A stretch of DNA of 64,000 nucleotides, taken from NCBI RefSeq assembly GCF_016698665.1, contig NZ_CP068046.1, positions 3,100,001 to 3,164,000 of the forward strand, written 5' to 3'. The notes under the pieces were generated by a model that was not told the origin of the DNA, did not search any database, and was given only the letters and a program-made list of their open reading frames with translations. Of the stretch, positions 1 to 64,000 are shown piece after piece. Within the stretch, counting starts at the first letter, position 1; the number at the start of each line of letters is the position of its first letter. The DNA is from Devosia rhizoryzae. GTDB taxonomy: Bacteria; Pseudomonadota; Alphaproteobacteria; Rhizobiales; Devosiaceae. The translations under genes were made by a program, and so were the position numbers.

Positions 1-669
1 CAACGACGACCTGTGCGCGGCCGAAGATCGCGTCAATTTCTTCGAGGGAAGTGGGTGCTTTCTTGAGCGTGGCGACAAGGGGATATAGTGCCGTGTCCTT
101 CAACAGCCCGTATCTCTTCAGCACCCCTAGGGTGACGAACTTCTCACTGATCTGAGCCCGCAACTGGTCTGAGGGGACTATCACGAGAAGCTTGTCGATA
201 TCCGCCGACACGAAGATACCGAGCATGGTTTCCGTCTTACCAGTCCCGGTAGGCATCACGAGCGTCGATGGGGCGTCGGAGACAACCCAATGGGCCTTGA
301 TTGCATGGATGGCACCGATCTGGGGCGGCCGAAAGCCCAGCACGACGCGACGATCGCCTTCGTATTCCTCTTCCCTCAAGGAAAGAGCATCGTCCCAAGT
401 CGCTCGGATGGCATTGTGCAGTTCCGGGAAAACTTCGATGGATATCTTTGCCGGCTCCAAGGGAGCGGGCTTTTGCCAGCGCACCGAGGCCCGTGACAGA
501 ACCTCTTGAACGGTTGAGTTTGGCACGACTTCGTCGATGCGAACGATGTGATCGTAATCGGATGGCGGCTTTAGGCCTCGCCGCACGAGGGCGATGCTCG
601 GTCGATCGGTAAGATCGCCGAAGTAGCCCTTTGCGTTTGCATCCAGAGCGACGTTGCGGCTGGAACTAG
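1..669 (-). CDS. SF2 DEAD/DEAH helicase, 5' part only (runs off left edge, start not found)
   Basis: Reading the minus strand gives a continuous frame with FRPPQIGAIHAI followed by the Walker A motif MPTGTGKT (about bases 233-250) and LLVIVPSDQLRAQISEKF, a motif Ia-like segment. This is the N-terminal part of a superfamily 2 helicase or translocase of the kind common in defence islands; the DEAD/DEAH box and second RecA domain lie beyond base 1. The frame stays open to a stop near base 756 but has no ATG; the first plausible alternative start is GTG at 586, without a Shine-Dalgarno sequence. It is divergent from the next gene. The missing start suggests 5' truncation at a recombination joint near 640-690. 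Helicase identity is solid; the gene end and system are unknown. Confidence 0.7.
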
Positions 670-1098
670 GTGCATCCGCACCCCGAAACCAAGAAGGCCT
701 ACAAGGGCGCTGACGGGAAGACCGTGCGTGACGGCAAAGGTGTCTGGTTCGAAATTAATCGTTCTCTTGATGCGCCCATCGGTCTCAAGCAGCTTCAGCA
801 GATATTGATCGAATGCGCCAAGGACGACTTTGACAAGGTGATCGAGTCCCTCGACCGGATCATGCTGATACAAAATCCGCAGCCAGTTGAGCGCACCGAT
901 CTCATCCTGTTGGTAGGCGACGGCCCTGTCGCACGCGGCGCAGGCGATGTTCTCATTCCCTGGGAGGAAATGCCCGCAGAGTATACTGCAGGTCGCGATC
1001 TACAGGTGGTCGAAGTGATTATCAATGATGGAGAACAACTGATCGACGCTCTCTACGTGGGTCTCTGGCCTGCGGGCGAAAAAGACAACGATGAGTGA
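670..1098 (+). CDS. Unrecognised 142-residue protein, probably 5'-truncated, upstream partner of helicase
   Basis: The frame opens with GTG directly after an in-frame TAG (667-669) and has no ribosome binding site, so the true N-terminus may be lost. The product is acidic and soluble, with no signal peptide or membrane segment. I do not recognise a domain. Its stop overlaps the start of the next gene by 8 bases (ATGAGTGA), so the two are translationally coupled and probably form one functional unit. A small protein followed by a large Ski2-like helicase is the layout of Hachiman (HamA-HamB) and AbpAB defence systems, but no nuclease motif is evident in the visible part, so that assignment is only a hypothesis. 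Confidence 0.6.
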   Translation: MHPHPETKKAYKGADGKTVRDGKGVWFEINRSLDAPIGLKQLQQILIECAKDDFDKVIESLDRIMLIQNPQPVERTDLILLVGDGPVARGAGDVLIPWEEMPAEYTAGRDLQVVEVIINDGEQLIDALYVGLWPAGEKDNDE

Positions 1099-4000
1099 CG
1101 AAGGTCGCCTTGCGCTAGCCCGCCAAATTCGCGCGATCTTTGGCGAAGATCAGGTTCTGACGCCAATTCAGGCTCGCTCTTTCGTGCGCTCGATACAGAA
1201 AACGTGGGATGTTGATCAGCTTCAATGGGCAGAGGGAGAATCCAGCGAAACACTCTCGCAGGCAATACGTCTCGTTCACGCAGCCGGGATTCTTGCGACC
1301 GTCGGTGATGATGGCGCTTCAGAAGCAATTCTCGCCTACCGCCGTGCGGGCGAACTGTTCGAGTGGCTTGTACGGGCAGAAGATGAACTGCGCACGACTG
1401 TGCCACTGGCGTTGTTCGCCGCAGGTGCCTATCAACTTGGCGGGCTTCCAGCGATGTCGAGTGGGCTGCTGCGCCAGATTACTCATAGGGATGCAGGTTT
1501 GCAGCTGTTCGCAACGTTTCTCGCGGCAGACTTCGATGCAGTCCTCGAAAAATGCGCTGCATTTTGGAGCGCGCATCCCGATCTCACTACGCGCGATGCC
1601 GGAGCCAAGTTCTTCGCCGATGCCGAAGCAGAGGACTTGACCTGGCTTGCTACCGTCGAACTGGTGCGTTGCCTGGGACTTGCGACGTATTCCCTGCGTC
1701 GCGGCGATGACTCCCGTTTTGCAAGCGCCCTTGATCATCTGAAGCGCGTTGAACGCTTTCTGGTTCGAGCTGCGCCGGATGATGTCGCACTTCTAGCATT
1801 CTTTCTGCGTGCGGCATGTGAACGGTACGGAACATCTAGTGCGTACAGCTCGATGCGCGCCCTCGGTGCTCTCAGGCCCGCAAGCAGCGGCTACTTGGAA
1901 CGCTTCGCCCGCAAACAGTATGATCGCGGTCGCGGCTTGCTCTGGTCATCGCAGCAGCAAGGAATGGACCGGCTGCTGAACGAGTCTTCGTTTGCTCTAT
2001 GCACGCCAACGGGCTCCGGCAAGACACTGATCGCCAATCTCGCGATCGTGAAGGAGCTGCTGCTGATGGCGCCAGCCGATGGGCTGCTCTCCCCCCTCGC
2101 TCTCTATCTGGTTCCATCCCGCGCCCTTGCAAGTGAAGTCGAGGCCAAACTCACCGGTGAGCTTGGTCGGGAGTTTGTCGTTACCGGTCTTTATGGTGGT
2201 TCGGACTGGGGGATTACCGATGCATGGCTCACGACCGATACACCGACAGTGCTGATCGCAACTGTAGAAAAAGCTGATGCTCTCCTTCGATACCTCGGGC
2301 CACTCCTGCTAGCGCGCCTGAGGCTGCTCATCGTCGATGAAGCGCACCAAGTAGTGGTAGAAGGAAACGAACGTGATCGCGAGAGCCTCGCTGGCCATTC
2401 CAGCCGCGCGCTTCGTCTCGAAACGCTTGTCTCGCGGATTCTCGCGCGCAAGCCTGACGTCGTCCGCATCGCGTTAACTGCGGTGGCGGGCGGAGCTGCT
2501 GGTCCTGTATCGCAATGGATACAGTCAGACGAAGAGGCTGAGCCGGTGGGGAGCTACTATCGTAGTACGCGGCAGGCCGTTGGTGCCTTTGAAATCCGTC
2601 CGACCGGCAGCCCGCGCATCACTCTAGATATGCTGAACGATCGCCTGCTGGCGGTGCGTGGTCGCGATGAAAGCCTGTTCATCAACTTGCGCATCCCACG
2701 CATGCCGGACGCTCCTGCACGTATCCGCAACAGTCTCAACCATCACACACAGAACGCTATTCTCTGGAACGCACTGCATCTGGTGGACCACGATCGGCGG
2801 ATTCTGGTCTCACTGCAGCAGAAGCCCGAAGAAACGATCCGCTGGTTCGCTGAGGCGCTCACGCTAAAGGGCTGGCAAGATGCGCCCGGTTTTGTGGCCC
2901 CACAGAACGAGCAGGATGCCGCTCTGTTCGCAGAAGCGCGCCTAGTCTGTGTGGATTACTGTGGCTCGGAATCTCACGAGGTCCGCTTGCTCGATCGCGG
3001 CATTGCAACAAATCATGGTCAGATGCCTCAGCGGCTCCGCCGTATGATGGTGGCACTGATCGAACGCTCGATCTGCCGGATCACGGTCGCAACCGCCACC
3101 CTGACAGAAGGCGTTAACCTGCCGTTCGACATTATATTCCTGCCCCTCTTGAAGCGGACACGTTTAATCAAACGGCCAAGACCTCGACAGGAGGAAATAC
3201 CGCTCCCGGCTTCGGAGTTCAGAAACCTCTCCGGCCGTGCTGGTCGTCCAGGTGCCGCCAAGGCTATGGAAGGCATGACGCTGGTTGCACTGCCGCTCGG
3301 TATTTCATCGACAGCGGCAGGCTCACGCCGCCTTCAGACTCAGCAGATGACAGCGCGCAGAGCTGAGTATGACGATTTGATACAGCGACTTGTTGCTGAT
3401 GCAGCTAGTGGCGGCGGGCATAATAGTCCGCTCTCGCTTCTCCTTCAGACAATTTATGAAGCGGCATCTCGACTGGACGGTCTTAATGGTGAGGAGGAAT
3501 TTCTTGACTGGCTTGAAAAAACGGCGCCAACCACTGTTTCTGTCGATGTGGGTACCTCGCAAGATAACGAACGCGCACGACTCGCCGACACGCTCGATGA
3601 ACTTGACGGCGTCGTCCTCGCTGCCGTTGAGGAAGTCCGCGCGGTAGCCGGCGCAACTATCACGCCGGCCCAGGTGGAAACGCTCTTGGGCGGGATATGG
3701 CAACGGACCTTTGCGCTGGTAGCAAGTGGCTACCAAGACTGGATGGAACGCGCCTTCATCCGCCGCGGTGTGGGTGTCGTTGAAAACATTTACCCGGACG
3801 CGCCAGAACGGCAGCGCCTCTACAGCTACGGGTTCACACCTCAGATTGGGCGTCGATTTGAGGGTGTCGCCAACACGCTGCTCGAACTTCTAGAAGATGC
3901 TGATGCGTATGGAGATCTTCCGTCCGCTCAGCGACTAGCAATCTTCCGCGGACTGGGGCGCGAAGTGGCAGATGATCCTGGCTTTGGATATCTCGTGCGC

Positions 4001-4714
4001 GACACCGTCACGTCTCGGAACCTGTTCGATAACTGGACGGGTGTTCTTTCGTGGTGGATGGCCGTACCGGGCGCACCGCGCCCCGAACCCAACGATCTGC
4101 GAGACTGGCAGATATTTGTAGCGGACAACCTAGAGTTCCGTCTTGGTGTTGCGATCGGTGCTGTCGTGGCCAGACGCTGGACCGAGAAAAGCGAGGATCC
4201 GTTTCAAGCACCTACTCTTGCGACATGGAAGGACGTCGCGGCGCTCCCGTGGTTTGCGTTCTGGGCCAAAGAGCTACTTCGCTGGGGAACACTGGAGCCA
4301 CTCGTCGCTTTCGCACTGTCAACTGGCATGGCAAGGTCACGAGACGAAGCTGAAACCCTGCGCCCGGTGTTCATCGAGTGGCTGCATCAGCAGCCCGGTC
4401 TTGAAGCAGCGACGGGGGAAGAGCTGATCGATCCCAACAACTATCTAGCATGGGCGAATAGCAGGCGTCCTCCGGCTGAAGGCGAAAGGGCGCCACGTCA
4501 CGTGAGCGCCGATCTCACTGGCACTGCTGGTGCCGCGGGGCGATACGCCGTGCTTCCAATCATCCGTGCTGGTGGTCAAGTTGTATGGCTCGATGCCGCT
4601 GGTTACGAACTTGCGGTGACTACCGATCCGCAGGACTTTGTAGAGCCGCGACCGTATCGTCACGACTATGACCTAACGACGCATGACGGCGCGCGCGTTC
4701 GTCGCATCTTCTAA
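1091..4714 (+). CDS. Large Ski2-like SF2 helicase (1207 aa), candidate defence protein
   Basis: Helicase motifs are in order: Walker A TPTGSGKT (residues 305-312), motif Ia VPSRALASEV, motif II DEAH (416-419), motif III-like ALTA, motif V ATATLTEGVNLPFD (about 665-680) and motif VI SGRAGRPG (714-721). The GVNLP and GRAGRPG signatures are typical of Ski2-like helicases. About 300 residues of helical sequence precede the core and nearly 500 follow it, with no recognised nuclease domain. It overlaps the upstream small gene by 8 bases. Codon use is less GC-biased than in the core genes after 8300, consistent with transfer. The size and two-gene layout resemble HamB of Hachiman systems; this is inference from architecture, not a homology result. 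Confidence 0.85.
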   Translation: MSDEGRLALARQIRAIFGEDQVLTPIQARSFVRSIQKTWDVDQLQWAEGESSETLSQAIRLVHAAGILATVGDDGASEAILAYRRAGELFEWLVRAEDELRTTVPLALFAAGAYQLGGLPAMSSGLLRQITHRDAGLQLFATFLAADFDAVLEKCAAFWSAHPDLTTRDAGAKFFADAEAEDLTWLATVELVRCLGLATYSLRRGDDSRFASALDHLKRVERFLVRAAPDDVALLAFFLRAACERYGTSSAYSSMRALGALRPASSGYLERFARKQYDRGRGLLWSSQQQGMDRLLNESSFALCTPTGSGKTLIANLAIVKELLLMAPADGLLSPLALYLVPSRALASEVEAKLTGELGREFVVTGLYGGSDWGITDAWLTTDTPTVLIATVEKADALLRYLGPLLLARLRLLIVDEAHQVVVEGNERDRESLAGHSSRALRLETLVSRILARKPDVVRIALTAVAGGAAGPVSQWIQSDEEAEPVGSYYRSTRQAVGAFEIRPTGSPRITLDMLNDRLLAVRGRDESLFINLRIPRMPDAPARIRNSLNHHTQNAILWNALHLVDHDRRILVSLQQKPEETIRWFAEALTLKGWQDAPGFVAPQNEQDAALFAEARLVCVDYCGSESHEVRLLDRGIATNHGQMPQRLRRMMVALIERSICRITVATATLTEGVNLPFDIIFLPLLKRTRLIKRPRPRQEEIPLPASEFRNLSGRAGRPGAAKAMEGMTLVALPLGISSTAAGSRRLQTQQMTARRAEYDDLIQRLVADAASGGGHNSPLSLLLQTIYEAASRLDGLNGEEEFLDWLEKTAPTTVSVDVGTSQDNERARLADTLDELDGVVLAAVEEVRAVAGATITPAQVETLLGGIWQRTFALVASGYQDWMERAFIRRGVGVVENIYPDAPERQRLYSYGFTPQIGRRFEGVANTLLELLEDADAYGDLPSAQRLAIFRGLGREVADDPGFGYLVRDTVTSRNLFDNWTGVLSWWMAVPGAPRPEPNDLRDWQIFVADNLEFRLGVAIGAVVARRWTEKSEDPFQAPTLATWKDVAALPWFAFWAKELLRWGTLEPLVAFALSTGMARSRDEAETLRPVFIEWLHQQPGLEAATGEELIDPNNYLAWANSRRPPAEGERAPRHVSADLTGTAGAAGRYAVLPIIRAGGQVVWLDAAGYELAVTTDPQDFVEPRPYRHDYDLTTHDGARVRRIF

Positions 4715-5028
4715 GAAGGCCAGCACCTCTCGTCGGCGCAGACAGCAACATTGCTGTGACAGCGGCAATAACAGGTTTCGCAACCCCCTTGGTTGCGTGG
4801 CGCAGCCCAATGGCTGTTTTGGCGTCAAGCTGAGGTTGGCAGCTCGTTTTCGGACGGACCAATTCCGACCCCCAGGGACGTCGATCATTAGGCGAACGGC
4901 GATGGCCGCTTTCGGGAATGCCCCAAAGGTCATCTAGTGGCAGGAATGGGGCGCATGGCCGACCAATCGGCTTGTCGATCCTAATTCCACCGCTTCTATC
5001 TGCAATATTGGGCACGTAGACTGAAGTC
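4715..5028. other. 314-bp intergenic gap in the island
   Basis: No convincing coding frame, terminator hairpin or repeat is seen between the helicase stop and the DUF4238 gene. Small open frames here lack ribosome binding sites and protein-like composition. The promoter of the downstream gene presumably lies in the right half, but no clear -35/-10 pair stands out. Confidence 0.4.
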
Positions 5029-5952
5029 ATGACCAAGTCCGGAACACACAAGGCGCAACACTTCATCCCGCGAAGCTATCTATCCGCATGGTGTGATCCG
5101 ATGACGCCGGCGCACATGGAACCATATGTCTGGATATTCCAGCAGTACGGCAGCGCCGGCAGGAGACGAGCGCCGTCCAACCTGTTCACGGAAAGCGACA
5201 TCTACACCATCCGCAACTTGGACGGAGCGCGAGACCTTCGGCTGGAGCATGCGCTCGCAGCGATAGAAAACGGACTGCCGAAACTGATCAAGGAATACGT
5301 CGTCGGTTTTCTGCAGATCCCCCAGGATCGGGTGGAGCAACTACTAGCTTTCGTGGCGGCGATGCACGGTAGAACGCCGCAAAGTCGGGAAATACAGCGA
5401 GGACTCTGGCGCGAGATGCTGGAGTCGGCCGAGGCGGAGGGGACCAAAGCCTGGTCGGCTCCGAGTACGGGCGGGCAGGGCGGCGACGAGCCGCGCGTTC
5501 CCCAAGGGCGCGGTTACACTGACCTTAGTGCGCTTTGGGCGGCGATAGAGTCGCCGATGCGGTACCTTCTGCCCGGGGCTATGCAAGAGGCGCTTCCAGC
5601 CCTACGCGACATGAAACTGACTATCTTTTGCACCGAAGAACCTAGGTTCATCACTTCCGACAGCCCGATATCATGGTTCGACCCAACGGTGTCGAAAGAG
5701 CACTTTTTGACCCGCAAACGACAGCTGACAGATCCGGGCATCGAAGTCACCTTACCCCTCACGCCGAGGCACGTGGTAATGCTGCATCGTCGCGGGGCTG
5801 CCGGCTTTCCTCAAATCAGCTACTTGAAAGCGGACGAGTCCACCGTCACCGCGCTGAACAGGCGCACCCACTTCAACGCCGACAGGTGGCTGGTTTCCTG
5901 GCGAGACGGGTTCGATCCAGCCTGGTTGCCTGCTGCTCGATCGCCGATGTGA
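5029..5952 (+). CDS. DUF4238 family protein (307 aa)
   Basis: The N-terminus, THKAQHFIPRSYLSAW, is the hallmark of DUF4238 proteins, which begin with a conserved QHFIPR-x-YL motif. A further conserved-looking segment, CTEEPRFITSDSPISWF, lies near residue 205. The length matches the family. Biochemical function is unknown; members are frequent in islands and beside defence genes, and a nuclease role has been suggested but is not shown here. There is no signal peptide, so it should be cytoplasmic. It stands alone with 300-bp or longer gaps on both sides, and its codon use resembles the neighbouring helicase more than the core genome. Confidence 0.75.
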   Translation: MTKSGTHKAQHFIPRSYLSAWCDPMTPAHMEPYVWIFQQYGSAGRRRAPSNLFTESDIYTIRNLDGARDLRLEHALAAIENGLPKLIKEYVVGFLQIPQDRVEQLLAFVAAMHGRTPQSREIQRGLWREMLESAEAEGTKAWSAPSTGGQGGDEPRVPQGRGYTDLSALWAAIESPMRYLLPGAMQEALPALRDMKLTIFCTEEPRFITSDSPISWFDPTVSKEHFLTRKRQLTDPGIEVTLPLTPRHVVMLHRRGAAGFPQISYLKADESTVTALNRRTHFNADRWLVSWRDGFDPAWLPAARSPM

Positions 5953-6342
5953 GCCATTCTGCTTGCGCAATCCCGCGGCCTACGCTCAAGTCCAGGTGAA
6001 AGTAGGGCTGAGAAGTTTCGCTGGGGCCTGCGCTCGATAGCGTATCCCGGGTATAGTTGAAACGTCTGGGAATGAAGTTGTTTGGTCGCCGCCGCTTCCC
6101 TCAATTGTGTAGGCGGCGATACGCCCCGCAGGCTCGGCCCGCAAAATCTTGATCGTGGAACGAGATCACTAGCTTCTCCACCTACTCGCAGCCTAAACCG
6201 TGAAAGTGAAATCTCGAAATCACAGCGGCACGTTTTAACGCAGGTTGACGGCTCTTAGCGTGCGGAGCCGATATCGCCAAACAGCAGCTTCCAGGAAATT
6301 TTGAACGCAATCCGCACGGCCGGAGTGGGGCGCTTCCCCGAC
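5953..6342. other. 390-bp convergent gap in the island
   Basis: This gap separates two convergent genes. Unlike the longer convergent gaps of the core region it holds no GC-rich inverted-repeat element. I see no open frame with a ribosome binding site, no RNA gene and no strong terminator; the composition is less GC-rich than the core. Confidence 0.4.
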
Positions 6343-7116
6343 TCAGAAAGGCTTCGGCGTTGCCTGTCGGTGCTCGTTGATTATGCCACCAACAAATAGC
6401 CTAGCTCCGTCGCACATCTCAGTACCCTGAGCAAAACTGATCTGAAACACGACTCGGGCGCTGTCCGCTTGTGAACTCGCCGAGGACCACGCCGTTTCTC
6501 GCTGCTGTTGGCTCATTGCTGCTTCAGCTTGTTTGGACGCTAATTCCATCGCCTCAACATCTTTAGCATCGAATTGCGATCCGTACTCGGCGCATAGCGA
6601 GACAAGGAGGTAGCCTGTGTAGATCTCAGTTAGCTGCTCTTCTGAAATCGCTGCCATCTTGGTGTCGACAGCGACCTCGAAAGGCCTATCTTTTTCCGCG
6701 AAGTCGCAGCCGTCGCATTCGTCCGAACCTTCTGTATCGCTGCCATGCGGATAAAGAGCGTCAACTCTAGCGATAAAGTTTTGGGCGGAAGGGCTAGCCC
6801 CGGCATCGTAGAGGCATCCGCTAGCAAAACGTGTGTCCTGAGACTGCATGCATCCCTGCTCGACCTCCCTGATCCACGTCCCCCAATCTTGCTTGATGGC
6901 TTCCAGGTCGGGTCCAACTGGCCCAAAAAAGATAGTCTGATGAACGTGGTTTATAAGGTCGAACGCCCCTTGGTTCGAACACAATACTATTTCGAACCGA
7001 CTTTCAGCTTGGTCGCAGTCAACCAAATCCTCCGGGTCGCTTGCGAATGCCTGCGGGACCAATAAAGAAAACACAAGAGCTGCAAGGAAATGTCGCACTG
7101 AACCCTCCATATCCAC
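6343..7116 (-). CDS. Secreted LprI/DUF1311-like cysteine-rich protein (about 257 aa)
   Basis: The N-terminus has a short basic stretch, a hydrophobic core (FLAALVFSLLVPQ) and an AFA-S cleavage site near residue 25, so export to the periplasm is predicted. The mature part starts with DCDQAESRFEIVLCSNQGAF, matching the cysteine-spaced pattern of LprI/DUF1311 lysozyme-inhibitor-like domains; more cysteines follow (CMQSQ, ASGCLYD, CDGCDF). The C-terminal half is helical and unrecognised. The start may be the first ATG or the ATG two codons later. It is divergent from the XRE regulator at 7181. Whether it inhibits lysozyme is unknown; the domain call is moderate. Confidence 0.6.
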   Translation of the reverse strand: MDMEGSVRHFLAALVFSLLVPQAFASDPEDLVDCDQAESRFEIVLCSNQGAFDLINHVHQTIFFGPVGPDLEAIKQDWGTWIREVEQGCMQSQDTRFASGCLYDAGASPSAQNFIARVDALYPHGSDTEGSDECDGCDFAEKDRPFEVAVDTKMAAISEEQLTEIYTGYLLVSLCAEYGSQFDAKDVEAMELASKQAEAAMSQQQRETAWSSASSQADSARVVFQISFAQGTEMCDGARLFVGGIINEHRQATPKPF

Positions 7117-7180
7117 GATGGTATAAAGGTATCAGTGCGATAATTAAATGGTATTACGTGGCATTTGTCAGTTTCTGTAG

Positions 7181-7543
7181 TTGGGCCATCGATGGCGGAT
7201 GGTAAACTCCAAAACGATCGAGCATTTCAAGGACCGGCTAAAAGGCTTTCGCGAGGAAAAGTTCGGTTGGACCCAAGCTGAGCTTGCGGATCGGGCTAGG
7301 CTATCAGTTGTGACGATCAGCAAGCTGGAACAAGGTAAGAACCTTCCCACTTTCGAGGTGTTGGTGGGGCTGTGTGAAGCGCTTTCGATCTCGCCCAATG
7401 AGTTGATCGGTTGGAAGCCACAAGGATCTGCACCTGGGGCGTCATTGATGTCGGAGCGACTGGCCGTTCTCCTGAAGAGACTGCCGCAATCGCATTCACA
7501 AGCTCTGGTAGAATTTGCGGAGAAACTTGCAAAGGGCAGCTAA
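7181..7543 (+). CDS. Small XRE-family DNA-binding regulator (about 114-120 aa)
   Basis: Residues 15-75 form a Cro/C1-type helix-turn-helix: WTQAELADRARLSVVTISKLEQGKNLPTFEVLVGLCEAL. The short C-terminal tail is helical. Two starts are possible, ATG at 7181 or at 7199; the second gives an N-terminus just before the helix-turn-helix. It is divergent from the secreted LprI-like gene across an AT-rich gap, so mutual or autoregulation is plausible. It is the last complete gene before the island edge at comM and may be an island regulator. Confidence 0.8.
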   Translation: MGHRWRMVNSKTIEHFKDRLKGFREEKFGWTQAELADRARLSVVTISKLEQGKNLPTFEVLVGLCEALSISPNELIGWKPQGSAPGASLMSERLAVLLKRLPQSHSQALVEFAEKLAKGS

Positions 7544-7669
7544 GCCCCAACGCAATGTTTCATTAGTATTACTTATTTCGCGTATGAAATGCGCCTTGGT
7601 TCTTTGAGTTCGGAAAAGCCGAAGCCCAAGGTGCCACCCGGTCTAGGCTATTTTAATACCCTAAACCTT
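7544..7669. other. Right end of the accessory island abutting truncated comM
   Basis: AT-richer DNA follows the XRE gene until the sequence suddenly matches comM. The comM frame reads GGHNLL, then KV and TAG at 7661-7663, so foreign sequence begins at about 7667-7670. No integrase gene or obvious direct repeat is visible within the window; the matching left end and the comM 3' part should lie beyond base 1 if this is a simple insertion. Confidence 0.6.
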
Positions 7670-8314
7670 GAGGAGATTGTGGCCGCCGGCAGCGGCGACT
7701 TCCAGCGCCCGCCGCGCCACGGCCTGGCCGCGCACGTCCATGAGGTCTGGCAGATCGCCTGCTTCAAGCAGCTGTTTGCCTGGTGCGGGGCGGCCCTGCA
7801 GCTGGTGGCCGGTCAGATGATTGACCAAAGCAAGGAGGGAGTCGGCGGCAATGATATCGACGTCTTCGCTGGCCCAGGCAGCCTCCGGCCCGGACAGTTT
7901 CGGGCAAACGATGCCCAGCCCACGCCCATGGGCGGAAATCGCAGCTGGCAGGATGCCGCCGACATGGGCGAGGCGGCCGTCGAGGCCCAACTCGCCCAAA
8001 GCCAGATAACCGTCCAGCGCGTCCTGCGGAATGGCGCCGATGGCGCTCATCAGGGCGAGAGCGATGGGCAGGTCATAGTGACTGCCTTCCTTGGGCAGGT
8101 CGGCCGGCGCCAGGTTGATGGTGATGCGCTTGGGCGGCAGGCCGAGGCCCGAGGCAATCAGCGCCGCGCGGACGCGCTCGCCGCTTTCCCTCACAGCCTT
8201 GTCGCCCAGCCCGACGATAACCAAAGCGGGCAGGCCGGGAGCGATATGAGCCTGCACATCGACCGGCACGGCGTCTATGCCCTGAAACGCTACCGTGGCT
8301 ACGCGGGTGACCAT
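7661..8314 (-). pseudogene. comM: comM (YifB) Mg-chelatase-like ATPase, truncated to N-terminal domain
   Basis: The product begins MVTRVATVAFQGIDAVPVDV and contains LGLPPKRITINLAPADLPKEG, the N-terminal Lon-protease-like domain of ComM/YifB, a hexameric helicase that promotes branch migration during natural transformation. Intact family members are about 500 residues; this one stops at about 217, right after AAAGGHNLL, where the family continues with the P-loop MIGPPGSGK. The whole ATPase part is missing. The start chosen (8314) has GGGAGG five to six bases upstream. comM is a known insertion target of genomic islands in other bacteria, for example AbaR in Acinetobacter, and the adjoining 7.6 kb looks accessory. 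Confidence 0.9.
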
Positions 8315-8420
8315 GCCGCCTCCCAAATTCAACAATGATTGGACGCTAGCAGAGCAAGAAAAGAACGTAAAGCGAACATATTAGAGTGCGTTAACCATGC
8401 CGCCTCCGAGTTTGGTTACT

Positions 8421-8436
8421 TTAAGGGCCCATTAAC
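8421..8436. promoter_or_regulatory. CtrA box TTAA-N7-TTAAC upstream of GH25 gene
   Basis: TTAAGGGCCCATTAAC is an exact TTAA-N7-TTAAC full site, the recognition pattern of the cell-cycle regulator CtrA. It ends 41 bases before the GTG start of the GH25 hydrolase, a position suited to direct control. A second TTAACC half-site lies at about 8391. Confidence 0.65.
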
Positions 8437-8477
8437 CGCGCCATGTTGATTCAATCCCAGTTTCGTCTTGCTGCAGA

Positions 8478-9329
8478 GTGCTCGGATTGACCATCGCTTC
8501 CCGGCTTGCCCGTTCCCTACCCGCCTTCGCCCGCGGCGCGATCCTTGGTTTGGCCGTTGCGGCTTTGGCGGCCTGCGCCAGCGGTGGCGGACTTTATGGC
8601 GCCATTCCCGGTGACAATCGTCCGCATAAGGCCGTCGACCGGGCGAGGACCATGCCGATCCAAGGCATCGACGTGGCGCGCTACCAGGAAAACATCGATT
8701 TTCCGGCGGCACGTGCGGCCGGCATCCACTTCGTCTTCATGAAGGCGACCGAAGGGCGGGACTATGTTGACCCATACTTCCGCAGCAATTGGGAGCGCGC
8801 CCGCACGTCGGGCATGGCCCATGGCGCTTATCACTTCATGACCTGGTGTTCGCTCGCCTCCGAGCAGGCCGCCTGGTTCATCCAGAACGTGCCGCAGGAC
8901 CCGAGCGCGCTGCCGCCGGTGCTCGATCTCGAGTGGAACAATCATTCGAGCTGCAAGACCAAGCCGAACCGGGCCGATGCGCTCGAAAAGATCCGCGTCA
9001 TGCTCGACGCCATGGAACGCCACACCGGCAAGCTGCCGATCATCTATACGGACATGAATTTCCACCGCGACGTGCTCGACGGCGAATATTTCCCCAATGC
9101 CTTCTGGCTGCGCTCAACCGCGGCCGAGCCGCATGAGCGCTACAACAACCGCCCCTGGACCTTCTGGCAGTATACGCAGACCGGCGTCGTCCGCGGCATC
9201 AAGGGCGAAGTCGATCGCAACGTCTTCTATGGCAACCAGGAAGATTGGCTGCGTTTCCTCTGGACCGGCTGCGATCCGCGCGCCATTGCAGCGCTGCAGC
9301 CCACGGGGCGCTGCCTGCCGGCGAAGTAG
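8478..9329 (+). CDS. GH25 family muramidase, predicted lipoprotein (283 aa)
   Basis: The signal segment ends in a lipobox, LAAC (about residues 29-32), so it is probably anchored as a lipoprotein. The GH25 (Cellosyl-type lysozyme) fold is shown by QGIDVARYQENIDF, FVFMKATEGRDYVD, HGAYHFMTW, PPVLDLEWNN and WTFWQYTQTG; the acidic residues in IDVARYQ and LDLEW match the catalytic positions. It would cleave the beta-1,4 MurNAc-GlcNAc bond of peptidoglycan. GTG at 8478 gives a complete signal sequence. A CtrA box lies just upstream and a strong terminator follows, so it is monocistronic and possibly cell-cycle controlled. Confidence 0.88.
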   Translation: MLGLTIASRLARSLPAFARGAILGLAVAALAACASGGGLYGAIPGDNRPHKAVDRARTMPIQGIDVARYQENIDFPAARAAGIHFVFMKATEGRDYVDPYFRSNWERARTSGMAHGAYHFMTWCSLASEQAAWFIQNVPQDPSALPPVLDLEWNNHSSCKTKPNRADALEKIRVMLDAMERHTGKLPIIYTDMNFHRDVLDGEYFPNAFWLRSTAAEPHERYNNRPWTFWQYTQTGVVRGIKGEVDRNVFYGNQEDWLRFLWTGCDPRAIAALQPTGRCLPAK

Positions 9330-9358
9330 CCAAGCGACCACCTGATTGCGGGTTTTCA

Positions 9359-9400
9359 TCTCCCGTGCATGCGATAGTGTGCACGGGAGATTTGTTTTTG
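9359..9400 (+). terminator. Rho-independent terminator after GH25 gene
   Basis: A 12-bp perfect stem (ATCTCCCGTGCA with TGCACGGGAGAT) around a loop of about 10 bases is followed by TTGTTTTT. The T-run merges into the ribosome binding region of the next gene. Confidence 0.85.
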
Positions 9401-9413
9401 GAGGGCGGCACCA

Positions 9414-10406
9414 ATGGGTAATGAATTCGGGCTCGATGGACTCAGCATCTCGCTGCTGGTGCTGGGCATCCTTTTTCTTCTGGTGTTGTTTGCCGGCGCC
9501 AAGACCGTGCCGCAGGGCTATAATTTTACCATCGAGCGCTTTGGCAAATATACGCGGACTCTCAAGCCCGGCCTCAACCTCATCGTGCCGTTCATCGATG
9601 GGATCGGCAAAAAGATCAACGTCATGGAGCAGGTGCTCGACGTGCCCCACCAGGAGGTGATCACCCGCGACAACGCCTCGATCACGGCCAATGGGGTGAC
9701 TTTCTACCAGATCCTCGATGCGGCTGCGGCGGCCTATGAGGTTTCGGACCTGCAGAACGCCATCCTCAACCTCACCATGACCAATATCCGCACGGTGATG
9801 GGTTCGATGGACCTCGACGAGCTCCTCTCCAACCGCGACGAGATCAACCATCGCCTGCTCAAAGTGGTGGACACCGCCGTGTCGCCATGGGGCGTCAAGA
9901 TCACGCGCATCGAGATCAAGGACATCGATCCGCCAAAGGATCTGGTGGACTCCATGGGAAGGCAGATGAAGGCCGAGCGTGAGAAGCGCGCGGCGATCCT
10001 AGAAGCCGAGGGTCGCCGCCAGTCGGCAATTCTCCAGGCCGAGGGTGCCAAGCAGGCGCAAGTGCTGGAAGCGGAAGGCCGCAAGGAAGCTGCCTTCCGC
10101 GACGCCGAAGCGCGCGAACGCTCCGCAGAGGCGGAAGCCAAGGCCACCACGATGGTGAGCGAAGCCATCGCCTCGGGAAGCGTGCAGGCGATCAACTATT
10201 TCGTCGCCAACAACTATATTGAGGCCCTGGGCAAGATCGCGACCTCGCCGAACCAGAAGGTGCTGATGCTACCGGTCGAGGCCGCCAGCGTCATTGGCTC
10301 GATCGGCGGCATTGCCGAGATCGCCCGCGAGACCTTTGGCGGCGCTGAGCCCACGCGCCCGGTCCGGACCGCAAGCCGTCCGCCCAGCGTTGGCCCGGCC
10401 GAGTGA
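9414..10406 (+). CDS. SPFH/stomatin family membrane protein (QmcA/HflC-like, 330 aa)
   Basis: One N-terminal transmembrane helix ([18 protein letters not shown]) precedes a band-7 domain beginning [22 protein letters not shown]. The end of the domain carries IEIKDIDPP and a heptad-rich alanine/glutamate coiled coil (about residues 185-250). Such proteins oligomerise into membrane scaffolds and affect protease or lipid-domain function. GGAGGG lies about 8 bases before the ATG. It sits 7 bases upstream of an NfeD-type gene, the classic SPFH-NfeD operon. The exact substrate or partner beyond NfeD is unknown. Confidence 0.9.
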
Positions 10407-10413
10407 GCCTGCC

Positions 10414-10863
10414 ATGGAAGTGATCGGGTTTCTTGCCGAATACGGCCCCTGGAGCTGGATCGTTGCGGGGCTGATCCTTCTGGCGCTGGAACTGGTGGTG
10501 CCCGGCGGGTACCTACTGTGGACCGGCATCGCTGGCATCCTCACCGGGTTCATCACGCTGGTGCAGCAGCCACCCTGGCCGTTGCAGTGGCTGATCTTCG
10601 GCGTTTTGTCGTTGGTCTCGATCCTCACCTGGGTTCGCTTCACTCGCAACAGACGGGAGGAAAGCGACCGGCCGCTGCTGAATGAGCGGACGCAGCAATT
10701 CGTCGGGCAGGAGGCCGTTCTCGACCAGCCGATCACCAATGGCTTTGGCCGCGTGGCACTGGGCGACACGGTTTGGCGCGTGTCGGGTCCGGACCTGCCG
10801 GCGGGGCAGCGCGTTCGCATCGTTGGAGCCGACGGAAATGTGTTGCGGGTGGAGCCGCGCTGA
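10414..10863 (+). CDS. NfeD family membrane protein (149 aa)
   Basis: Starting at ATG 10414, which immediately follows the SPFH stop, the protein has hydrophobic helices (WSWIVAGLILLALELVVPGGY, then GILTGFITLV and LIFGVLSLVSILTW) and a C-terminal OB-like domain with the motif LNERTQQFVGQEAVLDQPI and GRVALGDTVWRV. This is the short NfeD form without the serine-protease domain. It is thought to act with the adjacent stomatin-like protein in membrane quality control. A longer open frame upstream in the same phase overlaps the SPFH gene and is not used. Confidence 0.9.
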   Translation: MEVIGFLAEYGPWSWIVAGLILLALELVVPGGYLLWTGIAGILTGFITLVQQPPWPLQWLIFGVLSLVSILTWVRFTRNRREESDRPLLNERTQQFVGQEAVLDQPITNGFGRVALGDTVWRVSGPDLPAGQRVRIVGADGNVLRVEPR

Positions 10864-10962
10864 GCTCCGGCAAGGCTTCGTTAACCATAAGCTGAAAGGA
10901 TCGCCGCGAGGCCGAGGAGCCTCGACCGGCGTGATTCCGCCGGGACTTCGGCGGAGCGGCGC

Positions 10963-12222
10963 GTGACACGGCGACATCTGACATTGCTGACGCTCGCCGC
11001 GGCCACCGCGCTGACCGGCACGGCCTTGGCCGATCCGCCCAAGCCGATATCGGAAGAGCGCTTGCGTCCAGGCCTTTATCCGGCAGCCCCGGTTCCGGAA
11101 GAATTTGCGGTTGCGCCGCCCGAACCTGGCCATCCGCCCTTCGATCTCGACTGGTCGGTGGGGCTCAAGGGCACTTATACCAGCGCCAATACCGGCAACA
11201 GTTTCGTTTCGACCCTCAATCCGCGCTTCACGGCGACCCATGATGGGTTGCGCGCCAATGTAGTGATCGACGGCGCCGCTGAGATCGCCAAACCGTGGCA
11301 GCCGCAGGGCGAGATCGACGTGCCGGCGCTGCGGCTGGGCATCACGGCCACGGCGCCGATCGACAGCACGACAACGGCGTTTGCCAATGCCTCTCTGGCC
11401 CTCAACCAGCAGTTGCCCACCACGCCGGGCCTCGACCCGCTGATCATCCAGCCGCCGGAAGTGTTTACCGGCACTGCAGGTGTTGGCGTCGATCGCGCTT
11501 TCGGCAAGTTTACTCTGGCGGCGCGCGGCACGGCCGAGCGCAATACTTATGGGCCGACGACACGCCGCGACACCGGTGTTACCGACAACACGGCGTCCAA
11601 TGTGTGGGAACTGGATTCGAGCCTGCGCCTCGGCTTTCAGGCGACGCCGATCATCGAGGTTTTTGCGGAAGCAAGTACAGGTCGGGACTACTTCGACCAG
11701 CCATCAGCCCTTGGCGTGCGCAGCGATGCGACAGACATGGCGCTGCGTGGCGGCGTTGCGGGCGAGTGGAACAGCGTGCTCTCCGCCAGCGCTTCGGCCG
11801 GGTACGGCTACCATAATTTCGACGATGCGAGCCTGGTCGACGTGGCGACGCAGCTTTATGACGCCAGCATTACCTATCGGCCCGATCCGACGATCAGCCT
11901 GACGGCGCGCTACAGTACCAGCATCGAGCCGGTGGGCGCCGATGCGCGCGGCACGGCCCGCATTTCCCAGACGGCGGTGGCCGACGTCTCGTACATTGCC
12001 AATTCTTGGCTTCGCCTTCGCGCTTCGGCCGATTGGGGACGTTCGGTGCTGACCGGCAGCACCGAGACCGAACAGCGCTACGGAGCCGGCGCGGGCGCCG
12101 ACTACAAGATCAATTCGCATACTGCCGTCTCGGCCGATTACAACTATCTCAACCGCGACAACTCCGTCACCGGGGTTGTCAACAGCCACACGGTTAGCCT
12201 CGGCGTGACGCTCAAGCGCTAG
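10963..12222 (+). CDS. Outer-membrane beta-barrel protein (419 aa)
   Basis: GTG at 10963 starts a signal peptide ([19 protein letters not shown]). A proline-rich linker (residues 25-60) leads into alternating hydrophobic strands with many aromatic/threonine repeats, ending in [11 protein letters not shown], in keeping with a C-terminal beta-strand. It resembles BBP2-type outer-membrane beta-barrel proteins of Hyphomicrobiales; substrate is unknown and a porin role is not shown. It is convergent with galU, overlapping by 4 bases, so the two messages are antisense at their ends. Confidence 0.7.
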
Positions 12223-13103
12223 AGCTGGTCGCTGAGATCGAGGGCGCGCAGTTCCTTGAGGAAGCCGGGGCGGATATCTTCCCGGTCGAGCGCGAAGACG
12301 ACGTTGGCCGTAAGAAAGCCGAGCTTGGCGCCGCAATCGAAGACCTTGCCCTCGTATTTGACGCCGGTGAACTTTTGCTGGTTCATCAGGTTCTGCATGG
12401 CGTCGGTGATCTGGATTTCGCCACCCGCGCCCTTTGTCTGCTCGGCAAGGAGCGAGAAGATTTCGGGCTGGAGGATATAGCGGCCGGAGATGAAGAGGTT
12501 GGAGGGAGCGTCCTCGCGCTTGGGCTTTTCCACCATGCCGTCGATGCGGAATCCGGTATCCGGGCCCTCGCCGCGGACGACGACGCCATAGGAGGAGACG
12601 TCCTCCCAGGCGCATTCTTCGACGCCGATGACATTGCCGCCGGTTTCTTCATAGGCATCCATCATCTGCCGCAAAACGCCGGGCTTGGCGCGGAAGACCA
12701 TGTCAGGCAGCAGGAGGGCGAAAGGCTGGTCGCCTACGATGTCGCGGGCGCACCAAACGGCGTGGCCAAGACCCAGGGGTTCCTGCTGGCGGGTAAAGCT
12801 CGTGCGGCCGGCCGAAGGGAGGTCCTTGCGCAGCTCGTCGAGCGCGGGGTGCTTGCCGCGGGCTTCAAGCGTTGCTTCGAGCTCGAACTGGCGATCGAAG
12901 TGATCCTCGATGACGCCCTTGTTGCGGCCGGTGACGAAAACGAAATGCTCGATGCCGGCTTCGCGTGCCTCGTCTACCGCATATTGGATCAAGGGGCGGT
13001 CGACCACGGTCAACATTTCCTTGGGCATGGCCTTGGTCGCTGGAAGAAAGCGGGTGCCGAGGCCTGCAACGGGGAATACGGCGGTACGAACGCGCTTGGA
13101 CAA
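12219..13103 (-). CDS. galU: UTP-glucose-1-phosphate uridylyltransferase
   Basis: The nucleotide-binding signature [20 protein letters not shown] is at residues 9-28, with [27 protein letters not shown] and [13 protein letters not shown] further on. At 294 residues the length is standard. It makes UDP-glucose from UTP and glucose-1-phosphate for exopolysaccharide, LPS and other glycans. It is divergent from galE across a 96-bp gap that must carry both promoters; the two products act in sequence on UDP-sugars. Confidence 0.97.
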
Positions 13104-13199
13104 AACTCACTCCTGGTGACACGGTGTCGGCGTAAATCTAAATCAACGTCTGCTTTATATCACTGTGCCCTAGCATTTCTCTAACGGAGAGCAATTCCC

Positions 13200-14183
13200 A
13201 TGACCGTTCTTGTGACCGGCGGAGCCGGCTATATCGGCAGCCACATGGTCCTCAACCTTGCCGACAGCGGTGAGAAGGTCGTGGTTCTCGACAATCTCGT
13301 CACTGGCTTCGACTGGGCGATCGATGGAAGGGCCATCTTCGAGCCGGGCAATGCCGGAGACATGGATCTGGTTCTTCGCCTGATCGAAAAACACGGCATT
13401 ACCGAAATCGTTCACTTTGCCGGTTCGATCGTAGTGCCTGAATCGGTCAGCAATCCGCTAAAATACTACTCAAACAACACCGCGACTTCCCGCAACCTGA
13501 TCGAGGCGGCGGTGAAGGGCGGGGTCAAGCATTTCATCTTTTCCTCGACCGCTGCCGTCTATGGCATGACGGGCCTCGCGCCGGTCGTGGAAGATACACC
13601 GCTCAATCCGATGTCGCCCTATGGCCGGTCGAAACTGATGACCGAATGGATGCTGGCCGATGTCGCGGCGGCGCATCCGATTACCTATGGGGTCCTGCGC
13701 TATTTCAACGTTGCTGGCGGCGATCCGCAAAAGCGCAGCGGGCAATCTACTCCAGCGGCGACGCATCTGATCAAGGTGGCGTGCCAGGTGGCGCTCGGGC
13801 AGCGCGAGAAGATGGACATTTTCGGCACCGACTATGAGACGCCAGACGGCACCTGCATCCGCGACTATATCCACGTGACCGACCTCATCGCCGCCCATGC
13901 GCTGCTGCTCAAGCACCTGCGCTATCGCGGGGCATCGACGACGATGAACGCGGCCTATAACCAGGGATATTCGGTGCGGCAGGTGGTGGATACCGTCCGC
14001 TCGGTTTCCGGCATCAACCTCCGTGCGGACGAGGGCCCGCGCCGTCCGGGCGATCCGGCTTCGGTGACCGCCACGGGCGGGAAGCTGCGGGAGCTGGGCT
14101 GGACGCCCGAGCATGACGATCTCAACGAAATCGTGCGCCACGCCTATGACTGGGAACGCCACCTGATGACGCGGAACCGCTGA
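13200..14183 (+). CDS. galE: UDP-glucose 4-epimerase
   Basis: An extended SDR: NAD-binding VTGGAGYIGSHMV (residues 4-16), FSSTAAVYG, and the catalytic YGRSK (Y-x3-K, about residues 140-144). GTCIRDYIHVTDLI is a GalE signature. It interconverts UDP-glucose and UDP-galactose for surface polysaccharides. GGAGAG lies 10 bases before the ATG. The stop is two bases before the start of the transglycosylase gene, so these are co-transcribed. Confidence 0.95.
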   Translation: MTVLVTGGAGYIGSHMVLNLADSGEKVVVLDNLVTGFDWAIDGRAIFEPGNAGDMDLVLRLIEKHGITEIVHFAGSIVVPESVSNPLKYYSNNTATSRNLIEAAVKGGVKHFIFSSTAAVYGMTGLAPVVEDTPLNPMSPYGRSKLMTEWMLADVAAAHPITYGVLRYFNVAGGDPQKRSGQSTPAATHLIKVACQVALGQREKMDIFGTDYETPDGTCIRDYIHVTDLIAAHALLLKHLRYRGASTTMNAAYNQGYSVRQVVDTVRSVSGINLRADEGPRRPGDPASVTATGGKLRELGWTPEHDDLNEIVRHAYDWERHLMTRNR

Positions 14184-14185
14184 CG

Positions 14186-15382
14186 ATGCGGCGCGCAGGC
14201 CTTCTCTGGCTCGTGCTGGCAACGCCCGCCTTGGCGCAGCCAAGCGGCAGCTTTGCCGATTTCGTCGCCGAGTTCCGGGGCGAAGCCTTGGCAAACGGGG
14301 TCAGCGCGCAGCTTTACGACAGCATCATGCCGGCGCTGACGCCCGACCCCAATGTGCCCAACCTGGTCGATACCCAGCCCGAGTTCACGACGCCGGTCTG
14401 GGACTATATCGACGCGCGGGTTTCCGCTTCGCGCGTCGAGCGGGGCAGGGCAGCTCTCAGCCGCAATAGAGAACTTTTTGCCGCGGTGGGCCAGCGCTAC
14501 GGCGTAGACCCCTACCTGCTCGGCGCCATTTGGGGCATGGAGACCGATTATGGTGGGGTGCTGGGCAATACGAGCCTGATCCGCCCAATCGTGCGCTCGC
14601 TGGCGACCGTCGCCTGGCAACGCCGCAGCCGCTTCGTCGAAGACAAGGCAGATCTTGTTGCTGCGCTCCAGCTTACCGAACGCAACGGTGGCAGCTCGCC
14701 GATTGGCTCCTGGGCGGGGGCCATCGGGCACCTGCAGGTTAATCCCAGCAATGTGGTCAAGCACGGAACGGATGGCGATGGCGACGGGCGCGTCGACCTC
14801 CACAACTCGCTTGCCGATGCGCTGGCAACCAGCGCCGTGTTCATCCGCAGCCTTGGCTATCAGCCCGGCCAGGATTGGGGCTTTGAAGTTTCGGTTCCGG
14901 AAGGCTTCGACTATCTGCTTGCGACGCGCGACCAGCTTCGCCCCATCAGCTTCTTTGCCGAACGCGGCATCGCCCGGGTCTCGGGCAGGCCTTTTGCCGA
15001 AACCGGAACGCCGGTTTTCCTTTATGTGCCGGCCGGCAAGACGGGCCCCAAATTCCTGATGACCGCCAATTACCTGGTGCTCAAGGGCTATAATTTTTCC
15101 GACAGCTACGCCATGGCTGTGGCGCATCTGACCGACCGGCTGAAAGGCGGCGGCAGCTTTGCGACGCCCTGGCCGCGAAATACCACCTTTCCGGATCTGG
15201 CGCAGCGCAAGGCCATTCAGCAGGCGCTTGGTGCCCTCGGCCTTTATAGCGGCGCGGTGGACGGCCGCCTTGGTCCGGTCACGCAGGCAGCCTATGCCCG
15301 TTTTCAGGCTGCGCGCGGCGAAGTCGCCGACGGCTTTGTAACCCGGACGGCCTATGAGGCGTTAGCAGCAGCGACGCGGTAA
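14186..15382 (+). CDS. Lytic murein transglycosylase, MltB type, with peptidoglycan-binding domain (398 aa)
   Basis: A signal peptide (LLWLVLATPALAQ) precedes an SLT_2/MltB catalytic domain with the motif GIWGMETDYGGVLG, whose glutamate is the catalytic acid, and GAIGHLQVNPSNV. Residues about 335-395 (LAQRKAIQQALGALGLYSGAVDGRLGP) form a PG_binding_1 domain. The enzyme cleaves peptidoglycan glycan strands to anhydro products in the periplasm. It follows galE with a 2-base gap. Confidence 0.92.
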   Translation: MRRAGLLWLVLATPALAQPSGSFADFVAEFRGEALANGVSAQLYDSIMPALTPDPNVPNLVDTQPEFTTPVWDYIDARVSASRVERGRAALSRNRELFAAVGQRYGVDPYLLGAIWGMETDYGGVLGNTSLIRPIVRSLATVAWQRRSRFVEDKADLVAALQLTERNGGSSPIGSWAGAIGHLQVNPSNVVKHGTDGDGDGRVDLHNSLADALATSAVFIRSLGYQPGQDWGFEVSVPEGFDYLLATRDQLRPISFFAERGIARVSGRPFAETGTPVFLYVPAGKTGPKFLMTANYLVLKGYNFSDSYAMAVAHLTDRLKGGGSFATPWPRNTTFPDLAQRKAIQQALGALGLYSGAVDGRLGPVTQAAYARFQAARGEVADGFVTRTAYEALAAATR

Positions 15383-15440
15383 CGCATCCATGAGCGGCGT
15401 GGTCAGGGGCCATCCGCAATGCTAAAAAACGGGGCTGGAT

Positions 15441-16658
15441 GTGAATGGAACGGTGATGAAGCGCTTCGTCCTGCTCTTTTTGATCGCAATGCTTGCGGTG
15501 CTCGACACCGCGCCCGCCTTCGCGCAGGCGCCGGGTGACGACACGCTGGTGGTTGCGCAAGCGCAGACCGGGCGCCGGCGCACGCTGTTCGACCTTTTGT
15601 TCGGCGAAGAGCCTGCGCCACCAGCCGCTCCCGTGCCCGAGCCGCGCCGGGCTGTGCCGCGCGCCTCGGCGCCCGCTGCGGCGCCGGTTGCCGCAGCCCC
15701 GCCACCGCCGCCGGAGCCCGATGTGACCAAGGACCCCGATGCGACGCGGCTTGCGGTTTTCGGGGATTCCTTGGCGATTGATCTCACCAAGGCGCTGGAG
15801 CGCTTTTATGCCGAAGACCCCAATATCGTGGTCATCGGGCAGGGGGTTTCGTCGTCCGGGTTCGTGCGCGACGATTATTTCGACTGGAACCAGACCATCG
15901 AGGAACAGATCGCCGCCGACAGTTTCGATCTGGCCGTCGTCATCATCGGCATCAATGACCGGCAGGATATTTCGGCCAATGGCCAAAGCTTTGCGCCGCT
16001 GAGCGAAGGCTGGAAAGCGGCTTACCAGGCGCGGCTCAACGACTTCCTCAATCGCCTTCGCGCGGCCCGCAAGCCGGTGGTCTGGGTGGGGCTGCCGCCC
16101 ATGTCGAAGAGCGATTATTCCGGCGCGATTAGCCAGATCAGTGCCCTGCAAAAACTGGCGGCCTTTTCGGGCGGTGCTGAATTTTTGGATATCTACGACC
16201 GCTTCCTTGGTGAGGACGGCAAATATTCTTCGCAAGGTCCGGACGTGAACGGGCAGAATGCCCGCATGCGCAAGGATGACGGCATCCACTTCTCCAATGC
16301 CGGTTCCGACAAGCTGGCCTTCTATATCAGCCAGGCGCTGAGCGCCTTTTATCGCGGCGGCACGATCAGCGTGGCGGTCGCCGACCCGCTTGCCGGCACC
16401 GAAGCTGCGGCGATGTTGCGACCGCCCTACCAAGGGTTGGGGCAGACAAGGCTGCTCGAAGTTGCCGGCGCGGTGACGCCGATCAGCCGGGCGCCGCAGC
16501 GCGCTTCGGACCTGCTTATGGCGACGGGATCGACTGAGGCGGCGCCAGCCTTCAGTCTCGATCAGTTGATGCAGGCGCCCACGGGCCGGGTCGATGCGTT
16601 TGGCGTTGGGGTCGATCCTGAGGACGACATGCCGGACGAGCCCGAAGTGCTTCAGTAG
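15441..16658 (+). CDS. Secreted SGNH/GDSL hydrolase-like protein, DUF459 family (about 400 aa)
   Basis: An N-terminal signal (FVLLFLIAMLAVLDTAPAFA) is followed by an alanine/proline-rich linker (about residues 55-95) and an SGNH-like domain: block I RLAVFGDSLAID, block III VIIGINDRQ and a C-terminal DGIHFSNAGSDKL with the D-x2-H pair. This fits DUF459 proteins, which are predicted esterases or O-acyl hydrolases of envelope glycans. Substrate is unknown. The start may be ATG 15456, five codons in. It follows the transglycosylase by 58 bases, consistent with a cell-wall role. Confidence 0.8.
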   Translation: MNGTVMKRFVLLFLIAMLAVLDTAPAFAQAPGDDTLVVAQAQTGRRRTLFDLLFGEEPAPPAAPVPEPRRAVPRASAPAAAPVAAAPPPPPEPDVTKDPDATRLAVFGDSLAIDLTKALERFYAEDPNIVVIGQGVSSSGFVRDDYFDWNQTIEEQIAADSFDLAVVIIGINDRQDISANGQSFAPLSEGWKAAYQARLNDFLNRLRAARKPVVWVGLPPMSKSDYSGAISQISALQKLAAFSGGAEFLDIYDRFLGEDGKYSSQGPDVNGQNARMRKDDGIHFSNAGSDKLAFYISQALSAFYRGGTISVAVADPLAGTEAAAMLRPPYQGLGQTRLLEVAGAVTPISRAPQRASDLLMATGSTEAAPAFSLDQLMQAPTGRVDAFGVGVDPEDDMPDEPEVLQ

Positions 16659-16676
16659 CCTTGTTTTATGTTAGCG

Positions 16677-17306
16677 TCACGCAGCGCCAAGCAGTCCGCT
16701 GGCCTTGATGCCGTCGAAGACGAACTGCACCGCGAGCGCGGCCAGCAGGATGCCAACAACGCGGGAAACCACCGAAAGCCCGGTGAGACCCAGGAGACGC
16801 TGAATCGGGATCGCGATCAAGAGCGTCAGCCAGGCTAGGGCCAAAATGGTAACGAGAGCCGCAAGCACCATCCAGAATTCGAGGTCAGACTTTGCGCCGG
16901 TGGTGAGGAGGATGACGGCGCTGATAGCACCCGGCCCGGCGAGCAGCGGCATGGCTAGGGGAAAGACGGAAATGTCCTGCGCCCGCCGCGCCTCGCGCTC
17001 TTCTTCATCCGTCGTGCCGGTGCCACCCGAATGGCGGGCAAACACCATGTCGATGGCGATCAGCAACAAGAGGATGCCGCCAGCCGTACGTAGGGCCGGG
17101 ATAGTGATGCCGAAGAGATCGAGGATGGCATTGCCGAGCACGGCAAAGAACATCAGGATCGCTAGCGCGATCAGCACGCCGCGGGTGGCAAAGGTTCGCC
17201 GTTCGGCCGGCGTATTGTCCTTGGTCAGGGCCGCGAAGATGAAGGCGATGTCGGCTACGCCGACCGTTGCGAACAGCGTGGCGAAGGCAACCAGGAAGGC
17301 GTTCAT
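16677..17306 (-). CDS. MarC family integral membrane protein (209 aa)
   Basis: Six hydrophobic segments are visible, starting with [25 protein letters not shown], and [18 protein letters not shown] is the conserved MarC motif between helices 3 and 4. The family is annotated as NAAT transporters but its physiological substrate is unsettled. Its start overlaps the gshB stop by four bases (ATGA), so it is the second gene of a gshB-marC unit. Confidence 0.88.
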
Positions 17307-18247
17307 GAACGCCGCTTTTCGATGGCGTCCCAGATCAGGGCGGCGATGTCGGGGCCGTCGAAGCGTTTGATTTCGCGGATGCCGGTGGGGGAGGTGACGT
17401 TGATTTCCGTGAGATAGCCGCCTATGACGTCGATGCCGACGAAGATCATGTCGCGCTCCTTGAGCGCAGGCGCGATGCGAGCGCAGATTTCGAGCTCGCG
17501 CTCGGTCAGCGGTGAAAGCTCGGGGCGGCCGCCGACATGCATATTGGAGCGGGCTTCGCCTTCGGCCGGGATGCGATTAAGGCCCATGATGGGCTCGCCG
17601 TCGATGATGATGATCCGCTTGTCGCCCTTGCGCACGTCGGGCAGGTATTTCTGGATCATGAAGGGTTCGCGGTAATTCTGCTCAAAGAGTTCAAGCAGCG
17701 AGGCCAGGTTGTGGTCGCCCTCCTGGAGGAAGAAGACGCCGGCGCCGCCATTGCCGTAAAGCGGCTTGACGATGATGTTGCCGTGCTCCTTGCGGAAGGC
17801 GTGAATTTCAGTGCGGTCGCGGGTTACCAGCGTCGGCGGCATCAGCTCGGGAAATTCGGTGACGAGGATTTTTTCCGGCGCATTGCGCACGGCCGCCGGC
17901 GGATTGACCACCAGCGTCTTGGGATGGATGCGCTCGAGCAGGTGCGTGAGCGTAATATAGTTCATGTCGAAGGGCGGGTCCTGGCGCATCAGGACCACAT
18001 CCTGCGTCGAAAGGTCGATGCGCTGTGGCTCGCCCAGGGTGAAATGCTGGCCCTTTTCAGCATCGGTGACAGTGATCGGCTGCACGAGGGCGCTGACCTT
18101 GTTGTCGCGCATGGACAGCGTGTCGTGCGTATAATGGAGCAGCGCATGGCCGCGCGCCTGGGCCTCAAGCATCATGGCGAAAGTGGAATCGCCGCGCGGA
18201 TTGATGGTGGCGACATGGTCCATTTGGACGGCGACTTTGAGCGACAT
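17303..18247 (-). CDS. gshB: Glutathione synthase
   Basis: ATP-grasp enzyme of 314 residues. [19 protein letters not shown] is the family N-terminus, and [35 protein letters not shown] and [18 protein letters not shown] are ATP/Mg-binding segments. It joins gamma-glutamylcysteine and glycine to glutathione in the cytoplasm. It follows yraN by 4 bases and overlaps marC. Confidence 0.97.
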
Positions 18248-18251
18248 GAGC

Positions 18252-18617
18252 TTACTCGCTTACGGAAAAGGCGTGCTTGAGATGGCGCGGCCAGCGGCCG
18301 GGCGCAAGGAAAATTACATCAAAGCGGCAGTCCTTAATGGCATCCTTGGGATGGCGGGAGAGCCAGTGTTTCGCGGCGCGGGCGATGCGGGACTGGTTGA
18401 CGACGCCAAGTGCCATGGCTTCGTCGCCGCCCTTTGTCCTTTGTTTCACCTCGACAAAGACCAGGGTACCGGCTTTTTCGGCCACCAGGTCGATCTCGCC
18501 GACGGGCGTTTTGTAGCGGCGGGCGCGAATGCTGTAGAGCTTGGCCTGGAGATACCATGCCGCCAGTGCTTCGGCGCGATGGCCTGATCGATGCGCCTGT
18601 TGTCGGCGCTCAGTCAC
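18252..18617 (-). CDS. YraN (UPF0102) family nuclease-fold protein
   Basis: [37 protein letters not shown] and the spacing E-x-D...E-V-K show the PD-(D/E)XK endonuclease-like fold of UPF0102; activity is unproven. I chose GTG 18617, whose GTGACTGA overlaps the rsmI stop by 8 bases; ATG 18641 is an alternative with a longer overlap. rsmI-yraN order is widely conserved. Confidence 0.88.
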
Positions 18618-19488
18618 GGTCTTTGAGCGCGAGTGCGGCATCGTAGACCTCCTTGCGCTTGAGGCCGAACCGCGCGGCAATGTCATCTACGGCCGCGCGA
18701 AGCGGGTGATCTCCCATGGCTTCGGTTAGCGCGGCTTGCCAGTCTTCCGCGGCAGGGGCACTCGGCTCAGCCGCGCCAGCAACGGTGATAACGGCTTCGC
18801 CTTTGGTATCGTTTTCGGCGAAGAAAGCGGCGAGTTCAGTAAGGCTGCCACGTCGGGTGCGCTCAAAACGCTTGGTGAGTTCTAGGGAGACGGCGGCTTG
18901 GCGGTTGCCCAAAACCTCCGCCATTGCCGTCAGGGTATCTGCGAGCCGGCGTGGGGACTCGTAGAAGACCAGTGTTTCACGTGAAACGGCGTATTTTTTC
19001 AGAGCATTGGCTCGGGCACCAGCCTTCGGCGGCAGAAAGCCGTGGAAAGCGAAGGCGTCCGTCGGGAGGCCAGCGACCACTAGAGCCGAGAGAAGGGCAG
19101 AAGCGCCGGGGATGGGAAATACGGGGAGGTTCTGCTCGGCCAGCGTGCGGATAAGCGGGAATCCCGGATCAGAGAGAAGCGGCGTGCCGGCATCAGAGAT
19201 AAGAGCGATCGCAGCCCCGTCGGCGATGCGATTGGCGATGTCTTCGGCCTTGTCGCGCTCGTTGTGCTCGTGGAAGGCGACGCGTTTCACGCGAATGCCG
19301 TAGTGATCGAGAAGCTTGGCGGATGTGCGCGTGTCTTCGCACAGAACTGCTTCTGCAGCGGCGAGGGTTTCGATCGCCCTTATGGTTATGTCGCGCAGAT
19401 TGCCGATCGGGGTCGCGACGACATAGAGGCCGGGAGCCAGGTCCGGCGCCGAAAACTGCGTTCCGGCGATGTAGTAGTCATGGCTCAC
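18610..19488 (-). CDS. rsmI: 16S rRNA (cytidine-1402-2'-O)-methyltransferase
   Basis: LYVVATPIGNLRDITIRA and EAVLCEDTRTSAKLL form the tetrapyrrole-methylase-like SAM domain, and ALISDAGTPLLSDPGF is the second signature. It methylates C1402 of 16S rRNA with RsmH. The 292-residue length is normal. A near-perfect parS-like sequence lies inside the gene (18973-18988). The gene is followed by and overlaps yraN. Confidence 0.95.
   Translation of the reverse strand: MSHDYYIAGTQFSAPDLAPGLYVVATPIGNLRDITIRAIETLAAAEAVLCEDTRTSAKLLDHYGIRVKRVAFHEHNERDKAEDIANRIADGAAIALISDAGTPLLSDPGFPLIRTLAEQNLPVFPIPGASALLSALVVAGLPTDAFAFHGFLPPKAGARANALKKYAVSRETLVFYESPRRLADTLTAMAEVLGNRQAAVSLELTKRFERTRRGSLTELAAFFAENDTKGEAVITVAGAAEPSAPAAEDWQAALTEAMGDHPLRAAVDDIAARFGLKRKEVYDAALALKDRD
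18973..18988. promoter_or_regulatory. parS-like site inside rsmI
   Basis: TGTTTCACGTGAAACG matches 15 of 16 bases of the ParB-binding consensus TGTTTCACGTGAAACA. It is about 41 kb from the parAB-proximal cluster and within coding sequence. Confidence 0.55.
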
Positions 19489-19501
19489 GCGTCACCTCCG
19501 T

Positions 19502-20656
19502 TCAGGCGGCAAGGTCGGCCACGACTGCATCGAGCACAGGGAAGCCCTTTTCCGTGACGCGGATATTGCCATTGGGCAGGGTTTCCACAAAGCCATAGCC
19601 TTTGAGCGCGGCGATCTGGGCCTCGGAAATACCTCGGCCTGAGATCGACATGAAGCGTGCCGGGGAGATGCCTTCCTTCATGCGCAGGCCCATGACGAGG
19701 AATTCGTCCCCCTGTTCTTCCCACGTGAGAACGTCGTCGGTGACCATGCCATGGCCCTTGGCATTGACCTTGGCGAGCCAGTCGAAGGGCATCTTTTCGG
19801 TGGCGGTAGCGTGGCGCTGGTTGTTGACCAGGAGCCGGCCATGGGCGCCGGGACCGATGCCGGCATATTCGCCATAGCGCCAATAGAGCATATTGTGGCG
19901 CGATTCCTGACCAGGTACGGCGTGATTGGAGATTTCGTAGGCGGGCATGCCGGCTGCCTTGGTCAGCTCTTGGGTGAGCTCATAGAAATCGGCGGCCAGA
20001 TCCTCGTTGGGCATCTGCAACTTGCCGGCATTGAAAAGGTCGAAGTAGCGCGTGCCCTGCTCGATGGTGAGCTGGTAAAGACTCAAGTGCCCGCGCGCCA
20101 TCCAAATGGCCTCCTTGAGCTCGTCTTCCCAATCTTCCAGCGTTTGCTTCGGACGCGCGTAGATCAGGTCAAAGGAGCTGCGGTCGAAAATCGACTGAGC
20201 GATGCGCACGGCGGCGACGGCTTCTTCCACCGTGTGACGCCGACCAAGTTCGGCGAGCGGACCGGGCCGCAGCGATTGAACGCCGAGGGAAACACGGTTG
20301 ACGCCGGCGGTGCGGAAGCCGCGGAAACGGTCCACTTCCACCGAGGTCGGATTGGCTTCGAGCGTGATTTCAGCCTTGCGGTCGATTTCCCATTCTTCCG
20401 CCACGGCATCGATGATGGCGGCTACGGCCTTAGGCGACATCAGCGACGGGGTGCCGCCGCCAAAAAAGATCGACTGCACCAGGCGGCCGGGTGAGAGCGA
20501 GGCCATATGGGCGATTTCGCGCTTGTAGCCTTCGACAAAGGCATCCTCGTCGAAAGCACCGCGATGCACATGCGAATTGAAATCGCAGTAGGGGCACTTC
20601 GAGGCGCAGAAGGGCCAGTGGATGTAAATGCCGAAGAGGTCGTTGGCGCTAGCCAT
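19502..20656 (-). CDS. hemW: HemW-like radical SAM heme chaperone
   Basis: The radical-SAM cluster motif is CASKCPYCDFNSH (C-x3-C-x2-C) after IYIHWPF, followed by IFFGGGTPSLM. A C-terminal HemN_C part contains SLYQLTIEQGTRY and NMLYWRYGEYAGIGPGAHG. It resembles coproporphyrinogen III dehydrogenase but this short form is known as the heme chaperone HemW. Start ATG 20656 overlaps the rdgB stop by 8 bases; an upstream in-frame ATG at 20698 would lie deeper in rdgB and lacks conservation. Confidence 0.92.
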   Translation of the reverse strand: MASANDLFGIYIHWPFCASKCPYCDFNSHVHRGAFDEDAFVEGYKREIAHMASLSPGRLVQSIFFGGGTPSLMSPKAVAAIIDAVAEEWEIDRKAEITLEANPTSVEVDRFRGFRTAGVNRVSLGVQSLRPGPLAELGRRHTVEEAVAAVRIAQSIFDRSSFDLIYARPKQTLEDWEDELKEAIWMARGHLSLYQLTIEQGTRYFDLFNAGKLQMPNEDLAADFYELTQELTKAAGMPAYEISNHAVPGQESRHNMLYWRYGEYAGIGPGAHGRLLVNNQRHATATEKMPFDWLAKVNAKGHGMVTDDVLTWEEQGDEFLVMGLRMKEGISPARFMSISGRGISEAQIAALKGYGFVETLPNGNIRVTEKGFPVLDAVVADLAA

Positions 20657-21293
20657 GCTCGATTTGCTCTTCGATGAACTTGGCGAATGCACGGGCACGA
20701 TGGCTCAGGCCCTGCTGTCCCGGTGACCAGTTGTTCTTGGTCTCTCGAGTCATTTCCCCGAAGGTCTGGTCGTATCCGTCGGGCATGAACATAGGATCAT
20801 AGCCATGGCCGATGTCGCCGCGCGGCGGCCAAACGAGGGTGCCGTCGCAACGGCCGACGTAAAGCACGTCGCGGCCATCAGGATGGGCAAGGCACAGGGT
20901 GGCGTTGAAGGAGGCGCGGCGCTGGCTGGGTGAATTGGCGCCGATGGCCTGGAGGGCATCCTCGACGCGCTTCATGGCGCGGCCAAAATCGCGCGGCACG
21001 CCGGCCCAGTCGGCGGTGTAGACGCCGGGTTCGCCGTTAAGCGCATCGACACAGATGCCTGAATCGTCGGAGAGCGCGAGCATGTTCGCGCCCTTGGCGG
21101 CCGCATGGGCCTTGGTGCGGGCGTTTTCGGCAAAGGTGGTGCCGGTTTCCTCGGGTTCGAGCAGGCCAAGTTCGCCAGCGGATACCAGTTCAAGGCCGAA
21201 GGGGACAAAGAGCTCGCGGAATTCGGCCAGTTTGCCGGCATTGTGGGTGGCGATGCAAAGACGCGTGCCGGGCTTGAGGCGGGGCAGGGTCAT
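20649..21293 (-). CDS. rdgB: XTP/dITP diphosphatase (non-canonical purine NTP pyrophosphatase)
   Basis: LCIATHNAGKLAEFRELF is the substrate-binding N-terminus, with ALSDDSGICVDALNGEPGVY and GHGYDPMFMPDGY as further family signatures. The enzyme removes inosine and xanthosine triphosphates from the nucleotide pool. 214 residues is normal. It lies in an rph-rdgB-hemW-like string, but a repeat element of about 200 bp separates it from rph. Confidence 0.96.
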   Translation of the reverse strand: MTLPRLKPGTRLCIATHNAGKLAEFRELFVPFGLELVSAGELGLLEPEETGTTFAENARTKAHAAAKGANMLALSDDSGICVDALNGEPGVYTADWAGVPRDFGRAMKRVEDALQAIGANSPSQRRASFNATLCLAHPDGRDVLYVGRCDGTLVWPPRGDIGHGYDPMFMPDGYDQTFGEMTRETKNNWSPGQQGLSHRARAFAKFIEEQIEHG

Positions 21294-21354
21294 TTTGCCT
21301 CCAGCGCGCGTTGAATGTCGTTCCAGATGGCGCAGTTGCGCTCCGAAAAAGACG

Positions 21355-21490
21355 CCCCCTCATCCGCCCTTCGGGCACCTTCTCCCGCGGGGGGAGAAGG
21401 GGAACCCGGTAGGTGGGGAATGCTCGACGCCTCCCCTCTCCCCTTGCGGGAGAGGGTGGATCGGGCGAAGCCCGAGACGGGTGAGGGGTT
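21355..21490. repeat. GC-rich inverted-repeat element, CCTTCTCCCGC type
   Basis: Two hairpin arms, CACCTTCTCCCGCGGGGGGAGAAGG near 21379-21402 and CTCTCCCCTTGCGGGAGAGG near 21437-21457, are flanked by CCCCTCATCCG at the left and GTGAGGGG at the right. The whole forms a large palindrome. It is related to the element at 47282-47412 and lies between tandem genes rdgB and rph. Confidence 0.8.
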
Positions 21491-21504
21491 CTTCAGCCAG
21501 CCCA

Positions 21505-22221
21505 TCATGCGGAGAGCGCCTGTTTTTGCAGGACCGACAGCTCGCCGATGCCTTTTTCGGCGAGACTCATCAGCGCTTCGAGCTCGCTGCGATCGAAGGG
21601 GGCGCCTTCGGCGGTGCCCTGGATTTCGACGAACTTGCCCGAACCGGTCATGACGAAGTTGGCGTCGGTTTCGGCTTCCACGTCTTCGAGGTAATCGAGA
21701 TCAAGGAGCGGGGTGCCGCGATAGATGCCGCAGCTGACGGCCGCCACCGAATCCTTGAGCACGACGCCCTTAGTGAGCTTGCGCTCTTCCATCCAGGCAA
21801 TGGCGTCGGCCAAGGCAACATAGGCTCCGGTAATCGAGGCGGTGCGGGTGCCGCCATCGGCTTCAAGCACGTCACAATCGAGCGTGACCTGGACTTCGCC
21901 CAAGGCCTGAAGATCGACCACAGCGCGGAGCGAGCGGCCGATGAGGCGCTGGATTTCCTGGGTGCGGCCGGACTGCTTGCCGGCGGTGGCCTCGCGACGA
22001 GTGCGCGAGCCGGTGGCGCGCGGGAGCATGCCATATTCGGCGGTGACCCAGCCCTGACCCTTGCCGCGCAGCCAGCCCGGCACGCTGGTTTCAACCGATG
22101 CGGTGACCAGGACCTTGGTATTGCCGAAGGAAACGAGGCAGGAGCCTTCGGCCTTCATGGCAACGTTTCGCTCGATCTTGACGGCTCGCATATCGGTGGG
22201 CTGACGTCCGGAAGGGCGCAT
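21505..22221 (-). CDS. rph: Ribonuclease PH
   Basis: The start [18 protein letters not shown] and the segments [29 protein letters not shown] and [19 protein letters not shown] are diagnostic. The phosphorolytic 3'-5' exoribonuclease trims tRNA 3' ends. At 238 residues it is complete. It is divergent from hrcA, as in many alphaproteobacteria, with a CtrA box in the shared gap. Confidence 0.97.
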
Positions 22222-22243
22222 GGGGAATCCAGAAAATGTGCTG

Positions 22244-22259
22244 TTAACCGCCTCTTAAC
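22244..22259. promoter_or_regulatory. CtrA box TTAA-N7-TTAAC between rph and hrcA
   Basis: TTAACCGCCTCTTAAC matches the full CtrA pattern exactly. It is 22 bases upstream of the rph start and about 100 bases upstream of hrcA, so it could affect either gene. Confidence 0.6.
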
Positions 22260-22360
22260 CCTCCAGCGTCCCGCTCACAAGCTTTGGCCGCTTGGCGCTT
22301 GGCTTCTATGCGCTTAAATGAGGTCTCAAGGTTAAAGGTGACGAGTTTATTCAAACCACG

Positions 22361-23446
22361 ATGACCAGGGCTCCCGAAGATTTTTTGAGCGTGCTCAATG
22401 CCCGCAGCCAGGAGATTTTCCGGCGGCTGGTGGAGCGCTATCTCGATACCGGGGTGCCGGTCGGCTCGCGGGATTTGAGCCGGCTGCTGCAGGTGGAACT
22501 CTCGCCCGCCTCGGTGCGCAATGTCATGGCCGATCTCGAAGACCTGGGGCTGATCGCGGCGCCGCACACATCGGCCGGGCGGGCGCCAACGCAGCAGGGC
22601 CTGCGGTTCTTCGTCGATTCGATGCTCGAAGTAGGGGCGGTGGATGAAGACCATCGCAGCCAGATTTCGCGGCAGATCGAAGGCACGGCCGGGCGGGGCA
22701 AGATCGAGGATCTCTTAAGCGAAGCGAGCTCGCTCCTTTCCGGCCTCAGCCAGGGCGCGGGGGTGGTGATCGCCACCAAGGCCGACATGGTGCTCAAGCA
22801 TATCGAATTCGTGCGGCTCGATGCGACGCGGGCCATGGCCATCCTGGTCGGCCAGGATGGGCAGGTGGAAAACCGCATCCTCGACCTGCCGCCGGGATTT
22901 ACCGCCAGCGCGCTGCAGCAGGCGAGCAATTACCTGGCCCACTATGTCGTGGGCCGAACCCTCGCCGAAGCGCGGCGGGTGCTCAACGAACGACGCGCCG
23001 AGCAGCGGGCCGAACTCGACGAGCTGACGCAAAAGCTGGTGGATGCGGGGATTGCGACGCTGAGCGAGCCGGGCGGCAATGGCTCGCCCACCGTCATCGT
23101 GCGCGGCCGCGGCAATCTCATCAACGATACCATGGCCAGCGACGAACTGCTGCGCATGCGGCAGCTGTTCGACGAACTTGAAAGCAAGGATGGACTGCTG
23201 GAGCTTTTGGGCGACGCCGAGCGCGGGCAGGGGGTCCGCATCTTTATCGGCTCGGAGAACAAGCTGTTTTCGCTGTCGGGCTCGTCGGTGATTCTGTCGC
23301 CCTATAAGGATGCCAACGATCGGGTCGTGGGCGTGCTTGGGGTGATTGGGCCGACGCGGCTCAACTATGCGCGGATCGTGCCGGTGGTGGATTACACGGC
23401 CAATGTCATTTCACAGATGATGGCGCGTGGGCGGCCGAAGGCTTGA
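22361..23446 (+). CDS. hrcA: Heat-inducible transcription repressor
   Basis: The N-terminal winged helix (SQEIFRRLVERYLDTGVPVGSRDLSR...LSPASVRNVMADLEDLGLI) is typical of HrcA, as is GRAPTQQGLRFFVD. The C-terminal part carries IFIGSENKLFSLSGSSVI. It represses chaperone operons through CIRCE elements; no CIRCE was noticed in this window. hrcA-grpE order is conserved in the order. 361 residues is standard. Confidence 0.95.
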   Translation: MTRAPEDFLSVLNARSQEIFRRLVERYLDTGVPVGSRDLSRLLQVELSPASVRNVMADLEDLGLIAAPHTSAGRAPTQQGLRFFVDSMLEVGAVDEDHRSQISRQIEGTAGRGKIEDLLSEASSLLSGLSQGAGVVIATKADMVLKHIEFVRLDATRAMAILVGQDGQVENRILDLPPGFTASALQQASNYLAHYVVGRTLAEARRVLNERRAEQRAELDELTQKLVDAGIATLSEPGGNGSPTVIVRGRGNLINDTMASDELLRMRQLFDELESKDGLLELLGDAERGQGVRIFIGSENKLFSLSGSSVILSPYKDANDRVVGVLGVIGPTRLNYARIVPVVDYTANVISQMMARGRPKA

Positions 23447-23509
23447 AGTTTGAGCCTGTCTGGCCGATATGGCGGGCAGAACCCTTAATCGTTTACGGAA
23501 GAAGACAAG

Positions 23510-24091
23510 ATGAGCGACGAAAACGCCGCCCAGGGCGAAACGCCGGACCTCGACCTGCCGGAAACCGAAACCGCGGAAGTCGATCCCGTCGAAGCGCTGC
23601 AGGCTGAAAATGCCGAGCTCAAGGACCGGGTGCTGCGCACCGTCGCCGAGATGGAAAACCTGCGCAAGCGCACCGAGCGCGATGTTTCCGACACCCGCTC
23701 TTATGCAATTGCCGGCTTTGCGCGCGACATGCTCTCGGCCACCGACGCGCTGAGCCGGGCCCTGCTGGTGATCCCGCAGGAAACCCGCGACACGGCAGAA
23801 GGCACGCTCAAGAGCCTTATCGAAGGGCTGGAACTGGCCGAACGCGAGATGCAGCGCCTTTTGGGCAAGCATGGCGTCAAGCCGATCGAAGCGGCCGGCC
23901 AGAAGTTCGACCCCAACAAGCACCAGGCCATGTTCGAAGTGCCGAACCCCAATGTGCCGGAAGGCACGGTGGTGCAGGTGGTGCAGCAGGGTTTTGCGAT
24001 TGGCGAACGGGTATTGCGTCCGGCCATGGTCGGGGTCGCCAAGGGCGGCAGTGCCGGTGGCGGGGACGAGGGCGTCGACAAGAGCGCTTGA
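23510..24091 (+). CDS. grpE: Nucleotide exchange factor for DnaK
   Basis: An acidic N-terminus is followed by a long coiled coil ([28 protein letters not shown]) and the beta domain with KHQAMFEV and [26 protein letters not shown], the GrpE signature. It releases ADP from DnaK. The gene ends in a terminator and then a repeat element. Confidence 0.97.
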
Positions 24092-24098
24092 AGTTGAA

Positions 24099-24124
24099 GG
24101 GGGCGTCCGGTGGGCGCCCTTTTT
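24099..24124 (+). terminator. Rho-independent terminator after grpE
   Basis: GGGCG and CGCCC pair around a short loop (24101-24119), followed by TTTTT. Confidence 0.65.
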
Positions 24125-24146
24125 GTTCGCTGGGTTTGGGTTTGGG

Positions 24147-24276
24147 GCCCACCCCCACCCGGCCTCCTCCTTCAGGAGGGGGAGGGGTGGGCTGGTGGCA
24201 TTCACATATCTAGTCCCGCCCACCGCTTTGGCTCCTCCCCCGCCTTACGGGGGAGGTGGGGTGGGGGTTTGTTTCT
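24147..24276. repeat. GC-rich inverted-repeat element, CCCCCACCC type
   Basis: The left arm CCCACCCCCACCCGGCCTCC plus a CTCCTT/AGGAGG hairpin is mirrored on the right by CTCCCCCGCCTTACGGGGGAGG and GTGGGGTGGGGG. It separates convergent grpE and pncA. Confidence 0.85.
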
Positions 24277-24907
24277 AACCGAGGATCTCGCGGCTCTGCA
24301 CGCGCTCGACGCCGGCGTCCGTCATGTCAGTCCAGGCCTGCTCGAGCGATCCGTTCGAATCAATGGCACGCGTTGCGTCCTCGATGACCGTGACGTCGAA
24401 CCCGCCTGCGGCTGCATCGAGTGCGGTCCAGGCGACGCAGAAGTCGGTGGCGAGGCCGACCACGAAGAGGCGCCCGATGTCGCGTTCGTTGAGATAGCCG
24501 GCAAGGCCGGTCAGGGTTTCCCGATCGGCTTCCTGGAAGCCCGAATAGCTATCGATTCCGCGATTATAGCCCTTGCGGATGATGAGCTGCGCCTGTGGCA
24601 CGTCGAGGTCACGGCTAATTTCGGCGCCATGGGTGTTCCAGACGCAGTGGTCGGGCCAGAGCACCTGCGTGCCGTAGTCGAGTTCGACGGTCTCGAACGG
24701 CGTTTTGCCTTCGTGCTGGCTGGCAAAGGAGACGTGATCGGCCGGGTGCCAATCCTGGGTCAGCACCACATGCTTGAACTTTTTGGCGAGCTGGTTGATC
24801 AGCGGCACGATCTCGTCGCCGCCAGCGACGGCAAGGCTGCCATTGGGCAGGAAATCGTATTGCACATCGACGATCAGCAGCACGTCTTCAGGTTCGATCT
24901 CGATCAT
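24275..24907 (-). CDS. pncA: Nicotinamidase
   Basis: Isochorismatase-fold amidase: LLIVDVQYDFLPNGSLAV holds the catalytic Asp, TQDWHPADHVSF the metal-binding Asp/His, and VVGLATDFCVAWTALDA the catalytic Cys. It converts nicotinamide to nicotinate for NAD salvage. 210 residues is complete. Its start overlaps the pabB-pabC stop by four bases. Confidence 0.95.
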   Translation of the reverse strand: MIEIEPEDVLLIVDVQYDFLPNGSLAVAGGDEIVPLINQLAKKFKHVVLTQDWHPADHVSFASQHEGKTPFETVELDYGTQVLWPDHCVWNTHGAEISRDLDVPQAQLIIRKGYNRGIDSYSGFQEADRETLTGLAGYLNERDIGRLFVVGLATDFCVAWTALDAAAGGFDVTVIEDATRAIDSNGSLEQAWTDMTDAGVERVQSREILG

Positions 24908-26661
24908 GGATGGTCCTTTATCCAGTGGGCGGGGATCAGCCCGCGGACGGAATTGCCGAGATAGATTGCCTCGGCATGGCCTAGATCGGCAAGCGTCAGT
25001 ACGCGCTCAACAACCTCGCCGCGCGCGATCAACTCGGCGCGGAGGGTGCCCGGCAAGAGACCGGAGGAAAGTGGCGGAGTCGTGAGCTGGCCATCCAGCT
25101 CGACGAAAAGATTGGTGAACGAGCCTTCGGTCAGCTCGCCCCGCTCATTGGTGAAGACGAGCTCGTCGAGGCCGAATTCATCATGAGCGCGCTGGCGCGG
25201 CTGGTCGTAAAAGAGGCGATTAGTGGTCTTGTGCGCGAGCCACAGCATGCCGGAATCGAGTGGTTCTGGATGGATGGCGAAACGGAACGTGGCCGGGCTT
25301 GGGGGGAGGGGAACGGCGGTGAGCGCAAGGCCTGCATCCGAGAGCGTCAGGCGGACGCGCATGGCTTGGATCCAGGTTTTCGCTTCATCGAGCAGGTACG
25401 CTTCGGCGCCGCTGGCATCGAGGGCGAAATAGGCGGCGGAGTGCCGAAGTCTCGCAAGGTGGCGATCAAGGAGAAGGTAGCCGTCTTCCGGGGTCCACTT
25501 GAAGGTCTCGATCAAGGTGACGGGCAGGGCGGGGTTGGCGAGGAAGGTTAGCTTGAGCAAAGCTTCGGCATATTCGTCTTCGGCCATGCTATCGGCGACG
25601 ATGCCACCCCCAATGCCGATCTCGCCGACACCGTTGCGGATCGTTGCGGTGCGGATGGCGACGTTGAAGGCAAAATCGTTGTTGGGGGCAATATAGCCGA
25701 TGGAACCGGTATAAAGGCCGCGCGGACCGGCTTCGACTTCGTGGATGATCTCCATTGCCCGCAATTTCGGCGCCCCGGTGATCGAGCCGCAGGGGAAGAG
25801 ATTTTCGAGCACTTCCGCAATGCCGACACCGGGCTTTTTCCGCGCCTCTATGCCCGAAGTCATGGTGTGCAGGCTCGAAAAGGTCTCGACGGTGAACAGG
25901 TCGGTGACTTCGACCGAGCCGGTTTCGGCAATGCGGCCGAGATCGTTGCGCAGCAAGTCGACGATCATCAGGTTTTCGGCACGGTTCTTTTCGTCAGCGG
26001 CCAGCGCGGCACGCCCGGCCTGATCCTCGGCACGCGTCTTGCCGCGGCGCAACGTGCCCTTCATCGGCCGCGCCTTGAGCACGTCACCAGCGCCGGAAAC
26101 AAAAAGTTCCGGCGAACGGGACAGGACCCAGTGGTCACCGGCATGGATCAGCGCGCCATAGGCGGTCTTCTGGCTCTGCGCCAGCGTGCGGTAAAGCCCG
26201 ACCGGGTCGCCCCGGAGCTCAAAACCAGCCTTGAAGGTAAGGTTGACCTGATAGGTGTCGCCGGCCTCGATCAGCGTTTTTACCCGGTCGAAAGCCATGC
26301 GGTATTGCGCCAGCGTTTGCGAAGGCTGGATATCTGACGCGCTGCCTGCATTCGCTTGCGCAAGCAAGGCCGTCACATCGACCGAGACCGGTGCGCGGTA
26401 AAGCCCGAACCAGAGCAGCGGGGTCTCGCTTCGCTCCGGCAGCAGTGCACCGAGTCGTTCCTCGAACAGGAAGCCCACTTCGTATGCCAGGTATCCGGCC
26501 GCCCAGAGTCCCTCTTGTCCTGCACTCTCGAGCCGAACCAGTGCCGCCCGGGCTTCGGCGGCAGTGTGCGCGACCAGAGTCTCGACCGGCTCGGCAAAGA
26601 GCAGGTTCTGCCCCTTGGGCGAGAGATTGTCGTGGAGCAGCACGGTGCCGGGGGTCAACAT
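24904..26661 (-). CDS. PabB-PabC fusion: aminodeoxychorismate synthase component I / aminodeoxychorismate lyase
   Basis: Residues 1-370 are a chorismate-binding enzyme with ARPMKGTLRRG (the PabB-type PxKGT lysine motif), PCGSITGAPKLRAMEII and GLYTGSIGYIAP. Residues about 380-585 are a PLP fold-type IV lyase with LFYDQPR and KTTNR (catalytic Lys), NERGELTEGSFTNLF and GLLPGTLRAELI. Together they turn chorismate plus ammonia into 4-aminobenzoate for folate. Fusions of this kind are known in alphaproteobacteria. The glutaminase partner PabA is not in the window. Confidence 0.93.
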   Translation of the reverse strand: MLTPGTVLLHDNLSPKGQNLLFAEPVETLVAHTAAEARAALVRLESAGQEGLWAAGYLAYEVGFLFEERLGALLPERSETPLLWFGLYRAPVSVDVTALLAQANAGSASDIQPSQTLAQYRMAFDRVKTLIEAGDTYQVNLTFKAGFELRGDPVGLYRTLAQSQKTAYGALIHAGDHWVLSRSPELFVSGAGDVLKARPMKGTLRRGKTRAEDQAGRAALAADEKNRAENLMIVDLLRNDLGRIAETGSVEVTDLFTVETFSSLHTMTSGIEARKKPGVGIAEVLENLFPCGSITGAPKLRAMEIIHEVEAGPRGLYTGSIGYIAPNNDFAFNVAIRTATIRNGVGEIGIGGGIVADSMAEDEYAEALLKLTFLANPALPVTLIETFKWTPEDGYLLLDRHLARLRHSAAYFALDASGAEAYLLDEAKTWIQAMRVRLTLSDAGLALTAVPLPPSPATFRFAIHPEPLDSGMLWLAHKTTNRLFYDQPRQRAHDEFGLDELVFTNERGELTEGSFTNLFVELDGQLTTPPLSSGLLPGTLRAELIARGEVVERVLTLADLGHAEAIYLGNSVRGLIPAHWIKDHP

Positions 26662-26808
26662 GCGCCGGTTCTAGAGCAAACCAGCCATGGGCGTGAACTA
26701 TTTTAAGTTGTGATGCGGCAGGGCGCGAATCACCCCTTGGCGGATAAATGCGCCAATGGCAGATAATGGCCATCCGGGCGGCTCTCGCTCGGCCTGAGGG
26801 CAATTTTC

Positions 26809-27138
26809 ATGAACAAGTTCCTGCTGGGTGGCCTTGCCGCCCTTGCGCTGGTCGGCGTCGTTCCGGCCATGGCGCAAACCGTGGAATTCACGGTGATCAA
26901 CAATAGCTCGGTGGACCTCCACTATTTCTATACGACCCCGAGCAACGACAACAATTGGGGCGAGGATCTCCTGGGGGATACTGGCATCCTAGAAGCCGGC
27001 TACCAGGCGACCGCCACGATCGGCGATGGTTCGGACCAATGCCTTTATGATTTCCGCTTCGTCATGTCGGACGGCTCGGAACTGGTCGAGCCCGCCATCG
27101 ATATTTGCGAGCTGGGCAGCTACACGATCAACGACTGA
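26809..27138 (+). CDS. Small secreted protein of unknown function (109 aa)
   Basis: A clean Sec signal peptide (KFLLGGLAALALVGVVPAMAQ) precedes an 86-residue mature domain beginning VEFTVINNSSVDLHYFY and containing WGEDLL and two cysteines (CLYDF, DICELG) that could form a disulfide. The acidic, beta-rich pattern recalls small periplasmic proteins of Hyphomicrobiales that lack an assigned function. It stands alone between pabB-pabC and dnaK. Confidence 0.8.
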   Translation: MNKFLLGGLAALALVGVVPAMAQTVEFTVINNSSVDLHYFYTTPSNDNNWGEDLLGDTGILEAGYQATATIGDGSDQCLYDFRFVMSDGSELVEPAIDICELGSYTIND

Positions 27139-27209
27139 CGATCTTGCGCCGCCTGTCCGCGGGCGGCGCTCCCGCTTCCTGCACGGCCAAATTTCTCGCC
27201 TCCCTCGCG

Positions 27210-27238
27210 CTTGAAGCCCTTCGCGCACCCCCCTATAT
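27210..27238 (+). promoter_or_regulatory. RpoH-type heat-shock promoter of dnaK
   Basis: CTTG at 27210-27213 and CCTATAT at 27232-27238 with an 18-base spacer match the alphaproteobacterial sigma-32 consensus CTTG-N17/18-CYTATNT. It lies about 120 bases before dnaK. Confidence 0.75.
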
Positions 27239-27359
27239 ACGCCCCAGGCCTCGCAAGGGGCACATCCTAAACCTACGAGGGACCCGGTCGTTCGCGGCCA
27301 GAAGCTGCTTTCGCTGAAAGGGCTTCGCGGTGGGTTCGCTAAAAGAGAGGCTAGAAACA

Positions 27360-29273
<1,914 letters not shown>

Positions 29274-29294
29274 AGCGCCAAACGAATGACAAGG

Positions 29295-29321
29295 GCCCGG
29301 TGGAAACACCGGGCTTTTTTT
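29295..29321 (+). terminator. Rho-independent terminator after dnaK
   Basis: An 8-bp perfect stem GCCCGGTG/CACCGGGC with GAAA loop is followed by seven Ts. It should end most dnaK transcripts before brnT. Confidence 0.92.
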
Positions 29322-29360
29322 GTTTGTTGATCGCGATGAATAATCGTGTACGGTAATTCG

Positions 29361-29609
29361 ATGCTGATCACCTTCGACGAGACAAAACGTCAGTCCAACC
29401 TGATCAAGCATGGCCTCGATTTCGCAGATCTCACCCTCGAGTTCTTTGAATCTGCGGTGATCTTCGATGCTGCGCAGGACCGACTTAAAGCTCTTGGCAC
29501 TTTTGCCGGCGAAATCGTCGTCGCCGTCGTGTTCAAACCCTTGGGCAGTGAAGCACTGACAATCATCTCGATGCGACCCGCCAGCCGCAAGGAAAGGAGC
29601 CTTTTATGA
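29361..29609 (+). CDS. brnT: BrnT-family ribonuclease toxin
   Basis: MLITFDETKRQSNLIKHGLDFADL is the BrnT N-terminus (F-D-x2-K-x3-N-x2-KHG-x2-F), followed by the RelE-like core and ISMRPASRKE near the end, where the family has I-S-x-R-x-A-x3-E. Members are mRNA-cleaving toxins. It overlaps brnA by 4 bases (ATGA), the standard toxin-first order. The pair sits between dnaK and dnaJ. Confidence 0.88.
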   Translation: MLITFDETKRQSNLIKHGLDFADLTLEFFESAVIFDAAQDRLKALGTFAGEIVVAVVFKPLGSEALTIISMRPASRKERSLL

Positions 29610-29890
29610 CCAAGTTCTCTTCCAAACGTCCCCTGACCGACGCCGAGGAAGCTGAAATCCAAGCCATGATCGCCGGCGATCCCGATAATCCGGAAATCAG
29701 CGATGATGAGGCAAAGAACCCGATGAGCTTCTCCGAGGCACTGGCTCGCGGCCCGGGTCGGCCCCGGTTGGCCAATGCCAAAGAGCCGGTCACGCTTCGG
29801 CTCGACCCTCAGGTTATCGACAGCTTCAAGAAAGGTGGAGACGACTGGCGTGCCCGCATGGCGGAAGCCATTACCAAGGCTGCCGGTTAA
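29606..29890 (+). CDS. brnA: BrnA-family antitoxin
   Basis: The C-terminal half, VTLRLDPQVIDSFKKGGDDW and RARMAEAITKAAG, is the ribbon-helix-helix of BrnA antitoxins; the N-terminal part is acidic and probably wraps the toxin. 94 residues is usual. Expected to autorepress the brnTA promoter with BrnT. Confidence 0.88.
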   Translation: MTKFSSKRPLTDAEEAEIQAMIAGDPDNPEISDDEAKNPMSFSEALARGPGRPRLANAKEPVTLRLDPQVIDSFKKGGDDWRARMAEAITKAAG

Positions 29891-30006
29891 CGGCTTAATC
29901 TGCTCCACCTTCAAGTGGTGTGGCCCGGCCACTCGAGCATAGCTCTCATGGCCTTCTCGCCTGAGATCGCTCCACCGCAGCGATCTCGCCCGTCGGGGCG
30001 AGTCGA

Positions 30007-30022
30007 AGTTTCACGTGAATCG
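30007..30022. promoter_or_regulatory. Weak parS-like sequence upstream of dnaJ
   Basis: AGTTTCACGTGAATCG matches the parS consensus at 13 of 16 positions and keeps the central TTTCACGTGAA core. Confidence 0.3.
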
Positions 30023-30160
30023 TTGATCCTCCGACCTCCCCTTGCTAATACCCGCGCGCCTGCCCATATGCGGGTCACCATGCCGGTGCTGCCGGCCGTT
30101 GTTTTTACCCATTCCAGCGCGACGACACTGTTTCCGGCGCGACGCAGGAGATTTTCGATC

Positions 30161-31294
30161 TTGGCTAAACGCGATTTCTACGAGGTGCTCGGCTGCCAGA
30201 AAGGCGCCGACGAGGCCACCCTCAAGAGCGCTTATCGCAAGCTCGCGATGCAGTTCCACCCGGACCGCAACCCCGGCAATGCCGAGGCGGAAGGCAAGTT
30301 CAAGGAAATCAACGAGGCCTACGATACGCTCAAGGACGGCCAGAAGCGCGCCGCCTATGACCGCTTCGGCCATGCCGCCTTCGAAAATGGCGGTGGCCGC
30401 GGGCCTGGAGGGTTCGGACCGGAATTCTCATCCTCGATGTCGGACATTTTCGAAGACATCTTTGGCGACTTTATGGGCGGGGCCGGTGGCGGCCGCCGTG
30501 GCGGCGCGGCCAAGACGCGTGGCTCGGACCTGCGCTATAATCTCGAAGTCACGCTCGAAGAAAGTTTTGAGGGCCGGACCGTCGAGATCGACGTGCCGAC
30601 CCTTGCTACCTGCGAGACCTGCGAAGGCTCTGGCGCAAAGCCCGGCACCGGCACACATACCTGCCGCCAATGCGACGGCCACGGCAAGGTCCGCGCGGCG
30701 CAGGGGTTCTTTACCATCGAGCGCACCTGCCCGGTCTGCCAAGGCCGCGGCGAAATGATGGACCAGCCTTGCACCGATTGCGGTGGCCAGGGTCGCCGCC
30801 AGCAGAACCGCAAGCTTTCGGTCGACATCCCGCAGGGTATCGAGGACGGTACGCGCATTCGTCTCGCCAATGAAGGGGAAGCGGGATTGCGTGCCGGACC
30901 GCCGGGCGATCTTTATATTTTCGTCTCGATCAAGCCGCACCAGCTGTTCCAGCGCGACGGCGCCGATCTTTATGCGCGCGTACCGATTTCCATGACCACG
31001 GCCGCACTCGGCGGCGAGTTCGAAGTGCCGACGCTCGATTTTGCGCGGGCCAAGGTCAAGGTGCCGGCCGGCACGCAGCCGGGTCAGCGCGTGCGTCTCA
31101 AGGGCAAGGGCATGCCGGTCCTGCGCAGCAAGGATGTCGGCGATCTTTACGTGCAGCTCGACATCGAAACGCCGCAGAATCTGAGCCGCAAGCAGCGCGA
31201 GCTGCTGGAGGAATTTGCGCGGCTCGAGACGGAAGAGACCAGCCCGAATTCGGGCGGGTTTTTCGATAAGCTGAAGAAGATGTTCGACGCCTAG
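30161..31294 (+). CDS. dnaJ: Chaperone DnaJ (Hsp40)
   Basis: The J domain begins [20 protein letters not shown] with HPD in [11 protein letters not shown]; a Gly/Phe-rich linker and four CXXCXGXG-type repeats ([32 protein letters not shown]) follow. 377 residues is full length. No ATG precedes the conserved start; TTG at 30161 with GCAGGAG about ten bases upstream is the best start. It activates DnaK ATPase. Confidence 0.95.
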
Positions 31295-31296
31295 CG

Positions 31297-31400
31297 TACC
31301 CCCACCCAACCTCCCCCTTTAGGAGGGGGAGGAGGTCGATCGAGTTTAGCCCCGATGCGGCTCCTCCCCCGACTTACGGGGGAGGTGGGGTGGGGGCTGA
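31297..31400. repeat. GC-rich inverted-repeat element, CCCCCACCC type
   Basis: ACCCCCACCCAACCTCCCCC at the left is mirrored by GGGGGAGGTGGGGTGGGGG at the right, with two internal hairpins (CCTCCCCCTTTAGGAGGGGG and CTCCCCCGACTTACGGGGGA). It lies between convergent dnaJ and a VOC gene. Confidence 0.87.
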
Positions 31401-31402
31401 GC

Positions 31403-31810
31403 TTACTCGGTCGGAAAGCTGCTCATGTCCATCCAGACATATTCCCAGGTGTGACCGTCGGGGTCGGCGACGGCGCGGGAATACATGAAGCCCATGTCCT
31501 GCTTGTCGCGCGTTTCGCGGCCGCCATTGGCAAGGCCGGCCTCGGCGATCTGGTCGACGGCGTCGCGCGAGTCGCAGGAGAGGGCATAAAGCGCCTGGCG
31601 GCCTTCCTTGGCGTCGGGGATCGGCAGATTGGTAAATTGGTTGAACTTGTCGTAGGTCAGGACCATGACATAGATGGTGTCGCTGATGACGATGCATGCG
31701 GCGGTGTCATCGGTGAACTGAGGATTGTGGTCGAAGCCCAGCGCCTTGTAATAGGCCATCGAGGCTTGAAGGTCGCGGATCGGCAGATTGACGAAGATCT
31801 GGGCAGGCAT
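31403..31810 (-). CDS. VOC-family (glyoxalase-like) protein (135 aa)
   Basis: NLPIRDLQASMAYYKALGF and DPDGHTWEYVWMDMSSFP show the paired beta-alpha-beta-beta-beta units of the vicinal-oxygen-chelate fold. Close relatives are annotated as lactoylglutathione-lyase-like; the reaction is not predictable. It is divergent from the FMN reductase gene. Confidence 0.82.
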   Translation of the reverse strand: MPAQIFVNLPIRDLQASMAYYKALGFDHNPQFTDDTAACIVISDTIYVMVLTYDKFNQFTNLPIPDAKEGRQALYALSCDSRDAVDQIAEAGLANGGRETRDKQDMGFMYSRAVADPDGHTWEYVWMDMSSFPTE

Positions 31811-31904
31811 GATGATTTCCTCTGGTGTACCGCGACTTTAGCATGTCGCTTCTGATCTGACGACGAGGCGGAGGCCGCCACTTCGACATGCTTATGGAGA
31901 CAAA

Positions 31905-32450
31905 ATGAAGACGGCGCTGACTTTGTCCGGATCGATCCGCAAGGGCTCGTGGAACCGCGTGCTGCAGCAGCATATGGATCGCAAGCTCACCGAAGCCGGC
32001 GTCGCGGTCACCAGCATCGATCTCGCCGATTTTCCGATGCCGATTTTCAACGAGGACCTCGAGGCCGATGGCGCTCCGGAAGCCGCGACGCGGTTGGCGG
32101 AACTCTGGCGCAGCCATGACATCGTCTTTATCGCCTCGCCCGAATACAATGGCGGCGTTTCTCCGCTTCTGGTCAATACCGTCACCTGGCTCAGCCGGCA
32201 GAAGCCGTCGCCGTTCCGCCACGCCGTCTTCGGCATCGGTGGCGTGAGCTCGGGCAAGTATGGAACAATCTGGGGGCTGAGCCACTTACGGGAGTCGCTG
32301 ACGAAGGTCGGAACCCTGGTGGTGCCGACGCTCTTGGGGATCGGGCCAGCCAATGGGGCATTCGACGCAGATGGCAATCCGACCGAAGCACCGATCATTC
32401 GTAAGGTCGAACAGATGATCGACGAACTCACTCATTTCAGCCGAGGCTAG
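31905..32450 (+). CDS. NADPH-dependent FMN reductase family protein (181 aa)
   Basis: A flavodoxin-like fold: LSGSIRKGSWNRVLQQ binds the FMN phosphate and FIASPEYNGGVSPLLVNTVTWL is the family signature (S-P-E-Y-N-x3-P). It probably reduces FMN, quinones or chromate-like acceptors. The stop lies three bases before the next gene, so they are co-transcribed. Confidence 0.9.
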   Translation: MKTALTLSGSIRKGSWNRVLQQHMDRKLTEAGVAVTSIDLADFPMPIFNEDLEADGAPEAATRLAELWRSHDIVFIASPEYNGGVSPLLVNTVTWLSRQKPSPFRHAVFGIGGVSSGKYGTIWGLSHLRESLTKVGTLVVPTLLGIGPANGAFDADGNPTEAPIIRKVEQMIDELTHFSRG

Positions 32451-32453
32451 CCT

Positions 32454-33092
32454 ATGCGCGCGATCTACCTCACGCATCCCGAGGTTCGGATCGACGCTGC
32501 TGTTCCCGTGCCGCTTTGGGGTCTGTCCGACATAGGACGGGCACGTGCGCAAGGCTTTGTGGCCAAGGGTCTGGTGCCGCGTGGCACTATGGTGTTTTCA
32601 AGCCGCGAAACCAAGGCGCTGGAGCTGGCGGAGCTTGTGGCCGATGCTGCCGGTACGCCGGTTTTGGCCGATCACCTGATGGGCGAGAATGATCGCAGCA
32701 CAACCGGCTTCCTGCCGCCTGCGCTTTTCGAACTCACCGCTAACCGCTTCTTTGCCGAGCCACATCACAGCGTCGACGGCTGGGAGCGCGCGATCGACGC
32801 GCAGGCGCGGATCGTCGACACGGTGACGACGGCCATGGCTTCCGTGCCCGCCGGCACCTTCGCGATTTTCTGCGGCCATGGGGCTGTCGGCACCCTCCTC
32901 AAATGCCACATCGGCCAGCGGCGGATTTCGCGCGAGGAAGACCAGCGCCGGATCAGCGCGTCCGGGGGTGGCAATGCCTTTTTGTTCGATCTCCAGGCCG
33001 GGCAGTTGCTGACCGACTGGCATCCGATGGAAGAGATCGACCGGAGCTGGTTCGCCATGCCCGCGCTTGTCGCAGCGGCGGAATCGGGCTAG
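32454..33092 (+). CDS. Histidine-phosphatase-superfamily protein with altered RHG motif (212 aa)
   Basis: The fold is indicated by the N-terminal IYLTHPEVRID, WGLSDIGRARAQ, FSSRETKALELAELVA and IFCGHGAVGTLL, which carries the second catalytic His. The usual RHG or RHP triad is THP here: the phosphorylated His is kept and the preceding Arg is Thr. A related subfamily with THPE at this place may exist in rhizobia, so this may be a subfamily trait. Substrate is unknown. It lies in a run with the FMN reductase and pyrF. Confidence 0.72.
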   Translation: MRAIYLTHPEVRIDAAVPVPLWGLSDIGRARAQGFVAKGLVPRGTMVFSSRETKALELAELVADAAGTPVLADHLMGENDRSTTGFLPPALFELTANRFFAEPHHSVDGWERAIDAQARIVDTVTTAMASVPAGTFAIFCGHGAVGTLLKCHIGQRRISREEDQRRISASGGGNAFLFDLQAGQLLTDWHPMEEIDRSWFAMPALVAAAESG

Positions 33093-33125
33093 GCCCAAGC
33101 CATCATCACATCGAGGGGGAAGAGC

Positions 33126-33827
33126 ATGGCTGGCCATTTGATCGTAGGCCTCGACGTTTCGTCACGCGCGCGCGCCGAAGAGATCGTCACCGCCCTGGGC
33201 GACAGCGTCTCCTTCTACAAGATCGGCTATCAGTGCTTTTATGGGGCCGACGGGTTCAACCTCGGCAAGGCACTAATCGCGGCGGGCAAGCAGGTGTTTT
33301 TCGACCTGAAACTGCTCGACATCGACAACACGGTCGAAAAGGGCGTCGTTGCCTTCGCCGAAACCGGCGCGGCGATGCTGACCGTCCATGCCTATCCCAA
33401 GAACATGGCCGCCGCTGCCAAAGGCGCGGCAGGGTCGGGGCTGACCGTTTTGGGCGTCACGGTGCTGACCTCGATGGACGATCAGGACGTCAAGGACGCG
33501 GGCTATGAGCGCGATGCTGCAGGGCTCGTCGCTCTCCGCGCCCAGCAGGCGCGCGAGGCAGGCATCGGCGGCGTCGTGGCGTCGCCGCAGGAAGCCGAAA
33601 TGGTGCGGACCATTGTTGGGCCGAAGCTGGCGATCGTTACGCCCGGCATTCGCCCAGCGGGAGCAGAGCGAGGCGACCAGAAGCGGGTCATGGGCCCGGC
33701 AGAAGCCCTGGCATCAGGGGCGAGCCACCTGGTGGTGGCACGGCCGATCGTCGAGGCCGCGGATCCGGCTGCAGCGGCGCGGGCGATCCTGGCGGAGATG
33801 GACGGCAAGCGGACGAGTTTTGCGTGA
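33126..33827 (+). CDS. pyrF: Orotidine 5'-phosphate decarboxylase
   Basis: [18 protein letters not shown] is the DxKxxDIxxT catalytic signature, and [18 protein letters not shown] the phosphate-binding segment. It makes UMP in pyrimidine synthesis. 233 residues is normal. The ATG follows AGGGGGAAGAGC. The gene ends at a repeat element. Confidence 0.96.
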
Positions 33828-33837
33828 GGGAAGGGGA

Positions 33838-33945
33838 GACCCCCACCCGGCCTCCCCCATAAGGTGGGGGAGGAGTTCGGCCGGTGGTGGAAACTCGATC
33901 GTGCTCCTCCCCCGACTTACGGGGGAGGTTGGGTGGGGGTCTTAC
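33838..33945. repeat. GC-rich inverted-repeat element, CCCCCACCC type
   Basis: GACCCCCACCCGGCCTCCCC is mirrored by GGGGAGGTTGGGTGGGGGTC; the two inner hairpins are CTCCCCCATAAGGTGGGGGAG and CTCCCCCGACTTACGGGGGA. It lies between convergent pyrF and the PfkB kinase gene. Confidence 0.87.
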
Positions 33946-34961
33946 CCGACCAGTCCATGCCGCCGCGTCAGATCAGCCAAATCCAGCTGCGGCCTTGCGC
34001 CGATGTGGCTGATCACTTCGCTGGCGGCGAGGCAGCCGGTGCGCAAAGCCGATTCCACTGTTTGCCCACGCGCCATGCCGAGCAGAAAACCCGAGGCAAA
34101 AAGATCACCGGCCCCGGTGGCGTCGACGACTTTTTCGACCGGATAGGCCGGCACCGAAACGATCTCGCCATTGATCACCGCCATGGCCCCATCGGCGCCC
34201 ATGGTGATGGCGGCGACTTCGGCGTCCTTGGCGATCTGGCGCACGGCCTCGCCCAGGTCGTCGGTCTGGTACAAAGATTTGAGCTCATGAACATTGGCAA
34301 AGACATAGTCCATGGTCTTGGAGCGTATTAGATCGAGGAATTCGGCGCGGTAGCGATCGACGCAGAACGGGTCCGATAAGGTAAAGGCGGCAGCGCGTTC
34401 GTTCTTGTGGGCGTAGTGCGCGGCGAGGACGAAGGCCTTCTTGGCTTCGGCCGGGTCCCACAGAAACCCTTCCATATAGGTGATTGCGGCGCCGCCGATC
34501 TCGTCGGGCTTGATATCCTGTTCGGTCAGCTGGTGGCAGGCGCCGAGATAGGTGTTCATGGTGCGCTCGCCGTCTTCGGAAACGAAGATCATGCAGCGTG
34601 CCGTCAATGCACCGCCCTTGAGGCGGCCGGTCGTATAATGAACGCCCGCAGCGGTGAGGTCGGTTTCGAACACGTCACCCAGCACGTCATCGGCCACCTT
34701 GCCGACAAAGGCCGCACGGCCGCCGAGCGAAGCGACGCCGGCGGCGGTATTGGCCGCAGAGCCTCCACCGATCTGCTGCTTGCCCAGGGGCATCTTGCCG
34801 TAAAGGTCTTCCGCCCGATCGGTTTCGATCAGGTGCATGATGCCTTCGGTCATGCCTTCGCGTTCGATGAAGCCGGGCTCGGCGGGTGCGATGATATCGA
34901 CGATCGCGTTGCCGATGGTCAGCACGTCGAAGCGGGTCTGGGTCATTAGGGGATCCGGCAT
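33942..34961 (-). CDS. PfkB-family carbohydrate/adenosine kinase (about 334-339 aa)
   Basis: VLTIGNAIVDIIAPAE opens the ribokinase fold; GGSAANTAAGVASLGGRAAFVGKV is PfkB signature 1 and VDATGAGDLFASGFLLGMARG signature 2 with the catalytic Asp. The overall pattern resembles bacterial adenosine kinase-type members, but the substrate cannot be fixed from sequence alone. Starts at 34961 or 34946 are both possible. Confidence 0.88.
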   Translation of the reverse strand: MPDPLMTQTRFDVLTIGNAIVDIIAPAEPGFIEREGMTEGIMHLIETDRAEDLYGKMPLGKQQIGGGSAANTAAGVASLGGRAAFVGKVADDVLGDVFETDLTAAGVHYTTGRLKGGALTARCMIFVSEDGERTMNTYLGACHQLTEQDIKPDEIGGAAITYMEGFLWDPAEAKKAFVLAAHYAHKNERAAAFTLSDPFCVDRYRAEFLDLIRSKTMDYVFANVHELKSLYQTDDLGEAVRQIAKDAEVAAITMGADGAMAVINGEIVSVPAYPVEKVVDATGAGDLFASGFLLGMARGQTVESALRTGCLAASEVISHIGARPQLDLADLTRRHGLVG

Positions 34962-35008
34962 GAGGAAAGGCCGTGAGCCGGTTTAGAGCATGATTGCCGC
35001 TGCGGCAA

Positions 35009-35569
35009 CTAAAGCCCGGCGATGATCTGGGCGATCAGGGCCTCGGTGTCCTCTCGCGGGCGAATGGTGATCTGCCCGTCGAGCAGCAGCACCGCCAGGC
35101 CATGCACCTTTGCCCATGCTGCCAGAGCCTGGATGCGACCCTTTTCCATGTCGCCATCAATGAAGTGGCGCATGGTATCGAAGGCCGCATCGGCTGCCAT
35201 GCGCAGGCCGGGCCTGTTTTCGCGCTTCAGCTGCGGCGAGAACATCAGGCGAAAAAGATTGGCGTTTTCGAGCGCAAAGAGCACGTAGGTCTTGCCCATG
35301 GCCGCCATCTTGTCGTCGGGCTCGCTGGCGGCAACCTCTTCCATGCGGGCGGCGAAACGCTGAAAGCCGGTGACGGCCAAGGCTTCGAGCAGGGCGGCGC
35401 GGCTATCGAAATGACGATAGGGCGCTGCAGGCGACACGCCGACCGCCCGCGCAAGATCGCGCAGGCCGAGCCCGGCCTCACCCTCTCGAGCAAGGATGAT
35501 AAGCGCGGCTTCGAGCAGAGATTGGCGTAAAGTGCCGTGGTGATACGGGGCATTGGATAATGTTGACAT
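35009..35569 (-). CDS. TetR/AcrR-family repressor (186 aa)
   Basis: Residues 8-55 (HHGTLRQSLLEAALIILARE, LGLRDLARAVGVSPAAPYRHF) form the TetR helix-turn-helix, and the C-terminal part is a helical ligand domain with a TetR_C_33-like look. It is divergent from a DUF2214 membrane gene. An inverted repeat covers its start codon and the gap, so autorepression and control of the neighbour are likely. Confidence 0.9.
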   Translation of the reverse strand: MSTLSNAPYHHGTLRQSLLEAALIILAREGEAGLGLRDLARAVGVSPAAPYRHFDSRAALLEALAVTGFQRFAARMEEVAASEPDDKMAAMGKTYVLFALENANLFRLMFSPQLKRENRPGLRMAADAAFDTMRHFIDGDMEKGRIQALAAWAKVHGLAVLLLDGQITIRPREDTEALIAQIIAGL

Positions 35570-35606
35570 CGTTCACACCATGCTTCACTCATGTAAGCGC
35601 TGTCAA
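35563..35606. promoter_or_regulatory. Inverted repeat, likely TetR operator
   Basis: TTGACATCGTTCACA (35563-35577) on the plus strand and TTGACAGCGCTTACA on the minus strand (35592-35606) are inverted copies, 12 of 15 bases identical, 14 bases apart. The first arm overlaps the TetR start codon. Confidence 0.5.
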
Positions 35607-35623
35607 CTTGAGGCTGTTTAACG

Positions 35624-36064
35624 ATGGACTGGGATTTTGTCCTTGCTTGCACGCACCATCTAGCAGTGTTCACATTGGTGGGGATCTTTGCTGCCGAATT
35701 TGCGCTGCTTCGGCCGGGGATCGGCGCAGGCCAGGTCAAGCAGTTGGCCAAAGTTGACGCTGCTTACGGCACCGTTGCTGGTCTCGTCATCGTCGTTGGC
35801 ATCATCCGCGTCATCTTCGGCGACATGGGCTGGCAATACTATCTCGGCAATCACGCCTTCTGGGGCAAGATGACGGCATTCCTGATCATGGGGCTTCTGA
35901 CGATCCCGCCCACCATCGCCATTCGCCGCTGGGACAAGACCGGGGCAGGGGCACCGCCGGCCAACGAGGTCGCCGCCAGCCGCAGGTTCGTCCATCTGCA
36001 AGCGGGCGTTTTGCTGTTCATCCCGATCTTTGCGGCCGCCATGGCACGGGGCTATGGCAGCTAA
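35624..36064 (+). CDS. DUF2214-family integral membrane protein (146 aa)
   Basis: Four hydrophobic segments are seen (LAVFTLVGIFAAEFALL, GTVAGLVIVVGIIRVIFG, KMTAFLIMGLLTIPPTIAI, LQAGVLLFIPIFAAAMARG). CTHHLAVF near the N-terminus holds paired histidines, as in DUF2214. Function is unknown. Divergent from a TetR gene that probably controls it; overlaps convergent nth by 4 bases. Confidence 0.85.
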   Translation: MDWDFVLACTHHLAVFTLVGIFAAEFALLRPGIGAGQVKQLAKVDAAYGTVAGLVIVVGIIRVIFGDMGWQYYLGNHAFWGKMTAFLIMGLLTIPPTIAIRRWDKTGAGAPPANEVAASRRFVHLQAGVLLFIPIFAAAMARGYGS

Positions 36065-36759
36065 GCCAGTGGCAAGGCCTTCTTGGGTGACTTGTTGGGG
36101 AACGGCGTCTTGGGCTCGTAAAGGCACCACTCCCTGATCGGGCAGCGCCAGCATTCCGGGGTCCGCGCCTTGCAGATATAGCGACCGTGCAGGATCAGCC
36201 AGTGATGCGCGTGGAGCATGAAACGCTCCGGCACGATCTTTAGCAGCTTCTGCTCCACCGCGAGCGGCGTCGGCGCGGGGGCCAGACCCGTGCGGTTGCT
36301 GACGCGGAAGAGGTGGGTGTCCACGGCAATGGTCGGCTGCTTGAAGAAGATGTTGAGCACGACATTGGCCGTCTTGCGGCCGACGCCGGGCAGGGCCTCC
36401 AACGCCTCGCGCTCGCTCGGAACGTCGCCGCCATGCTTTTCGAGCAGCAGCTGCGACAGCGCGAAGACGTTCTTGGCCTTGCCGCGATAAAGGCCGATGG
36501 TGCGGATGTGCTCGGTAATGCCTTCTTCGCCCAGCGCCACCATAGCCGCGGGGGTTGGGGCAAGCTCGAACAAGCGTTTGGTCGCCTTGTTGACGCCGAC
36601 ATCGGTGGCCTGCGCGGAGAGGACCACGGCCACCAGCAGCGTGAAAGCGTTGACATAGTCGAGCTCGCCCTTGGGCTCGGGCTCGATCTCATGAAAGCGG
36701 TTGAAGATGGCTTCTGCCGTGGCGCGGCTGAGCTGTTTCACTTTTCTCGGCGCGGCCAT
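36061..36759 (-). CDS. nth: Endonuclease III
   Basis: The helix-hairpin-helix LPGVGRKTANVVLN contains the catalytic Lys and VDTHLFRVSNR the catalytic Asp. The Fe-S cluster cysteines are in CKARTPECWRCPIREWC (C-x6-C-x2-C-x5-C). It excises oxidised pyrimidines from DNA. 232 residues is standard. Confidence 0.96.
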   Translation of the reverse strand: MAAPRKVKQLSRATAEAIFNRFHEIEPEPKGELDYVNAFTLLVAVVLSAQATDVGVNKATKRLFELAPTPAAMVALGEEGITEHIRTIGLYRGKAKNVFALSQLLLEKHGGDVPSEREALEALPGVGRKTANVVLNIFFKQPTIAVDTHLFRVSNRTGLAPAPTPLAVEQKLLKIVPERFMLHAHHWLILHGRYICKARTPECWRCPIREWCLYEPKTPFPNKSPKKALPLA

Positions 36760-36796
36760 GTTCCTGCCTTCGAATCTGTCCTAGTATTTCGATGCA

Positions 36797-37288
36797 ATGA
36801 CCGCTCCGACGCAAGCCACCTCAACCGCACCGCTATTCTCAGCAACCCTTAAGCCGGAGCGTTCGCTCCATGCTGCGGGCGGCTGGGTCGGTCTGGTGCT
36901 GGCCGGCATTGTCGGAACGCCCTTCCTGATTGCCATGCCGGAATTCCTGTTTCCCGGACTTGCCGCTTTCGGGCTCGCGGGTGGCGGACTCGGTGCCATG
37001 GGCATTCGCCAGGGCCGGCTGAAGCGGCAAAGCCAGGCCATCTCGGTTTGGCCGGATCAGCTTGAACTGGTCATTACCGGACCTGGCCAGCAAAAGCAGT
37101 TGCGGCGCTTCGACAGCAAGGCGGTTCGCATCCGCCTCGTGCGCGACGGCTATGAGCGGACAACGGCGATCTTTCTTCGTCATGCCGAAGAGGAAGTCGA
37201 GCTTGGCGGCTTCTTGTCGGTGGACGACAAATCGAGCTTCGCCAAAGCCTTTGGCAGCGCCCTGCGGCAGGCGCGGCGCGCGGTTTGA
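36797..37288 (+). CDS. DUF2244-family membrane protein (163 aa)
   Basis: PLFSATLKPERSL and two adjacent transmembrane helices (GWVGLVLAGIVGTPFLIAMP, LAAFGLAGGGLGAMGI) followed by a soluble beta-rich domain (DQLELVITGPG, GGFLSVDDKSSFAKAFGSAL) fit DUF2244. Function unknown. It is divergent from nth, as commonly seen in the order. Confidence 0.85.
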   Translation: MTAPTQATSTAPLFSATLKPERSLHAAGGWVGLVLAGIVGTPFLIAMPEFLFPGLAAFGLAGGGLGAMGIRQGRLKRQSQAISVWPDQLELVITGPGQQKQLRRFDSKAVRIRLVRDGYERTTAIFLRHAEEEVELGGFLSVDDKSSFAKAFGSALRQARRAV

Positions 37289-37359
37289 CGCGTCATTTTC
37301 GGGTCGCTCCCTGTTATTTCGAGTTCTAGATTGGCCGCATCCAAGACCAAGGTTTGGCC

Positions 37360-38226
37360 ATGAACCAGCTCAGCACGCTCCAGCCCGAAACTGATTACGA
37401 CACGATCCGCGCCGCCATTCGCTACCTCAGCGAAAACGGCCCGGACGAGGCCGACCTTCCGGCCTTTTCGCGCGCGCTGGGGCTTACCGAGCGGCAGCTG
37501 ACTGATCTCTTTCGCCGCTGGTGTGGCCTCACGCCGAAAAGCTTTGCCCAGGCTGTGGCGCTCAATCATGCAAAAGGCCTGCTGCAGGGCCAGGCCAGCG
37601 TGCTCGACACAACCTATGAAGTGGGCCTGAGCTCTACGTCGCGGCTCCATGATCTTTTCGTCACCTATGAAGCTATGCCGCCTGGGGTGTTCCGTGCCGG
37701 AGGCGCCGGGCTCGACATGTTCTGGGGCGTCGGGCCTTCTCCCTTTGGGTTGGCGGTGGTGACCGCCACCGACTACGGCATTTCAGGCCTTGGCTTCGCC
37801 GATGGCGAAACCTCGATCGAGGATGCCTTTGCCGATCTTGCCACCCGCTGGCCCAATGCACGATTCACGCGCGACGACGCCCGCGTCGTGCCGCTGGTCG
37901 CCCCCATTTTCGAGCCTGGGCGCTGGTCGGCCGAGCATCCGGTGCGCGTGGTGCTGATCGGCACCGATTTCGAGGTCAAGGTCTGGGAAACGCTGCTCAA
38001 GATCCCGGTAGGGCGGGCAGCGACCTATAGGAGTGTCGCCAACCATATCGGCCGGCCAACGGCCTCGCGCGCCGTCGGTGCCGCCGTGGGGAAAAACCCC
38101 ATCAGCTTCGTTGTGCCCTGCCACCGCGTCGTCGGCACGTCGGGTGCCCTTACGGGCTATCACTGGGGCGTGCCGCGCAAGCGGGCGATCCTGGGCTGGG
38201 AGGCGGGGGTGATTTCGGCTCGGTGA
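37360..38226 (+). CDS. Ada-like AraC HTH / O6-methylguanine-DNA methyltransferase fusion lacking the AdaA zinc domain
   Basis: Residues 15-105 are an AraC-type helix-turn-helix (LPAFSRALGLTERQLTDLFRRWCGLTPKSF) and residues 110-288 an alkyltransferase with the active site VPCHRVVGTSGALTGYHWG. The N-terminal Ada zinc-thiolate domain that senses methylphosphotriesters is absent, so it can repair O6-alkylguanine but should not be activated in the classical Ada way. Start ATG 37360 is preferred over an upstream TTG. Confidence 0.9.
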   Translation: MNQLSTLQPETDYDTIRAAIRYLSENGPDEADLPAFSRALGLTERQLTDLFRRWCGLTPKSFAQAVALNHAKGLLQGQASVLDTTYEVGLSSTSRLHDLFVTYEAMPPGVFRAGGAGLDMFWGVGPSPFGLAVVTATDYGISGLGFADGETSIEDAFADLATRWPNARFTRDDARVVPLVAPIFEPGRWSAEHPVRVVLIGTDFEVKVWETLLKIPVGRAATYRSVANHIGRPTASRAVGAAVGKNPISFVVPCHRVVGTSGALTGYHWGVPRKRAILGWEAGVISAR

Positions 38227-38237
38227 TTAACGTGGAA

Positions 38238-38370
38238 GGCCCCCTCACCCGGCCTTCGGCCGACCTCTCCCCCAAAGGGAGAGGTGGCCGCTTGTGGCAC
38301 TCTCGCGGAGCGACACCTCTCCCTTTGGGGGAGAGGTCGACGGCGTAGCCGGCGGGTGAGGGGGCCTTAC
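38238..38370. repeat. GC-rich inverted-repeat element, CCCCCTCACCC type
   Basis: AAGGCCCCCTCACCCGGC is mirrored by GCCGGCGGGTGAGGGGGCCTT, with inner hairpins built on CCTCTCCCCCAAAGGGAGAGG and CCTCTCCCTTTGGGGGAGAGG. It lies between convergent ada-like and gpmA genes. Confidence 0.87.
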
Positions 38371-38376
38371 TACTTT

Positions 38377-38991
38377 CTAGAGCGTGACCCGCTCTTCCAG
38401 CTTCCCATCCGCACCGATCCGATAAACCGTCGGTTCGCCGGTCCCAATTTCGCGGGCGAGGATTTCGTCCGGCGTCAGGCCTTCGATCGACATCACCAGC
38501 GCGCGCAACGAATTGCCGTGTGCTGCCACCAGCACCGTCTTGCCGTCGCGAAGCTGTGGTAGGATCTCGGCTTCGTAATAGGGCAGGGTGCGGGCGGCGG
38601 TGTCCTTGAGCGATTCGCCGCCCGGAGGCGGGACGTCGAAGGAGCGGCGCCAGATGTGGACCTGTTCCTCGCCCCACTTTTCGCGCGCATCATCCTTGTT
38701 TAGGCCGGAGAGATCGCCGTAGTCGCGCTCGTTGAGCGCTACATTGCGGGTGATGGTGACGTTCAAAATGCCCATTTCCTCGAGCATCAGGTCCAGCGTG
38801 TGCTGGGCGCGACGCAGGGCGGAGGTGTAGTAAAGGTCCGGGACGATGCCGGCGGACTTGAGCGCCTGGCCGGTGGCGCGGGCTTCGCCCTCACCCTTTT
38901 CGGTGAGGTTGGGATTGCGCCAGCCGGTAAAGAGGTTCTTGAGGTTCCAGTCGCTCTGGCCGTGGCGGACGAGGATCAGCGTGCCGGTCAT
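38377..38991 (-). CDS. gpmA: 2,3-bisphosphoglycerate-dependent phosphoglycerate mutase
   Basis: [20 protein letters not shown] contains the catalytic His; [15 protein letters not shown] and [15 protein letters not shown] are further signatures. At 204 residues it is the short form found in alphaproteobacteria. It interconverts 3- and 2-phosphoglycerate in glycolysis. dapB lies 74 bases upstream. Confidence 0.95.
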
Positions 38992-39064
38992 CTTTTTGTT
39001 CCTTTGTTATGCCGCATTTTCGGACGGCGAACCGGTGTCCACTTCGCCTGGAAATGCTTGTCAG

Positions 39065-39880
39065 TCAGTCGTTGAGGCCGAGAACGTCGGCCATGGAATA
39101 AAGGCCTGCGGGCTGGTTGGCAGCCCAGAGCGCGGCACGGGTGGCGCCATTGGCATAGATGGTGCGGTCCTGCGCGCGATGGGTCAGCTCGATGCGTTCG
39201 GACGGCCCGGCGAGGATCACCGAATGATCGCCGATCACATTGCCGCCGCGCAGGGTGGCAAAGCCGATCGTTCCCGCCTGGCGGGCGCCGGTATGGCCAT
39301 CTCGGCTGCGCACCGAATTGTCCTTGAGCGAGATGTCGCGGCCGCGTGCCGCCGCTTCGCCCAGGAGCAGAGCAGTGCCGGAAGGGGCGTCGACCTTGAG
39401 GTTGTGGTGCATTTCAAGGATTTCGACATCGTAGTCCGCAAGGGCTGCCGCGGCTTTTTCGACGAGCACGGCAAGAGCGACCATGCCCGGGGAAAAATTG
39501 CCGGACTTGACGATGCGCGCGCCGTTGCGGCCCGCCTCGGCAATGGCGGCGTCATCGGCTTCCGAACAGCCGGTCGTGCCGATGATGTGGACGAGGCCAA
39601 GATTGGCGGCGGTCTGCGCAAGCGCAACGCTAGCCGCAGGTGCGCTGAAATCGATAATTGCGTGAGCGCCCTTCATGACGGCAGGGAGCAGGGCATCGCT
39701 GATCGTAACGCCAAGCGGCTCGGCGCCAGCGAGGGTTCCGGCGTCCTTACCGAGCGCACTCGAACCGGGGCGATCGAGTGCGCCGACGAGTTCGAGATCG
39801 GGATGGGTGGCGACGGCCCTGAGGTTGGCAGCGCCCATGCGTCCGCCGGCTCCTGCCACGATGATGCGCAATTTGCTCAT
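39065..39880 (-). CDS. dapB: 4-hydroxy-tetrahydrodipicolinate reductase
   Basis: [19 protein letters not shown] is the nucleotide-binding motif and [20 protein letters not shown] the catalytic HH-x-x-K-x-D-x-PSGTA motif. It serves lysine and diaminopimelate synthesis. 271 residues is complete. Confidence 0.97.
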
Positions 39881-39994
39881 GCCCTGCCTCCCAAACTCAC
39901 CCGCCTATAGCAGCGCCGTGCCGCGCCGCCAACCGGGGTGGCACTTGCCCTTCGGTGTGTTACGATTCGCCTCAAGAGCAAAAAGCGGGCACCC

Positions 39995-40345
39995 ATGACG
40001 ATAACCAATGTGCTGGCCGGCATTGCCGTCGAAGATTTGAGCCTGTCGCTGGTCTGGTACGAATATCTTTTCGGCCGCAGCGCCGATGCGCGAACCATGG
40101 CAGATGTCGCCGAATGGAAGCTGCCCGGCGGTGGCTGGGTGCATGTGATGACCGACCAGGATCGCGCTGGAGCCAGCGTCACCATGCTGATCGTCGATGA
40201 CCTGGTTGAGGAGCTGGGGCGGCTCGAAATGCACGGCATCAAGCCGGTGAGCAAGGCAACGGGGCACTTTTTCAACACGGCGAAGCTTCGGGACCCGGAT
40301 GGGAACCTGATCGTGCTGAGCCAGCCGCAGCCGGGGACGTATTAG
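39995..40345 (+). CDS. VOC-family (glyoxalase-like) protein (116 aa)
   Basis: VLAGIAVEDLSLSLVWYEYLFG at the N-terminus and LRDPDGNLIVLSQP at the C-terminus mark one VOC module pair. Reaction unknown. ATG 39995 is preferred to an upstream in-frame start at 39938 because the family begins here. Confidence 0.82.
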   Translation: MTITNVLAGIAVEDLSLSLVWYEYLFGRSADARTMADVAEWKLPGGGWVHVMTDQDRAGASVTMLIVDDLVEELGRLEMHGIKPVSKATGHFFNTAKLRDPDGNLIVLSQPQPGTY

Positions 40346-40350
40346 GATAG

Positions 40351-40455
40351 AGCCCCACCCGGCCTCCCCGTCAGGCGGGGGAGGAGTCGCATCGCGTTCA
40401 ACCCACGGTCCTGCTCCTCCCCCTTCTGCAGGGGGAGGCTGGGTGGGGGCTCTAC
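40351..40455. repeat. GC-rich inverted-repeat element, CCCCCACCC type
   Basis: AGCCCCACCCGGCCTCCCCG at the left is mirrored by GGGGAGGCTGGGTGGGGGCT at the right, with two internal hairpins. It lies between convergent VOC and coaA genes. Confidence 0.87.
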
Positions 40456-41405
40456 AGCCGTCTCAGTCTTACCTCACCGACCCGGTGATTGCCGCCCTTC
40501 TTGAGCACAAGATCGGCGCGGCCGCGCGTGGGCAGGACGTTTTCGAGCAGGTTGGGCAAGTTGATGTCGCGCCACACCGTGCGACCAAACTCGCCTGCTT
40601 GTTCCTCGCTCATTTCGGCAAAGCGGCGGAAGAAGCTGTTGGGATCGCGGAAGGCGGTTTCGCGCAGGCGGTAGAAGCGCTCGAGAAACCAGCGCTCGAG
40701 GTCTTCGTTGTCGGCGTCGATATAGATCGAAAAATCGATGAAGTCGGAGGCGAAGAGGATCGGATTTCCGGTCTTGGGCAATTCACCCGGCTGCAGGATG
40801 TTTAGTCCCTCGACGATCAGGATGTCGGGCCGATCGATGGTGATCTCTTCGCCAGGCACCACGTCATAGACCAGGTGCGAATAGACCGGGACGCCGACAT
40901 TGGCCTTGCCGGACTTGATATCGGCCAGGAAAGCGACGAAGCGGGCGCGATCATAGCTTTCCGGAAAGCCCTTGCGCGACATCAGCCCGCGCTCTTCGAG
41001 CACCGCATTGGGGTGGAGGAAGCCATCGGTGGTGACGAGATCGACCTTGGGGTTGGATGGCCAACGGCTGAGCAGCGCCTGGAGAATTCGTGCCGTGGTC
41101 GACTTGCCCACCGCCACCGAGCCAGCCACGCCGACAATGAAGGGCACCTTTTCGGAGGGTGAGCCAAGGAAGCGGTTGGAGACGAGATGCAGGCCCTTGG
41201 TCGCTTCGACGTAATAGGAGAGGAGGCGCGAGAGCGGCAGGTAGATTTCTTCGGCTTCCGAAAGCGAAATCGGATCGGAGAGCGATCGCAGGCGATCGAT
41301 ATCAGCCTGCGTCAGCGTCATCGGCGTGCCGTCGCGCAGGGCGCTCCATTCGGCCTTGGTGAAGCTGCGATAGGGGTCGAGCACAGCGGGACGCCTTGCC
41401 ATCAA
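40452..41405 (-). CDS. coaA: Pantothenate kinase, type I
   Basis: [20 protein letters not shown] is the P-loop, [15 protein letters not shown] a second signature, and [11 protein letters not shown] a third. The first step of coenzyme A synthesis. Its start overlaps the hisE stop by 4 bases, so it is the last gene of the his run. Confidence 0.97.
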
Positions 41406-41719
41406 AGCGTATCCTTACGCGCGGCTTTTTCAGCCAGCCCGGACTGGGCCGTGCGCGTATCGAGTTCGGCCATGACATCGCTCAGAGGCACTCCGGCGGC
41501 CTTGAGCACGACCATCAAGTGATAGAGGACGTCGGCGCTTTCCTTGACCAGTTCCACCCGGTCGCCCGTAACGGCGGCAATCACCGCCTCCGTCGCTTCT
41601 TCGCCGAGCTTCTGCGAGGCCTTGTTGATGCCGCGGGCGATGAGCTTGGCGGTGTAGCTTTCTTCCGGCGAGGCAGCGGCGCGGAGGGCCACGCGCTGTT
41701 CGAGTTCTTCGAGGGTCAT
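41402..41719 (-). CDS. hisE: Phosphoribosyl-ATP pyrophosphatase
   Basis: [29 protein letters not shown] is the HisE signature. 105 residues is standard. It hydrolyses phosphoribosyl-ATP, the second step of histidine synthesis. Four-base overlaps with hisF and coaA. Confidence 0.96.
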
Positions 41720-42522
41720 TTTACCTCCGGGCTTAGGTCCATGCGCATGGCAATGCCATGCTCGGCCATGTAGCGTTTTGCCTGCGGGATGGTGAAGGTG
41801 CCGAAATGGAAGATCGAGGCCGCCAGCACCGCGCTGGCATGGCCTTCCGTCACGCCATCGACCAGGTCCTGCAGCGTGCCGACGCCGCCCGAGGCGATCA
41901 CCGGCACTTCGACTTCATCGGCGATGGCGCGGGTGAGCTTGAGATCAAAGCCCGACTTGGTGCCGTCGCGGTCCATCGAGGTCACCAGCAATTCGCCGGC
42001 GCCGCGCTCGACCATGCGGGCGGCAAATTCCACCGCGTCGATGTCGGTCGGCTTGCGGCCGCCATGGGTAAAAATCTCCCATTCCGAGCGGTTGTCACCG
42101 CCCACGGCCTCGGTCAGCCGCTGCTTGGCGTCGACGGAGACGACGATGCACTGATTGCCGAACTTGTCCGCGGCGCGGGCGATGAAATCCGGATCGTTGA
42201 CGGCGGCCGAGTTGATCGCGACCTTGTCGGCGCCGGCCAGAAGAAGCTTGCGGATATCGTCGATGCTCTTGACCCCGCCGCCCACCGTCACCGGCATGAA
42301 GCAATGCTCTGCCGTGCGCGCCACGACGTCGAAAATGGTATCGCGGCCTTCATGGCTCGCGGTGATGTCCAAAAAGGTCAATTCGTCGGCGCCAGCCGCG
42401 TCATAGGCCATGGCGGCTTCGACGGGATCGCCGGCATCGATCAGGTCGACGAAATTGACGCCCTTGACCACGCGGCCCCCGGCCACATCGAGGCAGGGAA
42501 TGATGCGGGTTTTCAAACTCAT
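41716..42522 (-). CDS. hisF: Imidazole glycerol phosphate synthase, cyclase subunit
   Basis: [19 protein letters not shown] contains the first catalytic Asp; [11 protein letters not shown] holds the second, and [15 protein letters not shown] is a phosphate-binding loop. It pairs with HisH. The start used here (42522) overlaps the small membrane gene by 4 bases. Confidence 0.97.
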
Positions 42523-42833
42523 GGCATCAAAGCCTTTCGCCGCCAGGCAATATAGTGGATCACAAGAAGGACGAACCAGACGATCAGCGCGCCGCCGCCA
42601 AGGGGAATGGTGGCGAGCATGAACCAACCCATCATGCCGGTGAAATAAAGCGTCTCGCCCCAGTCGCTGCCCCCGATCATGCAGGAATGGACCGAACCTT
42701 CGTCGACGACGCAGCCATTGGCGTCAGCAACGTATGCGGTGAAGAGCACGGACAAAAGCGGAGCCGCGGCGATCAGCACGATGACCACGAAGGTGATCAC
42801 ATAGGCCTTCCAGGGGAAGCGGCCCTTGCTCAT
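42519..42833 (-). CDS. Small two-helix membrane protein between hisA and hisF (104 aa)
   Basis: Transmembrane segments [25 protein letters not shown] and [26 protein letters not shown] flank a loop with two cysteines ([17 protein letters not shown]) that could form a disulfide outside. No family is recognised. Four-base overlaps with both hisA and hisF show it is translated as part of the his operon. Confidence 0.82.
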
Positions 42834-43558
42834 GCCGCCCTCAACCGTGCCAATGCTTCACGTGAATCAATGCGGCCGTCGTACAGCGCACGGCCGGAAA
42901 TGGCGCCTTCAAGCACCGCGGCGTCGGGCTGGGTCAAGCGCTCGATATCGGCCATGGAGGCAAGGCCGCCGGAGGCGATCACCGGGATCGAGGTCGAGCG
43001 CGCCAGCTCGAGCGTCGAGTCCCAATTGATGCCGGCCAGAATGCCGTCGCGGTCGATGTCGGTGTAGATGATGGCCGCAACGCCCGCCCCTTCAAAGCGC
43101 TTGGCGAGCTCGATGACCGAAAGCTCGGACGTCTCCGCCCAGCCTTCCACCGCGACCATGCCTTTGCGGGCATCGATGCCGACAGCGACTTGGCCCGGCC
43201 ATTTCTGAGCCGCTTCCTTGACCAGCGCGGGATCGCGCACCGCCACGGTACCGAGAATGACGCGGGCCAGGCCGCGATTAAGCCAAGCTTCGATATGGCC
43301 AAGATTGCGAATGCCGCCGCCCAGCTGGACGGGGAAGCTCACCGTCCTGAGGATGGCTTCAACCGCTGCGCCATTGACGCTCTCGCCAGCGAAGGCCCCG
43401 TTGAGGTCGACGACGTGGAGATATTCGAAACCCTGGTCCTCAAAACTCTTTGCCTGCGCCGCGGGATCGTCATTGAAGACGGTGGCCTGCTCCATGTCGC
43501 CAAGCTTGAGGCGCACGCACTGGCCGTCCTTGAGGTCTATGGCGGGGAAGAGGATCAT
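42830..43558 (-). CDS. hisA: Phosphoribosylformimino-AICAR phosphate isomerase
   Basis: [19 protein letters not shown] starts the TIM barrel with the first catalytic Asp, [15 protein letters not shown] is a phosphate-binding segment and [10 protein letters not shown] holds the second Asp. Fourth step of histidine synthesis. A parS-like 14/16 match lies in the gene's 3' end (42854-42869). Confidence 0.96.
42854..42869. promoter_or_regulatory. parS-like sequence in hisA
   Basis: TGCTTCACGTGAATCA matches the parS consensus at 14 of 16 positions. Confidence 0.35.
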
Positions 43559-43578
43559 GGTGCAGTGCTCGCGGGTAC

Positions 43579-43698
43579 AACCCCCACCCGGCCTCCCCCT
43601 GCAGAAGGGGGAGGAGCAGGTCGGTGTCTGGTCTTGGATAGTGCCACAAGCGCGATGTGGCTCCTCCCCCGACTTACGGGGGAGGCTGGGTGGGGTCG
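43579..43698. repeat. GC-rich inverted-repeat element, CCCCCACCC type
   Basis: ACCCCCACCCGGCCTCCCCC at the left and GGGGGAGGCTGGGTGGGG at the right flank two hairpins. It splits the tandem his genes hisH and hisA. Confidence 0.86.
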
Positions 43699-43700
43699 CT

Positions 43701-44354
43701 TCATGGCGTCCAACCCAAGAAATTCTCGATAAGCTTCAACCCCAACGCCTGCGACTTTTCCGGGTGGAACTGCGTGCCAAAAATGTTGTCGCGGCCGACA
43801 CAGGCAGTGAAGTCGCCGCCATAGTTCGTGGTGGCCACGAGGTCGTCCGGCCTGTCGGTCGCCAGGTGATAGGAGTGGACGAAATAGGCATGAAGCCCGT
43901 CCGCACCATCCTGGATGCCGTTCATCAAGGCATGCGGCTTGGTGAAGGTGATGGTGTTCCACCCCATATGCGGGATCTTGAGGCTCGGATCGTTCGGCTT
44001 GATCTTTTCCACGGGACCCGGGATCCAGCCAAGGCCTGGCGTTATTGCCTTCTCGCGGCCTTCGCTTGCCAGCAATTGCATGCCGACGCAAACGCCCAGG
44101 AACGGAGCGCCGCCGCGGATCACCTTTTCATCCAGCGCCTCGACCATGCCGGGCACCGCATCGAGTCCGGCCTTGCAATCGGCAAAGGCGCCGACGCCGG
44201 GCAGCATGACGCGATCGGCCTTGAGCACGCGTTCGGGATCGGCGGTGACCTCGATGACGTGACCTTGGCCCAGATCACTGGCAACGCGCTCGAAAGCCTT
44301 GGCAGCCGAGCGCAGATTGCCGGCGCCGTAATCGATGATGGCGACAATGCTCAT
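43701..44354 (-). CDS. hisH: Imidazole glycerol phosphate synthase, glutaminase subunit
   Basis: [13 protein letters not shown] contains the catalytic Cys and [11 protein letters not shown] the His-Glu pair of a class I glutaminase. It feeds ammonia to HisF. 217 residues is normal. Confidence 0.97.
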
Positions 44355-44400
44355 AACCGTGTCCTAGCAATTCCGGGGTGAGGCAAGAGCTGTCCACACC

Positions 44401-44480
44401 CTCCATGTCATCCCGGCCTTGAGCCGGGATCCATCTTGAGATCTCAGGATGGGCCCCGGCCTGCGCCGGGGTGACATCCC
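44401..44480. repeat. REP-like hairpins, CATCCCGG type
   Basis: CATCCCGGCCTTGAGCCGGG and a nearby CCCCGGCCTGCGCCGGGG hairpin form a palindromic pair of a different type from the other elements. It lies between hisB and hisH. Confidence 0.75.
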
Positions 44481-44523
44481 GTGGTTATGGCTGACTTAGT
44501 GCAAAAGCCTTGGCAGCGAAAGC

Positions 44524-45111
44524 CTAGAGCGTGCCCTTGGTGCTCGGCACGCGGTCGGCGGCGCGCGAGTCTATCTCCACGGCATCGCGGAGGGCGCGGG
44601 CCACGGCCTTGAACATCGACTCCGCCAGATGGTGGTTGTTGTCGAAATAGAAGTTTTCGATGTGGAGCGTGATGCCGGCATTGATGGCTAGCGCCTGGAA
44701 GAATTCGCGGAAAAGCTCGGTGTCGATCTCGCCGATCTTGCCTTGCGAGAACTCGGCCTTGAAGACGAGAAAGGCGCGGCCCGACACGTCGAGCGCGGCG
44801 CGGGTGAGCGTACCATCCATCGGCAGATCGCAGGAGGCGTAGCGGCGGATTCCCTTCTTGTCGCCCAGCGCTTCTTTTATTGCCTGGCCCAAGGCAATGC
44901 CGACATCTTCCACCGTGTGGTGGAAGTCGATGTGAAGGTCGCCCTTGCAGCGCACATCCATGTCGATCAGCGAGTGACGCGAGAGCTGATCGAGCATGTG
45001 ATCGAAAAAGCCAACGCCGGTCTTCATGGAATGCACGCCGGTGCCGTCGAGATCGATCGAGACGGCGATCTCGGTCTCGTTGGTCTTGCGGGCGATGGAA
45101 GCGGTGCGCAT
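44524..45111 (-). CDS. hisB: Imidazoleglycerol-phosphate dehydratase
   Basis: [50 protein letters not shown] and [12 protein letters not shown] carry the metal-binding His residues. Start ATG 45111 gives 195 residues, the usual length; the frame runs further upstream into the repeat element but without conservation. Confidence 0.96.
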
Positions 45112-45181
45112 GGGCGGTCTCCGAAAGGTCGGCGGCTCCCTAGCAGATAGGCATGGACGCGTGAAGATTGGGTTAGGGAAG

Positions 45182-45285
45182 AACCCCCACCCAACCTCCC
45201 CCTGCAGAAGGGGGAGGAACTCCGCTGGTGGGAGTGGCACGATCTCACTCCTCCCCCGGCTTACGGGGGAGGTGGGGAGGGGGTG
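45182..45285. repeat. GC-rich inverted-repeat element, CCCCCACCC type
   Basis: GAACCCCCACCCAACCTCCC is mirrored by GGGGGAGGTGGGGAGGGGG, with hairpins on CCCCCTGCAGAAGGGGG and CTCCCCCGGCTTACGGGGGA. This copy is in a divergent gap (hisB/hslV). Confidence 0.86.
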
Positions 45286-45295
45286 ACTTGCCGCG

Positions 45296-45323
45296 GTTGC
45301 AATCGCTCATACCGCTCCTAAAT
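45296..45323 (+). promoter_or_regulatory. Possible RpoH-type promoter of hslVU
   Basis: GTTG-N17-CCTAAAT differs from CTTG-N17-CYTATNT at one base in each box. It ends 30 bases before hslV, a heat-shock operon in related bacteria. Confidence 0.4.
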
Positions 45324-45353
45324 AGTACTCAACAGTTCGGAGTACCTCCCCCA

Positions 45354-45908
45354 ATGAGTGATAGTTCTTTCCCCGGCTGGCACGGGACGACGATCGTTTC
45401 CGTGCGCCGTGACAATAAGGTCGTGGTGGCTGGCGATGGCCAGGTTTCCATGGGCCAGACGGTGATGAAGCATGGCGCCAAAAAGGTGCGCCGGCTCGCC
45501 GGTGGCAAGGTGATCGGCGGCTTTGCCGGATCGACCGCCGATGCCTTTACCCTGTTCGAGCGCCTCGAAGGCAAGCTCGAGCAATATCCCGATCAGCTGA
45601 TGCGCGCCGCCGTCGAGCTCGCCAAGGACTGGCGCACCGATCGCTACCTCCGCAAGCTGGAAGCTATGATGATCGTCGCCGATAGCAAGGACACGCTGGT
45701 GCTGACCGGCAATGGCGACGTCCTGACCCCTGACCACGGCGTCATCGCCATCGGCTCGGGTGGCAATTATGCACATTCCGCAGCCCTGGCGCTGCACCAG
45801 GCGACCGACCTCGATGCCGAGGACGTGGCCCGCCGCGCCATGAAGATCGCCGAAGAAATCTGCGTCTACACCAATGGCAACGTGACCGTCGAAGCGATCG
45901 AGATCTAA
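45354..45908 (+). CDS. hslV: ATP-dependent protease, HslV peptidase subunit
   Basis: [22 protein letters not shown] contains the N-terminal catalytic Thr exposed after processing; [14 protein letters not shown] is conserved. 184 residues. I start at 45354 because the family does; the frame is open upstream only through the repeat element. It is 60 bases upstream of hslU. Confidence 0.97.
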
Positions 45909-45968
45909 CACCCTGCCGGCCTTTTTGGCGGCAGCAAGAGGATCGGCTTTCGAGCGATCCGAAAGGCA

Positions 45969-47279
45969 ATGAAAGTGACTGAAACCAATTTTTCGCCGCG
46001 CGAGATCGTGTCCGAGCTCGACCGCCATATCGTGGGTCAGGCCGATGCCAAGCGCGCCGTGGCGGTGGCCCTGCGCAATCGCTGGCGCCGTCAGCAGCTT
46101 GCCCCCGAGCTGCGGCGCGAAGTTTCGCCTAAGAACATTTTGATGATCGGGCCGACCGGTGTCGGCAAGACCGAGATTTCGCGCCGGCTGGCTCGCCTCG
46201 CGCAGGCGCCGTTTGTCAAGGTCGAAGCCACCAAGTTTACCGAGGTCGGCTATGTCGGCCGCGACGTCGAGCAGATCGTGCGCGACCTCGTCGAGGCCGG
46301 CATTACCGTCCTGCGCGACAAGCGCCGCCGCGATGTGGAAGCGCAGGCCCATCACAATGCCGAAGAGCGCGTGCTCGATGCGTTGGTCGGCACTTCGGCG
46401 ACGCCATCGACGCGCGACAGTTTCCGCACCAAGCTGCGCAACAACGAACTTGATGACAAGGAAATCGAGCTCGAGATGACCCCGCCCACGCCGCAGGGCA
46501 TGGATTTTCCGGGCATGCAGGGCGGCGTCGGGATGATCAATCTCTCCGACATGTTCAAGCAGGCCATGGGCGGGCGCGGGGTCAAGCGCAAGATCAAGGT
46601 CAAGGATGCCTATGAGCCGCTGATCGCCGAAGAAGCCGACAAGCTGCTCGACCAGGACCAGCTCAAGGCCGAGGCGATCGAGCTCGTCGAAAACCACGGC
46701 ATCGTCTTTATCGACGAGATCGACAAGGTCGCGGCCCGCGAGGGTGGCGTCCAGGGCGGTCCGTCGCGCGAGGGCGTGCAGCGCGACCTGCTGCCGCTGA
46801 TCGAAGGTACTACGGTTTCGACCAAGTATGGACCGGTCAAGACCGACCACGTGCTGTTCATCGCCTCAGGCGCCTTCCATGTCAGCAAGCCTTCGGACCT
46901 CCTGCCGGAGCTTCAAGGCCGCTTGCCGATCCGGGTGGAGTTGAAGGCGCTCACGCGCGAAGACTTCATCGCCATCCTCAGCGACACCGAGGCCAGCCTC
47001 ATCAAGCAGTATGTCGCCTTAATGGGCACGGAAGGCGTGACCCTTTCGGTCAGCGCAGACGCCATCGAGGCGATTGCCGATGCCGCCGTTCTAGTCAATT
47101 CCACCGTCGAAAACATCGGCGCCCGTCGATTGCAGACGGTGCTTGAGCGGCTGGTGGAAGACATCAGCTTCGACGCTCCTGACCGCGCCGGTCAGACCGT
47201 CAACATCGACGCCGCCTTCGTGCGGGAGAAGGTGGGCGTCTTGGCCAAGGATACGGATCTGAGCAAGTTCGTGCTTTAG
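45969..47279 (+). CDS. hslU: ATP-dependent protease, HslU ATPase subunit
   Basis: [20 protein letters not shown] is Walker [13 protein letters not shown]alker B, and the I-domain (about residues 110-240) and C-terminal [15 protein letters not shown] complete the family pattern. 436 residues. Unfolds substrates for HslV. Confidence 0.98.
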
Positions 47280-47281
47280 CT

Positions 47282-47412
47282 TTCTTCCCTTCTCCCCTTG
47301 CGGGAGAAGGTGCCCAAAGGGCGGATGAGGGGTTCTAAACCAAGCTCGGCACCCCTCATCCGTCTCGCGCTTTGCGCGATCCACCTTCTCCCGCAAGGGG
47401 AGAAGGGAAGGG
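47282..47412. repeat. GC-rich inverted-repeat element, CCTTCTCCCGC type
   Basis: CTTCCCTTCTCCCCTTGCGG at 47285 and its inverse CCGCAAGGGGAGAAGGGAAG at the right end make a 125-bp palindrome around two smaller hairpins; CCCTCATCC and GGATGAGGG pair as inner arms. It lies between convergent hslU and an XRE gene. Confidence 0.87.
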
Positions 47413-47413
47413 C

Positions 47414-47782
47414 TCAGCGCTTCCGCCCGCTCCGCTTCACCAGCTCATCGCGCAAAAATCGCAAGTCCTCCGGCTCCAGCCGGTCGATATTGTCTCGCAG
47501 CCGATTGGTCAGCTCCGTCGCTTCCGGGGTGAGCCCGCCGGTGTCGATCGTGACTTTCGGGTCGCTCATTTCCGCCAGCCGCTGCAGTTCTTCGGCTTCG
47601 TCCCAGATAACGTTGAAAAAGGCGATGATGCGGTGGAGCAAAAAGCCCGTCGGCTTGCCGCGGCGGCCATGTTCCAGCGCGGAAAGATAGGCGCTCGAAA
47701 CGTTGAGCGCGGCGGCCATTTCCTTGAGGGAGATGCCGCGGGCCTCCCGCAGGGCACGAAGCTTGGCGCCGAGGGGGGTCAT
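47414..47782 (-). CDS. XRE-family transcriptional regulator (122 aa)
   Basis: LGAKLRALREARGISLKEMA and NVSSAYLSALEHGRRGKPT form a Cro/C1 helix-turn-helix in residues 4-65; RIIAFFNVIWDEAEELQRLA continues the domain. The C-terminal part is an acidic helix. Start 47782 overlaps the Smr gene stop by four bases, so they are an operon. Target unknown. Confidence 0.88.
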   Translation of the reverse strand: MTPLGAKLRALREARGISLKEMAAALNVSSAYLSALEHGRRGKPTGFLLHRIIAFFNVIWDEAEELQRLAEMSDPKVTIDTGGLTPEATELTNRLRDNIDRLEPEDLRFLRDELVKRSGRKR

Positions 47783-48360
47783 TGGCGGCGCAGGCGCACA
47801 TACCAGGCGCCCTCCCCACCATGGCCGCGCGCCGCAAGGCTCCAGCCCGAAATCATATGGGCAAGACCCGGTTCGGACAGCCAGATCGGCAGCATGGTGC
47901 GCAAGATGCCGCGCTCGTTCATGGCGGCGATATAGTCGTTGTCGGTCTTGAGCCCCTTGCCGGTAATCACAAGGATCGTCCGATCGCCGCGCGACGCCCG
48001 TGCACCGATATAGCGGCGCAGCGCCTCGCGGGCTTCGGTCTGGGTCATGCCATGAAGGTCGATTGTGCCATCGATCTCGATGCGGCCGCGGCGGACTTTT
48101 TTGTGGATGGCCGGGTCGACGGCCTTGCCTGGGACCGACAGCATGGGGCTCGGCGCCTGATAGGGCGGGAGGAAAGGCTTGCCGGCCTTGAGCGGCTTGG
48201 GCCCGGGCTTGATGGCTGGCTTTGGTTCGGGCTCCGGCAGGGGCAGGGCGCCCTGGCTGAGCTTCAGCAGACCCTTGCGGCGCAGCGGCTCGACGGTGGA
48301 GCTGACGCTGGTCCACAAGTGGAAGTCATGCGGCAGGCGCTTGGTGTCGCGCTTGGACAT
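47779..48360 (-). CDS. Smr-domain protein (193 aa)
   Basis: A proline/lysine-rich N-terminal part (residues 35-75) precedes an Smr domain with TIDLHGMTQTEAREALRRYI and LVITGKGLKT (about residues 98-185). Smr domains have nicking or RNA endonuclease activity; the DLHG motif is retained. A role is not established. Confidence 0.88.
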   Translation of the reverse strand: MSKRDTKRLPHDFHLWTSVSSTVEPLRRKGLLKLSQGALPLPEPEPKPAIKPGPKPLKAGKPFLPPYQAPSPMLSVPGKAVDPAIHKKVRRGRIEIDGTIDLHGMTQTEAREALRRYIGARASRGDRTILVITGKGLKTDNDYIAAMNERGILRTMLPIWLSEPGLAHMISGWSLAARGHGGEGAWYVRLRRQ

Positions 48361-48384
48361 TAAAAAAGCACCCGCCGCAAAAGA

Positions 48385-49107
48385 TCAGTCGAGCTGGCTG
48401 GTGGAGACGACTTTCCAGTTCGGATCGCGCGATTTGGGATTGCGCGCAAAGGTCCATTCGTCGGCGATGGTCTGCACCTGGTCGGCATTGCCTTCCACCA
48501 GCGTGCCATCCTTGTCGCGCGTTGCCGATACGACTTCGGCATGGAAGCGCACGGTGACGGAAACGTTCTTGCCTTCGTATTCGGCTTCGGAAATCTCGAT
48601 CTTGGGCAGGCCGACAAAGGTGAAATCGACCTTCTGGCCAGCCGCTTCGCGGTCGCTGATGGCGCGCGCGAAGCTCTCAAAGATGTCCTTGTCGAGAAGG
48701 TTCTTGAGCGTCTGGCGATCGCCTTCGGCATAGGCGGTGACGATCATCTCGTAAGCCTGCTTGGCGCCCTCGAGGAAGGATTTGGGCGTAAAGGTCGCGT
48801 CGGCTTCCGCCACAGTCTTGAGGCCGGCCTTGAGCGCTTCGTCGCCGCGCGAATGCTGCTCGATCTCGGCTTCGAGCTTGCGGGCGCGGCGCTCATCGTC
48901 GAGCTCCGGCTGGGCGCTGCGGGGGCGCATCGGCACTACGGTGTCGTCTTCGGTGCCGGCTTTCTTTTCCACCGGCGTCGAACGGCTGCGGTCGACTGGC
49001 GGGCGTTCGGTCCCGGTCCGCGTTCCCAGCACCGAGCGGAGCCGGAACAGCACGAAGACTGCCACGACAATGGCAATCAGGGTGGGCAGATCGAGAAAAT
49101 CGTCCAT
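48385..49107 (-). CDS. Tim44/TimA-family protein (240 aa)
   Basis: One N-terminal membrane helix (LPTLIAIVVAVFVLFRL) is followed by a charged linker and a Tim44-like domain (SFLEGAKQAYEMIVTAYAEGD...LKNLLDKDIFESFARAI). It is the bacterial relative of the mitochondrial import motor adaptor; bacterial function is poorly known. ATG 49107 is chosen; one at 49119 is possible. The timA-fxsA-secB neighbourhood is conserved in the class. Confidence 0.9.
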   Translation of the reverse strand: MDDFLDLPTLIAIVVAVFVLFRLRSVLGTRTGTERPPVDRSRSTPVEKKAGTEDDTVVPMRPRSAQPELDDERRARKLEAEIEQHSRGDEALKAGLKTVAEADATFTPKSFLEGAKQAYEMIVTAYAEGDRQTLKNLLDKDIFESFARAISDREAAGQKVDFTFVGLPKIEISEAEYEGKNVSVTVRFHAEVVSATRDKDGTLVEGNADQVQTIADEWTFARNPKSRDPNWKVVSTSQLD

Positions 49108-49273
49108 TATCTTGGGCACCTTGCGCGACCGCGCTTAATCCAAAAAAATCCGGGCTGGCGCTCGTTCCGCGCCGGGGCTGGCCTATATATAGGGAAAGCT
49201 TTAGCCCAAAACCAGTTCACCCATGGGCGAGTTGCATTATGCCGCGCCGACACCCTTAACAAAGGACCGCCCA

Positions 49274-49732
49274 GTGATCCGACTCTTGCCCCTTGGCTTC
49301 CTCCTCTTGCCGCTGGTGGAAATCGCCGTGTTCATTATCGTCGGCCGGGCAATTGGCCTCTTTCCGACGTTGGCCCTGGTGATCGGCGCAGCGCTCTTGG
49401 GTGTCGTGCTGTTGCGCCAGCAGGGTCTTGGCGTCCTTTCGCGCATGCGCAGCAACCTTGGTGCCGGCACGCTGCCGGGGCGCGAAATCTTTGATGCCAT
49501 GCTGATCGGCCTGGCTGCGCTGTTTCTCGTGCTACCGGGTTTCCTCAGCGACATCGTCGCCCTCCTACTTTTGGTGCCGGGCGTGCGCGGCTGGATTTTC
49601 TCCTCGCTGGCCCGCCGCGTCACCGTGGTCGATACCGGCGCCTACCGTCGCTATTCGGCCGAGGATGGCCGGTTGCAGCGGCCGACCACGATCGACCTCG
49701 ACAATGACGACTGGCGCGATGGCCGCCCGTAA
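49274..49732 (+). CDS. FxsA-family membrane protein (152 aa)
   Basis: Hydrophobic segments LLPLGFLLLPLVEIAVFIIV, LALVIGAALLGVVLL and LIGLAALFLVLPGFLSDIVALLLLV match FxsA. GTG 49274 has AAAGGA eight bases upstream and gives the usual N-terminus; an ATG at 49223 is less likely. Confidence 0.9.
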   Translation: MIRLLPLGFLLLPLVEIAVFIIVGRAIGLFPTLALVIGAALLGVVLLRQQGLGVLSRMRSNLGAGTLPGREIFDAMLIGLAALFLVLPGFLSDIVALLLLVPGVRGWIFSSLARRVTVVDTGAYRRYSAEDGRLQRPTTIDLDNDDWRDGRP

Positions 49733-49817
49733 GCGGTCAAGCTTGTCGGAAACCGGCAAAAGTGCTAGCCAGCCGGCCAAGATGCTGCCGATAACCCGTT
49801 AAAAAGGACCAAGCATA

Positions 49818-50336
49818 ATGGCCGACGATACCCAGGGCGCGACGACGCCGCAGCCCGCCACCGCCCCCAGCATGAACCTTGTGGGTCAGTATATCCGTGA
49901 CCTGTCGTTCGAAAATCCGGGTGCGCCGGCAACGCTTCTGTCCGGCGGCGGCAATCCGGCCTTCAACGTCTCGATCTCGGTCGGCGTCAAGAAGCAGAAC
50001 GATGAGATCTACGCGGTCGAGCTGACACTCAACGCCAAGGCCAACCGCGAAGAAACCGTGCTCTTCAATGTCGAGCTGGTTTATGGCGGCATCTTCCGCC
50101 TCAAGAACGTGCCGGAAAACCAGCTTTCGCCGCTCTTGATGATCGAATGCCCGCGCCTGATTTTCCCGTTCGCGCGCCAGGTTCTCGCCAGCGTCACCCA
50201 GCAAGGCGGCTTCCCGCCGCTGATGATGGAGCCTGTGGATTTCTCCGCAATCTACCGCCAGAACCTCGCCAAGCTCGCGGCCCAGCAGGGCGGTGCGGGT
50301 GCCGCAACTCCAGCCGATGGCGAGACGCTGAACTAA
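49818..50336 (+). CDS. secB: Protein-export chaperone SecB
   Basis: IRDLSFENPGAP, VSVGVKKQNDEIYAVELTL and FPFARQVLASVTQQGGFPPLMMEPVDF are SecB signatures. 172 residues with an alanine-rich C-terminal tail. Keeps preproteins unfolded for SecA. AAAAAGGA precedes the ATG. Confidence 0.97.
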   Translation: MADDTQGATTPQPATAPSMNLVGQYIRDLSFENPGAPATLLSGGGNPAFNVSISVGVKKQNDEIYAVELTLNAKANREETVLFNVELVYGGIFRLKNVPENQLSPLLMIECPRLIFPFARQVLASVTQQGGFPPLMMEPVDFSAIYRQNLAKLAAQQGGAGAATPADGETLN

Positions 50337-50359
50337 GGTTTTGTGGTTTTGAATTGGAA

Positions 50360-50386
50360 AGCCCCGGTCTTGTGCCGGGGCTTTTG
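50360..50386 (+). terminator. Rho-independent terminator after secB
   Basis: GCCCCGG and CCGGGGC pair around TCTTGTG (50361-50381) and TTTTG follows. Confidence 0.85.
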
Positions 50387-50398
50387 TTTGGGGAAGTT

Positions 50399-50545
50399 AC
50401 CCCCTTCCGAGCGGCGCTAGGCTCGTTCCTCGCCAAGCTCTGCTTTGCCTTCTCCTCAAGGGGGAAGGTGTGGCACCGAGTTCGGATATTCACTGTGTCC
50501 ACCCTCCCCCTCAGAGGGGGGAGGGGGTGCCTTCCCTTTATTCCG
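50399..50545. repeat. GC-rich inverted-repeat element, degenerate
   Basis: ACCCCCTTCCGAGCGGCGCT, a CCTTCTCCTCAAGGGGGAAGG hairpin-like arm, CCCTCCCCCTCAGAGGGGGG and GGGGGTGCC at the right end give the same design as the other elements with more mismatches. It lies between convergent secB and dnaQ. Confidence 0.7.
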
Positions 50546-51248
50546 CCGCAGCTTTCTCTTCGTATTGCGCCCAGATGGCGCTCTCGCCCATCTTCGCAAT
50601 AAACGCTTCATGCGCCTCGGCCTCGTTGCGGCTGATGCGGGCGGGCAGGGGCACGGGTCGGGGGCGCACGGCAATGCGCGATTCAGAGAGGCTGATGGTG
50701 GTGACTTCCACCTCGGCCACCAGCGCCAGGCTCACCTGCTTGCCGCCGATCAGCTCGAGATAGACTTCGGCCAGGATCTCGCTGTCGAGCAGAGCGCCAT
50801 GCAGCGTGCGGCGCCCATTGTCGATGCCGTAATGCTTGCAGAGCGCATCGAGGCTGACGCGGGCGCCGGGGTGCTTTTGACGCGCGACCATCACGGTGTC
50901 GATCACCGGATTGGAGAGGGTCTTGAACCCCGTGCCGGTCAGCTCATGGTTCAAAAAGCCCATGTCGAATGGCGCGTTGTGGATCACCAGCGTCGCGTCG
51001 CCAATGAATTCGAGAAATTCCTGGGCTACCGCTCGGAACACCGGCTTGTCGGCCAAAAATTCATCGCTCAGCCCGTGCACACGGAACGCTTCTTCCGGCA
51101 TCGCGCGCAACGGATTGATATAGACGTGGAAGGTCTTGCCGGTGGGAATGTGGTTGATCAGCTCGACACAGCCGATTTCCACCAGCCGGTCGCCGCCCTG
51201 GGGCGAAAGGCCGGTGGTTTCGGTATCGAGCACGATTTCCCTGATCAT
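50538..51248 (-). CDS. dnaQ: DNA polymerase III epsilon subunit (3'-5' proofreading exonuclease)
   Basis: ExoI VLDTETTGLSPQGGDRLVEIG, ExoII HNAPFDMGFLNHEL and ExoIII LHGALLDSEILAEVYLEL are present with the DEDDh acidic residues. 236 residues. Start overlaps the coaE stop by 4 bases. Confidence 0.97.
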   Translation of the reverse strand: MIREIVLDTETTGLSPQGGDRLVEIGCVELINHIPTGKTFHVYINPLRAMPEEAFRVHGLSDEFLADKPVFRAVAQEFLEFIGDATLVIHNAPFDMGFLNHELTGTGFKTLSNPVIDTVMVARQKHPGARVSLDALCKHYGIDNGRRTLHGALLDSEILAEVYLELIGGKQVSLALVAEVEVTTISLSESRIAVRPRPVPLPARISRNEAEAHEAFIAKMGESAIWAQYEEKAAAE

Positions 51249-51841
51249 TTGATCTTTTGTCTCGCCCTGATGCCGTCCACAAGCTCGGACACCATATCCT
51301 CGATCTCGGCGCGCTTGCGCCCGGTGTCGAAGAGATAGGTGGCCCGTGCCTTCTTTTCCGCCTGCGGCATCTGCCGGGCAAGCAGCGTCTCGAGCTTTTC
51401 CACGGTCATGCCCGGACGCGCCATGACCCGTTCGCGCTGAATGGCGTCGTCGACATGCGTTACGGCGATGGCATCAAAACCATAGTCATACCCGCTCTCG
51501 AACAAGAGCGGCACTTCCACCGCCGCGGCGACCGCTCCAGCCTTCTCGGCTTCAAGGCAAAATTCGGCAATGCGAGCTCGAACCAGCGGATGAACCACCG
51601 CTTCAAGACGCTTAAAGCCTGTGGGATCCGAGGCAAGGCGGCGCGTCAGTTCCTGCCGATCCACGACACCGCCTTTGGAAACTCCAGGAAACAGCGTTTC
51701 GACTGGCGCCACAGCATCGCCGGCGTAAAGCTCGGCCACCGCCTGGTCTGCAGAAAACACCGGCACATCAGCCTTCGAAAAGGCCTCAAGAAGCGTCGAT
51801 TTGCCCGTGCCAATCGAACCGGTAACGCCGATCTTCCACAT
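51245..51841 (-). CDS. coaE: Dephospho-CoA kinase
   Basis: GVTGSIGTGKSTLLEAFSK is the P-loop and VAAAVEVPLLFESGYDYGFD the family motif. Last step of coenzyme A synthesis. It lies three bases after aroE and overlaps dnaQ. Confidence 0.97.
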   Translation of the reverse strand: MWKIGVTGSIGTGKSTLLEAFSKADVPVFSADQAVAELYAGDAVAPVETLFPGVSKGGVVDRQELTRRLASDPTGFKRLEAVVHPLVRARIAEFCLEAEKAGAVAAAVEVPLLFESGYDYGFDAIAVTHVDDAIQRERVMARPGMTVEKLETLLARQMPQAEKKARATYLFDTGRKRAEIEDMVSELVDGIRARQKIK

Positions 51842-51844
51842 GGG

Positions 51845-52675
51845 TCAGTGCACCAAGGTCGCTTCGATTTTCTGGCGCAGGGCTGGGGTGACTTCGGGCG
51901 TCACGCCGAACCAGGCTGCAAAGCCTGGCACGGCTTGATGCAGCAGCATGCCCAAGCCATCGACCGTTTTCAAACCGTGCGCCTGAGCTTCTGCGAGGAG
52001 CGGCGTTACCAGCGGCGTATAAACGATATCGGTCACTAGCGTTGTCTTGGGCAGCAGCGCCATATCTAGCCAGTCGAAGCGGCTTCCATGCATGCCGATC
52101 GAGCTGGTGTTGACGACAAGTCCAATTTGCGGCGCTAGGCGAGCAAAGTCATCAAAGCCATGCGCCTCAAACGGTCCGTCGATATCATCGACCAGCGCCT
52201 GGGCATTGGCGAGTGTACGATTGAGCACATGAACCTTGCCGCCATCTCGCCGCCGCAACGCCACCAGAACGGCCCGCGCCGCGCCGCCGGCACCGATGAT
52301 CATGGCGTCGCGTGGTCCATCCGACCAGCCGGGTGCTTCGGCATCGAGATTGCCCAAAAATCCAAGATAGTCGGTATTAGTGCCCTGCACCTTGCCATCG
52401 CGAACGATCAGCGTGTTGACGGCGCCGATGGTGCGCGCCAGGTCGTCGACACTGTCGCAGAGCGCAAATACCGCCTCCTTGTGCGGAATGGTGACATTGC
52501 CGCCGGCGAACTCGCCCGATCGCAAGCGATCGAAGAATTCCGGAAGATCGGCAGGCGCCACATCGATCGCCTCATAGGTGCCATCGATCCTGTGTTCGTC
52601 GAGCCACGTGCCATGGATCAAGGGCGAGCGCGAATGGGCGATTGGGTGCCCGATAACGAAGGCCTTGGTGGTCAC
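51845..52675 (-). CDS. aroE: Shikimate dehydrogenase
   Basis: VIGHPIAHSRSPLIHGTWL binds shikimate, GNVTIPHKEAVFALCD holds the catalytic Lys and MIIGAGGAARAVLVAL binds NADP. 276 residues. Chorismate pathway. Nine bases downstream of maf. Confidence 0.96.
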   Translation of the reverse strand: MTTKAFVIGHPIAHSRSPLIHGTWLDEHRIDGTYEAIDVAPADLPEFFDRLRSGEFAGGNVTIPHKEAVFALCDSVDDLARTIGAVNTLIVRDGKVQGTNTDYLGFLGNLDAEAPGWSDGPRDAMIIGAGGAARAVLVALRRRDGGKVHVLNRTLANAQALVDDIDGPFEAHGFDDFARLAPQIGLVVNTSSIGMHGSRFDWLDMALLPKTTLVTDIVYTPLVTPLLAEAQAHGLKTVDGLGMLLHQAVPGFAAWFGVTPEVTPALRQKIEATLVH

Positions 52676-52684
52676 GGCAAGATC

Positions 52685-53281
52685 CTAGGCAGAAAACAGC
52701 TCTGGTGCGATATCGCGCAGCGCTGCCAGCAGCGGCAAGAGCGGCAGGCCCAAAATCGTGAAATAATCGCCGCATACAGCTTCAAACAGCCGGATCGATG
52801 GTCCCTCCAGCCGGTAGCTGCCGACGGAATGAAGCACCTCCTCCCCTTCGAGCCGCAACACCTGGTCCCGCTCCTCATCCGAAAAGGTCCGCATGGTGAG
52901 CTCGGCTGTCTGCACATCGGACCAAAGCACCTTTCCATCTCGCACCAGGGTTACCGCAGCGTGAAGGCGATGGGTCTTGCCGCGGAGCCGATCGAGCTGC
53001 CCTGCGGCGTCTGCCATGGTTTCTGGCTTGTGCAACAAGGTCTCGCCCAGCGCCAGGATCTGGTCGGCGCCGATTGCCAGCGCTCCAGAATGGTTAACCG
53101 AGACCGCTCGGGCTTTTGCTTGCGCCAGCAGCTGCGCCACCTCCGCAGCGTCAGCGCCACCGCGCAAAGCCTCTGCCTCGAGCGTACGTTCGTCGACGCT
53201 TGCCGCATCCACGCTGAACGGCAGTTTTGCTTGTTGGAGCAAACTCTTACGGGTAGGAGAACGGGAAGCAAGGATCAGCAT
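52685..53281 (-). CDS. maf: Maf-family nucleoside triphosphate pyrophosphatase
   Basis: LILASRSPTRKSLLQQA at the N-terminus, AIGADQILALGETLLHKP and GDYFTILGLPLLPLL near the C-terminus identify Maf. It probably hydrolyses non-canonical pyrimidine nucleotides. ATG 53281 is chosen over 53299 since the family begins MLILASRSP. It borders the putative origin. Confidence 0.93.
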   Translation of the reverse strand: MLILASRSPTRKSLLQQAKLPFSVDAASVDERTLEAEALRGGADAAEVAQLLAQAKARAVSVNHSGALAIGADQILALGETLLHKPETMADAAGQLDRLRGKTHRLHAAVTLVRDGKVLWSDVQTAELTMRTFSDEERDQVLRLEGEEVLHSVGSYRLEGPSIRLFEAVCGDYFTILGLPLLPLLAALRDIAPELFSA

Positions 53282-53468
53282 GGTGCCTCGTTTTTCCACA
53301 CTGCTATCCCCAGCTCAAGGCCAAGGTGTGATCTCGACTCGTAACTTTCGCCTGTCGCCCGACTTGTTCGACCTAGGTAAGAATTCGTTAACACTTTGGC
53401 CACAGCCGGTCCCCGGATCGAGGGAAGGATAGGTCTGTGGGAAAGCAGTTCCGGCGGCCAAAAGTTAT

Positions 53469-53514
53469 GAGTCCAGACTCGCACAGGCTGAATCGAATCG
53501 TTGACTCGGGAGTC
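53469..53514. promoter_or_regulatory. Cluster of six GANTC (CcrM) sites in the origin region
   Basis: GAGTC, GACTC, GAATC, GAATC, GACTC and GAGTC begin at 53469, 53476, 53490, 53495, 53503 and 53510. A random sequence would have about one such site per 256 bases. Confidence 0.85.
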
Positions 53515-53520
53515 GCCCGG

Positions 53521-53536
53521 TTAATCTCTCGTTAAC
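53521..53536. promoter_or_regulatory. CtrA box TTAA-N7-TTAAC in the origin region
   Basis: TTAATCTCTCGTTAAC is an exact match and begins seven bases after the GANTC cluster. CtrA binding at such sites blocks replication initiation in Caulobacter. Confidence 0.75.
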
Positions 53537-53721
53537 TATTTCGTTTTCGATGACCGCGATCGCTCTCGCAAAATGATTCACACCTCGTTAACCAAAGCCC
53601 TGCGCGCTCGTGTCACCACTAGGGCGATTGTGGATCATCATGAATTGGCGCAAGACACCGCTATGAAGATAATAAAGCGAAGCAAGAAAGACTCTTATTG
53701 GGTTTTGAAGGGGTCTTTTCG

Positions 53722-54756
53722 ATGAGCACCGCGGTTCACAAACCAATGCTCGCGACCGTGCTCGGTGAGCGCCAGGAACGGCCTCCCGTTTGGATCATGC
53801 GCCAGGCTGGGCGCTACCTGCCGGAATATCGTGAGACGCGGAAGCAGGCGAAGAACTTCCTCGAGCTTTGCTATACGCCCGAGCTTGCCGTCGAGGTAAC
53901 GCTGCAGCCGCTGCGGCGCTTTGATCTTGATGCCTCCATTCTCTTTTCCGACATCCTCGTCGTTCCCGATGCCCTGGGCCAACCTGTGCGCTTTGAAACC
54001 GGCGAGGGGCCGATCCTTGATCCGGTGGATGAGACCACGATCCATGGGCTTGAGAAGGGAAGGGCTCTCGATCATCTTGCGCCGGTCCTGGAAACGGTGC
54101 GGCGGCTACGAGCTGCCATCAAGCCTGAACAGACGCTGATTGGCTTCTGTGGCGCTCCCTGGACCGTGGCGACCTATATGCTGGGCGGCCGCGGCTCGCC
54201 GGATCAGTGGGTGGCGCGCAAATTCGCTCTCCAGCATCCGCAAGCCTTCGCCAAGCTCATGGATATCCTGGTCGAGACGAGCGTCGATTACCTCACCGCC
54301 CAGTTCGAAGCCGGCGCCGACGTGGTGCAGCTTTTTGAAAGCTGGGCGCTCAACCTCGATGACGCCGCCTTTGCGCTTCAGGTCATGGAGCCGAACCGCC
54401 GTATCGTCCAAGGCCTGCGTGCGCGTATCCCCAATGCGCCGGTTATCGGCTTTCCGCGCGGTGCGGCCGGCAACCTGTCGCGCTATGCGGCCTATACCGG
54501 CGTAAACGTTCTGGGCATCGACTACGCCACGCCGCTCGATTTCGTCCGCTCGGCTCTGCCGAACACGCTGCCTGTGCAGGGCAATCTCGATCCGCTGCGG
54601 CTGGTGGTGGGCGGCAAGGCCATGACCAGCCAGGTCGACAGGATTTTGACCGCTTTTGCCGATCGCCCGCATATCTTCAACCTGGGCCACGGCATCGTGC
54701 CGGAAACGCCGATCGCCCATGTCGAGCAGCTGATCGCTCGCGTCAAAGGCCGCTAA
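53722..54756 (+). CDS. hemE: Uroporphyrinogen decarboxylase
   Basis: RPPVWIMRQAGRYLPEYRE is the family signature; GFCGAPWTVATYML is the second. 344 residues from ATG 53722. A short upstream extension starting with TTG is not conserved. Makes coproporphyrinogen III. It lies beside the origin and is followed by hemJ, another heme gene. Confidence 0.97.
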   Translation: MSTAVHKPMLATVLGERQERPPVWIMRQAGRYLPEYRETRKQAKNFLELCYTPELAVEVTLQPLRRFDLDASILFSDILVVPDALGQPVRFETGEGPILDPVDETTIHGLEKGRALDHLAPVLETVRRLRAAIKPEQTLIGFCGAPWTVATYMLGGRGSPDQWVARKFALQHPQAFAKLMDILVETSVDYLTAQFEAGADVVQLFESWALNLDDAAFALQVMEPNRRIVQGLRARIPNAPVIGFPRGAAGNLSRYAAYTGVNVLGIDYATPLDFVRSALPNTLPVQGNLDPLRLVVGGKAMTSQVDRILTAFADRPHIFNLGHGIVPETPIAHVEQLIARVKGR

Positions 54757-54774
54757 CGCTCAAGGAGAATCCGG

Positions 54775-55200
54775 ATGGAATGGGTCAAGGCAGGCCATGT
54801 GATCGCGGTGATCGCCTGGATGGCGGGCATGCTCTATCTGCCGCGCCTTTTCGTTTATCATTCGGTGGCCGAGATCGGCTCGGACAAGGCCGAAACCTTC
54901 AAGATCATGGAGCGGCGCCTTTTGCGCGGCATCATGACCCCGGCGATGATCGCCACCTATGTCTTCGGGCTCTGGATGATCTTTGGCGGCTGGGTGGACT
55001 TCGCCACCGCCTATTGGCTTCACGCCAAGCTCTTCTTCGTGCTGCTGCTCACCGCCTGCCATGGCATCCTGGCCAAGCACACACGGCTCTTTGCCCAAGA
55101 CAAAAACACCAAGCCGCAGCAATTCTTCCGCATCATCAACGAAGTCCCGACCGTGTTGATGATCCTGATCGTCATTCTGGTCGTCGTGAAGCCGTTTTAA
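54775..55200 (+). CDS. hemJ: Protoporphyrinogen oxidase HemJ
   Basis: Four membrane helices with HVIAVIAWMAGMLYLPRLFVYH (conserved His and Arg), and GIMTPAMIATYVFGLWMIF. 141 residues. Heme-containing enzyme used by many alphaproteobacteria in place of HemG/HemY. Start has CAAGGAGAA upstream. Confidence 0.95.
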   Translation: MEWVKAGHVIAVIAWMAGMLYLPRLFVYHSVAEIGSDKAETFKIMERRLLRGIMTPAMIATYVFGLWMIFGGWVDFATAYWLHAKLFFVLLLTACHGILAKHTRLFAQDKNTKPQQFFRIINEVPTVLMILIVILVVVKPF

Positions 55201-55378
55201 GCGACGACCTTCTGCGAAGTTTCACGAGCATCCGGTGCTATCTTGAATATTGGCCCGGATCAGGCTACATGAGCCTCAGGCACCCACCAAAACGCGCGAT
55301 CGCCCGATTGCAGCTGCGGTGCCTCGAACTCCCCCACTTCATAAGTTCTACGATCTCCCTCAAGGGTCCGTCGCTTCC

Positions 55379-56644
55379 ATGCAGAATATCAAGCTCAGCG
55401 AGCTCAAGGCCAAGTCTCCTGGCGAACTTCTGGCCTTTGCCGAGGAACTCGAGGTCGAAAACGCGTCGACCATGCGCAAGCAGGAGTTGATGTTCGCGAT
55501 CCTCAAGGAACTCGCTGCGCAAGACATCAACATCGTGGGCGAAGGCGTGGTCGAGGTTCTGCCCGACGGCTTTGGCTTCCTGCGCTCACCCGATGCGAAC
55601 TACTTGCCGGGTCCCGATGACATCTATGTCAGCCCCAGCCAGATCCGCCGCTTTGGCCTGCGCACCGGCGACACCGTGGAAGGCGAAATCCGCTCTCCCA
55701 AGGAAGGCGAACGCTATTTCGCTCTTCTCAAAGTAAGCACCATTAACTTTGAAGATCCCGAGGCCGTTCGCCACAAGGTCAACTTCGACAACCTGACGCC
55801 GCTCTATCCCGAAGAGCGGTTGCGCATGGAGCTACCGGATCCAACCCTCAAGGACCGTTCGGCCCGTCTACTTGATCTTGTTGCCCCGCTTGGCAAAGGA
55901 CAGCGCGCACTGATCGTTGCGCCGCCGCGCACTGGTAAGACCGTATTGTTGCAAAATATTGCACAGTCGATCGCGACCAATCATCCAGAATGCTATCTCA
56001 TCGTCCTATTGATCGACGAGCGTCCGGAAGAAGTGACGGACATGCAGCGCTCCGTGCGCGGCGAAGTTATTTCCTCGACCTTCGATGAACCCGCTTCGCG
56101 CCACGTTCAGGTCGCCGAAATGGTCATTGAAAAGGCCAAGCGCCTCGTCGAGCACAAGCGCGATGTGGTCATCCTTCTCGATTCCATCACCCGTCTCGGC
56201 CGTGCCTACAACACCGTTGTCCCAAGCTCCGGCAAGGTTCTCACCGGTGGTGTCGACGCTAATGCGCTGCAACGCCCGAAGCGCTTCTTCGGTGCTGCCC
56301 GAAATATCGAGGATGGCGGTTCGCTGACCATCATCTCGACGGCGCTTATCGATACCGGCTCGCGCATGGACGAAGTGATCTTCGAAGAATTCAAGGGCAC
56401 CGGTAACTCCGAAATCATTCTCGACCGCAAGGTCGCCGACAAGCGCATCTTCCCGGCGCTGGACATCACCAAGTCCGGTACCCGCAAGGAAGAGCTCCTG
56501 GTCGAAAATGACACGCTCAAGAAGATGTATGTCCTCCGCCGCATACTCAATCCGATGGGGACGATCGACGCGATGGACTTCCTGATGGACAAGGTTCGCC
56601 AGACCAAGACCAATTCGGACTTCTTCGACTCGATGAACACGTAA
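55379..56644 (+). CDS. rho: Transcription termination factor Rho
   Basis: [20 protein letters not shown] is the Rho N-terminal motif, [20 protein letters not shown] the RNA-binding cold-shock part, [17 protein letters not shown] the P-loop and [13 protein letters not shown]alker B. 421 residues. ATG 55379 begins the conserved protein; the open frame extends upstream but without family similarity. Confidence 0.98.
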
Positions 56645-56662
56645 GCCTGCGGAGCGCAATTC

Positions 56663-57955
56663 ATGCAAGCGGGAGACACCATTATGGCGCTCTCCTCTGG
56701 AGCGCTTCCGAGTGGCGTAGCCGTGGTTCGGCTTTCCGGACCGCAGGTATGTTCCGCGTTGGACTTCATAGCAGGTGGCGTCCCGCAGCCCAGGAAAATG
56801 GCGCTGCGACATATCGGGTCTTCGCAACGGCTTGATCAGGGCCTTGTCGCCTACTTCCCGGCGCCACACAGCTTTACCGGTGAGGACTGCGCCGAACTTC
56901 ATATGCATGGCTCCTCCGCCACGGTCAAAGCAGTGCTTTCCGAACTCCGCAGCTTCGGCCTGCGCTTGGCTGAGCCTGGCGAGTTCACACGCCGCGCATT
57001 TGAAAATGGCAAGCTCGACCTCCTCGAGGTCGAGGGTCTGGGCGACCTCATCAATGCCGATACGGAGAATCAACGTCGACAGGCTTTGGCTCGCTACGAT
57101 GGCCGCCTTACGGAGGAGGTCGATCGCTGGCGAACCATAATCCTCGATCTTCGCGCGGAGATCGAGGCGCGCCTCGACTTTTCGGATGAGGGCGATGTCA
57201 CCGAAGATCTGCCGATCCGCTGGCATGAGCAACTAGCAGACCTCGAAGTCGCCATAGCTGGTGCCTTGGCGTCATTGAATAGTGGACGGATCGTCCGGGA
57301 AGGTGTGCGCGTAGCCTTAGCCGGGGCACCCAATGCTGGGAAGTCCAGCCTCATCAACGCACTGGCGAAGTCCGATATCGCGATCGTTTCCGATGAGGCA
57401 GGAACGACTCGTGACGTTCGTGAAGTTCCTCTCGATATCGGCGGTCAGCTCTTCATCCTCCTGGATCTGGCAGGCCTACGAGAAACGGAGAGCCGCGCGG
57501 AAGCCGAAGGCATCCGCCGGGCCGAACAGGCGATTGCCTCTGCCGACATTGTCCTCTGGCTTGTTGCCCCTGACGCTGAAGACGCCACACGCCCCATGAC
57601 TAGTGGCCGTCTTCTTGAAATTTCAACCAAGGCTGACCTCCGAAATGATGCAAGTTCCGACCTGTCCGTATCCGTAGCAACCGGCAAGGGCCTACTAGAA
57701 CTCATCGAGCGGCTCAAGGCTCTGGGCGAGCAGATGATCGGAGCCGAACCTTCTCTGGTTAGCCATGAACGAGATCAGGAGAGCCTATCGGCAGCTCTCA
57801 AGTTTCTTGCTGAAGTGCATTCGGCACTCCATGATTGGGAACTTGCAGCAGAAAGCTTGCGCGCCGCCTCGACAGTCTTGGAGCGGCTCATCGGACGTGT
57901 CGACTCTGAACTTGTGCTAGACCGCTTGTTTGCCAGCTTCTGCATCGGAAAGTGA
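56663..57955 (+). CDS. mnmE: tRNA modification GTPase MnmE (TrmE)
   Basis: GDTIMALSSGALPSGVAVVRLSG is the tetrahydrofolate-binding N-terminus; the G domain has LAGAPNAGKSSLIN, DEAGTTRD and DLAGLR. The C-terminal FCIGK carries the catalytic Cys. Acts with MnmG on tRNA wobble uridines. Codon use looks less GC-biased than the other core genes. The stop overlaps a parS-like site. Confidence 0.96.
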   Translation: MQAGDTIMALSSGALPSGVAVVRLSGPQVCSALDFIAGGVPQPRKMALRHIGSSQRLDQGLVAYFPAPHSFTGEDCAELHMHGSSATVKAVLSELRSFGLRLAEPGEFTRRAFENGKLDLLEVEGLGDLINADTENQRRQALARYDGRLTEEVDRWRTIILDLRAEIEARLDFSDEGDVTEDLPIRWHEQLADLEVAIAGALASLNSGRIVREGVRVALAGAPNAGKSSLINALAKSDIAIVSDEAGTTRDVREVPLDIGGQLFILLDLAGLRETESRAEAEGIRRAEQAIASADIVLWLVAPDAEDATRPMTSGRLLEISTKADLRNDASSDLSVSVATGKGLLELIERLKALGEQMIGAEPSLVSHERDQESLSAALKFLAEVHSALHDWELAAESLRAASTVLERLIGRVDSELVLDRLFASFCIGK

Positions 57956-57968
57956 TTCACGTGAAGCA
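57953..57968. promoter_or_regulatory. parS-like site at the mnmE stop
   Basis: TGATTCACGTGAAGCA, 14 of 16 matches to consensus, overlaps the mnmE stop codon. Confidence 0.6.
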
Positions 57969-57989
57969 CAGCTGTACCGCAGCTGGAAT

Positions 57990-58005
57990 TGATTCACGTG
58001 AAACA
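57990..58005. promoter_or_regulatory. parS site upstream of mnmG
   Basis: TGATTCACGTGAAACA, 15 of 16 matches, in the 82-bp gap between mnmE and mnmG. Confidence 0.8.
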
Positions 58006-58037
58006 TTGGCCTATGTCAGCCGACTTGGAGAACTGTC

Positions 58038-59900
58038 ATGTCTGACTATGCCGTAATTGTTGTCGGTGGGGGCCATGCTGGCACAGAAGCTGCCGTAGCC
58101 TCGGCACGCCTTGGCATTCCAACGGCGCTGATAACGCATCGCTTTGCCACAATTGGCGAAATGAGCTGCAATCCGGCTATTGGCGGCTTGGGCAAAGGGC
58201 ACCTCGTGCGAGAGATCGATGCACTGGATGGCCTTATGGGTCGCGTCGCGGACGCAGCAGGCATTCAGTTCCGAGTCCTTAACCGCCGCAAAGGACCTGC
58301 CGTTCGTGGCCCTCGCGCCCAAGCCGATCGCAGGATTTATCGCGAAGCAATGCAAGCCGCGATCGTGGCCCAGCCAAACCTCGACGTCATCGAAGGCGAA
58401 GTCGATGACATCACCGTAGCCGATGGACATGTCAGCGGTGTCGTGCTGCTCGGCGGGCGAAGCATTACCGCTAAGTCTGTTGTGCTAACCACCGGTACTT
58501 TCCTGCGAGGTTTGATCCACCGCGGCGACGAAACAGTTCCAGCGGGCCGGTTGGGGGAGAAGCCGGTTCTTGGTCTCTCTACGCGCCTCGAGACCTTAGG
58601 TCTTCAGCTTGGTCGTTTGAAGACCGGCACCCCTGCGCGGCTGGACGGCTCAACCATAGACTACGGCGTTCTCGAAGAGCAGCCTGGCGACACGCCTCCT
58701 GAGGCGTTTTCGGCGCTGACTACTGCAATCACCAATCCTCAGGTGTCCTGCCACATTACCCGGACCACGGCCGAAACCCACAAAATTATCTCGGATAATC
58801 TCCATCGCTCCGCGATGTATTCAGGAAAAATCCAGTCTCGTGGTCCCCGTTACTGCCCTTCGATAGAAGATAAGATCGTCCGTTTCGCGGATCGGGACAG
58901 TCATCAGATATTTCTGGAGCCCGAAGGGCTGGATGACACAACCGTCTACCCTAACGGCCTTTCCACATCTCTGCCGGCCGAAGTACAGGAAGCGTTCCTC
59001 CGGTCCATGCCTGGACTCGAGAACGTCGCTATTGTCCGTCCGGGCTATGCCATCGAATACGACTACGTAGATCCTCGCGAACTCCGCGCGACGCTTGAAG
59101 TAAAGCGCCAGCCCGGCCTTTATCTCGCCGGCCAGATCAACGGTACGACTGGCTATGAAGAAGCTGGAGCACAAGGACTGCTTGCCGGCGCCAATGCTGC
59201 TCTAGCGTCGAAGGGTGACGAGCCATTCGTCTTGTCACGCACCGAAAGTTACCTTGGCGTCATGGTAGACGACCTGATCACCAGAGGTGTGAGCGAACCA
59301 TATCGTATGTTCACCTCGCGCGCTGAATTTCGCCTGCACCTGCGCGCCGACAACGCCGATCAGCGATTGACCCCTATGGCACTGGACCGCGGCCTTGCAT
59401 CAGAGGCGCGCAGAGAAGTCTTCCACAACAAGACGAGCGCAATCGTCAGTGGACGAAAGATGTTGCAGGAGCTTAGCGCCACGCCGAATGAAGCTCGGAA
59501 GGCCGGTCTTGCGGTTAACGAAGACGGCAAGCGACGCTCTGCGTTTGATCTGCTCTCCTATCCAGACATGAGCGTCGACGACCTTGGAAAACTATGGCCC
59601 GAAATCCTCGGCCTCTCTCCTGAGGTGCTCGAACAGATTAGTGTCGATGCGCAATACGCTGTCTACCTGGATCGTCAGCGAGCAGACATCGAAAGTGTTC
59701 GACGCGACGAGAAGCGCTCCATCCCTGAAGGCCTCGACTACTCGGCTATTCCCGGCCTCTCCATGGAACTCCGGCAAAAGCTGCAGCAGCATCGACCACA
59801 AACAATCGCGCAAGCCCAAGGCATTGATAGCATGACGCCTGCTGCCATCACGCTGCTTATGGCGGTCATCCGCCGGGGTAAACTGCGCAAGGCAAGCTGA
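58038..59900 (+). CDS. mnmG: tRNA uridine-5-carboxymethylaminomethyl modification enzyme MnmG (GidA)
   Basis: FAD-binding [39 protein letters not shown] and [14 protein letters not shown] are further signatures. 620 residues. Stop and rsmG start overlap by one base (TGATG). Confidence 0.97.
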
Positions 59901-60541
59901 TGGCTTCGGCAATTGCCTCCTACGCACCTTGTCTGTCCAGATCGATCGATGAGGTGGAGCATGATCTGGAATCCTATGCTCAACTGCTTCGCAAATGGCA
60001 GCAGGTGCAGAATCTTGTTTCACGTGAAACATTGAGCGATGTCTGGACCAGGCACTTCGGGGACAGCCTTCAAGTCTTGCGACATCTTCTGCCAGACGAC
60101 GTGAACTTCATGGACTTGGGCAGTGGCGGCGGCTTGCCCGCAATTCCCATGGCTGTTGCGAGCAAGGGAACGAACCGGCGGTTTGTTCTCGTTGAACCGA
60201 CCGCACGCAAGGTTAGCTTCTTGCGCACGGTGTCGCGTGAGCTTGCTCTCACAACCACGGTTATCGGTTCACGCAGTGACGACATTGATTCACGTGAAAC
60301 ACCTGTTCCAGATGTCATCACTTCCCGTGCACTGGCTGCCTTGCCGCAGTTGGCAGCATGGATGAAGCCCTTTTTTGGTCCGCAAACCCGAGCTTTGCTG
60401 CATAAAGGCCGGGAACATGTTGAAGAGCTCAAGGAAACACGTGCGTCCTGGGAATTTGACGTGTTAATACATCCCAGTGATACCGATCCGAGTGGTGTCA
60501 TTCTCGAGATTTCGAATCTCCGTTCGAAATCAGCGCGTTAG
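59900..60541 (+). CDS. rsmG: 16S rRNA (guanine-527-N7)-methyltransferase
   Basis: FMDLGSGGGLPAIPMAV is the SAM-binding motif; LVSRETLSDVWTRHFGDS is the conserved N-terminal segment. 213 residues. Two parS sites lie within the gene. Conserved mnmG-rsmG-parA-parB order. Confidence 0.95.
   Translation: MASAIASYAPCLSRSIDEVEHDLESYAQLLRKWQQVQNLVSRETLSDVWTRHFGDSLQVLRHLLPDDVNFMDLGSGGGLPAIPMAVASKGTNRRFVLVEPTARKVSFLRTVSRELALTTTVIGSRSDDIDSRETPVPDVITSRALAALPQLAAWMKPFFGPQTRALLHKGREHVEELKETRASWEFDVLIHPSDTDPSGVILEISNLRSKSAR
60016..60031. promoter_or_regulatory. Perfect parS site in rsmG
   Basis: TGTTTCACGTGAAACA is identical to the consensus ParB site; about 0.5 kb upstream of parA. Confidence 0.92.
60286..60301. 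promoter_or_regulatory. parS site in rsmG, second copy
   Basis: TGATTCACGTGAAACA, 15 of 16 matches. Confidence 0.8.
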
Positions 60542-60560
60542 CGGCAACGCGGAGGCTTTT

Positions 60561-61361
60561 TTGGCACCCCGAATCCTTACTCTGGCCAATCAAAAAGGTG
60601 GCGTCGGTAAAACCACGACCGCCATCAACCTCGCAACCGCCTTGGCTGCGATCGGCGAACGGGTACTCATTGTCGACCTCGACCCGCAGGGCAATGCCTC
60701 CACCGGTCTCGGCATTTCCCGCACCGACCGCGATGTTTCCGCCTATGACGTTCTCGTAGGCGAAGCGACTGTCGTTGAAGCGGCAATAATGACCAGTGTG
60801 CCCAACGTGGCGATCGTTCCTTCGACCATGGACCTTTTGGGTGTGGAGCTGACCATTGCCGGGCAGGCCGATCGAGCTTTCAAGTTGCGCAATGCCTTTA
60901 AGCAGATCGATGAACTGCTGATCAACGAACGGCCGATCAGCTACATCCTGATCGATTGCCCGCCATCCTTGAACCTTCTCACCATTAATTCGCTTGTTGC
61001 TGCGGACGCCGTCCTGGTGCCGCTCCAATGCGAGTTCTTTGCGCTTGAGGGGCTGAGCCAGCTGCTGCAAACCATTGAGCAGATCCGCTCGACGCTTAAC
61101 CCGCGCCTTTCTATTCAGGGCGTAGTGATGACTATGTTCGACAAGCGCAACAACCTCTCCGAGCAGGTGCTGGCTGACGTGCGCAGCGAAATGGGCGACC
61201 TCGTCTATGACACGGTCATCCCGCGAAATGTGCGCTTGAGCGAGGCGCCATCCTACGGCAAGCCCGCGCTTCTCTATGATCTCAAATGTGCCGGCAGCCA
61301 GGCCTATTTGCGCCTGGCGACCGAAGTTATCCGCCGCGAACGGCGGCTCAATGCAGCCTAG
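60561..61361 (+). CDS. parA: Chromosome partitioning ATPase ParA
   Basis: ILTLANQKGGVGKTTTAINL is the deviant Walker A with the signature lysine; LIVDLDPQGNASTGLG and ILIDCPPSLNLLT follow. TTG 60561 is chosen because GGAGG lies five bases before it and it gives the family N-terminus (LAPRILTLANQ). 266 residues. Moves ParB-parS complexes. Confidence 0.95.
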   Translation: MAPRILTLANQKGGVGKTTTAINLATALAAIGERVLIVDLDPQGNASTGLGISRTDRDVSAYDVLVGEATVVEAAIMTSVPNVAIVPSTMDLLGVELTIAGQADRAFKLRNAFKQIDELLINERPISYILIDCPPSLNLLTINSLVAADAVLVPLQCEFFALEGLSQLLQTIEQIRSTLNPRLSIQGVVMTMFDKRNNLSEQVLADVRSEMGDLVYDTVIPRNVRLSEAPSYGKPALLYDLKCAGSQAYLRLATEVIRRERRLNAA

Positions 61362-61370
61362 GAGCCGGAC

Positions 61371-62246
61371 ATGAACGATAAACCAACACGTCTCGGCCGC
61401 GGCCTTGCTGCACTCATTGGCGACATGGCAGCTATGGAAGGGGCTCGGGTTACCGAATCCTCAAGTGGCAAGCGCCTGCCGGTCGATTTCATCATCGCCA
61501 ACCGCTCTAATCCCCGTCGCACCTTCGATCCGGATCAGCTCGAAGAACTAACCAATTCGATCCGCGAAAAGGGCGTGATGTCGCCGCTTCTCGTACGACC
61601 AACCGACGATCCGCATGTCTTCGAGCTCATCGCAGGCGAACGTCGCTGGCGTGCGGCGCAGAAGGCTGGCCTCCATGATGTTCCGGTGATCATCCGTGAG
61701 GTCGACGACAAGGAAGCTCTTGAGCTCGCGATTATCGAGAACGTTCAACGCGCCGACCTTAACCCGCTTGAAGAAGCCATGGGCTATGGTCAGCTGATGG
61801 AGCAGTTCGAGTATACGCAGCAGGATTTGGCGCAAGTGATCGGCAAGAGCCGCTCGCATGTGGCAAACACTTTGCGGCTTTTGAAACTGCCCGAAGATGT
61901 TCGTGGCATGGTCGCAGGTGGCACGCTTACCGCTGGTCATGCGCGCACATTGATCACGGCAGACGATCCCGCGGCGCTTGCTCGTCAGATCGTCGATCGT
62001 GGTCTTTCTGTCCGTGAAGCCGAGGCCCTCAGCCAGCAGCGTGAAGTTGCTCCCAAACGCAAGCCGGAAAGTGAACCTGCACCGCGCAGTGCCGATACGC
62101 TGGCGCTCGAGCGCAAGCTTGCAGATGCGCTGGGCCTGACCGTCGCCCTCAACCACACTGAGCGGGGCGGGCGGGTCGAAATTCGCTACAAGACGCTCGA
62201 GCAGCTGGACACGATCTGCGAACGTCTGACCGGCCGGCCCAATTAG
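61371..62246 (+). CDS. parB: Chromosome partitioning protein ParB
   Basis: RLGRGLAALIGD is the N-terminal ParA-activating motif; LIAGERRWRAAQKAGL is the CTP-binding motif; YTQQDLAQVIGKSRSHVANT is the helix-turn-helix. C-terminal dimer domain present. 291 residues. Binds the parS sites listed here. Confidence 0.97.
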   Translation: MNDKPTRLGRGLAALIGDMAAMEGARVTESSSGKRLPVDFIIANRSNPRRTFDPDQLEELTNSIREKGVMSPLLVRPTDDPHVFELIAGERRWRAAQKAGLHDVPVIIREVDDKEALELAIIENVQRADLNPLEEAMGYGQLMEQFEYTQQDLAQVIGKSRSHVANTLRLLKLPEDVRGMVAGGTLTAGHARTLITADDPAALARQIVDRGLSVREAEALSQQREVAPKRKPESEPAPRSADTLALERKLADALGLTVALNHTERGGRVEIRYKTLEQLDTICERLTGRPN

Positions 62247-63269
62247 CTAGAATGTTGCGGCCATCATGCAGAGGGACAGGGTCGTTCTGCGCAGGATAGC
62301 GTCGGCGAAGGCCGGTCGGCGCCGCGTGTCGGACACAGCTTGCAATAAGCGCTCGGATGCTGTTCCAAGTGCCGTTTCGTTCCAGAGACGCAACTGCTGT
62401 TCCATCGCGCCGATCCGCGAAAAATGCGGCTTGGGCTTTACCGCTTCGAGCACCGAGCGCGGCGTCTTACCCCCGTCCACGTCCGTGCGCCAGCGGCGCA
62501 GGTTGGCGAAATGCGTGGTGAGCATGGATAGCAATTGCTGCGGGTTGACGTTGGCGGCCAGTGCCCGGTTCAGCGCCAGTTCCAGCTTTTCGGTGTGCCC
62601 GCCACCTGTCGCATCCAAAATGGCGTCGATCGCCAGTGCTCCGTTGTCAGCGCATAGGAGCAGCACGTCTTCGCGCGTCAGGCTCTTGGATGCCGCAGCA
62701 TAGAGCGTCAGCTTCTCCAACTCGCGCCGCGTCACCTCGCGATCATTGCCCAGGATCTCGCGTAGGGTCGGCACGACATCCTGGTCGGTGCGAATACCAG
62801 CGTGATTGAACGTTTCGCGCATCAGCGCCATCAGCGTTTCGTCGGTGTCGGGATAGCAGGGCAGGGCGCGGCCGAGCTTTGCCGCCTCCACCAGCGCGCG
62901 CAGAGCGTCGCGGGGCGGCAAGTTGTCGGCTTCGAGCACGATCGCCGTGCCACCCGGATCGTCGCGCAACTCGGTCAGCGGCATAACCAGCGCTTTGGTG
63001 GCGTTGCGCACGCGGATGATGCGCTTGCCGCCAAACAGCGACACCGAACGCGCCTCAAGCAGGAGCTGCGAGGGATCGGCATTGAGCTCCGGCCCATCAA
63101 AGATCGTGACATTGGCGGAGCCCGGATCGTCGCCGCTCAAATGGCGGATGAGCCGTTGCGCCGTTTCTCGTACCAGCCCGCCGTCCGGCCCATAAGCGAG
63201 GAAAATGCCCTCGCTGAGGTCGGGGCGCACCAGAAAGCGCGCCACTTCATGGGCCTTCAGCGCCGTCAT
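62247..63269 (-). CDS. holA: DNA polymerase III delta subunit
   Basis: FLAYGPDGGLVRETAQRLI and the arrangement EADNLPPRDALRALVEAAK, LTREDVLLLC, NVNPQQLLSMLTTHFANLRRW mark HolA. 340 residues. Clamp-loader subunit. Abuts convergent parB and overlaps the leuS stop by four bases. Confidence 0.92.
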   Translation of the reverse strand: MTALKAHEVARFLVRPDLSEGIFLAYGPDGGLVRETAQRLIRHLSGDDPGSANVTIFDGPELNADPSQLLLEARSVSLFGGKRIIRVRNATKALVMPLTELRDDPGGTAIVLEADNLPPRDALRALVEAAKLGRALPCYPDTDETLMALMRETFNHAGIRTDQDVVPTLREILGNDREVTRRELEKLTLYAAASKSLTREDVLLLCADNGALAIDAILDATGGGHTEKLELALNRALAANVNPQQLLSMLTTHFANLRRWRTDVDGGKTPRSVLEAVKPKPHFSRIGAMEQQLRLWNETALGTASERLLQAVSDTRRRPAFADAILRRTTLSLCMMAATF

Positions 63270-64000
63270 ACGACGATGTTGACGATCCGGTCGGGCACGA
63301 CCACGATCTTCTTGGGCGTCCGGCCTTCCAGCGCCTTCTGCACGGCGTCAAGAGCCATGACGCGGCCTTCGACCTCGGCCGGGACCATGCCCTTAGCGAC
63401 GGCGATCTCGGCGCGGCGTTTGCCGTTGATCTGGATGGGCATGGTGACCTCATCGTCGACCAGGAGCGCCGGATCGACTTCGGGCCATGGCGCGTCCGCG
63501 ACCAGGCCGGTTTCACCCAGCACCTGCCAGCAGGTTTCCGCCAGATGCGGCATCATCGGACTGATGAGCTGGATCAGGGTGCGGACACCTTCGCGCATTG
63601 CACTGCTGATGTCGGCTGCGCCGGCATCTCGAGCCTTGGCCAGGGCATTGGTGAGTTCGTAGATCTGCGCCACGGCACGATTAAAGCGCAGGCCTTCGAT
63701 GTCGCGCGCGACGCCATCCGCGGCGCGGTGCGTCGCCCGGCGGACCGCCAAGGCATCCGCGGAGTCACCGCTGCCCTCACCCAAGGCCACCACATCATGC
63801 ACGAGACGCCAGACGCGCTGCTGGAATCGGCTGGCGCCTTCGACGCCGGCCTCGGTCCATTGCACGTCACGCTCCGGCGGAGAGTCCGAGAGCATGAACC
63901 AGCGCGCTGTATCGGCGCCGTAGCTGCCGACGATCTCATCGGGATCGACGACGTTCTTCTTGGACTTGCTCATCTTTTCGACCGAGCCGATTTGGATCGG
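63266..64000 (-). CDS. leuS: Leucyl-tRNA synthetase, C-terminal part (runs off right edge)
   Basis: KMSKSKKNVVDPDEIVGSYG is the class I KMSKS motif; the anticodon-binding helices and the C-terminal PMPIQINGKRRAEIAVAKGM and KIVVVPDRIVNIVV follow. The N-terminal catalytic part lies beyond base 64000. leuS-holA order is common in the class. Confidence 0.96.
   Translation of the reverse strand, partial: PIQIGSVEKMSKSKKNVVDPDEIVGSYGADTARWFMLSDSPPERDVQWTEAGVEGASRFQQRVWRLVHDVVALGEGSGDSADALAVRRATHRAADGVARDIEGLRFNRAVAQIYELTNALAKARDAGAADISSAMREGVRTLIQLISPMMPHLAETCWQVLGETGLVADAPWPEVDPALLVDDEVTMPIQINGKRRAEIAVAKGMVPAEVEGRVMALDAVQKALEGRTPKKIVVVPDRIVNIVV

Follow-up and report, generated by a model that had tools for sequence, protein, structure and literature searches.

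A largely conserved GANTC array in the maf-hemE gap of Devosia, a candidate hemE-linked replication origin

The chromosomal replication origin of Caulobacter crescentus, Cori, sits between hemE and COG1806 (PMC1914354). The second flank of hemE-linked origins is variable, and flanks other than COG1806 are described for alphaproteobacteria in the same source. Cori contains DnaA boxes including TGATCCACA, an AT-rich region and five CtrA boxes (PMC8959179), and several GANTC sites are reported for Caulobacter origins (Shaheen 2009, as cited in PMC3973325). For Azorhizobium, the polarity of the octamer GGGNAGGG and GC skew placed the origin in a gene cluster common to several alphaproteobacteria (PMC2443382). 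The passages describing it do not name hemE. An origin gene cluster of this kind is known from Azorhizobium, Sinorhizobium and other Hyphomicrobiales, the order to which Devosia belongs.

GANTC is the target of the methylase CcrM. CcrM becomes active late in the cycle of Caulobacter and Agrobacterium, and GANTC sites close to the origin remain hemimethylated up to that point (PMC3973325, PMC11514494). CcrM was described as not required for initiation control in Caulobacter (PMC3973325), while ori2 of Agrobacterium is affected by CcrM and GcrA, mostly via repC expression; the authors consider that hemimethylation may also act in a SeqA-like way (PMC11514494). This origin, located on the repABC chromid of A. 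tumefaciens, resembles the Devosia region described here in that origin and promoters are GANTC-rich; it differs in being RepC-dependent, with the effect traced mainly to repABC/repE transcription (PMC11514494). The GATC array of Escherichia coli oriC, which is read by the Dam/SeqA system, is a second parallel, as it also provides dense adenine-methylation sites at a DnaA origin. Unlike the situation in E. coli, hemimethylation of a GANTC array would be passive and long, given the late action of CcrM in those species that have been studied.

The maf-hemE gap and its GANTC sites

The genome of Devosia rhizoryzae (G000) consists of one contig of 3,524,878 bp. The analysed stretch of 64,000 bp, termed the window, represents its bases 3,100,001-3,164,000, and coordinates refer to the window unless stated otherwise. 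The gene order is dnaQ-coaE-aroE-maf, then the gap, then hemE-hemJ-rho-mnmE-mnmG, which places the gap next to hemE in the conserved cluster of hemE-linked alphaproteobacterial origins. The oriC of Sinorhizobium meliloti is located beside hemE. The nearest named locus found is that of Devosia aurantiaca (97% for HemE).

52685..53281, minus strand: maf-like nucleotide pyrophosphatase; family scores are below the curated cut-offs (226.8 of 269; 114.5 of 117.15)
53282..53721, no strand: maf-hemE intergenic gap (440 bp), proposed oriC, based on gene calls, GANTC content and a DnaA-box cluster
53722..54756, plus strand: hemE, uroporphyrinogen decarboxylase, based on gene calls, with its ATG at 53722

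As an ATG at 53281 can serve as the start of maf (MLILASRSPTRK), the gap extends from 53282 to 53721 and not, as in the original prediction, from 53300. The same gene context as at Caulobacter Cori had been proposed. This holds for the hemE flank, while the other flank is maf here and COG1806 in Caulobacter.

GANTC sites start at 53336, 53469, 53476, 53490, 53495, 53503, 53510, 53575 and 53690. The proposed array of nine sites is thus confirmed, in 359 bp, with six of the sites within 53469-53514 (46 bp).

53336..53340: GANTC site, shared by 30 of 40 aligned sequences
53469..53480: GAGTC-CA-GACTC pair; the site at 53469 occurs in 2 of 40 (D. rhizoryzae itself and D. aurantiaca), that at 53476 in 4 of 40
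53490..53494: GANTC site, 12 of 40
53495..53514: core GAATC-N3-GACTC-N2-GAGTC with three GANTC, found in register in 29, 34 and 23 of 40 (53495, 53503 and 53510)
53575..53591: GATTC and, overlapping with it, a degenerate CtrA box (TTCA-N7-TTAA), as seen in the alignment
53690..53694: hemE-proximal GANTC, 36 of 40, in two registers and with all four N bases

The array is not expected by chance. None of 5000 dinucleotide shuffles of 53300-53721 reached nine GANTC (mean 2.56, largest 8), none placed six within 46 bp, and a Poisson estimate from the window background is p ~2e-8. The window as a whole is poor in GANTC (103 found, 307 expected from shuffles), and density in the genome is 0.95 per kb (547 kb sampled). 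Among 113 sampled intergenic gaps of at least 150 bp, the maf-hemE gap is the richest in GANTC, 15-fold above the average of the other 112 (1.5 per kb), with 8 GANTC counted in the 353 bp which a crude ORF caller left as gap. The second-richest is the gap before dnaA, a gene 244 kb from hemE. It contains six GANTC within 224 bp, which lie 285-504 bp upstream of the dnaA start (positions 4779-5002 of locus L096, genome about 2,908,779-2,909,002), and its neighbours, named by eye, are rpsT and dnaN. Of six dnaA loci, two (L265, L267) are cut by a contig end; in the four that have their full flank, 6, 6, 5 and 5 GANTC are found within 600 bp upstream of dnaA. No report of the maf-hemE array was found in the open-licence literature on Devosia GANTC or on CcrM, hemE and the origin, which is weak evidence of novelty.

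Conservation of the array and GANTC sites upstream of hemE

The region upstream of hemE was aligned for 40 distinct sequences including the window, mostly from Devosia, with Arsenicitalea, Pelagibacterium and some MAGs, which carry other labels. Seven identical loci, one locus without upstream DNA (L056) and loci with a HemE identity below 67% had been left out. As the 40 rows are partly close kin, the counts represent non-independent events. On average, 5.5 GANTC occur per 440 bp (range 1 to 9), whereas seven control palindromes built from the same letters average 0.6-2.5 in these sequences. Five positions are recurrent (53336, 53495, 53503, 53510 and 53690/53688), and half of the sequences (20 of 40) have the complete triple GANTC-N3-GANTC-N2-GANTC. 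Spacing from the TTGACTC of the core to the TTAA of the CtrA box is 20 bp in 31 sequences and 21 bp in two, with seven having no such arrangement.

The most informative site is the one nearest to hemE. It reads GACTC in 27 sequences, GAGTC in 5, GATTC in 3 and GAATC in 1, is missing in 4, and shifts its register by 2 bp. Because GANTC is kept despite this shift and with all four N bases, we conclude that the CcrM motif itself is under selection. At 53336, 53495 and 53503 the N base is nearly invariant, and since it hardly varies, these sites may also be read by another protein. At 53575, many of the other sequences have a full TTAA-N7-TTAA without GANTC, which represents a trade-off between GANTC and a second CtrA box.

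Absence of the array from close relatives, raised with the original prediction as an argument against it, is not what we find, as the array is conserved in most of them and thin in some. All three core GANTC are missing from four of the 40 sequences (L024, L025, L049, L050). In G019, the genome of L025, a single GANTC persists in the gap, and the dnaA cluster is retained. Only three GANTC in all occur in the gap of G004 (L005), which is not among the densest GANTC windows there.

For a view across the order, 91 loci were used (90 of 119 order genomes with hemE, plus one more locus). GANTC occurs at 6.3 per kb in the 700 bp before hemE and at 1.4 per kb in the rest of the same loci. Relative to shuffles, the observed/expected ratio is 1.20 before the hemE start and 0.22 after it. 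As the upstream value is modest and is matched by two control palindromes, AGNCT (1.19) and ACNGT (1.25), what really sets the upstream region apart is that depletion is missing there, together with the position of the sites. A GANTC at -80 to -15 of hemE is present in 75 of 91 loci; control windows of these loci contain one in 127 of 1564 cases after the hemE start and in 44 of 273 cases at -700 to -500.

GcrA, a known reader of GANTC, and the RAMA domain of CcrM-type enzymes were found in all 25 genomes searched; a CcrM-type enzyme is predicted for D. rhizoryzae from its match to the RAMA domain family.

Origin-like features, parS sites and strand polarity

Besides the array, the gap contains further elements that are expected at an origin of this type.

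53292..53300, plus strand: DnaA-like box TTTTCCACA, kept in nearly all alignment rows (by eye)
53521..53535: CtrA box TTAATCTCTCGTTAA (TTAA-N7-TTAA), exact motif match
53629..53637, minus strand: DnaA G-box-like site TGATCCACA, exact match, its TGTGG part kept in nearly all rows (by eye)
53640..53729: AT-rich stretch, a candidate unwinding element, with 50-bp windows of up to 66% AT (peak at 53660-53709) compared with 39% for the window

Both an exact CtrA box and a G-box-like DnaA site had been proposed for the gap, and both are there; the latter resembles the sites named G-box in Caulobacter. A full CtrA box occurs in 39 of 40 sequences and is 28-fold over expectation in the order set. DnaA boxes with up to two mismatches were counted per 450 bp in 324-400 kb of each of four Devosia chromosomes (324 kb in D. 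rhizoryzae). The gap contains 8 boxes in D. rhizoryzae, 10 in G010, 6 in G004 and 6 in G007; it is the top cluster in the first three and is tied in G007 with a cluster at -69.6 kb. In a stricter scan (up to one mismatch, 600 bp), the gap ranks first in G007 and joint first in D. rhizoryzae, while it falls outside the top windows in G010 and G004. No strict IHF consensus WATCAANNNNTTR was found in 53200-53800, where degenerate sites are possible.

Compared with Cori, the Devosia gap thus shares the hemE flank, DnaA boxes including TGATCCACA, CtrA boxes and an AT-rich region. It differs in the maf flank, in having one full CtrA box in the window, in the lack of a strict IHF consensus in the scanned region, and in six GANTC packed into 46 bp, among them a core of fixed spacing that adjoins the CtrA box.

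Sites resembling parS surround the gap. All nine parS-like sites of the genome with up to one mismatch fall in 3.017-3.195 Mb, among them the following four in the window.

30008..30021: parS-like variant GATTCACGTGAAAC, motif scan
57991..58004, plus strand: parS variant GATTCACGTGAAAC with GANTC inside, motif scan (genome 3157991)
60017..60030: perfect parS GTTTCACGTGAAAC, motif scan (genome 3160017)
60287..60300, plus strand: parS variant GATTCACGTGAAAC with GANTC inside, motif scan (genome 3160287)

All seven one-mismatch sites among the nine are GATTCACGTGAAAC, in which a T-to-A change creates a GANTC. This variant is found in 56 of 120 order genomes, C or G at the same position in 16 of 120, and a double variant in none of the 120. 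A sample of 299 from the phylum contains 28 with the variant, of which 21 are from this order and 7 from outside the class, with none in other orders of the class. Its prevalence may reflect tolerance by ParB or a selected methylation site. For the parS locus of Caulobacter, GANTC methylation was described as not significantly changed on overexpression of methylases (PMC5172544). Sites were seen at -56 to +16 kb of hemE in Devosia relatives and at +4 to +17 kb in G075, which represents a sister genus.

Strand polarity gives a different picture. That GC skew might place the origin elsewhere had been named as an argument against the original prediction, and the displaced switch of GGGNAGGG is a real contrary signal. 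The octamer is strongly polar in the two arms of the genome (55:9 and 11:53), and in all four Devosia chromosomes its switch is found on the maf side of the gap at a distance of 65-147 kb, which sets them apart from the Azorhizobium-type cluster.

G000: switch at -147 to -145 kb from hemE, score 48 of 78; 0 at hemE
G007: switch at -77 to -74 kb, score 63 of 85; 29 at hemE
G004: switch at -72 to -65 kb, score 52 of 118; 18 at hemE
G010: switch at -90 to -81 kb, score 37 of 151; 5 at hemE
G075: best switch at -11 to -3 kb, score 18 of 36; 16 at hemE

The octamer is uninformative in the outgroup G141 (6 of 30), and both raw and gene-corrected GC skew are too noisy to place the origin. From genome position 3,005 to 3,153 kb, left of the gap, polarity is that of the right arm, and the same applies to the corresponding 65-147 kb in G004, G007 and G010. 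Around hemE of G010 (L204-L223), GGGNAGGG occurs in both orientations close together at many places, like a palindromic repeat family.

The genome of D. rhizoryzae has about 75 kb at -121 to -46 kb (genome about 3,032-3,108 kb) that the aligned parts of G004, G007 and G010 do not contain. This segment is probably an insertion; it splits the parS domain, with parS at -123 and -34.7 kb. When these extra 75 kb are taken into account, the switch positions of the four Devosia roughly agree.

We consider rearrangement to be the likeliest cause of the displacement. The Devosia segment from -66 to -4 kb is inverted relative to G075, two genes excepted, so that the switch is near a rearrangement junction; the synteny breakpoint is no more than about 4-16 kb away. 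The simplest account would be an inversion that has one of its ends next to the origin. Five genes of G141 have the Devosia orientation, which speaks against Devosia being the inverted lineage, but G141 is too distant to settle this. The inversion would account for the displacement and not for its persistence. Aligned genome-specific octamers left of the gap are 41 plus to 2 minus, compared with 32 to 4 right of hemE, and the plus polarity left of the gap looks maintained. Octamers with one of opposite orientation within 60 bp were excluded from this count and included in the switch scan.

Proposed function and alternative explanations

The maf-hemE gap is probably the oriC of this chromosome. 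This is based on its linkage to hemE, the DnaA-box cluster, the CtrA box present in nearly all sequences, the AT-rich hemE side and the surrounding parS sites. The original prediction of an origin is supported to this extent, with the displaced switch standing against it. From the array, its conservation, the CcrM-type and GcrA-family genes and the DnaA- and CtrA-like sites we infer a series of functional steps. With moderate confidence we propose that the gap is a DnaA-dependent oriC of the hemE-linked alphaproteobacterial type, and that its selected GANTC array reports firing mainly via GcrA-dependent transcription. DnaA would bind the flanking boxes and melt the AT-rich hemE side. By analogy with Caulobacter, CtrA on the box beside the GANTC core would keep the origin off outside S phase. 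The array would serve as a selected CcrM mark that is hemimethylated for most of S phase; such long hemimethylation is expected from the early copying of the origin and from the late action of CcrM in the cell cycle of species studied so far. In this state it would mark the origin as fired, and the signal would be passed on mainly by transcription that depends on GcrA, both at the origin and at dnaA; a direct effect on the binding of DnaA or CtrA would be at most minor. The transcription route is favoured over the direct effect of methylation state on initiation suggested by the original prediction, because CcrM is not needed for initiation control in Caulobacter and because the effect on ori2 of Agrobacterium is mostly via repC expression.

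A more direct role of methylation would be reminiscent of Dam/SeqA. The fixed-spacing core beside the CtrA box would be read while hemimethylated and would hold the fired origin off until CcrM acts, and the matching dnaA array and the GANTC-bearing parS sites would couple the same clock to segregation. Dense, largely conserved methylation sites at the proposed origin, as in the Dam/SeqA system, are found here, but we regard this analogy as rather improbable. It is somewhat easier to imagine, while still unlikely, that the gap is oriC and that its GANTC sites serve only a GcrA/CcrM-regulated promoter, either of hemE or of a CcnA-like origin RNA, without influence on initiation. Throughout the order the commonest GANTC position is indeed the one nearest hemE, GcrA is present in all genomes searched, the TTGACTC of the core resembles a -35 hexamer, and the Caulobacter origin transcribes CcnA, as described in PMC8959179. 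Against this, inspection by eye did not reveal a credible -10 element at the usual distance downstream of TTGACT, no Rfam match with E up to 1 was obtained in 52600-54200, and nine sites exceed, in our opinion, the apparent need of one promoter. An RNA family search of six neighbouring 20-kb stretches returned one tRNA only. That the sites are neutral, with GANTC merely less depleted in non-coding DNA and clustered by chance, we consider highly improbable. Enrichment of GANTC in intergenic DNA is common in alphaproteobacteria (PMC8116508), but the gap is far above other sampled gaps of the same genome, GANTC is retained through changes of register and N base, and the seven control palindromes are sparser in the gap.

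The displaced switch could also be taken literally. The true bidirectional origin would then coincide with this switch, on the maf side and some 146 kb from the gap in D. rhizoryzae and 65-90 kb in relatives, and the gap would be a regulatory or centromere-side element. The displacement in all four Devosia and the strong polarity of the two arms agree with this, and in G007 the DnaA-like cluster that equals the one in the gap (6 boxes) is only 4-7 kb from the switch. However, no DnaA box with up to one mismatch is found in the switch interval of D. rhizoryzae or G004, and the two single boxes in the interval of G007 and the three in that of G010 do not form a dense cluster. The nearby synteny breakpoint and the inversion between switch and gap relative to G075, which itself switches next to hemE, offer another explanation. 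In addition, it is to this gene cluster that origins of the order are commonly assigned (PMC2443382), and the origins of Caulobacter and Rickettsia are described as lying beside hemE (PMC1914354). All this makes an origin at the switch a doubtful option. We also scanned ten ORFs at the switch (L194) and found nothing origin-like among them; three match families (miaB, murJ, glnD) and seven have no match at E 1e-20.

If the gap is the origin, polarity-based origin calls can err by tens of kilobases or more. Control of a DnaA-type alphaproteobacterial origin by CcrM is absent in Caulobacter, yet CcrM and GcrA influence the repABC-type ori2 of Agrobacterium. Devosia has a dense, largely conserved array at what would be a DnaA-type origin and a second array before dnaA, and with these two arrays a few base changes could test whether CcrM controls such an origin.
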